A stretch of DNA of 33,237 nucleotides from an uncultured Bacteroidota bacterium (lineage in GTDB: Bacteria > Bacteroidota > Bacteroidia > JABEUT01): contig CAIPDV010000071.1 in NCBI GenBank assembly GCA_903863935.1, positions 1 to 33,237 of the forward strand, read 5' to 3'. The translations under genes and the position numbers were made by a program. Below are positions 1 through 33,237 of this stretch, piece by piece. Under the pieces are notes generated by a model, which was not told the DNA's origin, searched no databases, and worked only from the letters and a program-made list of their open reading frames with translations. How positions within the stretch are numbered: position 1 is the stretch's first letter; each line of letters opens with the position of its first letter.

Positions 1-44
1 ATTTATATTATTAATATCAGATATAAAATAATTTCTTAAATTAT

Positions 45-71
45 ATGTCAGTACCCCTAAAATACTGACAT
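45..71. repeat. Inverted repeat ATGTCAGTA/TACTGACAT
   Basis: Perfect 9-base arms at 45-53 and 63-71 are separated by 9 bases. A third exact copy of TACTGACAT lies at 134-142. It could be a protein-binding site or a hairpin. No run of T follows, so it is not a standard intrinsic terminator. Confidence 0.6.
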
Positions 72-229
72 GACTTTATAGGTTGAATTTCAGTAATTAG
101 AGGGTCTTATTTTACACTTAAAAAAATGAATTTTACTGACATATAATGCATTTTCCATGTTTCAAAAATCGGTATATTCGTTTTAATAAATGAAAATTAT
201 TGGCGAAATAGGTAGTATCATTATTTGCC

Positions 230-273
230 AATCCGGCAACAACCAATGTTCATAAATAGCTATATGCCGGATT
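230..273. repeat. Inverted repeat AATCCGGCA/TGCCGGATT
   Basis: Perfect 9-base arms at 230-238 and 265-273 with a 26-base spacer. Function is unknown; no gene starts close by that would be clearly controlled by it. Confidence 0.45.
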
Positions 274-462
274 TCAGTTTTTCTAGGAAAGTGATATTTG
301 CAGTAGTAACTTTACATCATGAAAAGCAAAGCAACATTTCATCCGGTAATTTTAGAAATATTTCCGTCAATTTTTTGCTTGTTAATTTTTTTAGTTAACA
401 ATGAGTATTTGCATAATGCGTATAAAATCAGTGTTTTGCAGTTTTCACCTCCTTGTTATTCC

Positions 463-562
463 ATTGTTATTTTATTGTTATTTTCATTGATATCTATTGT
501 TATTCTACTGTTATTTTCATTGATATTTCATTGTTATTTTCCGGCATTTTTCCGGCATTTTT
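463..562. repeat. Tandem 33-bp and 11-bp repeats
   Basis: Two adjacent 33-base copies (463-495 and 496-528) differ at three positions, and a partial third copy follows. Directly after, an 11-base unit CCGGCATTTTT occurs twice exactly (541-551, 552-562). The 33-base period keeps an ORF open across the region and would encode a repeated hydrophobic 11-mer, but this looks like a by-product of the repeat rather than a gene. Confidence 0.65.
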
Positions 563-792
563 CGTCCTATATTTCTCCATTTCCGGCTTCATTTTCCGGT
601 TAATTCGGTCGTGAATTTTGGGTGGGTTGCAAACGGCAGGCTAAAAATCACAGTCGGTTAATAAACCATGCCTGTTATCCTGCAAAGTGGGTCTATTTCC
701 CTAAGGAAGGTGGTATGTTCATATCTTATGTATCCACATAATCAGCAAGATACGTCCAATTTCAGTATAGGGTATAAGTAGTGCGCTGAAAG

Positions 793-806
793 CCCTGTTA
801 ACAGGG
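793..806. repeat. 14-bp perfect palindrome
   Basis: CCCTGTTAACAGGG is a perfect palindrome about 140 bases upstream of the repeat-protein start at 945. It may be a dimeric regulator site; it is not followed by a T tract. Confidence 0.4.
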
Positions 807-882
807 TTATTGCGGAAGCAACATGGTATGTGTATAACTATCTGTAACGGTTTCAGGGGCAGGCCGTAATAAATGTCCGAAA

Positions 883-903
883 GCAAAGGACAAAAGCCTT
901 TGC
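883..903 (+). other. Hairpin in leader of the 945 gene
   Basis: GCAAAGG (883-889) and CCTTTGC (897-903) form a perfect 7-base stem with a 7-base loop, ending 41 bases before the chosen ATG. It would fold in the 5' leader of the mRNA. An upstream in-frame start at 873 would place the hairpin inside the coding region, which helps argue against that start. Confidence 0.4.
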
Positions 904-944
904 CGACAACACAAACCAAAACACTCACTTTCACCCTGAACGTT

Positions 945-2159
945 ATGAAAAAGTTACTCGTACTAGCACTGGCACTATCTACTCAAATCAATGCCCAATT
1001 AACCCTTATAGGCTTATCGCCCGAAAGTGGTTACAACAAACGCGGCACTATATTTACCATCAGCACCGAAGGCAGCATTTCTACCATGTATAACTTCAAT
1101 GATGGAGGCAACGGATGCACCCCCAAAGGTAGCCTTGTCCAGGATGGCGATGGCAGCCTTTATGGAGTTACCGCACGTTGCGGGGCCAACGATATGGGCA
1201 CACTTTTTAAGTTCAACGGATTGAGCGACGGGCTGGTTAAGCTGGTCGATTTTTCATCGAAGATAGGGGCAGGGCCTACTGGAAGCCTTATCATTGGCAT
1301 TACCGGCGACCTTTACGGAATGACCAACACAGGAGGAACGGATGATGTAGGTACAATATTCAAATGTACAACCGACGGACAGGTTACAACCCTTGCCAGC
1401 TTTAACTCGGCGAACGGAGCTTTCCCGCAAGGCAGCCTTGAGCAAGATAAAGATGGAAACTTATATGGTATGACCCGCCTGGGTGGCGAGTTCGGCAATG
1501 GGGTTATCTTCAAATTAACTGCATCGGGCCAGTATACAGTATTGCATAGCTTCTCAGGAGGTGATGGTTCGCAACCTTCGGGCAACATAACCATTATAGA
1601 TGATACCTTACTATACGGACTTACAGCCATAGGCGGAGCTAACGACGGAGGTGCCGTGTTTTGCTGCACAGCCTCGGGTAAATATACCTTGCTCAATAGT
1701 TTAAGCCCTGAAACCGGAACCAAGCCACTGGGTAGCCTTTTCCGTGCCTCGGATGGGTATTTGTATGGAACCGCTAACGAGGGTGGAACTTCGCAACTGG
1801 GAACCCTCTTCCGCATTAATGATGCAGGAAAGATATGGGTGGTAACCAACTTTAACGATACTAACGGAGCTCATCCAATGGGCAACCTTTCAATTGCTAC
1901 CGATGGCAATATATATGGCGTAACCAAAGCCGGTGGCGCAGTTAACGAGGCAGGGGTGGTATTCAAATACAACACCACAAACGGAACTATGGAAAACATA
2001 TATGAGTTTTCAAGCTCCAGTTCGCAAATAGCACAAGGCGGCTTAATTGAAATGAGCAAAAACAACGACTTACGCATGGCAACCAGCAATAGGTTTAAAA
2101 GAAGTCAGGCTCATAAAACCGCAGGAACGAAAATGGTTGAGAAGCCAAAAGGGCTATAA
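945..2159 (+). CDS. Secreted GloVer-type tandem repeat protein
   Basis: A 404-residue predicted secreted protein. The ATG at 945 is chosen because it starts a clean signal peptide (MKKLLVLALALSTQINAQ); the longer frame from 873 would put 24 polar residues before it. The mature part has about six repeats of ~50 residues with the pattern GSL-x-x-D-x-D-G-x-LYGxT-x-x-GG-x-x-x-x-GT-x-F-K, the hallmark of the TIGR03803 (choice-of-anchor GloVer) family. LYG or IYG occurs six times. Such repeats probably form a beta-propeller-like fold; no enzymatic role is established. There is no T9SS C-terminal domain: the protein ends in a basic stretch rich in Lys, so export beyond the periplasm is not predicted. 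It stands alone, with about 195 bases before the next gene. Confidence 0.85.
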   Translation: MKKLLVLALALSTQINAQLTLIGLSPESGYNKRGTIFTISTEGSISTMYNFNDGGNGCTPKGSLVQDGDGSLYGVTARCGANDMGTLFKFNGLSDGLVKLVDFSSKIGAGPTGSLIIGITGDLYGMTNTGGTDDVGTIFKCTTDGQVTTLASFNSANGAFPQGSLEQDKDGNLYGMTRLGGEFGNGVIFKLTASGQYTVLHSFSGGDGSQPSGNITIIDDTLLYGLTAIGGANDGGAVFCCTASGKYTLLNSLSPETGTKPLGSLFRASDGYLYGTANEGGTSQLGTLFRINDAGKIWVVTNFNDTNGAHPMGNLSIATDGNIYGVTKAGGAVNEAGVVFKYNTTNGTMENIYEFSSSSSQIAQGGLIEMSKNNDLRMATSNRFKRSQAHKTAGTKMVEKPKGL

Positions 2160-2325
2160 TCCAAAGTAAAATATCAAAAACCGGAGGGGTTTTAGCTAAA
2201 AAGCATGAATTTTGTGCGATTTTAGGTCTAAAACTCCATTCGGTAGGGTTTTGTATAAGGTAAGCAGGATTTGCCAAATTTTCGCCCTTACGTCTTATTA
2301 ACATCTGGTTTTACCCCTATTTTTC

Positions 2326-2333
2326 TATTTTTG
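2326..2333 (+). promoter_or_regulatory. -7 box for CHAT-like/TMTC-like operon
   Basis: TATTTTTG matches the Bacteroidota -7 consensus TAnnTTTG. It lies 21 bases before the ATG at 2355, so transcription would start near 2340. No good -33 TTTG is seen at the expected distance. The site argues against the upstream in-frame start at 2271. Confidence 0.5.
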
Positions 2334-2354
2334 CTGCTCACACAGAATCAGGAT

Positions 2355-2924
2355 ATGAGTTTAGCACAATATTATAGGAAATATGTTTTTTGTTTAGAAG
2401 GGGACTGGCAAAAAGACCTGCGCGATAATTCGAGCGTGCGGGCAGCCCTTAATTTCCTTGAACAGAATTGTAAGATAAACTACATTTATAAGCAGTGCGG
2501 TACCCGCGAAAACCTGGAGTATTACCTTTCACTGTGGCAACAGAAAAAGTACAAAGATTACTCCATTTGTTACTTTGCATTTCACGGGCAACCGGAAAGC
2601 ATACAAGTGGGTAAAGAGTTTGTAACGCTCGATGAACTGGCCGATATTCTACAGGACAGTTGCCACGATAAGATCATCCACTTTGGAAGTTGCAAGACCC
2701 TGAATACCGAAGAGAAGAACATCCGCCGCTTTTTGCAGCACACAGGTGCACTGGGTGTTTGTGGTTTCGAAACAGAAATTAACTTTGTGGAAAGTTCCGC
2801 TTTCGATATGATATTGATAGAAATGTTTCAGCAGTATAAGGATATTGCAATGCTCGATAAGAACATCCGCAAGAACTACCGCGGCACAGTGAAGAGGCTG
2901 CAGTTTAAACTTGTTTACCAATAA
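2355..2924 (+). CDS. CHAT/caspase-like small protein (DUF6642-like)
   Basis: A 189-residue protein without signal peptide, predicted cytoplasmic. It has a strand-Phe-His-Gly motif (YFAFHGQP, His at about 77) and then a strand-Gly-Ser-Cys motif (IIHFGSCKTLN, Cys at about 113). This His...Cys order and spacing is what is seen in caspase-fold CHAT peptidases, and the whole resembles the DUF6642 group. Catalysis is inferred, not shown, and no substrate can be named. The start at 2355 is preferred over 2271 because a -7 box lies between them and the extra N-terminus does not fit. Its TAA shares one base with the ATG of the next gene, indicating translational coupling to the four membrane proteins downstream. 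The repeat-bearing partner domains often fused to CHAT proteins are absent. Confidence 0.6.
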   Translation: MSLAQYYRKYVFCLEGDWQKDLRDNSSVRAALNFLEQNCKINYIYKQCGTRENLEYYLSLWQQKKYKDYSICYFAFHGQPESIQVGKEFVTLDELADILQDSCHDKIIHFGSCKTLNTEEKNIRRFLQHTGALGVCGFETEINFVESSAFDMILIEMFQQYKDIAMLDKNIRKNYRGTVKRLQFKLVYQ

Positions 2925-4852
2925 TGGCGAATAAGAAACCTGTACAAAGGGCTATAATAAAACCTAAAGGTGCACAGGCGCCGGCACTTCCGCCGGTAAC
3001 TCCCGTATTCCCGTTTAATTTTAAAACCAAACTCATCATTCTTGCATTGCTGAGTTTTGTTATTTATGCCGATACACTTGGTAATACCTATTGTCTGGAT
3101 GATGGAATTGTAATTGAAAAGAACCGCTATGTTCAGCAAGGGTTCAGTGGCATTGGAAAGATAATGACCACTGATGCCTACGATAGTTACTATAAAGAAA
3201 TGAATGCTGGTCAGCAATTGTCCGGTGGACGTTACCGCCCACTGTCAGAAGTTATTTTCGCTATAGAACATGCCATTTTCGGAGAATCGAAAGACAATCC
3301 TATACCGTTGGAAAGACACATGATAAGTGTGCTGTTCTTTGTGGCGGCCGTGCTGGCAATATTTTACTTTCTCAGTAAGTACTTGCTCTTCAAATTCCGT
3401 TATGGGGAAGATATGGCCTTCTTTGCTTCGGTACTCTTTGCGATACATCCTATCCATACGGAAGTGGTTGCTAATGTAAAAAGTCTGGATGAAATCTTGT
3501 CTATACTTTTCATTTGTCTTACCTTTATTTTCAGTCTTCGCTACATCGATTTCAAGAAACCAAAAGACCTTATTATAGCGTTAGTGTCATGCTTCATGGC
3601 TCTTCTTGCTAAGGAGTATGCAGTGATTTTAATAGTGATACTTCCAATGTGTTTTTATTTGATACGGAAGAAATCTGTTTCCGAAGCTATCATTGATTTT
3701 GCACCTTATGTTCCTGTGTTTTTTGTTTACTTCCTTTTACGGGGGCATGCCGTAGGCTTTAATGGCCACATTTATACCAACGAAATATTGGATAACCCGT
3801 ACTTGCTGGCTACCAAGACTCAAAAAATAGGGACTGAATATTTTGTACTTCTGAAATATTTGTGGCTGCTTATTTTCCCTTATCCGCTTGTAAGCGATTA
3901 TAGTTATGCCCAAATACCTTACAAAGATCTTTTTAGTTTGCCCGTTATTTTTACTATTCTTCTTTACATTGGAATTGTTGTTTTTGGAATACGACTTTTA
4001 ATAAAAAAGAATGTACTTTCAATACCGGTTTTCTTTTATCTGTTCAACTTGCTTATAGTTTCCAACCTTGTAATGGACATTGGCGCAACTATGGGCGAAC
4101 GTTTGATATTCCATTCATCATTGGGTTTTGTTGTATTAGTTTCGTATGGATTATTTGAACTGGTAAAGAAATGGGATATTCAAAAACAACGGTCGTTGGT
4201 ATTTGGTTTGACTGGTGCATTAGTAATTGTTTTCGGATATCAGACCATGGCCAGGAACCTGCAATGGAAAAGCGATGTAACATTATTCATTCACGACGTG
4301 AAAACGGGTCCTAACAGCATCATGTTGAATGGCAATGCAGGTGCCCGTTATATTGAATTGGCAGATACCTGCAAAAATATGGCTAACAAAAGAGCCATGC
4401 TCGATTCATCTATCCGCTTGCTGCGTAAGTCAATTTTTCTGCATAAGCGAAGTGCGTATGTTAGTAGCTATGTGAATATGGGTGATGCATATTATCAATT
4501 GCAAATGCCCGACAGTGCTGAAGTCTACTGGAAAGAAGTTAGAAATGCTTACCCCAATTATCCCGACTTGGCGAATTACTTCTTCATTTTAGGTCGGCAA
4601 TACCTTACAATAGGGGCCGACATGGGCCAGAAGCAACATAACTACAGGGGTGCCATAAATGAAATGAAAAAAGGCCTTCGGATAAGTCCGAATGATGCTG
4701 AGATATGGTATAATTTAGGTGGGGTTTATTTTACAATGGGCATATTGGATTCTGCTTATATTGATTGGAATCAGACGTTGAAACTTGACCCGAAACATGC
4801 CGAAGCAAAGAAAGGATTGGGTTCTATAACGGTGAAAAAGAAAGATAACTAA
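2924..4852 (+). CDS. TMTC-like GT-C membrane protein with TPRs, copy 1
   Basis: A 642-residue integral membrane protein. It has a basic, Pro-rich N-terminal tail (1-36), then TM1, then an extracytoplasmic loop starting with an Asp-Asp pair (59-60) in LDDGIVIEKNRYV. GGRYRPLS follows, then many TM helices with HPIHTEVVANVKSLDE, LAKEYA and GATMGERLIFHSSLG, and from about residue 470 a soluble region with TPR-like helices. The DD-x-x-x-I-x-x-N-x-x-V, HPxHTE, KE and ER-x-x-x-x-S-x-G landmarks match eukaryotic TMTC proteins, which are GT-C-fold O-mannosyltransferases using dolichol-phosphate mannose. By analogy it may move a sugar from a lipid carrier to an exported protein; donor and acceptor are unknown. 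It starts inside the stop of the CHAT-like gene. Confidence 0.7.
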   Translation: MANKKPVQRAIIKPKGAQAPALPPVTPVFPFNFKTKLIILALLSFVIYADTLGNTYCLDDGIVIEKNRYVQQGFSGIGKIMTTDAYDSYYKEMNAGQQLSGGRYRPLSEVIFAIEHAIFGESKDNPIPLERHMISVLFFVAAVLAIFYFLSKYLLFKFRYGEDMAFFASVLFAIHPIHTEVVANVKSLDEILSILFICLTFIFSLRYIDFKKPKDLIIALVSCFMALLAKEYAVILIVILPMCFYLIRKKSVSEAIIDFAPYVPVFFVYFLLRGHAVGFNGHIYTNEILDNPYLLATKTQKIGTEYFVLLKYLWLLIFPYPLVSDYSYAQIPYKDLFSLPVIFTILLYIGIVVFGIRLLIKKNVLSIPVFFYLFNLLIVSNLVMDIGATMGERLIFHSSLGFVVLVSYGLFELVKKWDIQKQRSLVFGLTGALVIVFGYQTMARNLQWKSDVTLFIHDVKTGPNSIMLNGNAGARYIELADTCKNMANKRAMLDSSIRLLRKSIFLHKRSAYVSSYVNMGDAYYQLQMPDSAEVYWKEVRNAYPNYPDLANYFFILGRQYLTIGADMGQKQHNYRGAINEMKKGLRISPNDAEIWYNLGGVYFTMGILDSAYIDWNQTLKLDPKHAEAKKGLGSITVKKKDN

Positions 4853-4853
4853 C

Positions 4854-6794
4854 GTGGCAGCACCAGGTAAAAAGCAAATAGTAAAACCTGCACCGGTTGC
4901 AAAGCAACCAACTATTTTCCCGTTCACATTCAAAATGAAATGTCAGATACTAGCTTTGATCGGGCTTGTATTTTATATCAACTCATTCACCAGCAGGTAT
5001 GCACTGGATGATAATATTGCTATAGAACGTAACTCTTATGTTCAAATGGGAATAGCGGGCATTCCGAAAATATTGACTACTGATTCGTACTACAGTTATT
5101 ATAAAGATATGGGCGGAGACCCTGCCCAACAGCTTAAAGGCGGCAGGTACAGGCCATTATCGGAAGTGGTTTTTGCTATTGAAAAAACCATGTTCGGCTG
5201 GCTTGATGCCAAACCTGATAGCAAAGATTCGAAAACTGAGCCAACCTTTATACTGGCGCATATAATGCATCTGGTAAATATTGTTGCGTACATGTTTTGC
5301 CTGATAGCCATCTTTTATTTTCTCGATAAGTTTCTACTGGCTAAAATTCCCGGTGGAGGCGATATGGCTTTTCTGGCAACTGTTTTATTTGCCATACACC
5401 CTTTGCATACAGAGGTTGTTGCCAACATAAAAAGTCTTGATGAAATACTTTCCATAGGGTTTATCATGCTCACTTTTATTTATAGTTTGAAGTATCTGAG
5501 AGAGAAAAAAAGTAAGCAACGCTTATTGGCAGGTTTGTTTTTGTTGCTGGCACTTCTCTCTAAAGAATATGCATTGACTATGGTTTTCTTCATCCCGTTT
5601 TTATTTTATTCTATCGAGAAAAAGAAACCTGCAGAAGCATTGCTGGCCAGCTTCCCTTATTTTGCAGTAGTGTTTATATACATTCTTTTACGTTTGAATG
5701 CTGTGGGCTTCAATAATACAGTGGTAGGGTCAACCGATATTTTATCCAACCCATACCTGTATGCAACCCACACCCAGATAAGGGCTACAGAGTGGTTTGT
5801 TATGGGCAAATACTTAGGATTATTATTTTTCCCTTATCCACTTTCATCCGACTATTCTTACTACCAGATCAAGTATCACGAATTTACAGATATTACGGTT
5901 ATACTTTCCATAATGATCTATCTCGCAATAATTGTTTGGGGCGTCATTCTCTTCCGGAAAAAGCATGTGTTAGCCTTTGCTATTCTCTTCTTCCTGTTCA
6001 ATATTTTCATGATATCGAACTTTGTAATTGATATTGGGGCAACAATGGGTGAGCGTCTGGTATTCCATTCATCCTTAGGGTTGGTAATTATTTTGGCATA
6101 TTATATTGTTAAACTTTCGGCTAAGGTCCCTATGGAAATGAAGAAGATTATCGTGTTTGGGTCAGTATCTGTAATTGGAATCGTTTGTCTTGGGGAGACG
6201 ATAATGCGCAATACCCAATGGAAAGATGATCAAACCTTATTCATTCATGATGTTGGCGTAGTGCCTTACAGTTGCAGAGTAAATAATAATGCCGGATGGG
6301 GTTATCTCGGGCTTTCAGAAAGAGTTGGTAATACTGTTGAACAGGCTAAAGCCTATTTGGATTCAGCTCATAAATATTCCTTAAGGGCATTATATTATGA
6401 CCCGAAGTATGAAGGGGCGTTTTTAAATTTGGGTGGCGTATTCCTTCACCAGGGGTTACTTGATAGTGCCAAGTATTGCTGGGATATGGTGGAGAAGATA
6501 CATCCGAATTATCCAACTTTGCCTCCAAAGTATGTGTTGCTCTCGCAATTCTATTTTTCAAAAGGGCTTGAGTTTGGAAAGAATGGCAGAGCGCAGGAGG
6601 GTATCGTTTACCTCAAGAAAGCCTTGATTCAGGATACCGCCAATTTTACAAATATTTGGTATAACCTTGGAGGGGCTTATTACACTATCCAACAATACGA
6701 TTCGGCACGATACGCCTGGAATATGGCCTTGCACTATAACGCAAACAATACAGATGCTCAAAGAGGTCTGCAGGCACTATCACAAATAAAATAG
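4854..6794 (+). CDS. TMTC-like GT-C membrane protein with TPRs, copy 2
   Basis: A 646-residue paralogue of the preceding gene. It starts at a GTG only one base after that gene's TAA, so translation is probably coupled. It keeps the Asp pair (52-53, in ALDDNIAIERNSYV), GGRYRPLSEV, HPLHTEVVANIKSLDE, LSKEYA and GATMGERLVFHSSLG. It differs by a longer insertion after the RYRPLS segment (a Lys/Asp-rich stretch near residues 118-130). The C-terminal third holds TPR-like units, the last with a DSARYAW signature shared with copy 3. All residues expected to matter for the GT-C site are retained, so it does not look like a decaying copy. An alternative is that it is a TPR-bearing membrane scaffold without enzyme activity. 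Confidence 0.7.
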   Translation: MAAPGKKQIVKPAPVAKQPTIFPFTFKMKCQILALIGLVFYINSFTSRYALDDNIAIERNSYVQMGIAGIPKILTTDSYYSYYKDMGGDPAQQLKGGRYRPLSEVVFAIEKTMFGWLDAKPDSKDSKTEPTFILAHIMHLVNIVAYMFCLIAIFYFLDKFLLAKIPGGGDMAFLATVLFAIHPLHTEVVANIKSLDEILSIGFIMLTFIYSLKYLREKKSKQRLLAGLFLLLALLSKEYALTMVFFIPFLFYSIEKKKPAEALLASFPYFAVVFIYILLRLNAVGFNNTVVGSTDILSNPYLYATHTQIRATEWFVMGKYLGLLFFPYPLSSDYSYYQIKYHEFTDITVILSIMIYLAIIVWGVILFRKKHVLAFAILFFLFNIFMISNFVIDIGATMGERLVFHSSLGLVIILAYYIVKLSAKVPMEMKKIIVFGSVSVIGIVCLGETIMRNTQWKDDQTLFIHDVGVVPYSCRVNNNAGWGYLGLSERVGNTVEQAKAYLDSAHKYSLRALYYDPKYEGAFLNLGGVFLHQGLLDSAKYCWDMVEKIHPNYPTLPPKYVLLSQFYFSKGLEFGKNGRAQEGIVYLKKALIQDTANFTNIWYNLGGAYYTIQQYDSARYAWNMALHYNANNTDAQRGLQALSQIK

Positions 6795-6809
6795 CTAATT
6801 CAATTATTG

Positions 6810-6817
6810 TATATTTG
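6810..6817 (+). promoter_or_regulatory. Possible internal -7 box before copy 3
   Basis: TATATTTG matches TAnnTTTG in the 31-base gap between copies 2 and 3, only 8 bases before the ATG at 6826. No -33 box is seen, and the resulting transcript would be almost leaderless, so this may be chance. Confidence 0.25.
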
Positions 6818-6825
6818 AAGCAATA

Positions 6826-8739
6826 ATGGCTAAGAAAACTATCAAACCTATTCCACAACCTGCCTCTGCTGCATTGCAGCCTTTGTTTGATTTCCCTGCA
6901 AAGACAAAATATTTTATTCTGATTGTAATCGGGTTGATATTTTATGGTAACACTTTACTAAACACATATGCACTTGATGATAATGGAGTGATATTAGGTA
7001 ACAAGTATGTTCAGGATGGATTTAAGGGCATTGGTAAAATAATGACTACCGATGCATATGACAGTTACCTGGCACAGTTACATGCCAGCCAAAGTTTTAC
7101 AGGTGGTCGTTACCGTCCGCTTTCAATTGTGTTTTTTGCTATAGAGCAAAGTCTGTTTGGCGATAATGCAGGTATCAGGCATTTTATAAATATCCTCTTC
7201 TTTATCGCAACGGTTTGTGCAATATTTTATTTTCTTTCTAATTTTCTGTTGAAGAAAATGCCGAGGGGTGAAGACTGTGCTTTTATTGCGGCTGCTCTGT
7301 TTGCAATACATCCGTTGCATACAGAAGTTGTTGCCAATATTAAGAGTTTCGATGAGATACTTTCCTTGTTTTTTATCCTTCTTACGTTCATTTTCAGTCT
7401 GGAATATATTAAACGGAACGATTCAAAGTTTCTCATTTTCGGAATGGGAAGCTTCTTTTTTTCTTTGTTGGCAAAGGAGTATGCAATAATGCTGGTGGTA
7501 TTGTTACCAATGCTTTTCTATCTGTATCCTTCTGAAAATAAAAAGGGCTTTATACTATCAAGCATTCCATATTACATAACTGCATTTGTATACATAATTC
7601 TCAGGTTCTCTGCTGTCGGTATTCCCCATTCCAATGCGGGAGTTAAGTATATTAACAACCAGTTGCGAATGGACCCATACTACCTTGCAAGCCCTTTACA
7701 AAAATTTGCAACAGAATGGTATGCGCTTGGAAAGTATTTATTCATGTTATTTGTCCCTTATCCATTGGCTTGTGATTATTCCTACAATCAAATTCCCTAT
7801 AAAAACTTTGCGGACATTACCGTTTGGCTGTCCATTGCTGCATACATAGGTTTATTATATTGGGGTTATAAGTTACTTAGGAAAAAGGATGTAATGGCAT
7901 TGGCTATATTTTTCTTTTTGCTTACACTCGTTCCAATCTCTAACTTCTTAATTAATGTGGGTGCAGTATATGGCGAGCGATTTGATTATCATGCATCGCT
8001 CGGTTTTGTAATTATAATGGCCTGGCTTGGTATCCGGTTAACCCGCAAAATAGAATTTACCAAACGAAAGATGGCTATTATTGGAGTAATGGGTACATTG
8101 GCTATTGTTTGTGCATACGAAACAATAACCCGTAACACCGATTGGTATAACGATAACACATTATTCATGCACGATGTTAAGGTAGTTCCGAATAGCGAAT
8201 TTGCCGATTGCGATGCATCAGTAGGGTATATAAACCTATCTATGGATAGGGCAAATGCTTCCCGTAAGACACACATGCTTGATACTGCGGTGATGCTTTG
8301 CAAAAGGGCCATTGCTCTCGACCCTTCATTCCCTGACCCGTTTATTAATGCCGGCATGGCGTATTACTTTTTATCAAACCTTGATTCAGCCAAATATTAT
8401 TTCGATATCGTTCAGTCAAGATTGTATCCTAACCATCCGAAAGTTAAAATCTTTCAACCGCTTTTAGCGCGAGCCTATTTTAATAAAGCAGGTATGGTTG
8501 GAGCAAATAACCCGATGATTGCATTAACAGAAATGAGGAAAGGTATTAGCGAAGATTCTACTAATGCGGAGTTGTGGTATAATATAGGGGTTGCTTATGC
8601 GAATACACAGCGTTTTGATTCGGCACGGTACGCCTGGCTAAAAACCCTGCAATTAAACCCGGATACCGGCATTGCCAAAAATGCGCAAGGTGCATTAAAT
8701 TCGTTGCGGGTTGTGCCGGCAAATGGTACCAAACACTAA
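6826..8739 (+). CDS. TMTC-like GT-C membrane protein with TPRs, copy 3
   Basis: A 637-residue paralogue, ATG start, 31 bases after copy 2. The Asp pair is at 51-52 (ALDDNGVILGNKYV). It is the most divergent of the four in one landmark: the usual GATMGERLIFHSSLG region reads GAVYGERFDYHASLG, keeping the Gly-Glu-Arg but changing the residues after it. HPLHTEVVANIKSFDE and LAKEYA are present. The C-terminal TPR region includes LWYNIGVAYANTQRFDSARY, typical of a TPR helix pair. The change near the ER motif could mean a different acceptor or donor preference among the copies; this is inference. Confidence 0.7.
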   Translation: MAKKTIKPIPQPASAALQPLFDFPAKTKYFILIVIGLIFYGNTLLNTYALDDNGVILGNKYVQDGFKGIGKIMTTDAYDSYLAQLHASQSFTGGRYRPLSIVFFAIEQSLFGDNAGIRHFINILFFIATVCAIFYFLSNFLLKKMPRGEDCAFIAAALFAIHPLHTEVVANIKSFDEILSLFFILLTFIFSLEYIKRNDSKFLIFGMGSFFFSLLAKEYAIMLVVLLPMLFYLYPSENKKGFILSSIPYYITAFVYIILRFSAVGIPHSNAGVKYINNQLRMDPYYLASPLQKFATEWYALGKYLFMLFVPYPLACDYSYNQIPYKNFADITVWLSIAAYIGLLYWGYKLLRKKDVMALAIFFFLLTLVPISNFLINVGAVYGERFDYHASLGFVIIMAWLGIRLTRKIEFTKRKMAIIGVMGTLAIVCAYETITRNTDWYNDNTLFMHDVKVVPNSEFADCDASVGYINLSMDRANASRKTHMLDTAVMLCKRAIALDPSFPDPFINAGMAYYFLSNLDSAKYYFDIVQSRLYPNHPKVKIFQPLLARAYFNKAGMVGANNPMIALTEMRKGISEDSTNAELWYNIGVAYANTQRFDSARYAWLKTLQLNPDTGIAKNAQGALNSLRVVPANGTKH

Positions 8740-8753
8740 TTTATTCCGGTAAT

Positions 8754-10631
8754 GTGGCTGTGGCTATAAAAAAGAAACCGGTTCAATCTGCTCTGCTTAA
8801 AAAGCCTGCCCCTGCCATTTTTAATTTTCAGGGTAAAGTAAAATATGCGATCCTCGCTATCCTTGCAATATGTTTTTATGCCAACTCATTTTCCAATGAA
8901 TATGTGCTGGATGATGAAGCCATTATTCAGCACAATGAATATGTTCAGAAAGGGTTCTCAGGCATCGGGAAAATCCTTACCAGTGATGCGTATGACAGCT
9001 ATTTTAAGCAAACCCAGGCCAATCAACATCTCGCCGGAGGCCGATATCGTCCGTTGTCGATCGTTTTGTTTGCAGTTGAGCATCAGTTATGGGGAGAGTC
9101 ACCGCAAAGCAGGCATGTTGTAAATATTCTGCTTTATGTTTTATGTGTGCTTGCTATATTTTATTTTCTGCGGAATTATTTGTTGAAAAAAATGTCTTAC
9201 GGCGAGGACATTGCATTTATATCGGCTATCCTCTTCACAATACATCCTATACATACGGAGGTTGTTGCCAACATTAAAAGTTCCGATGAAATTCTTTCCA
9301 TGTTATTCATCATGCTCACCTTTATTTTTAGTATTAAATACAGGGAGACTAAAAAGAAAAATTCACTTATAATTGCTTTGGCCGCTCTTTTCTTAGCTTT
9401 ACTTGCAAAGGAGTACGCATTGACTCTTGTGTTGCTACTACCACTTTTATTTGCGCTTTATTTCAAAGAGAAGATTTTAAAAGCTGTAGTGAGTTCACTG
9501 CCTTATTTTGGGATAATCCTATTGTATATTGTTGTTCGCATTGGGGCAATTGGGTTTCCACACCAGGCAGGGCAGCTTGATATTTTAAATGATCCGTATC
9601 TGTTAGCAACACCACTGCAAAAAATTGCATCAGAGATTTTTGTCTTGGTACGGTATTTAGGTATGTTGATTTTTCCTTATCCGCTGGCTGCCGATTATGG
9701 ATTTGCCCAAATACCTTATAGCAGTTTTGCAAGCCCTTTTGTATGGTTGAGTGTATTGGTTTATGGAGGAGTTATTTACTGGGGAATAAATTTATACAGG
9801 CAAAAAAACATGCTTGCATTCCCGGTTTTTTTCTTCCTCTTTAATTTATTAATGATCTCGAATTTCATTCTGAACATTGGTACTACCATGGGAGAGCGGC
9901 TCATATTTCATTCTTCACTTGGGTTTGTAATTATTGGAGGATGGGGACTTGTTAACCTAACAAAAAAATTGAATGCACCTCAAAAAAAGCTAATTATAAC
10001 CAGCGTACTCGGAGTATTAATACTTGTATGTTTTATAGAAACAATTAACCGCAACAACGACTGGAAAAGCAATTTCACTCTTTTTACAAAGGATGTGAAA
10101 ACGGTTCCGAATAGTGTTCTGGCAAATAATAAAGCGGGACTTGAATATGTGAATTTAAGTGAGACTATAAAGGATACGGTTAAGTCAGATTCTATTGCCC
10201 ATAAAGGGATTCTGTATTTGAAGCATGCTGTTCAACTGGATGAATCGGACGTGAACGGATATTTAAATTTAGGTATTGGTTATTGCCAGTTAATAGAACC
10301 TGATTCGGCCAAGTATTTTTGGGATATTGCAAAAAGACTTTACCCTGAAGAACAGCACCTGACCGACTATTATGCCCTCGTTGAAAAAATATTGTTTTAC
10401 AAAGGGCAGAAATATGGCGGGCAGAGAAACTTTAAGTTATCTATTCATGAGTTTGAAACTGGAATACAAGTTGACTCAACCAATGCAGATATGTGGTTCT
10501 ATCTTGGCGGAACATTCTTCAACAGCCAGCAGTTTGATTCGGCAAAACATGCCTGGCTTAAAGTAAAACAGCTAAATCCTAATTATCCTGATTTGAATCG
10601 GTGTCTGCAGATGCTACAGACGGGACAGTAA
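8754..10631 (+). CDS. TMTC-like GT-C membrane protein with TPRs, copy 4
   Basis: A 625-residue paralogue that starts at GTG, 14 bases after copy 3. An ATG two bases upstream is in another frame and stops at once. The Asp pair is at 53-54 (VLDDEAIIQHNEYV); GGRYRPLSIV, HPIHTEVVANIKSSDE, LAKEYA and GTTMGERLIFHSSLG are all kept. The TPR region covers roughly residues 480-620 and ends with FDSAKHAWLKVKQLNPNYPD. It closes the five-gene operon. Its last 53 bases overlap, on the opposite strand, the 3' end of the GyrA-CTD-like gene. Confidence 0.7.
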   Translation: MAVAIKKKPVQSALLKKPAPAIFNFQGKVKYAILAILAICFYANSFSNEYVLDDEAIIQHNEYVQKGFSGIGKILTSDAYDSYFKQTQANQHLAGGRYRPLSIVLFAVEHQLWGESPQSRHVVNILLYVLCVLAIFYFLRNYLLKKMSYGEDIAFISAILFTIHPIHTEVVANIKSSDEILSMLFIMLTFIFSIKYRETKKKNSLIIALAALFLALLAKEYALTLVLLLPLLFALYFKEKILKAVVSSLPYFGIILLYIVVRIGAIGFPHQAGQLDILNDPYLLATPLQKIASEIFVLVRYLGMLIFPYPLAADYGFAQIPYSSFASPFVWLSVLVYGGVIYWGINLYRQKNMLAFPVFFFLFNLLMISNFILNIGTTMGERLIFHSSLGFVIIGGWGLVNLTKKLNAPQKKLIITSVLGVLILVCFIETINRNNDWKSNFTLFTKDVKTVPNSVLANNKAGLEYVNLSETIKDTVKSDSIAHKGILYLKHAVQLDESDVNGYLNLGIGYCQLIEPDSAKYFWDIAKRLYPEEQHLTDYYALVEKILFYKGQKYGGQRNFKLSIHEFETGIQVDSTNADMWFYLGGTFFNSQQFDSAKHAWLKVKQLNPNYPDLNRCLQMLQTGQ

Positions 10632-11223
10632 CACTGTTAAACTCATCTCCCGGCTTCAGGTAATATCCTACAGTATTCAAGCCTTTGCGGTAATATTCAG
10701 GGTCGGCAAATTTCACACCCTCTAATTTTTTTACTTTCAAAACAGTACTGCCATCTTTTGCTTTCACTACATGAAAGCCTTTGGTGGTTCTGCTACCCAC
10801 AGGATTTATCTGGCTGGTATTGAATAGGACTACTTTATTGATACTGCTTAATGCCACCAGGTCAATATCATCTATAACATGTTCAATAAAAATCAATTTT
10901 GATTCGTTGTTATAAGCACTATTAAGTTTCTTGCGCTTGGTTTCGGTTTCATAACTTGAGAAGTTAATTTTAGCAACCTTACCATTTTCAAATGCGGCTA
11001 TCAGGTAACCAGAGTAGGTTGAGGTGCCGGTCATGTAAATGGGTTTTTCGCCAGCCTCAAATAATATCTGACTTAATATCTGGCTATTGCTGCTGAAAGA
11101 TGTGTTTTGCACTTTATAAACATTATAAAATGTTGTAAATACAAGCACTTCGGAATAGGTGAGAACATTGCTGTCTATTTTTATTTTTACTTCAGGTTGA
11201 TGCTGTAAATCGTGTGTTTCCAT
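10579..11223 (-). CDS. Stand-alone GyrA C-terminal pinwheel-like protein
   Basis: A 214-residue protein with no breakage or winged-helix domain. Two segments align by eye with blades of the DNA gyrase A C-terminal beta-pinwheel. One reads GYLIAAFENGKVAKINFSSY and runs to a conserved Asp-Asp-x-Asp. The other reads LVALSSINKVVLFNTSQI and continues with NPVGSRTTKGFHVVK; the matching part of E. coli GyrA has the same SEI-x-x-VGR-x-TQG layout. In gyrase this domain wraps DNA. On its own it may bind or bend DNA, or have been taken over for another role. It ends in an acidic Ser/Asp tail. It converges on and overlaps the fourth TMTC-like gene by 53 bases and diverges from the DinB-like gene. A weak -7 box (TACTTTTA on the minus strand, 11249-11256) lies upstream. 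Confidence 0.6.
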   Translation of the reverse strand: METHDLQHQPEVKIKIDSNVLTYSEVLVFTTFYNVYKVQNTSFSSNSQILSQILFEAGEKPIYMTGTSTYSGYLIAAFENGKVAKINFSSYETETKRKKLNSAYNNESKLIFIEHVIDDIDLVALSSINKVVLFNTSQINPVGSRTTKGFHVVKAKDGSTVLKVKKLEGVKFADPEYYRKGLNTVGYYLKPGDEFNSVTVPSVASADTDSNQDN

Positions 11224-11263
11224 ATGTTTTTGATGTGTTTAGTCAGGTTAAAAGTAGATAATA

Positions 11264-11293
11264 TTTGAATTCCGGGAAATTCTGTTATTTTTG
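11264..11293 (+). promoter_or_regulatory. Promoter of DinB-like gene
   Basis: A TTTG at 11264-11267 (-33) and TATTTTTG at 11286-11293 (-7) are separated by 18 bases, a good match to the Bacteroidota housekeeping promoter. Transcription would start near 11300, 13 bases before the ATG at 11313. This rules out the longer in-frame start at 11265, which overlaps the -33 box. Confidence 0.6.
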
Positions 11294-11312
11294 TATCAGT
11301 AAATCTATCGCC

Positions 11313-11837
11313 ATGAGATTTGACCTGCACAAATCCATCGAAATTTTAGAACGGACCCCATTTGTCATTGAAGCAATGATTAAAGGCATTTCTGATGAAT
11401 GGACCAAAAGCAATGAAGGCCCGGAAACCTGGAGTGTTTATGACATTGTCGGGCATCTCGTTCATGGAGAGAAAACGGATTGGCTAACCCGAATGGAAAT
11501 TATTCTTTCGGAAAATGCCAATAAGAAATTTATTCCTTTTGACCGTTTTGCACAAGTGAAAGAAAGTCGTGGAAAGTCTTTGTCCATGCTGATAGAAGAG
11601 TTTAAAACCTTGCGGAAAAAGAATATTGTTAAACTGCGCCTTAAACGTATTGACTCTACAGAATTACTAAAACGTGGAATACATCCCGAGTTCGGAAAGG
11701 TAACTTTGAAACAACTTCTTTCAACGTGGGTAGTACACGATTTGAATCACATTGCCCAAATTTCTAGAGTGATGGCAAAGCAATATAAACCGGAAGTGGG
11801 CCCCTGGGTAGAGTACTTGCCTATATTGAACAAGTAA
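11313..11837 (+). CDS. DinB-fold (DinB_2/DUF664-like) protein
   Basis: A 174-residue four-helix-bundle protein of the DinB/YfiT superfamily. The features are a helix with the WSVYDIVGHLVHGE motif near residue 50 and a C-terminal helix with HDLNHIAQISRV near 140. The His residues in these helices are the metal-binding ones in this family. Members are mostly uncharacterised; some are thiol transferases or damage-induced proteins, and nothing here picks a substrate. The start is set by the promoter at 11264-11293. The gene stops 16 bases before the convergent DoxX-like gene. Confidence 0.75.
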   Translation: MRFDLHKSIEILERTPFVIEAMIKGISDEWTKSNEGPETWSVYDIVGHLVHGEKTDWLTRMEIILSENANKKFIPFDRFAQVKESRGKSLSMLIEEFKTLRKKNIVKLRLKRIDSTELLKRGIHPEFGKVTLKQLLSTWVVHDLNHIAQISRVMAKQYKPEVGPWVEYLPILNK

Positions 11838-11853
11838 AGAAATACTGTAAATA

Positions 11854-13119
11854 TTAATATTGGTCAATAGTCCAATGGAACTGCGTTTGAAAGACCGGAA
11901 GTTTGCTAAGGTCTATCTTCTTCAAGTTGATTTGTATAGAATCACCCTTAATGCAACCTGATAATCTAAGTGTGCTATCATTCACTTTTTCATAGTTTAA
12001 ATGATTCAATAGCGTATCATTTTTTGTGCCATAATAAAATGCCTTGTGAATGGTGTCTGCCGAAAACATATAATCTCGCATGGATTCATCCATAAACTGA
12101 ATTATTAAGTATCCCCTTCGGTGAATGAACATGCGTTTCCAGCGGTACTTATCTGTTTCCAATGGTGGTAGTGTATCATGGTTTTCAATAAATGAACTAA
12201 CATGATAGGCCCCATGAAATAGTGGTCTGGGGGCTAAATCGTCATTAAAATTTTTGGCTTTTACATAATCAGAAAGCCCGTCAAAAAGGATGAAAAGAAT
12301 AACTAATGTTTTGCAGGTCAGGTAAAGGATTCGAAACTGCTTTGGATATTCATAATGTAATGAAGAACTACCCGGATTGTTTTCACTTTTGAAGAAGAAA
12401 ATAAAAAGGCTTTTTAGATTGGGTAGAATAATCAGCGCAGATAAAAGTAAAAGAAATGAACAGTAAACTTTTACTGAGATATCATAGCTGAAATTAATTA
12501 GGAGCACGTTCACCAATACTGCGATAGATAGCAAGGCACCCAACAGAGTTGTCTTCCTGAAGAGTAAGAGTATTCCTGCAATAACTTCAATTACCCCCAG
12601 GAAAACGGTATATGAATATGAAATCCCCATGGTGCTCCAATATAAAAGGTCGTGTGGGGTATTGCCCAGTGTTGTAAAGAGTGTATTGGGTTCCGGGGTA
12701 TAGAATTGCCACTTGAAAACTTTATTAAAGCCATAATCCAATAATTGGATGGCCAGATAGTAACGGATTACAATCATGAATCCTGCAAGTAGCTTTTGGT
12801 AGGAGTTCAATTTTTTGTCAATTATCCCCCAAATGAATCCGCCTAGTAAGGCAAGGACAAATAGATTAAATACGTGCAGATACATTCCGGTTGAATCGGA
12901 TATTATCTGAAATATGTACTTATGCCCGATATTGAAAAGATACCTTCCAGACAAACGAACCAGATATTCAAAGTACGGGCTTACGCATTTTCCCATATCA
13001 GGAATATAAGTGTGTTCAAAAGGTATTGTTATAATGAGCAGTATTACAAACACAAATGCGAATCGGAAAGGTAACTTTTTCATAAGCTTAAAATTGAAGA
13101 TTGTTGTTTCTTTTGACAT
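11854..13119 (-). CDS. DoxX-like membrane protein with soluble C-terminus
   Basis: A ~421-residue membrane protein. After a first TM segment come a periplasmic loop and a set of hydrophobic helices. The region around YGFNKVFKWQF and then VIEVIAGILLLFRKTTLLGA resembles DoxX/terminal-oxidase-associated four-helix proteins, here with extra N-terminal helices. The last ~130 residues after the final TM (about 280 on) are soluble and probably face the periplasm. The longest frame begins at a TTG (13125). ATGs at 13119 and 13083 are both possible; the second begins MKKLPFRFAFVFV and looks more like a natural membrane-protein start. No function is assigned beyond the family likeness. Confidence 0.6.
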   Translation of the reverse strand: MSKETTIFNFKLMKKLPFRFAFVFVILLIITIPFEHTYIPDMGKCVSPYFEYLVRLSGRYLFNIGHKYIFQIISDSTGMYLHVFNLFVLALLGGFIWGIIDKKLNSYQKLLAGFMIVIRYYLAIQLLDYGFNKVFKWQFYTPEPNTLFTTLGNTPHDLLYWSTMGISYSYTVFLGVIEVIAGILLLFRKTTLLGALLSIAVLVNVLLINFSYDISVKVYCSFLLLLSALIILPNLKSLFIFFFKSENNPGSSSLHYEYPKQFRILYLTCKTLVILFILFDGLSDYVKAKNFNDDLAPRPLFHGAYHVSSFIENHDTLPPLETDKYRWKRMFIHRRGYLIIQFMDESMRDYMFSADTIHKAFYYGTKNDTLLNHLNYEKVNDSTLRLSGCIKGDSIQINLKKIDLSKLPVFQTQFHWTIDQY

Positions 13120-13165
13120 AGGCAAATGTAGTGTGCCTCAGCAGGAAATGCTCTTGCATAATGCT

Positions 13166-13246
13166 TGTGCAACATTGTAAAATAATGTGCAATTATTGTG
13201 CATTGAAAAAATTAGGATTAAGATCATTCTATCCTGAATATTGCAC
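13166..13246. repeat. Phased TGTGCA half-sites upstream of 13274 gene
   Basis: TGTGCA occurs at 13166-13171, 13186-13191 and 13197-13202, spaced 20 and 11 bases, that is about two and one helical turns. An inverted TTGCAC lies at 13241-13246. These sit between the divergent DoxX-like gene and the small secreted protein gene, so they may be operator sites for either. This is inferred from spacing only. Confidence 0.35.
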
Positions 13247-13273
13247 TAATTAATAACCAATAAATTTTTTACC

Positions 13274-13591
13274 ATGAAAACAATCATTCTATTTTTGGGG
13301 CTAACAACAGCCATGGCAACAACGGCCTTTTCCCAAACTAAATTAATTGCCCTAAGAAGTCACAGCGGGGCGAATTCTGAATTTGATCCCGGTGCGGAAG
13401 GAAATTATGGGAATGTTCCGATTTATATTCGTACCCCGGATCAGGAAAAAAGGGATGCTTTTGAGAAAGCTTTGCGTGATAGCATTGCTAAAGTTAATGC
13501 AGATAGTGCTAGGAGGGCTTCCGATGCTCAAAGAGCAAGAGATAGTGCTGCTGCGTCAAGAGGCAGAAAGGGTGGCAAGAAAAGGAAGTAG
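13274..13591 (+). CDS. Small secreted basic protein, unknown
   Basis: A 105-residue protein with a clear signal peptide (cleavage likely after TTAFSQ). A middle section has Gly and Pro residues, then a long highly charged helix from about residue 55 rich in Arg, Asp, Ala and Ser. It ends in a strongly basic Gly/Lys/Arg tail. The charged part could form a coiled coil or bind nucleic acid or polysaccharide, but no family is recognised. Composition and leader make it a likely real gene. The intergenic region before it holds the TGTGCA repeats. Confidence 0.6.
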   Translation: MKTIILFLGLTTAMATTAFSQTKLIALRSHSGANSEFDPGAEGNYGNVPIYIRTPDQEKRDAFEKALRDSIAKVNADSARRASDAQRARDSAAASRGRKGGKKRK

Positions 13592-13651
13592 TATGGTCTT
13601 ATCTAAAAGTAGGGTAGAGGTTGGAGGCAATCTTTGCCCTGCTTTTTTTCG

Positions 13652-13659
13652 TATATTTG
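13652..13659 (+). promoter_or_regulatory. -7 box for the 13680 gene
   Basis: TATATTTG fits TAnnTTTG and lies 20 bases before the ATG at 13680. A TTTG at 13633-13636 is only 15 bases upstream, shorter than usual, so the -33 element is uncertain. Confidence 0.45.
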
Positions 13660-13679
13660 GATAAGTAAAAAATACTGAA

Positions 13680-14006
13680 ATGCGACTAGTAATATGTATT
13701 CTATTTTTATCCCTATTAACTTCATTCGGAGAGGCCCAGCAACTAAAAAATGTGCCGCTAAGTTTCTTGAATAATAATCAGCCTTCAAGGCTTACTATTT
13801 TTGAGAATCTTCCATCCACTAATGGAGTAAATTTAAGTCTGATTAAAACCGTAGACACTAAATACCCGGAACTTTATAATAATATCTCCTGTCAACAGCC
13901 GTTGCCAAAAGGAGCTATCTTTTGCCGAATGGAAGATGTCATTCACGCTCATTTAAACTTTTGGGTGAAGTTCAGAATGGGAACTGATGACAGGTATAGC
14001 AATTGA
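13680..14006 (+). CDS. Small secreted protein, unknown
   Basis: A 108-residue protein with a signal peptide (MRLVICILFLSLLTSFGEAQ, cleavage after GEAQ). The mature part is about 88 residues with two Cys (in NISCQQ and IFCRME), which could form a disulphide. No family is recognised. It has its own -7 box at 13652-13659, and a possible terminator follows the stop. It is convergent with the minus-strand DUF1800 operon. Confidence 0.55.
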   Translation: MRLVICILFLSLLTSFGEAQQLKNVPLSFLNNNQPSRLTIFENLPSTNGVNLSLIKTVDTKYPELYNNISCQQPLPKGAIFCRMEDVIHAHLNFWVKFRMGTDDRYSN

Positions 14007-14012
14007 ATAGGT

Positions 14013-14031
14013 AAAGCGGTTACTGCTTTTT
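14013..14031 (+). terminator. Possible intrinsic terminator after 13680 gene
   Basis: AAAGCGG and CTGCTTT (14013-14019 and 14023-14029) can pair, with one G-U and a 3-base loop, and are followed by T residues. The stem is short. It overlaps the 3' end of the small minus-strand ORF at 14020-14163. Confidence 0.35.
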
Positions 14032-14163
14032 CTTCCTGTTCATCCTTACAAGTAGAAAAACTCCAAGTCCTGCAAGGGCTAGGTAAAATAGACCTTTTCC
14101 AACAAGTTTCCCTCGTTCGTAGCTTGAATAAACAAGTATAAGTTGATGCAATATATATATCAT
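14020..14163 (-). CDS. 47-residue single-TM peptide
   Basis: A short ORF read on the minus strand: ATG at 14163-14161 and TAA at 14022-14020. The product starts MIYILHQLILVYSSYERGKL. It has a second hydrophobic stretch (about residues 24-40, GLFYLALAGLGVFLLV) and a positively charged end (RMNRKKKQ). The layout, a membrane helix followed by a basic tail, is that of many real small membrane proteins. It begins 5 bases after the stop of the outer-membrane barrel gene and so would be the last gene of the DUF1800 operon. Function is unknown. Confidence 0.45.
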   Translation of the reverse strand: MIYILHQLILVYSSYERGKLVGKGLFYLALAGLGVFLLVRMNRKKKQ

Positions 14164-14168
14164 ATTAT

Positions 14169-14894
14169 TTACACATCATTCTTAGTAAGATGATGTTTGT
14201 GTTTCTTTTTGAAGAGATACCCTACAGAAATATAATAGAGTGTGCTTTTTTCTGGTGTATACGTTTCTGAAATATTGGTACCGGGCAAATAAATGGTAGA
14301 TGTCCTGTTTTTAAGAAAATCAAATAAGTAATATTTGAAACGTATGTAAGAACCACTGTGAAAGCGCAATTCACCAAAGACTGAAGGGTTAAATAAATTC
14401 ACATCCTGGGAAGAGAAGAGCGGATCATTAATGATGGATTTGCCACCATTGTATAATACTTTCTGTTTAAATGCAAACATGCATTCAGCTTCAGCCCCAG
14501 CGGCAATATAAGTACCCGATGGCATATTGCCCAACTTAAAAGCAAGCGGTACGCCAACGCTATAGGAACGCTGTTTAATGGTAGCATCGTATGAATCCGA
14601 CAGTTTATTAATGAAGCCCACATTTATAATGGAGAATCCGGTGTACATACCAAACGCTTTTCCAAAATCATAATGGAACTGATGTTGTACGTGAAAAAAA
14701 CACGTAAAGCGCAAAACACTGGCAAGGTCCTTTCCACCGTCATTCACGTTACCGCCTGAGAATATCAACTCTGCGCCCGACATTCCATACCATGTATTTA
14801 CAGGAGCTGCATTCATCTGCGCAGGTGTTAGTTCCTGAGCTTTGGTTGCAAATACGCTTAAAACAATAATTGCCGTTACTACTATTCTTTTCAT
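14169..14894 (-). CDS. Outer-membrane beta-barrel protein (PorT-like fold)
   Basis: A 241-residue protein with a signal peptide (ends ATKAQ). Alternating-hydrophobic strands include YIRFKYYLFDFL and a final strand YYISVGYLF, as in small Bacteroidota beta-barrels (outer membrane beta-barrel/PorT-like domain). A tail of about 12 residues rich in His and Lys follows the last strand, so the protein does not end in the usual terminal aromatic residue. It starts 9 bases after the DUF1501 stop, so it is probably co-transcribed with DUF1800 and DUF1501. It may help that pair at the cell surface; this is inferred from position only. Confidence 0.6.
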   Translation of the reverse strand: MKRIVVTAIIVLSVFATKAQELTPAQMNAAPVNTWYGMSGAELIFSGGNVNDGGKDLASVLRFTCFFHVQHQFHYDFGKAFGMYTGFSIINVGFINKLSDSYDATIKQRSYSVGVPLAFKLGNMPSGTYIAAGAEAECMFAFKQKVLYNGGKSIINDPLFSSQDVNLFNPSVFGELRFHSGSYIRFKYYLFDFLKNRTSTIYLPGTNISETYTPEKSTLYYISVGYLFKKKHKHHLTKNDV

Positions 14895-14903
14895 ACTTCT
14901 TTA

Positions 14904-16118
14904 TTACACAAAATTCATCAATTCAAACTTTTTACCAAGCACTTTTTCGGAACCTGTTCCCAAAACCTTTTCCAGCAAAGTGGCATATACTTGCCTGAAA
15001 TCGGTATTATAAACTAAATCACCTTCATCCAGGTTTTGCAGGTCAGCCATTGGGTTGTAAATACCGGCTTTGTTGAGTTTTCCTCCAATTACATAAATAT
15101 TATTTGCCGTGCCATGGTCGGTTCCACCACTTGCATTTTGAGCTACACGGCGACCAAATTCGGAGAAGGTCATAATTACGGTGTCATCAAATTTACTGTT
15201 GTCTTTTAAATCCTGGCAAAGCATATTCAACCCTTCGGAAAGACTCTTCAGCGCCCTGCTCTGTTGGCCTTTCTGGGCCACATGTGTATCGAATCCGGAT
15301 AATGAAATATAATAGACCGAGGAATCGCAACCTGAACAAATCAGCTCAGCAATTGTTTTCAGTCGGTTGCCAAAAGCATTATTTGGGTATATACGCGAAG
15401 ATTTAAATGTTTTTGAGTGCGCATAAATATAATCGGCTGATTCCATCGTTTCTGCCAGTGTTTTTTGTAAATACTCAACCTCGGGATGATCGCTATTGGC
15501 TTTGTAATTATTTGCAACTCCTCTGATAATCGGGTTTTGAGATGTACTATGCAACAAGTTCGGATTGCTGAATGCAAGTCCTTTCATTACATCTCCTTTA
15601 AGGGAAAGACTTAGTGTATCGTCAAGTTCTACAGCAGAAAATGGTTTAGCACAGGTTCCGCTGCATGTTGCATCGAGATACCTTCCCACCCAACCGGAGT
15701 ATACATATTGGTTTTCTTCGCTGGCGGATTGCCATATATCCATGCTCCTGAAGTGGGAACGGTTTGGGTTCGGGTATCCAACTGAATTTATGATTGCCAG
15801 ATTACCATTGTTAAACAAATCTGCAAAGCCTTTCAGATTGCTGTTCAGGGCTACCTCATCTGTTATTTTAATAATATCATCATCTTTCAAACCGAGGGAT
15901 GGGCGAGCTTTGTAGTACAAATCATTCCGGAACGGAATTACACAATTCAGACCGTCATTACCACCCGATAATTGAACCACAACGAGGCGTTTACCTGATG
16001 GATTTACAGGCATGGTATAAAGTCCATTTTTGTTAAGTCCAAACGCTTTTAAAAAGCTAGGAACCATCATTGATGCGGATGCAAGTGCTGAATTCCTTAT
16101 GAAATCTCTCCTATTCAT
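14904..16118 (-). CDS. DUF1501 family protein, Tat-type leader
   Basis: A 404-residue protein starting MNRRDFIRNSALASASMM, a twin-Arg leader typical for DUF1501. Family landmarks are VVQLSGGNDGLNCVIPFRND near residue 50, SGFDTH near 275, and FSEFGRRVAQNASGGTDHGT near 320. DUF1501 belongs to the sulfatase/alkaline-phosphatase-like superfamily, but its activity is not established. It is encoded 3 bases after the DUF1800 gene, the usual arrangement in Bacteroidota and Planctomycetes. The product is presumably exported folded by Tat. Confidence 0.9.
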   Translation of the reverse strand: MNRRDFIRNSALASASMMVPSFLKAFGLNKNGLYTMPVNPSGKRLVVVQLSGGNDGLNCVIPFRNDLYYKARPSLGLKDDDIIKITDEVALNSNLKGFADLFNNGNLAIINSVGYPNPNRSHFRSMDIWQSASEENQYVYSGWVGRYLDATCSGTCAKPFSAVELDDTLSLSLKGDVMKGLAFSNPNLLHSTSQNPIIRGVANNYKANSDHPEVEYLQKTLAETMESADYIYAHSKTFKSSRIYPNNAFGNRLKTIAELICSGCDSSVYYISLSGFDTHVAQKGQQSRALKSLSEGLNMLCQDLKDNSKFDDTVIMTFSEFGRRVAQNASGGTDHGTANNIYVIGGKLNKAGIYNPMADLQNLDEGDLVYNTDFRQVYATLLEKVLGTGSEKVLGKKFELMNFV

Positions 16119-16121
16119 AAC

Positions 16122-17516
16122 TCAGATCAATTGAAATTCGGGTAAGGTCATTATAGCGGCCATGCTTAAAGTGAGATTATCTTTATCAGAATCGGTCCAG
16201 GTTGTTTTTAAAAGATTGCGGTCAATCCGGGAAGTATCGCACTGTATAAAATATTCAAGCATGCTATCCATTTGCGATTCTGCCGGAAGGTTTTTAAATG
16301 CATTATCCAACGCAGTCCAGTCCGATTCTATTTTACCTCTTTCGTCCTCCGGTGGCATATCTTCCGGGTTTTCTTCAAAGTGAGGTTTTGCTTTTATTTT
16401 TAATCCGACTCCGCGAATTATATACATTGGCATACTCAAACGCAATAGGAGGGAAGTACTGTCGATCCATGTATTGCCACCTTTCCAGCCTGCCACATTG
16501 GGTGGGAAAAATAATACTTGGCCCAATGCTTTCTGAACGTCAATTAAGGTTTTGTTATTCTTTGCTTCAACGCTTACTAATTTTTTAAAACGTACAATTA
16601 ATTCAACCGGAGAAATAACTTTCGCTCCTATATTTTCATCATCGTAAAACCAATCGGAAGTGAATATCTCACGCATCAAGACACTAATATCATAGCCTGA
16701 TTTGAAGAAGCTGTCTGCAAGTGTTTGCACTCTGTCTGTATTGACAGTTGGATTGACAAACTCGCGGTATATTTTTGTACAGAGATAAACTGCAACCTGT
16801 TTATTGCTCAAAATAATATCAAGAATATCTTCTCCTTTAAAATTTCCTTTTTGCCCTAAAAACTCTTTTTCGTCAAAATCATGGACCTTTTCGTTGAACA
16901 CGAATTGGCCTTTACCATCCACTTCCCAACCGGTGAAAGCACGGGCACCTTCCTTAATATCTTTTTCGGTATAGTTACCTACACCAAGTGTGAACAACTC
17001 CATCACCTCTCTTGCAAAGTTTTCATTAGGATGGGCTTTTTTATTTTGCTGGTTGTTCAGGTAAATAATCATGGCAGGGTCTTTGGCAATTGCATGAAGT
17101 AGATCGCCAAACTTTCCGAGGGCATTTCTCCTCAATGTATTATTCTGCTCCTGCATCAGGTAAGCCAATGGAGTTGATGTTGAAAAATGATTATGCCAGA
17201 AGAATGTCATCTTTTCCCGCAATACTGCGGGCGTATAGGTCATTTTGAAAAGCCACTCATTATTCAGCTCTTCCATTTCTCCAAAGGATTTCAAGAACAT
17301 TTTTATGAGTTTAAAGCCACCAACACCATTTTTTTCCTCATTTTCCTTTAAAGGGTAAGGGAGATAATTAATGTCCTTGCATTCTTGTGATTCGGTGAAC
17401 AACCCATCCACAATTTTGGAGATAGGAGCATTTAAAAGAGAATTGATACGGTCGGGTGTTTCACCAAAACCAGCCCTCAGAAATAAATGTTGTATTTTCT
17501 TTTGTGCAGTTGCCAT
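16122..17516 (-). CDS. DUF1800 family protein
   Basis: A 464-residue protein of the DUF1800 family. Landmarks are HLFLRAGFGETPDRI at the start, MTFFWHNHFSTS near residue 105, NENFAREVMELFTLGVGNYT near 165, GARAFTGW, and PNVAGWKGGNTWIDS near 340. No obvious signal peptide is seen, though family members often have one. The biochemical role is unknown; it nearly always sits next to DUF1501, as here. It is the first gene of the minus-strand operon running to 14020. A near-match -7 box (TAACTTTA) lies upstream. Confidence 0.9.
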   Translation of the reverse strand: MATAQKKIQHLFLRAGFGETPDRINSLLNAPISKIVDGLFTESQECKDINYLPYPLKENEEKNGVGGFKLIKMFLKSFGEMEELNNEWLFKMTYTPAVLREKMTFFWHNHFSTSTPLAYLMQEQNNTLRRNALGKFGDLLHAIAKDPAMIIYLNNQQNKKAHPNENFAREVMELFTLGVGNYTEKDIKEGARAFTGWEVDGKGQFVFNEKVHDFDEKEFLGQKGNFKGEDILDIILSNKQVAVYLCTKIYREFVNPTVNTDRVQTLADSFFKSGYDISVLMREIFTSDWFYDDENIGAKVISPVELIVRFKKLVSVEAKNNKTLIDVQKALGQVLFFPPNVAGWKGGNTWIDSTSLLLRLSMPMYIIRGVGLKIKAKPHFEENPEDMPPEDERGKIESDWTALDNAFKNLPAESQMDSMLEYFIQCDTSRIDRNLLKTTWTDSDKDNLTLSMAAIMTLPEFQLI

Positions 17517-17544
17517 TTTCCGAAATTAGACTTTAATACGGCGA

Positions 17545-17552
17545 TAAAGTTA
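17545..17552 (-). promoter_or_regulatory. Possible -7 box of DUF1800 operon
   Basis: Read on the minus strand this is TAACTTTA, one base off TAnnTTTG, 28 bases before the DUF1800 ATG. No clear -33 TTTG was found. Confidence 0.3.
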
Positions 17553-17593
17553 AATCGGAAAAATGAATGTTAAATGAATTTACCTGAAACCCT

Positions 17594-20161
17594 TTATTCT
17601 ATTACGATTTTCTTCTCCAGGTTTTGGTTTTGTCCTATTATGGTGAACATGTAAATACCCTTGCCAAAGGCCGAAAGGTTAATAGAATTGGTAAAATGCC
17701 CCTTAACATTTATTTTATCGGAATAGACTTTTTGTCCCATTATATTGAATACCGATAAGGTGTATTCTCCCGAAGTCAGTATATCCAAATCGAAATTTAT
17801 TTTTCCATTACTTGGGTTAGGATATACTTTCAATCCTGCATTATTATCCGCAATTGTATTTATGCTAGTTGTATTGGTATATGTAGGTGTTTCCCAAACA
17901 CCTCTTCCATAGCTAGCTGCAAGCAGGTTGGTATTTCCATCGACTATTTTCAAATCATTAACCATTACGTTTGGTAAACCTGTGTTATAAGATATCCATG
18001 CATTTAAAATGGTATCGCGGTAATAAACTCCTTCATCGGTTCCGACATATATTCCCGAGTGATTACTGGGTTGGAAAACAATACAATTTACTGGCAAGTT
18101 TTGCAATCCATTCGAAATATTGGTCCAGGTAGTACCTCCGTTATATGTTTGGAAAACCTTTGCCGTATCAACATATCCTGAGAAGGTAACCCATGCATGA
18201 TTGTAATTAGTAGGATCGAGTGCTATGCCGGTCATCCATGCAACGCTTACCGGTAAATTTTTTGTTATGTTCTTCCATGCAGGGCCTCCTGTAGTTGTCA
18301 TCCAAATCGAATCATGCCAGCAGGCATATAATACTTTATCGTTTGAAGGGTCTACAACAAGGGCAGTTATTCTATTGTTACTTGAAGAAAAAGAACTTAT
18401 TTGGGTCCATGAATTACCGCGATTGGTAGTTTTCCATATGTTCGAAAATCCTGCAAAAAGCGTAGCTGAGTTTTGTGGGTCCTGCAACCAGCGTGTAACC
18501 CAGGGGCCATTTTCCGAAATACTTCCGGCAATATAGCTCCAACTTAAACCTCCGTTATAAGAGCGGTACAAGGCACCGTCCTGTGATGCACTGTACATAG
18601 TATTATCATTGGAATAATCAATGAAAGGAACCATTCCATCCCCACCATTTACTTCATTCCAGGGTAAGCCGGATTCATTGGTACCGTTATCCTGCCAGCC
18701 TGAAAGCCATAATCCGGAAGTCAATGTAGATGGGCCTATTGCATAAATTTCTGCTATTTCAAGATTGTTGCTTAAATCGGTATAGGTGAGCCCGTGATTG
18801 GTTGCTTTAAAAATTCCACCATCGCAAGCATCGTACCATGATGCACCACTACCCGGAGTAAATATATAATGATGGCCATCGGCATGTGCATATGGACTTC
18901 CGCCGGAGGACGCATTCAAACTCCAGGTTGTGCCTCCGTTGGCTGACAGGTATACATCTATGCCACCGGTTAGCACTGAATCGACATTAGTTGGTGACAC
19001 AGCAAGTGGTAAGCCATACCATCCATAAGCCATACCGAGGCTACCGGCGCTGGAATTGGAGCGTTGCGTAAAGGTTTGGCCTCTGTCTGTGGAGCGATAT
19101 AATCCGTAATAACTCCAACTTGAGGCATCTTCAGCTACTACATAAACATAATTCGAATCGGCTGGTGTAACGGCAATAGTCATTCTGGCAGTAAGTCCGA
19201 AGGCCGGTAATCCGGTTATTGTTTGGGTGTATGTCTTTCCCCCATCAGTAGAACGGAAAAACTTTCCATCACCTGTAGCTGCATAAACGGTTGATGGATG
19301 AAATGGTTCAAATTCCACTGACTTGAAGTATTCGGTATCTTCCTTTGCCCATGTGGCTCCGGCGTTAGCAGAGTAATACATTCCGCTGGAAGTAGCTGCT
19401 AAAATAATATTAGTGTTTGATGGATTTAACGCAAGTTCAGTTACAGTTCCGTAAGCAGGGCCCGTACTTTGTTGTGTATACGATAAACCCGTAGGGTTCC
19501 AGGTATTCCCTCCATCGGTAGACTTTAGCACACCAATTGTTGAAATAGACCAAAAGTCAGCACCCGGTCCATCACAGTCCCCGGTTGCGAGATACATCAC
19601 ATTCGGGTTTGTAGGGTCAATTGCAATATCACTAGTACCAAGTTCAGTAAGTTGATCCGTATTTGTTGACCAAGTGGTTCCACCGTTTGTTGTTTTCCAT
19701 AGTCCTCCGGTAGGAGCACATGCAAACACAGTAGAACTATTTCCGGGATAAAAGCGCAAACGGTTTACTCTGCCATCTCCGCCATAGGTAGGAACACTTG
19801 TATTGCCTTTGTATGCCCAACTTGCAGTTGATTGAGGTTTGTCTGCATTTTTTGTTTTACTATCATTCCCGTTGTTGGTAGACCTTGAAATGTTTACAGC
19901 AGGAATATTACCACTAGGGTACGAACGGGCTTCCATTAGCCATTCCCAGCGTTTATATAAAGAATAATTATTATCTTCTTTTTCTTTATCCCCACCATTT
20001 TTCACATCTGTCTTTGGTTGGGATTCATTCCATTTACTAAAGGCTTTTTGCACATCTTTAAAGTTGGTCTTCCCATCTTTCATCATTCTCGCCCAGTCTT
20101 GCCCAAATAATGGAAGTGATAAAATAGAAAACGCAGCAAAAATGAATGTGTATTTTTTCAT
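17594..20161 (-). CDS. T9SS-secreted Asp-box (BNR) repeat protein, copy 2
   Basis: An 855-residue secreted protein. It has a signal peptide (ends LSLPLFGQ), a charged linker, and about eleven Asp-box-like motifs of the type S-x-D/N-G-G-x-T-W (for example KSTDGGNTWNPT) spread through residues 140-700. These mark sialidase/VPS10-type beta-propellers. The last ~75 residues are a T9SS type A sorting domain: LKVYPNPSNGKINFDL, then FNIMGQKVYSDKI, ending LEKKIVIE. It should therefore cross the outer membrane by T9SS and be attached or released at the surface. No glycosidase catalytic residues can be assigned, so binding or hydrolysis are both open. It begins 22 bases after its paralogue and is likely in the same operon. 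Confidence 0.85.
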   Translation of the reverse strand: MKKYTFIFAAFSILSLPLFGQDWARMMKDGKTNFKDVQKAFSKWNESQPKTDVKNGGDKEKEDNNYSLYKRWEWLMEARSYPSGNIPAVNISRSTNNGNDSKTKNADKPQSTASWAYKGNTSVPTYGGDGRVNRLRFYPGNSSTVFACAPTGGLWKTTNGGTTWSTNTDQLTELGTSDIAIDPTNPNVMYLATGDCDGPGADFWSISTIGVLKSTDGGNTWNPTGLSYTQQSTGPAYGTVTELALNPSNTNIILAATSSGMYYSANAGATWAKEDTEYFKSVEFEPFHPSTVYAATGDGKFFRSTDGGKTYTQTITGLPAFGLTARMTIAVTPADSNYVYVVAEDASSWSYYGLYRSTDRGQTFTQRSNSSAGSLGMAYGWYGLPLAVSPTNVDSVLTGGIDVYLSANGGTTWSLNASSGGSPYAHADGHHYIFTPGSGASWYDACDGGIFKATNHGLTYTDLSNNLEIAEIYAIGPSTLTSGLWLSGWQDNGTNESGLPWNEVNGGDGMVPFIDYSNDNTMYSASQDGALYRSYNGGLSWSYIAGSISENGPWVTRWLQDPQNSATLFAGFSNIWKTTNRGNSWTQISSFSSSNNRITALVVDPSNDKVLYACWHDSIWMTTTGGPAWKNITKNLPVSVAWMTGIALDPTNYNHAWVTFSGYVDTAKVFQTYNGGTTWTNISNGLQNLPVNCIVFQPSNHSGIYVGTDEGVYYRDTILNAWISYNTGLPNVMVNDLKIVDGNTNLLAASYGRGVWETPTYTNTTSINTIADNNAGLKVYPNPSNGKINFDLDILTSGEYTLSVFNIMGQKVYSDKINVKGHFTNSINLSAFGKGIYMFTIIGQNQNLEKKIVIE

Positions 20162-20183
20162 GGAACTATTTTTTTAAACGGAC

Positions 20184-22760
20184 TTAGTATAGAACGATCT
20201 TCTTCTCCATTGACTGGCCTTTACCGCTAATGGTAAAGAGATACACACCTTTGCTATATCCTGAAAAATTAAGCGATGAGGAATAATTGCCCGACACATT
20301 TAATTTATCGGAATAAACTTTTTGTCCCATTACATTATAAACTGACAATGTATATTCACCTGAACTTAAATTATCCAAAACAAAATTTATTTCTCCATTC
20401 GTTGGATTAGGGTAAATCTTGATACTGTTATTGTCTTTTGTAATGTCATTAACACCGGTGTAAACAGGAGTAGACCATACACCACGCCCGTAAGTAGCCG
20501 CAAGAAGTGTATTCGTTGGTTTGAATATTTTCAAATCATTAATGGTAACGTTTGGAAGATTTGTATTGTAAGGAGTCCAAAACGATAAAGTGGTATCACG
20601 AACGTAAACACCTCTATCTGTACCTACGTAGATACGTTCATCATAACTGCCTGTTTGGTAAACAACGCAGTTTACAGGAAGGTTTGGTAATCCTACCGAA
20701 TAATTAACCCATGTGTTTCCGCCATCCTTTGACATATACACTTTATCAGATCCTGAGTAACCTGAGAAGGTTACCCAAACGTGATTGGAATTAGTTGGGT
20801 CTAATGTGATATCACTTATTCCGGCATTTCCAACCGGTAATCCTGGAGTGATATTTTTCCATGTGGTTCCGCCATCCGTTGTTTCTTCAATCCTTCCGGG
20901 TTGTGCCGCATACATTACATTGCTGTTTGCCGGGTCAACAGCCATCGCGCTGATAAAATAGTTTGTATCTCCCCAAGTGCTCATCTGAGTCCAGGCTGTT
21001 CCCTGGTTTATAGACTTCCATACATCATGAAAGCCGCTATAAAGAGTTGTTGGAACTGTTGGGTCTTGTATCCATTTTGTTACCCATGGGCCGGTTCCTA
21101 AGCCTGTATTTATAGCTGTCCATGCCGCACCATTGTTGGTAGAAATTTGGAGATCGCCTTGGTAATTTTCAGCATACCAAACTCCATCGTTTGAATAATC
21201 GATGAATGAAACCATACCGTCTCCGCCTAAAACCTGTTCCCAGAAAGGGCTTGATACGTTTACACCATTGTCCTGCCAGCCTGAAAGAGAAAGCCCTGCG
21301 GTAGAACCTGAAGGGCCTATATTGTAAAGTGCGGCAACATGTAAATTATGACTGATATCTTTCCAGGTATTAGCTTGTGTTCCTTTAAACACACCGCCAT
21401 CGCATGCAATGTAATAATTCGAGCCGCTTCCAGGCGCAAAACTGATAGAATGCACATCGGCATGAACGTAGGGGAAAAGAATACCAAGGTAAAGTGTTAT
21501 CAAATTCCAAGTGGCACCTCCGTCAACAGAAGCATAATTATCCAATCCACCTTCAAGCAATGAATCGCGATTGGTGGGAGATACTGCTAGTGACATGGTA
21601 TACCACCATTGGTATTGGATCTGGTCGCTTGTAGACATATTGGTAAATGTTTGTCCTCTGTCGGTTGAACGATACGTTCCGGTTTGTCCCACAACCATGT
21701 ATACATAGTTTGAATCAGCTGGTGTAACGGCAATTTTTATCCTGTTCATTGCAGAATCTTTAGGAATCCCTGCTGTAATTTTTGTAATGGTATTACCACC
21801 ATCATCTGAGCGATAAAATTGTCCGTTAAAAGTACCTGCATAAATTGTGTTGGGATGGAAGGGTTCAAACTCTATTGATTTAAAATCACCTGTTTGTAAC
21901 TGAGTCCAGGTTGAACCTGCATCGATAGTGCGATAAAGCCCAAATGAACATGCGGCATATAAAATGGCAGTATTGGATGGATTGATCAATAGCTGGTTAA
22001 CAGTAGTAAATGCAGGTCCGCTAGTAGATTGAGAGTATGATAACCCGGTTGGATTCCATGTAACACCTCCATCGGTTGATTTCAAAACCCCAACAGTTGA
22101 GAGCGTTGTATATCCTCCCATTATTCCATCGCCGTCTCCGGTTGAAACATAACGGATATTAGTATTAATATGGTCAATCGCAATATCGCTTATTGACATG
22201 TCTTGCAAGTTGTCTGTATTCGTGGTCCATGTTGCTCCTCCGTCTGTCGTGGTCCAGAGTCCTCCGGTAGGGCTGCACGCAAACATAATATTGTTATTTC
22301 CAGGCATAAATCGCAGGTAGTTTATTCTGCCATCGCCACCGCTTACACTGCCAAATCCACCAATGGATGGTGGTACAGAATCATTCCCGGCATAAACCCA
22401 ATTGGCTGCGGACATTGGCGAATTATGATTTACGCTTTCCGTTTTTTGGGTCTGCAAAAAAGCGGCATATTGTTTTGCTATTTCACCTGATTTAGGTCTT
22501 TCTCCATTTGGAAAGGTGCGTGGTTCCATAAACCATTCCCATCTTTTAAACTGAGCATAGTTTCCATCATCTTCTTCTTGTTTGGCTAACTCGCCGGTAG
22601 AAGGATGCGTTTGCTGATAATTGGAATACCAGCTATAAAATGCATTTTGAACATTGTGCACATTGGTGCTCTGGTCCTTCATCATACTTGTCCAATCTTG
22701 TGCAATAATTGGTAAGGATAGAAATGACAAAGCCGATAGGGCGTAAATAATTTTTTTCAT
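20184..22760 (-). CDS. T9SS-secreted Asp-box (BNR) repeat protein, copy 1
   Basis: An 858-residue protein, first in the two-gene minus-strand operon. Signal peptide (ends LSLPIIAQ) is followed by DWTSMMKD, nearly the same as DWARMMKD in the downstream copy, so the two are tandem duplicates. It carries about ten Asp-box motifs (KSTDGGVTWNPT, ETTDGGTTWKNI, MSKDGGNTWVNY) and a T9SS type A domain beginning IKIYPNPTNGEINF and ending MEKKIVLY. The propeller sections differ in detail between the copies, with some boxes eroded (for example RTIDAGSTW, KSINQGTAW), pointing to an old duplication. Both also share the phrase LSGWQDNG and a Gly-Asp-Gly-Met region. The target at the cell surface is unknown. 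Confidence 0.85.
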   Translation of the reverse strand: MKKIIYALSALSFLSLPIIAQDWTSMMKDQSTNVHNVQNAFYSWYSNYQQTHPSTGELAKQEEDDGNYAQFKRWEWFMEPRTFPNGERPKSGEIAKQYAAFLQTQKTESVNHNSPMSAANWVYAGNDSVPPSIGGFGSVSGGDGRINYLRFMPGNNNIMFACSPTGGLWTTTDGGATWTTNTDNLQDMSISDIAIDHINTNIRYVSTGDGDGIMGGYTTLSTVGVLKSTDGGVTWNPTGLSYSQSTSGPAFTTVNQLLINPSNTAILYAACSFGLYRTIDAGSTWTQLQTGDFKSIEFEPFHPNTIYAGTFNGQFYRSDDGGNTITKITAGIPKDSAMNRIKIAVTPADSNYVYMVVGQTGTYRSTDRGQTFTNMSTSDQIQYQWWYTMSLAVSPTNRDSLLEGGLDNYASVDGGATWNLITLYLGILFPYVHADVHSISFAPGSGSNYYIACDGGVFKGTQANTWKDISHNLHVAALYNIGPSGSTAGLSLSGWQDNGVNVSSPFWEQVLGGDGMVSFIDYSNDGVWYAENYQGDLQISTNNGAAWTAINTGLGTGPWVTKWIQDPTVPTTLYSGFHDVWKSINQGTAWTQMSTWGDTNYFISAMAVDPANSNVMYAAQPGRIEETTDGGTTWKNITPGLPVGNAGISDITLDPTNSNHVWVTFSGYSGSDKVYMSKDGGNTWVNYSVGLPNLPVNCVVYQTGSYDERIYVGTDRGVYVRDTTLSFWTPYNTNLPNVTINDLKIFKPTNTLLAATYGRGVWSTPVYTGVNDITKDNNSIKIYPNPTNGEINFVLDNLSSGEYTLSVYNVMGQKVYSDKLNVSGNYSSSLNFSGYSKGVYLFTISGKGQSMEKKIVLY

Positions 22761-22872
22761 GGTAAGGCGTTTGGTATGTTAGTACAATATTAGTAATTTA
22801 TTAATTACAAAACATAAGCAATCCAATTTGGATATTTCTATTTCTCATACATTCGCAGTCAACACTATTTTT

Positions 22873-23850
22873 ATGTTTCTTAGAAACAAGCTGAAATACA
22901 TTGTTTTACTTTTAAGTAGCTGTTCAATTCCAATCAGCTTTGCATTCAACTTGGGTTTGAAAAAATGGAAACAGATAGATTCAGTTACATCTCCATTTAT
23001 TGTTGTTCTTGGAACCGCTCAAGATGGCGGTTATCCTCACGCGGGATGTAAAAAATCTTGCTGTGCGAAATATTACTTAGGCAAGGAATCTCGTCACTAT
23101 GTTTCTTGTCTTGCATTGATTGATCCGGTTACAAAGCAGCGATGGTTTTTTGACTGTACACCCGATTTTATTTTTCAATTGCATGCTCTCGATAGTATTT
23201 ATCCGGTTGAAGGAAACGGAATAAGTGGTATTCTGCTAACCCATGCCCATATTGGGCACTATACAGGCTTGATGTATTTGGGCAGAGAGGCTATGAATAC
23301 CAAAAAAGTTCCGGTTTATGCGATGCCCAGAATGCGTGAGTTCCTTAAAAATAATGGTCCATGGAGCCAGTTGGTAAGCATAAAGAATATTGATATTCGA
23401 AATTTATCGAATGACAGTACGATACATCTTAATGACAGAATTTCAATTACTCCTTTTATAGTTCCACACAGAGATGAGTATTCAGAAACGGTTGGATTCA
23501 GGATTTCAACTAAAAATATGAATGTTATTTATATACCAGATATTAACAAGTGGAATCTGTGGAATAAGGATATTGCGCAGGTTGTAAAAGACAACGACCT
23601 TGTTTTTATTGACGGTACCTTTTTTAAAGATGGAGAATTATCCGGTGTTAAAATGCAGGAAGTGCCGCATCCTTTTATTGAAGAGACGATGAACTTACTT
23701 TCTTCCCTTTCAGATAAAGATAAGGCCAAGGTGCATTTTATTCATATGAATCATACGAACCCTGTTTTAATTGGCGATACAGCAGCTACAAATGAAATCC
23801 ATAGAAATCATTTTCAGTTAGCAAAGGAGTTAGATGAATATAAGTTGTAA
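22873..23850 (+). CDS. PqqB-like MBL-fold metallo-hydrolase, exported
   Basis: A 325-residue protein. The ATG at 22873 is chosen over a TTG at 22828. It begins with a hydrophobic leader whose LLSSC could be a lipobox (Cys17), so the product may be a lipoprotein; cleavage by the normal signal peptidase after SFA is the alternative. The body resembles the PqqB-like branch of the metallo-beta-lactamase fold: VLGTAQDGGYPHAGC with following Cys residues, then THAHIGHYTGL (His at about 124, 126 and 129). Later come PHRDEYSETVGFRI, DGTFF and HMNHTNP. The canonical HxHxDH Asp is Gly here. PQQ synthesis is not implied, since no other pqq genes are present. It is followed after 3 bases by the DUF167 gene. 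Confidence 0.75.
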   Translation: MFLRNKLKYIVLLLSSCSIPISFAFNLGLKKWKQIDSVTSPFIVVLGTAQDGGYPHAGCKKSCCAKYYLGKESRHYVSCLALIDPVTKQRWFFDCTPDFIFQLHALDSIYPVEGNGISGILLTHAHIGHYTGLMYLGREAMNTKKVPVYAMPRMREFLKNNGPWSQLVSIKNIDIRNLSNDSTIHLNDRISITPFIVPHRDEYSETVGFRISTKNMNVIYIPDINKWNLWNKDIAQVVKDNDLVFIDGTFFKDGELSGVKMQEVPHPFIEETMNLLSSLSDKDKAKVHFIHMNHTNPVLIGDTAATNEIHRNHFQLAKELDEYKL

Positions 23851-23853
23851 CAA

Positions 23854-24117
23854 ATGATAAAACTCCTGATCAAAGTAAAACCCAATTCATCGCGTGATGA
23901 AATTTCAATTGATACTGAAAATAACCTGGTTGTCAAAATCCGGGCAAAGCCGATAGATGGAGAAGCAAATGAATACCTGGTAAAATATCTTGCTAAAGAG
24001 TTTGACATAAGCCGTAGTTTAATTCAAATAGAAAAGGGAACTACAAGCCGTTTTAAGCGGATTGTTTTGAATATTGTCCCAACTAAGCTAGATCAAATCA
24101 TCAGTAAATATAAATAA
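23854..24117 (+). CDS. yggU: DUF167/YggU family protein
   Basis: An 87-residue cytoplasmic protein of the DUF167 (YggU) family. Its recognition points are KVKPNSSRDEI at the N-terminus, then LVVKIRAKPIDGEANEYLVK, then a Gly-Thr-Thr-Ser-Arg-x-Lys stretch. The length is normal. Its function is not established. It lies 3 bases after the metallo-hydrolase stop, so the two are probably co-translated, although their sites of action differ (envelope versus cytoplasm). Confidence 0.85.
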   Translation: MIKLLIKVKPNSSRDEISIDTENNLVVKIRAKPIDGEANEYLVKYLAKEFDISRSLIQIEKGTTSRFKRIVLNIVPTKLDQIISKYK

Positions 24118-24183
24118 TTAGCTGATTTTTTTCCCTGTTTTCGGTAGGATTTTTTTATATTTTTACGCAATAAACAATATAGG

Positions 24184-24191
24184 TATACTTG
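24184..24191 (+). promoter_or_regulatory. Possible -7 box for porin/amt operon
   Basis: TATACTTG differs from TAnnTTTG at one position and lies 56 bases before the porin ATG. A T-rich stretch stands in the -33 position rather than TTTG. The call is weak. Confidence 0.3.
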
Positions 24192-24246
24192 CAAAAGTAG
24201 GTTTAATGTGGTTTGATGTTATTCAGTAATTGTGGAATAATAAAAG

Positions 24247-25959
24247 ATGAAAAAAGTATTTGTTGTTATTGCATTTTTATGGGGAACTAATTCCGCTTTT
24301 TCACAAGAGCATTCTATTTGTAATGATGCGATTCCTGTTAATGATGCTTCGTACGGGCCAGTTATACCCACAGGCTGGGCGGATTCTTCCTTGTATGAAA
24401 AAGGAAATGAAAGCATGTATTTAGGTGAAACCCATAAAGTAATTTGGTTTTCATTTATTGTTCCTTTTGATACCGTACTAGCCTTTCAAATCGTTCCCGA
24501 TATCCCTACCGATGATTTTGATTTTATGCTTTTCAAAGCAGACGGAGGTGATTTCTGCCGGCAGGAAAAGCTAAAGAAAGTGCAACCTATACGTGCCAAT
24601 TTTGCGAAACCGACCGAGTACAATAAGGGTATATCCGGACTTTCTGCAAGGGGCACCGAAGCGTTCATCGCTCCCGGATTCCATTCTCCTTACAGTTCCG
24701 TTGTGAAGGCTAAAAAAGGAGAATTGTATTATATAGTTGTTGATAATAATGAAAGTAATAAAGGCGGTTTCACGTTGAAACTTCCATTTATGGCAGACAT
24801 TAAAAGCCCAGTCATTAAATCGAATTTGGATTCAGTGACTTTTAAAAAGGCTTCTCTCACCGAATCTTTGCTAGTTCATAAGCAGCCGGAGCCCCATAAG
24901 GATACAGTAAAACACGATCCGGTTTCTGGCGTAAGTGCCAATGATAATATTCTACAAAACGATGCCGTTCCCAAGTTTAAAATAGGGGGCTATATAGATG
25001 TTTATTATGCCCGATATACAGACTCTGCCGGACATGGACAACCACAAAAATTCGGAGCAATTGCTCCATACAGTAATAACTTCGGATTAAATATTGCCCA
25101 ACTCACTGGCCAGTATAATGCAGAAAGGTTAAGGGCAACATTTACATTGCAGTACGGTGATTTACCTACGGTGGCATGGTCGCCCGTGTATAACTATATT
25201 CAAGAGGCTAATGCGGGAGTCCGTTTGTATAAAAACCTCTGGCTTGATGCAGGTTTTTTCAAAACACATATTGGAACGGAAGGTTTATTGCCCAAGGATA
25301 ATATCTGTAGTTCTGTTTCCATCATTACTTTTTATGAGCCCTGGTGGCAATCAGGTGTAAGACTTTCCTGGACAGGAGATAAAGACAAACTTTACATGGC
25401 ATTATATGGTGTTAATGGGTATAACCAATTCGTATCAACCAATAATAAAAAGGCAGCAGGGCTCGCAGTTACCTATAATTTCAGCGACAATTTCAGCGTT
25501 GGTTATTATAATTTAATGAGCGATGATACGCCCGATTCTATCCCAATATCACATTGGAGGCTTTTGAATAATTTGGTTATTAATCTAGTCATTAGTCATA
25601 AGCTATCCGCCTTAATTGGCTGCGATTTTATTGTACAACAAAACACACTTAATGGAACTGGATATGCACAAGCTTACAGTGCTATTGGTACCCTTAAATA
25701 TCAATTCTTGAAAAAGATGGCGGTTTACGGCAGGTTTGAAATGTTCAACGATCCTCAAAGCTTTTTGGCGGAACCAATAGTCAACTTTAAGTTGATGGGC
25801 GGAACTTTCGGCATTGAATATAAGCCATTAGCTAATTCATTTATAAGGCTTGAAGGACGAGAGCTGAACATGGCTCCGGGCGAAAATATATTTTATTCAA
25901 ATGGGGAATATGCAAACACACAGGGAGAAATAATGCTTGATATGGGTATATGGTTCTGA
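24247..25959 (+). CDS. Two-domain outer-membrane porin (bbp2/OmpL-like)
   Basis: A 570-residue outer-membrane protein. A signal peptide (ends NSAFSQ) leads into an N-terminal beta-sandwich of about 180 residues that begins SICNDAIPVNDASYGP and contains WFSFIVPFD and YYIVVDNNES. A Pro/Lys/His linker follows, then from about 245 a beta-barrel starting FKIGGYIDVYYARYTD and ending GEIMLDMGIWF. The barrel matches the putative beta-barrel porin-2 group (bbp2, OmpL-like), and the final aromatic residue is the normal OMP end. The extra N-terminal sandwich is unusual for a porin and may bind a ligand or peptidoglycan. The gene is 36 bases upstream of amt, so it may be the outer-membrane route for ammonium or another nitrogen source; this is inference from position. 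Confidence 0.7.
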   Translation: MKKVFVVIAFLWGTNSAFSQEHSICNDAIPVNDASYGPVIPTGWADSSLYEKGNESMYLGETHKVIWFSFIVPFDTVLAFQIVPDIPTDDFDFMLFKADGGDFCRQEKLKKVQPIRANFAKPTEYNKGISGLSARGTEAFIAPGFHSPYSSVVKAKKGELYYIVVDNNESNKGGFTLKLPFMADIKSPVIKSNLDSVTFKKASLTESLLVHKQPEPHKDTVKHDPVSGVSANDNILQNDAVPKFKIGGYIDVYYARYTDSAGHGQPQKFGAIAPYSNNFGLNIAQLTGQYNAERLRATFTLQYGDLPTVAWSPVYNYIQEANAGVRLYKNLWLDAGFFKTHIGTEGLLPKDNICSSVSIITFYEPWWQSGVRLSWTGDKDKLYMALYGVNGYNQFVSTNNKKAAGLAVTYNFSDNFSVGYYNLMSDDTPDSIPISHWRLLNNLVINLVISHKLSALIGCDFIVQQNTLNGTGYAQAYSAIGTLKYQFLKKMAVYGRFEMFNDPQSFLAEPIVNFKLMGGTFGIEYKPLANSFIRLEGRELNMAPGENIFYSNGEYANTQGEIMLDMGIWF

Positions 25960-25995
25960 TTTTTTTATTAGTATTGACATCTAAACAAAAACAAC

Positions 25996-27225
25996 ATGAA
26001 TACATTCGACACAGGGACAATCGGCTTTATGCTTCTTGCTACAAGTCTTGTTATGTTAATGACACCGGGACTGGCGTTCTTTTATGGCGGATTAGCGGGT
26101 AAGCGCAACATTCTTGGAATTATGATACAGAGTTTTGTATCAATGGGTATTACAACCATTATGTGGTTCGTTTGCGGATATTCTTTATGTTTCAGCGGTG
26201 ATGCCCTAGGTGGCGTAATCGGCAATCTGGACAAAGCCTTTATGAGTGGCATTGATCTTAACACTCCTTTCCCCGGAAATCATCATATGCCGGAGTTTGT
26301 ATTCATTGCGTACCAAATGATGTTTGCCATTATTACCCCCGCACTTATAACAGGTGCATTTGTCAATCGCGTTACATTCAAATCATACATTTTGTTTTTG
26401 ATTGTATGGCAAGTGCTCGTGTATTATCCTTTTGCACACATGGTTTGGGGTGGCGGTCTCCTTGCAAAATGGGGCGTGCTTGACTTTGCCGGTGGTATTG
26501 TGGTTCATGCTACAGCAGGTTTTGCTGCATTAGCTTCGGTTATATACGTTGGTAAAAGAAGAGATGTTGCTTCTCCTCCTAATAGTATCCCACTTATAGC
26601 AATCGGGACAGGTTTGCTTTGGTTTGGCTGGTATGGCTTTAACGCGGGCAGTGCCCTGGATGTAAACTCCATCACAGGACTTGCATTTTTAAACACCGAC
26701 GTTGCCGCATCATTTGCGGCCATTACATGGTTGGTTATAGAATGGAGCATGGCTAAAAAGCCAAAATTTGTTGGCCTTCTCACTGGTGCTGTTGCAGGGC
26801 TTGCAACCATAACACCAGCTGCAGGGTTTGTTTCTCTTCCTTCAGCCGTTATGATTGGAGTTGCAGCTGGAATAGTGTGTTACCTTGCAGTTCACCTGAA
26901 AAACAAAATCGGTTGGGATGATGCTCTGGATGTTTGGGGTGTTCACGGGATTGGTGGGGTGCTTGGAACTATTCTCCTTGGTGTATTTGCTTCAAAAGCC
27001 ATGAACTCTACAGGTGCTGATGGGCTTATTTCCGGAGGCTCCGGATTTTTTATGAAACAGGTTGTGGCCGTAGTAGGTGCCTCGATATATGCATTTTTAT
27101 TTACGTATATAATGCTGTTTTTAATAAATATGATAACACCTGTAAAAGTACCGGTTGAGCAGGAAGATGCCGGATTGGACGAGGCACTGCATGGTGAAAA
27201 AGCATACGACGAAGGTGTGTTGTAA
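25996..27225 (+). CDS. amt: Ammonium transporter Amt
   Basis: A 409-residue inner-membrane channel with about eleven TM helices, normal for the Amt/Mep/Rh family. The pore twin histidines are visible: His171 in GIVVHATAGFAAL and His317 in DVWGVHGIGGVLGT. The gate Phe lies in YQMMFAIITPALITGA. The N-terminus MNTFDTGTIGFMLLATSLVM has no cleaved leader. The C-terminal tail (EDAGLDEALHGEKAYDEG) keeps the conserved Gly-Leu-Asp and His-Gly-Glu elements that contact PII proteins, but no glnB/glnK lies within the window. It transports ammonium or ammonia into the cell. It is transcribed after the porin gene and ends at a strong bidirectional terminator. Confidence 0.95.
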   Translation: MNTFDTGTIGFMLLATSLVMLMTPGLAFFYGGLAGKRNILGIMIQSFVSMGITTIMWFVCGYSLCFSGDALGGVIGNLDKAFMSGIDLNTPFPGNHHMPEFVFIAYQMMFAIITPALITGAFVNRVTFKSYILFLIVWQVLVYYPFAHMVWGGGLLAKWGVLDFAGGIVVHATAGFAALASVIYVGKRRDVASPPNSIPLIAIGTGLLWFGWYGFNAGSALDVNSITGLAFLNTDVAASFAAITWLVIEWSMAKKPKFVGLLTGAVAGLATITPAAGFVSLPSAVMIGVAAGIVCYLAVHLKNKIGWDDALDVWGVHGIGGVLGTILLGVFASKAMNSTGADGLISGGSGFFMKQVVAVVGASIYAFLFTYIMLFLINMITPVKVPVEQEDAGLDEALHGEKAYDEGVL

Positions 27226-27241
27226 TATATAGTATATGAAT

Positions 27242-27280
27242 AAAAAAGGCCTGTCACAATTAAATCTGACAGGCTTTTTT
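27242..27280. terminator. Bidirectional terminator amt / VTT gene
   Basis: A perfect 8-base stem, GCCTGTCA (27249-27256) and TGACAGGC (27267-27274), with a 10-base loop. A run of A precedes it and six T follow, so it can stop transcripts from both strands of the convergent genes. Confidence 0.85.
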
Positions 27281-27292
27281 ATGGATTAAAGG

Positions 27293-27886
27293 TTATTTCC
27301 AGATTTTAAAATTAAGGTGCAATTTCTTCTCGCGGATGAATTTCCTCCAATCTATAAACAGAAGCACTGTAAGGAGGAATAACCCGAGTATCAAACCTGT
27401 AATAGACTTCCATGAAATGACTCCTTCCATAATACTTGGTGTGTTTTCTGCGGCGTATTTACCCATCAATACAGCCAGCATATCGCTCGTGAATTTTCCT
27501 ACAAAAAAGGCAGGGATAATAAATAATGGTTTCATTTTGGCCATTCCACCAGCAATAAATAATGGAGTTGTGGGTAATGGCAATAAGGAATACGTGAGAA
27601 TCATTGCCTGGCTTCTCCACCCTTTTTCTTTCAGTTTAGCTCCCAGAAATTGGACATCTTCATTTTTAGAAGGCTTAAAAATCCTTTTTGCAACAAAAGG
27701 GATGTATAAGGTTAAAATATAACGCCCCAATATTGAGCCGGCCACACCTACAAAAATTACCCACCAGATATCAAGATGAAAGTAGATCTGAAAAAAGATC
27801 ATCAGTACAAATGCCGGTGGCAATGGCAGCGGGACTATATCCACAACCATCGAACTGGCAAATACCAATAAATACTTTGCAAACAT
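27293..27886 (-). CDS. DedA/VTT-like small membrane protein
   Basis: A 197-residue inner-membrane protein related to the VTT/SNARE-associated (DedA, TVP38/TMEM64) proteins. It has a Gly-rich re-entrant segment (GVAGSILGRYILTLYIPF), then the second characteristic segment with Pro-x-Pro (LLPLPTTPLFIAGGMAKM), and TM helices to the end with a basic C-terminus. DedA relatives act as lipid flippases, including for undecaprenyl phosphate; this protein's substrate is unknown. The longest frame starts at TTG (27889); the ATG directly after it (27886) is used here. The upstream 240 bases hold the GTGTAAATTACAC palindrome. Confidence 0.7.
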   Translation of the reverse strand: MFAKYLLVFASSMVVDIVPLPLPPAFVLMIFFQIYFHLDIWWVIFVGVAGSILGRYILTLYIPFVAKRIFKPSKNEDVQFLGAKLKEKGWRSQAMILTYSLLPLPTTPLFIAGGMAKMKPLFIIPAFFVGKFTSDMLAVLMGKYAAENTPSIMEGVISWKSITGLILGLFLLTVLLFIDWRKFIREKKLHLNFKIWK

Positions 27887-28022
27887 CAAGGTTTATTTAT
27901 CAATTTTTAAAAACTTTCATATCCTAAACTAAACAAATATGGCAATTTCTACAGCAGTGAATTATGACTGCTATCATATGGAGAAATGATTTTTGATAAG
28001 GGGAAGAGTAAGTTTTTCTAAC

Positions 28023-28035
28023 GTGTAAATTACAC
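28023..28035. repeat. Palindrome GTGTAAATTACAC
   Basis: GTGTAA and TTACAC arms around a single A form a compact palindrome in the gap between two minus-strand genes, about 137 bases upstream of the VTT gene start. It may be an operator. Apart from this, nothing was recognised in the 240-base gap. Confidence 0.4.
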
Positions 28036-28130
28036 TTTTACATAATACAAACGTTAAACATCGTGCATTTACAAATTTCAGGATGTTATGAATTCATTAT
28101 TTAAGGGAACGATAGTACATGGATATTTGC

Positions 28131-29090
28131 CTATTTCAACTTCATAACTTCCGCTATTAGAGGAGCCAGTCCGCCAACGCGGCCCTGATCGTCATAAAAA
28201 CTCATGACACAATGGACATACTTACCCCGCACCACTGCAGTAACAAAATAACCTATTAGTACGTTGCTTGCACCTCCGGCTATTATTCTTGGGAAACCCA
28301 TTTTATAAGTTACCCGTTTAGCCATTGTTTCTGTTCCTTCAAAAATTACCGGAACATCTTCTTCTTTTAAAACCGTTCCCTTTGTACGGGCACAGGCAAG
28401 TTGAATTTTCGTGAATTCTTTTGCTTGCTCCAGCGTTTTATGGATACTCCAGTTCATTTCTCCACGCATGGAACACTGTACGTTATGCGGAGATACCCAG
28501 TGACATGCAGGACCCAGCATGATTTTTCGGCCAATAAAATCAATGGAGTCAGCTTGAACAGTAGAAAAAAATGATTTCTCTATTCCATCATACAAAATAG
28601 ATTTTGAAACATTTATTTGAAAAGTATAGTCAACAGAATTAAATGTCATAAATCCTACGGTTAGCATACCCTTTTCCGGGCTTGGAAATATATACATCGT
28701 TTGAATTGCAATAGCTCCGGGTGCTATTGTATCAAGTTTTTGTATCGTCTCATTGGGAAGCGGAAAGTCAGCCGAATTTGTGGCGGTAATTTTACAACCG
28801 GGTAAAAACTTGGTTCTTATTCTTTCAAAGCCCTTAGCATCAGGAGTCAAATTATCCCGTTCAATGAACATATCGTATCCTTCTCCTTCCATATAGATTT
28901 TTTCATTTACTGATAAACCATGAAAATTCTCGAATAGTGTTTTAGGAGCCGGCAATTCAGATGGCCTGTTGCCGGGGTTTGGTTCCCATGAGGAGGCAAG
29001 TGGCAGTTTTTGAATTTCACAGGATGAACATAGCAATAGAAAAACTGAAAGCAAAAAACAGGTAAAATATTTTCCTGCTTTTAGAGGCAT
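28131..29090 (-). CDS. Lipoprotein, unknown
   Basis: A 319-residue predicted lipoprotein. The ATG at 29090 gives MPLKAGKYFTCFLLSVFLLLCSSC, with the lipobox Cys at about 24. The longer frame from 29138 would start at the predicted transcription start and add 16 residues before the leader. The mature domain has no recognised family. It contains several Cys (for example in GPACHWVSPHNVQC) and conserved-looking stretches such as MYIFPSPEKGMLTVGFM and VRGKYVHCVMSFYDDQGRVG. It has its own -7 box (29146-29153), so it need not depend on the genes upstream. Confidence 0.6.
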   Translation of the reverse strand: MPLKAGKYFTCFLLSVFLLLCSSCEIQKLPLASSWEPNPGNRPSELPAPKTLFENFHGLSVNEKIYMEGEGYDMFIERDNLTPDAKGFERIRTKFLPGCKITATNSADFPLPNETIQKLDTIAPGAIAIQTMYIFPSPEKGMLTVGFMTFNSVDYTFQINVSKSILYDGIEKSFFSTVQADSIDFIGRKIMLGPACHWVSPHNVQCSMRGEMNWSIHKTLEQAKEFTKIQLACARTKGTVLKEEDVPVIFEGTETMAKRVTYKMGFPRIIAGGASNVLIGYFVTAVVRGKYVHCVMSFYDDQGRVGGLAPLIAEVMKLK

Positions 29091-29145
29091 CGGTAATTTA
29101 TGTGAAAATGAAAGAAAGGGTTTATTATTGCTAAGCATTGCACAA

Positions 29146-29153
29146 CAAAAATA
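29146..29153 (-). promoter_or_regulatory. -7 box of the lipoprotein gene
   Basis: Read on the minus strand this is TATTTTTG, a full match to TAnnTTTG. Transcription would begin near 29139, supporting the ATG at 29090 with a leader of about 48 bases. Confidence 0.5.
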
Positions 29154-29194
29154 ATATATTTTATAGGCAATCTATTGAATTTCAATAAAAATAT

Positions 29195-29635
29195 TTATAC
29201 CCTATAATTATCTTCTTTCCAGTTTTTAATCGCCTTTTTGATATCGTTGTTACTTAAATTTTCTATCGCCGCACGTTTGGCAAGGTCTACAAATTCTTCA
29301 TCGGGGGCAAACCTGAGTGCAATAATTTGGCTAATTGTAAGAGCTTTATCAAGTTGTTTACCTGTAAGCAGGTAATGCCTGAAGTTTTCTTCGGTGCGGA
29401 TACCCCTGTCCTGTGCCCGCAATGCAAACGAACGGAAAAGCAAATAAGCCAGAATAAACGAAAAAGAGGTTAGCACAAAAAAGACTGCCGTAATTCTTCC
29501 ATTGGCAAAATAAAGAGCCCGGCACAAGTTGGCAAGTGTTAAAAAGAAAAATGGTATTACAAAAAGGTAATAGAGTTTATGCGAAGGGGTTTCTGGTTTA
29601 AGTTTTTTATGGTTCAGGTAATTTTGGGTTGTCAT
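29195..29635 (-). CDS. DUF6526-like membrane protein
   Basis: A 146-residue protein with two adjacent TM helices (about 22-45 and 49-68) after an N-terminal NYLNHKKL stretch. A soluble part follows, reading FALRAQDRGIRTEENFRHYL, then ALRFAPDEEF and a final helix KKAIKNWKEDNYRV. That order fits the DUF6526 family. Its function is not known. It starts 39 bases after the PorP/SprF gene and may be co-transcribed with it. Confidence 0.75.
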   Translation of the reverse strand: MTTQNYLNHKKLKPETPSHKLYYLFVIPFFFLTLANLCRALYFANGRITAVFFVLTSFSFILAYLLFRSFALRAQDRGIRTEENFRHYLLTGKQLDKALTISQIIALRFAPDEEFVDLAKRAAIENLSNNDIKKAIKNWKEDNYRV

Positions 29636-29674
29636 AATTTATGGGTTTATTATTTGCCGACAAGGTAAGCTTTA

Positions 29675-30613
29675 TCAGAAGAAGGGACAGTTTATGCCAT
29701 TTACCTTTTTAAATTTATCATGCTTATAAGGTAATAAAATGGCTAGGGATGCCTCGTGGCTTCCTCCTATAAAGGCTGTTAATTCTGAGGTAGTATAATC
29801 ATAACTATATCCTATCCGCATAAAAGAATTTTGATAACCGATTGTGAATATCACAGCATTGTTGAAGCGGTATCCAACCCCGGTGGTCAAATGCCATTTG
29901 CTTATATAACATTCAGCGACAGTCTGGTTAAAGTCCTGTTGTTTTTGATAAAGTAGAATAGGGGATAGAGTAAAACTTCCTATAGGAATCATGCCTCCTG
30001 CATTAACAACATATTTAATAGGCAATGGACTTGCGCCTTGCACAAAAGATTCATCAGGCTGTGTAATATGATTAATTGCAAAACCGAAAAAGTAATTTTT
30101 GCCATACCCCTGAATACCTGCTGAAAAATCGGGAACTTTAATATCTGAACGAGTTACCATGCTTTCTGTGCTATAAACAAAGCCTCTTACCGGATTAGCC
30201 ATATCTCCAAAGGAGAGATTGGTTGTGTTAATACTTTTTTCATGATAAGTTGCTTGCGCTCCTATGCTAAGTGTGAGCGTTTTGATGTGAAACTGGTGGG
30301 ATAGGATAAGGCTCACATTTTTTGTGGTTAATGTTGATTGCCCAGAATTATCGTAGGTTGCAAGTACTCCAATTGCATTATTAGAATCAATAACATTCCT
30401 GTCAAATGAAACATTTGCAGCAATAAAACTACCAGATATATTAGGCCACTGGTCGCGAAAATTAAGTCCTATTCGTTGGCTTGTTCCCGTGCCTGCAAGG
30501 GCAGGGTTAAGATATAATGGGTTTGCAAAGGGCTGCGAAAAAGCAGGGTCTTGGGCTAGCAACAGTTGTCCAAGAAAGATAAAAATGAGGATGAAAAATG
30601 CAGGTTTTTTCAT
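29675..30613 (-). CDS. PorP/SprF-family T9SS outer-membrane protein
   Basis: A 312-residue outer-membrane protein with a signal peptide (ends QLLLAQ) and the family start DPAFSQPFANPLYLNPALAG. FRDQWP follows, then a beta-barrel of alternating strands, and the family-like ending GGSHEASLAILLPYK and NCPFF. PorP/SprF proteins serve as outer-membrane attachment or secretion partners for proteins with type B sorting domains. That fits here: the gene directly upstream (12 bases) encodes such a domain. It is therefore probably the dedicated partner of that lipoprotein rather than the housekeeping PorP. Confidence 0.9.
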   Translation of the reverse strand: MKKPAFFILIFIFLGQLLLAQDPAFSQPFANPLYLNPALAGTGTSQRIGLNFRDQWPNISGSFIAANVSFDRNVIDSNNAIGVLATYDNSGQSTLTTKNVSLILSHQFHIKTLTLSIGAQATYHEKSINTTNLSFGDMANPVRGFVYSTESMVTRSDIKVPDFSAGIQGYGKNYFFGFAINHITQPDESFVQGASPLPIKYVVNAGGMIPIGSFTLSPILLYQKQQDFNQTVAECYISKWHLTTGVGYRFNNAVIFTIGYQNSFMRIGYSYDYTTSELTAFIGGSHEASLAILLPYKHDKFKKVNGINCPFF

Positions 30614-30625
30614 TTTTTGGATCGT

Positions 30626-31009
30626 TTATTTAAGTAATTGTATTGTTCCACTATAGGTATGTGAGTATCCACAGGCATCAGTAGCATTTATCCGATAAAG
30701 ATAACTCCCTTCCTGACATATAGTATTGGAGCCTTGCACAGTGCCATTCCAAGGGGAGTTAATATCTGAAGTTTGGTAAATTTGATTGCCATTTGCATCA
30801 AATATCCACATATCAAAGCTTTCTATTCCGGTTCCTTTTGGAATAAATACATCATTGATTCCATTGCTATTCGGAGAAAACGAATTGGGTATATAAAAAG
30901 TCCATTCAGGGCAGATTTTATCCTCCGCTTTTTTACACCCTCCGCCAATTTGTAACATCACCAACAAGCAAAATAATAGTACCCAATTATTTTTGAAGAT
31001 TATCCGCAT
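30626..31009 (-). CDS. Mini-lipoprotein with T9SS type B (CHU_C) domain
   Basis: A 127-residue protein. The ATG at 31009 is preferred over a GTG at 31024; it gives MRIIFKNNWVLLFCLLVMLQ and then IGGGCKK, a lipobox. After a short linker nearly all of the rest is a gliding-motility-associated C-terminal domain (type B sorting domain, CHU_C/TIGR04131 type): FYIPNSFSPNSNGINDVF, then FDMWIFDANGNQIYQT, ending SGTIQLLK. There is no passenger domain. Such domains normally sit at the end of large adhesins such as SprB. The product may be a minimal surface anchor or an accessory piece for the PorP/SprF protein encoded 12 bases downstream. Confidence 0.75.
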   Translation of the reverse strand: MRIIFKNNWVLLFCLLVMLQIGGGCKKAEDKICPEWTFYIPNSFSPNSNGINDVFIPKGTGIESFDMWIFDANGNQIYQTSDINSPWNGTVQGSNTICQEGSYLYRINATDACGYSHTYSGTIQLLK

Positions 31010-31025
31010 TGTATTCTGATTCACG

Positions 31026-31039
31026 AATATACGTATATT
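31026..31039. repeat. Palindrome AATATACGTATATT
   Basis: A perfect 14-base palindrome, 17 bases upstream of the lipoprotein ATG at 31009. It could be a regulator site controlling the CHU_C lipoprotein and PorP/SprF genes; it may also be chance in an AT-rich spacer. Confidence 0.35.
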
Positions 31040-31135
31040 AATAATACGCTATAGGTATTTGATTAGAACGAATAAATGAGCATTCAAAATCGGATTTGTT
31101 GAAGTTTTAAATAAATAAGAATTTTAATAGAAAGT

Positions 31136-31163
31136 TTTGGAGTTAATATTTTTCTTACTTTTG
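31136..31163 (+). promoter_or_regulatory. tRNA-Glu promoter
   Basis: TTTG at 31136-31139 and TACTTTTG at 31156-31163 form a Bacteroidota-type promoter with a 16-base spacer, slightly short. The TACTTTTGCGCC form of the -7 region is a strong match, and the tRNA starts 16 bases further on. Confidence 0.7.
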
Positions 31164-31179
31164 CGCCTCCAAAAAAAAT

Positions 31180-31251
31180 GGCCCGTTCGTCTAGGGGTTA
31201 GGACGTCAGGTTTTCATCCTGGAAACAGGGGTTCGATTCCCCTACGGGCTA
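31180..31251 (+). tRNA. tRNA-Glu (anticodon UUC)
   Basis: A full cloverleaf can be folded. The acceptor arm GGCCCGT pairs with ACGGGCT, the D-arm carries CTAGGGGTTAG, the anticodon stem CAGG/CCTG holds a loop TTTTCAT with TTC as anticodon, and the T-arm is GGGG-TTCGATT-CCCC. The 3' CCA is not encoded (ACA follows the acceptor stem). It is the likely end point of the conserved chromosomal part, since an SOS cassette follows. Confidence 0.93.
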
Positions 31252-31263
31252 CAATTAATGATG

Positions 31264-31296
31264 ATTGTCAATTAGTTATAATATACTATTGACAAT
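31264..31296. repeat. Inverted repeat ATTGTCAAT/ATTGACAAT
   Basis: Perfect 9-base arms at 31264-31272 and 31288-31296 with a 15-base AT-rich loop, directly after the tRNA. It may take part in tRNA 3' processing or be part of an attachment region; no function is shown. Confidence 0.45.
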
Positions 31297-31309
31297 TACA
31301 TTGACTAAA

Positions 31310-31346
31310 AAGAGGGTTTACGCTTATGGGTAAACCCTTTTTCTTT
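31310..31346 (+). terminator. Terminator after tRNA-Glu
   Basis: AGGGTTTAC (31313-31321) and GTAAACCCT (31330-31338) form a perfect 9-base stem with an 8-base loop, followed by a T-rich tract. A preceding A run may also make it work for the minus-strand yedK transcript. Confidence 0.75.
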
Positions 31347-31488
31347 AAGTTGTCGTTTGGCACAATCAAAATCTTACCCATTTTCAAAAAGCCAGTTTTG
31401 GGTTGATTTTACCTTTTTCACCCATTTTGAGGCAAATTATTTTGCCCCCCCAATAAAACCGAACTTTACTACACTTTTACGCACTTTT

Positions 31489-32235
31489 TCAAAATAATGT
31501 ATTTGGGACCCTGTTACTACCAATCTCAGGGTAAAGCACCTCTTTTTGAATTTCGGGGTAATTGGTATCTCTGTTACGGTGCGAAATATCTTTTGAAATT
31601 GTGTGATAACTCAAAATTTCGTTTGCAGAGGGTTTTAACAAAGCCTGTATTTCTTCTTTTGTAGTTTTCGGGTCAACCCATTGCCGCCAATCTTCATTAC
31701 TTAGGATTAATGGCATACGCTTTTTAGAATTGTGAATCATTGCCATTATTTCATTTGCCTCAGTAGTTACTATGCTAAATGAGTTTATTACTTCCCCGGT
31801 CTCTGTATTGTTCCAAGTATCGTAAATGCAACCGAAAGTAAAGGGACCACCGTCTTTGGGGAATATGTAGTAAGGGTATTTGACCTTTGTAATTTCCCGC
31901 CACTCATAAAACCCATCCACAGGCAAAATACACCGTTTGCTCATTATGAGTTTACGAAACATAGGTTTTTCAAATATGGTTTCAGCTTTGGCGTTTAATG
32001 CCATGTTACTAAATTCCTTTGCTTTTTCCTCGTCTTTGGTCCATGAAGGTATAAGCCCCCATTGCATTAATTCAAATCCTTGCGGGTGTTCCATTGATAA
32101 TACGGGCAATTTCGGGTGTGCGAAACCGGATATTTGATAATACCCGTCAAAGTAGGCATGGTCATAATCAATTCTTACACCATACATATCCTGTAAAGCC
32201 TTTATACGCTCTTTTGCTGCAAGATTATAGCACAT
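31489..32235 (-). CDS. yedK: SRAP/HMCES-type protein (YedK-like)
   Basis: A 248-residue SOS-response-associated (SRAP) protein. It shields abasic sites in single-stranded DNA by forming a covalent link with its Cys2, exposed after Met removal; the start MCYNLAAKER places Cys at position 2. Other family landmarks are LMQWGLIPSWTKDEEK, NAKAETIFEKPMFR, RCILPVDGFYEW (with the active-site Glu) and MIHNSKKRMPLIL (with the active-site His). Length is normal. It is the last gene of the minus-strand cassette with umuC, 27 bases after the small gene, fitting a role in damage tolerance. Confidence 0.92.
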   Translation of the reverse strand: MCYNLAAKERIKALQDMYGVRIDYDHAYFDGYYQISGFAHPKLPVLSMEHPQGFELMQWGLIPSWTKDEEKAKEFSNMALNAKAETIFEKPMFRKLIMSKRCILPVDGFYEWREITKVKYPYYIFPKDGGPFTFGCIYDTWNNTETGEVINSFSIVTTEANEIMAMIHNSKKRMPLILSNEDWRQWVDPKTTKEEIQALLKPSANEILSYHTISKDISHRNRDTNYPEIQKEVLYPEIGSNRVPNTLF

Positions 32236-32262
32236 TTAATTATCTTTGAAATTATCATAGGG

Positions 32263-32466
32263 CTATTTACCCAAAACAACTAAAAAAATCGCCGAAATAC
32301 CAGAGTCAGTACTTCCATCATGAATTTTGGTTATAGTAACAATATTCCAACCCTTATTTTCCTCTAAAATTTTATTCAAAAAATCTACTTTGTGAACATG
32401 GGTGGTAAAGTTCTTAGGTCCCTTTGTAATTAGTGGTGATTCTACAATAAATGTTTTGTATTCCAT
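32263..32466 (-). CDS. DUF4177-like small protein
   Basis: A 67-residue protein between umuC and the SRAP gene. The pattern MEYKTFIVESP, then LNKILEENKGWNIVTITKI and a final beta-strand AIFLVVLGK, recalls DUF4177 (a small alpha/beta fold with a Gly-Trp-x-hydrophobic turn), but the match is only by eye. It has its own -7 box. Its place inside an SOS cassette suggests a link to the damage response; nothing more can be said. Confidence 0.55.
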   Translation of the reverse strand: MEYKTFIVESPLITKGPKNFTTHVHKVDFLNKILEENKGWNIVTITKIHDGSTDSGISAIFLVVLGK

Positions 32467-32489
32467 AGGGTTTAATTATTGGTTTATGG

Positions 32490-32497
32490 CAAATTTA
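32490..32497 (-). promoter_or_regulatory. -7 box of small gene/yedK
   Basis: Read on the minus strand this is TAAATTTG, a full match to TAnnTTTG, 23 bases before the ATG at 32466. The -33 element is unclear. It would allow the small gene and yedK to be expressed apart from umuC. No LexA-type palindrome was recognised here. Confidence 0.45.
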
Positions 32498-32521
32498 GAA
32501 ATTATATATACTTCTTAAATT

Positions 32522-33237
32522 TCAAACCTGTATTGTAAGTAAATCACTCCACCGTGTAGTATAGCAGGGGGATTTTTTTTCTTGCCTCAACTTCCAGGTT
32601 CGGTCAAATCCCATTACACTTAACCGGACCATATCTCTACCGATTGCCCGGTTCACTTTATCTACCGATTGCATTACACTTTTGTTTTTGGCAAACTTAG
32701 GGTGTTCAAACATATTCAGTTGTACCGATTGCTCCGGCACTATCCCCGTTACCATAACACCTGCCTTTTTATAATTATATCCTTTACGGTAAATCATTTT
32801 AAGCCCCGTTAAAGCCGCTTTTACCAAGTCATAGCTAACATTACTTGGGGTGGTTAGTGTTATGCTCTTAGAATTGAAATATTGGGGGTCTTGCTCCCTA
32901 AATGGGTTGGTATGTATGAACACTTGTAACACACTCGTTACCGTGTTTTGTTTCCGTAGTTTTTCTGAGCAACGGCTGGCAAAGGTTGCAACCGATTCTT
33001 CCAATTTATTGTAATCTTTTACGAGTGTGCCAAAGGAACGGGAAGTACAAATGCCTTTTTTTGCCGGGGGTATTTGTTCCAAATTAAAACATGGTGTACC
33101 TCTTAACTCTAAAAGGGTTTTATGCCCTGTAACACTCATATTTTTCTTTACCCATTGTTCATTAGCCTGAGTAAAATCAAAGGCGGTTTTGATATTGTAC
33201 TTATTTAGAAACTTAGTGTACTGCCCTCCAATTCCCC
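32522..33237 (-). CDS. umuC: Y-family DNA polymerase UmuC, 3' part
   Basis: The C-terminal ~237 residues of a UmuC-type translesion polymerase. The frame stays open to the right edge of the window, so the 5' end is outside and the internal ATG at 33139 is not the start. The visible part begins GIGGQYTKFLNKYNIKTAFD, continues with the conserved ELRGTPCFNLE turn and then TSRSFG, and carries the little-finger domain. The palm with the catalytic acids is beyond the edge. UmuC copies damaged DNA as part of Pol V, usually with UmuD', whose gene would be expected upstream. It heads the cassette with the DUF4177-like and SRAP genes. Confidence 0.88.
   Translation of the reverse strand, partial: GIGGQYTKFLNKYNIKTAFDFTQANEQWVKKNMSVTGHKTLLELRGTPCFNLEQIPPAKKGICTSRSFGTLVKDYNKLEESVATFASRCSEKLRKQNTVTSVLQVFIHTNPFREQDPQYFNSKSITLTTPSNVSYDLVKAALTGLKMIYRKGYNYKKAGVMVTGIVPEQSVQLNMFEHPKFAKNKSVMQSVDKVNRAIGRDMVRLSVMGFDRTWKLRQEKKSPCYTTRWSDLLTIQV

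Follow-up and report, generated by a model that had tools for sequence, protein, structure and literature searches.

Four TMTC-like putative glycosyltransferases encoded in one operon

Why would an uncultured member of the Bacteroidota carry four consecutive genes for membrane proteins that resemble eukaryotic TMTC O-mannosyltransferases, and what might their products do? The OTase for the core O-glycan of Bacteroidota is undiscovered, and a review from 2025 points to homologues of eukaryotic O-mannosylation (PMC12871550). Judged by its sequences, the TMTC-like family described here would be a set of O-mannosylation homologues of the kind that this review suggests, and is a candidate for a missing step in Bacteroidota protein glycosylation; with the sought OTase it would have in common that a lipid-linked sugar is transferred by an enzyme facing the periplasm. 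The family is present in 161 of the 295 genomes of the class and, owing to this patchy presence, it is not obviously the phylum-wide O-OTase; the same distribution lowered our regard for the simple equation of the two. New in the present analysis are an orthologous array of four lineages with variable copy number, the genus-wide loss of a conserved arginine (Arg188), and a DUF6642 gene as the start of the operon. The reading that we favor, and consider rather probable, is that the four proteins are periplasmic polyprenyl-phosphate-sugar GT-C_A transferases acting on exported proteins, the copies having diversified in donor or acceptor.

Four GT-C/TPR paralogues behind a DUF6642 gene

In the window, i.e., the whole stretch of 33,237 nucleotides that was analysed, the operon consists of five genes on the plus strand. 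A DUF6642 (PF20347) gene (2355..2924; Pfam E 9.8e-39), absent from the account of the first-pass annotation, comes first and shares an ATGA stop/start overlap with copy 1. It is followed by the GT-C/TPR proteins, copy 1 (2924..4852, 642 aa), copy 2 (4854..6794, 646 aa), copy 3 (6826..8739, 637 aa), and copy 4 (8754..10631, 625 aa). These ORF coordinates agree exactly with the head-to-tail paralogues of 625-646 residues, separated by 1, 31, and 14 bases, that the first-pass annotation had described. Copies 2, 3, and 4 are 46, 45, and 46% identical to copy 1. The motifs listed there, Asp-Asp (D59-D60 of copy 1), HPxHTEVVAN, Lys-Glu, Gly-Glu-Arg, and Ser-x-Gly, are unchanged across all four copies, each copy has a Pfam match to C-terminal TPRs (4/4), and the reported differences between copies are seen as well: an insertion follows residue ~120 of copy 2, in the first outer loop region, and the ER motif of copy 3 is unusual (GERFDYH, not GERL(I/V)FH). 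In an alignment of 78 homologues (copy 1 numbering), D59/D60, H175/P176, K230/E231, D325, and G391/E392/R393 are invariant. Since orthologous arrays of 4, 5, and 5 genes occur in the same order in three other genomes, the array is neither due to chance nor an assembly artefact.

GT-C kinship, fold, and topology

Membership of the four proteins in the GT-C clan is supported by sequence profiles. PMT_2 (Pfam) scores above its cut-off of 26.1 bits in copies 1 and 4 (37.1 and 31.6 bits, respectively), and in a profile-profile comparison the family (165 sequences) matches ArnT-like proteins over 158 columns with 93.5% probability (E 2.3e-7), against 2.4% for the reversed ArnT profile used as control. 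In this alignment, the RP of GGRYRP and the KE region are in register. The match required a broader profile pair than a narrow profile against one sequence: with hhalign, the narrow profile (A4) gave no signal against the single E. coli ArnT sequence, not rising above an ammonium-transporter control, and the narrow profile found no match among PDB sequences.

The AlphaFold2 model of copy 1, built from the 78-sequence alignment (mean pLDDT 92.9, pTM 0.91), can be read as 11 TM helices followed by TPR hairpins. The outer loops contain D59-D60 (first loop), Asp325 (fourth loop, a long one), and Glu392-Arg393 (fifth loop), while HPIHTE closes TM3, KSxDE opens TM4, and Lys230-Glu231 lie between TM5 and TM6. 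Basic residues are concentrated on the predicted cytoplasmic loops, a positive-inside pattern that places the N-terminus inside and predicts periplasmic TPRs. The best 50 matches of a Foldseek search of the PDB with this model are all TPR structures, found by the TPR part of the query, so that the GT-C fold is assigned from sequence profiles and topology; TPRs likewise dominate the matches of the full model in viral libraries.

Comparison with TMTC and ArnT

TMTC1-4 O-mannosyltransferases (CAZy GT105), whose human members attach sugars to secreted proteins, and the array copies, by their predicted topology, have in common an 11-TM GT-C domain, DD in the first outer loop, HPIHT ending TM3, KE, D, and ER in EL3, EL4, and EL5, respectively, and C-terminal TPRs on the outer face. 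In TMTCs the TPRs are luminal (PMC7801869), and C-terminal TPRs are a TMTC hallmark that has been proposed to recruit protein acceptors (PMC11292533). In contrast to TMTC1-4, the array copies are bacterial and possess fewer TPRs. Four of the seven TMTC motifs are altered or missing. M1 (DD in EL1) is kept in 78/78 sequences. In M4 (KE(T/Q)xxT), KE is invariant, Tyr stands in place of T/Q, and the final Thr occurs in copies 2 and 4 only, and in M7 (ERxxY) ER is found in all four copies, followed by Tyr in copy 3 and Phe in copies 1, 2, and 4. M2 (SHKSYRP) is not kept, with GGRYRP or GGRFRP in all sequences and YRP as sole remnant. In M3 (RxD, EL2) Arg is replaced by L/L/F/S in copies 1-4 and the acid is retained as D-E, in M5 (DW) Asp is retained and Trp is replaced by Tyr in all sequences, and M6 (PxxP, TM9) is missing from all copies, copy 3 having a single Pro. 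TMTC_DUF1736 (Pfam, cut-off 27) reaches 19.7, 17.1, and 20.0 bits in copies 1-3 and gives no match in copy 4; in a six-frame search it goes up to 23.8 bits. Hence, of the TMTC-like layout proposed by the first-pass annotation, the GT-C homology, the architecture, and the topology (N-in, 11 TM, TPRs outside) hold, but strict TMTC membership does not, with TMTC_DUF1736 below its cut-off and M2, M3, M5, and M6 differing. As several TMTC-defining features fail, we file the proteins as a TMTC-like GT-C_A family and not as TMTC.

With ArnT and other GT-C_A enzymes of the PMT_2 type, the copies share the profile-profile match and, in copies 1 and 4, the PMT_2 domain; ArnT is devoid of TPRs and acts on lipid A, whereas the array copies have TPRs. 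This profile kinship, together with the richness of the source genome in other GT-C/TPR paralogues, would suit enzymes acting, like ArnT, on a surface glycan or lipid such as LPS core or capsule and not on proteins, their TPRs serving only for enzyme assembly. We think this unlikely, given that periplasmic C-terminal TPRs are the TMTC hallmark for which acceptor recruitment was proposed (PMC11292533) and that the operon contains no glycan or LPS genes. Against the reading that we favor counts the lack of nucleotide-sugar, flippase, and glycan genes in the operon; in its favor, three ArnC-like GT2 proteins encoded in the source genome could make polyprenyl-phosphate sugars.

Extra GT-C/TPR paralogues of the source genome are located at G000:C58:11158-12846 and G000:C113:22581-26398. 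The former is nearer to TMTC, with 28.7 bits for DUF1736 (six-frame) and KETV, DQSYRP, and KSRDE kept, and has orthologues in the genus. A search for plasmids found none.

Duplication history of the array

The order to which the source belongs consists of one genus with 11 sequenced genomes. Array size in this genus is four genes in G010, five in G004 and G006, two in G005 and G008, and one in G002, whereas G001 and G009 carry several array genes on different contigs. In the tree, window copies 1-4 represent four clades with 100/100 support, and each clade also holds the same-position counterpart from three other species (four species in total); two species possess an additional gene of the copy-2 lineage. 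Four orthologous clades at matching positions indicate that the duplications are older than those species and that gene order was retained. An array copy of a relative (G001:C108:10652-12484) contains an in-frame TAA and is either a decaying gene or the result of an assembly error.

Outside the genus, genomes mostly encode one orthologue. Such single-copy Bacteroidota orthologues, for example that of Flavipsychrobacter stenotrophus (NZ_PPSL01000001), have the same architecture at about 40-45% identity, but they read KSRDE where the array copies have KS(L/F/S)DE, are mostly without an upstream DUF6642, and are often adjoined by a divergent NtrY-like kinase or a guanylate kinase. At 25 of 77 loci a divergently transcribed sensor kinase of ~1235 residues (HAMP, HisKA, HATPase) adjoins the single-copy gene, and in the Flavipsychrobacter group a guanylate kinase lies 5' of it. 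DUF6642 itself is flanked by a kinase of matching domain composition and length in L175, where Pfam confirmed the domains, and probably also in L181, as judged from size and position.

Separate tandem arrays exist in the Flavipsychrobacter group (L142, L151, and L152), and a more distant subfamily forms further tandem arrays of 2-5 genes in families f21, f16, and f70. Four copies are therefore not special, as the number ranges from 1 to 5 in the genus and independent arrays occur elsewhere in the class. The multi-subunit machine of four that the first-pass annotation had considered finds no support, since relatives need only one gene, and an obligate four-subunit machine is ruled out by this range of copy number.

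Some independent TMTC-like arrays of 2-4 genes in families f21 and f16 (L230, L232, L233, and L236) have common neighbours. A gene for a protein of 233-234 aa adjoins the array; in L230 and L236 its product is a Crp/Fnr regulator. Farther out lies a gene for a protein of 553-561 aa, in L230 and L236 a multiheme c-type cytochrome, and in L230 and L232 an NHL-repeat propeller is encoded as well. These neighbours hint at a possible link of the transferases with extracellular cytochromes. The 234-aa array neighbour of f21 had been considered as a polyprenyl-P-mannose synthase and turned out to be the Crp/Fnr regulator.

Divergence between copies

Paralogues are 48-52% identical in their membrane part and 34-39% in their TPR part, whereas orthologues are 66-74 and 59-68% identical, respectively. 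From these identities it follows that the TPR part diverged more after duplication than after speciation, which fits weakly with a possible specialisation for acceptors. At the fifth-loop motif, GERFDYH occurs in copy 3 alone and is fixed in four species. The suggestion of the first-pass annotation that the copies use different acceptors or donors thus gains copy-specific fixed residues and a faster divergence of the TPR part in its favor. A plain duplication for dosage, with no specialisation of the copies, would agree with a gene number that ranges from 1 to 5; it seems highly improbable for copies that are ~45% identical, predate the split of the species, and have kept copy-specific residues in four of them.

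Loss of a conserved arginine at position 188

Residue 188 (copy 1) belongs to the KSxDE stretch that opens TM4, in the second outer loop. Of 72 homologues from outside the genus, 71 have Arg here. The genus has lost it: copies 1 and 2 carry Leu, copy 3 carries Phe, and copy 4 carries Ser, and each of these residues is constant in the four species. No other position combines at least 95% invariance outside the genus with a change in all sixteen array sequences. The sole other loss seen is a Cys in L067, the closest relative outside the genus, while independent arrays in other families retain Arg at the equivalent position. With HPIHT (residues 130-134 of human TMTC3; PMC7801869) as anchor and ungapped spacing from there, residue 188 aligns with Arg143 of TMTC3. 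This Arg, part of motif M3 (RxD), is near mannose in models (PMC7801869) and is a proposed sugar contact of TMTCs. The adjoining acid corresponds to Asp158 of ArnT, which touches the acceptor and pairs with an EL3 lysine.

The tree implies that Arg188 was lost in the ancestor of the genus, prior to any duplication, and that shifts to Phe and Ser followed later. We infer that the sugar pocket may have switched donor or acceptor after this loss, which could also mean reduced or abolished activity. A conserved active-site Arg changed in one genus, with four paralogues differing at that very position, constitutes a natural experiment by which the choice of donor or acceptor in TMTC-type enzymes becomes testable.

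DUF6642, the first gene of the operon

The ORF of DUF6642 begins at 2271, and relatives and sequence indicate the ATG at 2355 as its likely start. Numbered along the ORF from 2271, His105 (in AFHG) and Cys141 (in HFGSC) form a caspase-type pair, and both residues are retained in 25 of 27 relatives. L180 and L193 (family f54) encode DUF6642 proteins without the His and Cys of the dyad and represent a degenerate lineage. Although its AlphaFold2 model is poor (pLDDT 57), caspases account for 49 of the best 50 PDB matches listed (E from 1.4e-4). Caspases and other clan CD cysteine peptidases share with DUF6642 the dyad of His-Gly and Gly-Ser-Cys and the Foldseek matches; different from caspases, DUF6642 is a stand-alone protein of 189 aa. 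No sequence match to PDB sequences or to named peptidase families was found. With moderate confidence, we consider DUF6642 a putative caspase-fold protein, and as no signal peptide is evident it is probably cytoplasmic. PADLOC assigns no defence family to DUF6642 or to the GT-C proteins, and no mention of DUF6642 was found in the literature searched, so that its link to a GT-C/TPR array provides a first context.

DUF6642 is located immediately 5' of the array in seven genomes of the genus, elsewhere in G009, and at a contig end in G001. Three families outside the genus, represented by G016, G054, and G028 (the last at a contig end), also have it immediately 5' of the single-copy gene, and in further families it stands alone. 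The linkage had been considered as the cause of Arg188 loss; this was rejected, the relation not being strict, as the DUF6642-linked copy of G054 keeps Arg. A rival proposal is that catalysis has been lost or changed in the array copies and that they act as scaffolds or as sensors of lipid-sugars, perhaps together with DUF6642. Arg188 is gone from every copy of the genus and elsewhere only once, for Cys, and four families, the Cys-bearing one included, show the linkage of DUF6642 to the gene. We nevertheless judge such a role quite improbable, because the remaining catalytic residues are invariant, the copies are strongly constrained, and G054 combines DUF6642 linkage with a retained Arg.

Proposed function

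In the mechanism that we infer, which extends to catalysis, lipid donor, sugar, protein acceptor, specialisation, and the role of DUF6642, the four genes would encode glycosyltransferases of the GT-C_A type in the inner membrane, from a Bacteroidota family related to TMTC as its bacterial cousin. With the Asp-Asp pair of its first outer loop, the membrane domain would take over, on the periplasmic side, a sugar bound to a polyprenyl-monophosphate carrier, and an exported protein would be presented as acceptor by the periplasmic TPRs. From an ancestral single gene, Arg188 would have been lost in the genus, followed by 2-5-fold duplication behind DUF6642, and the copies would then have specialised for donor or acceptor. 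A more far-reaching version, which we regard as possible though doubtful, is that the array copies are protein O-glycosyltransferases, that the loss of Arg188 re-tooled their sugar pocket for different donors or acceptors, and that their output is coupled to a cytoplasmic caspase-like DUF6642, the single-copy relatives being an undescribed TMTC-type protein glycosylation enzyme of Bacteroidota.

Other genes of the window

Upstream of the operon, a gene on the plus strand (873-2159) codes for a protein with seven tandem GloVer (TIGR03803) repeats. On the minus strand, an ORF at 10579-11223, which ends 53 bases inside copy 4, gives a weak match to the GyrA/ParC C-terminus (29 bits) and no Pfam match, and is possibly an orphan gyrase-CTD-like protein or a false ORF. 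Further downstream (14169-22760, minus strand), DUF1501 and DUF1800 genes adjoin those for two large proteins that have sortilin/BNR repeats and type IX secretion tails.
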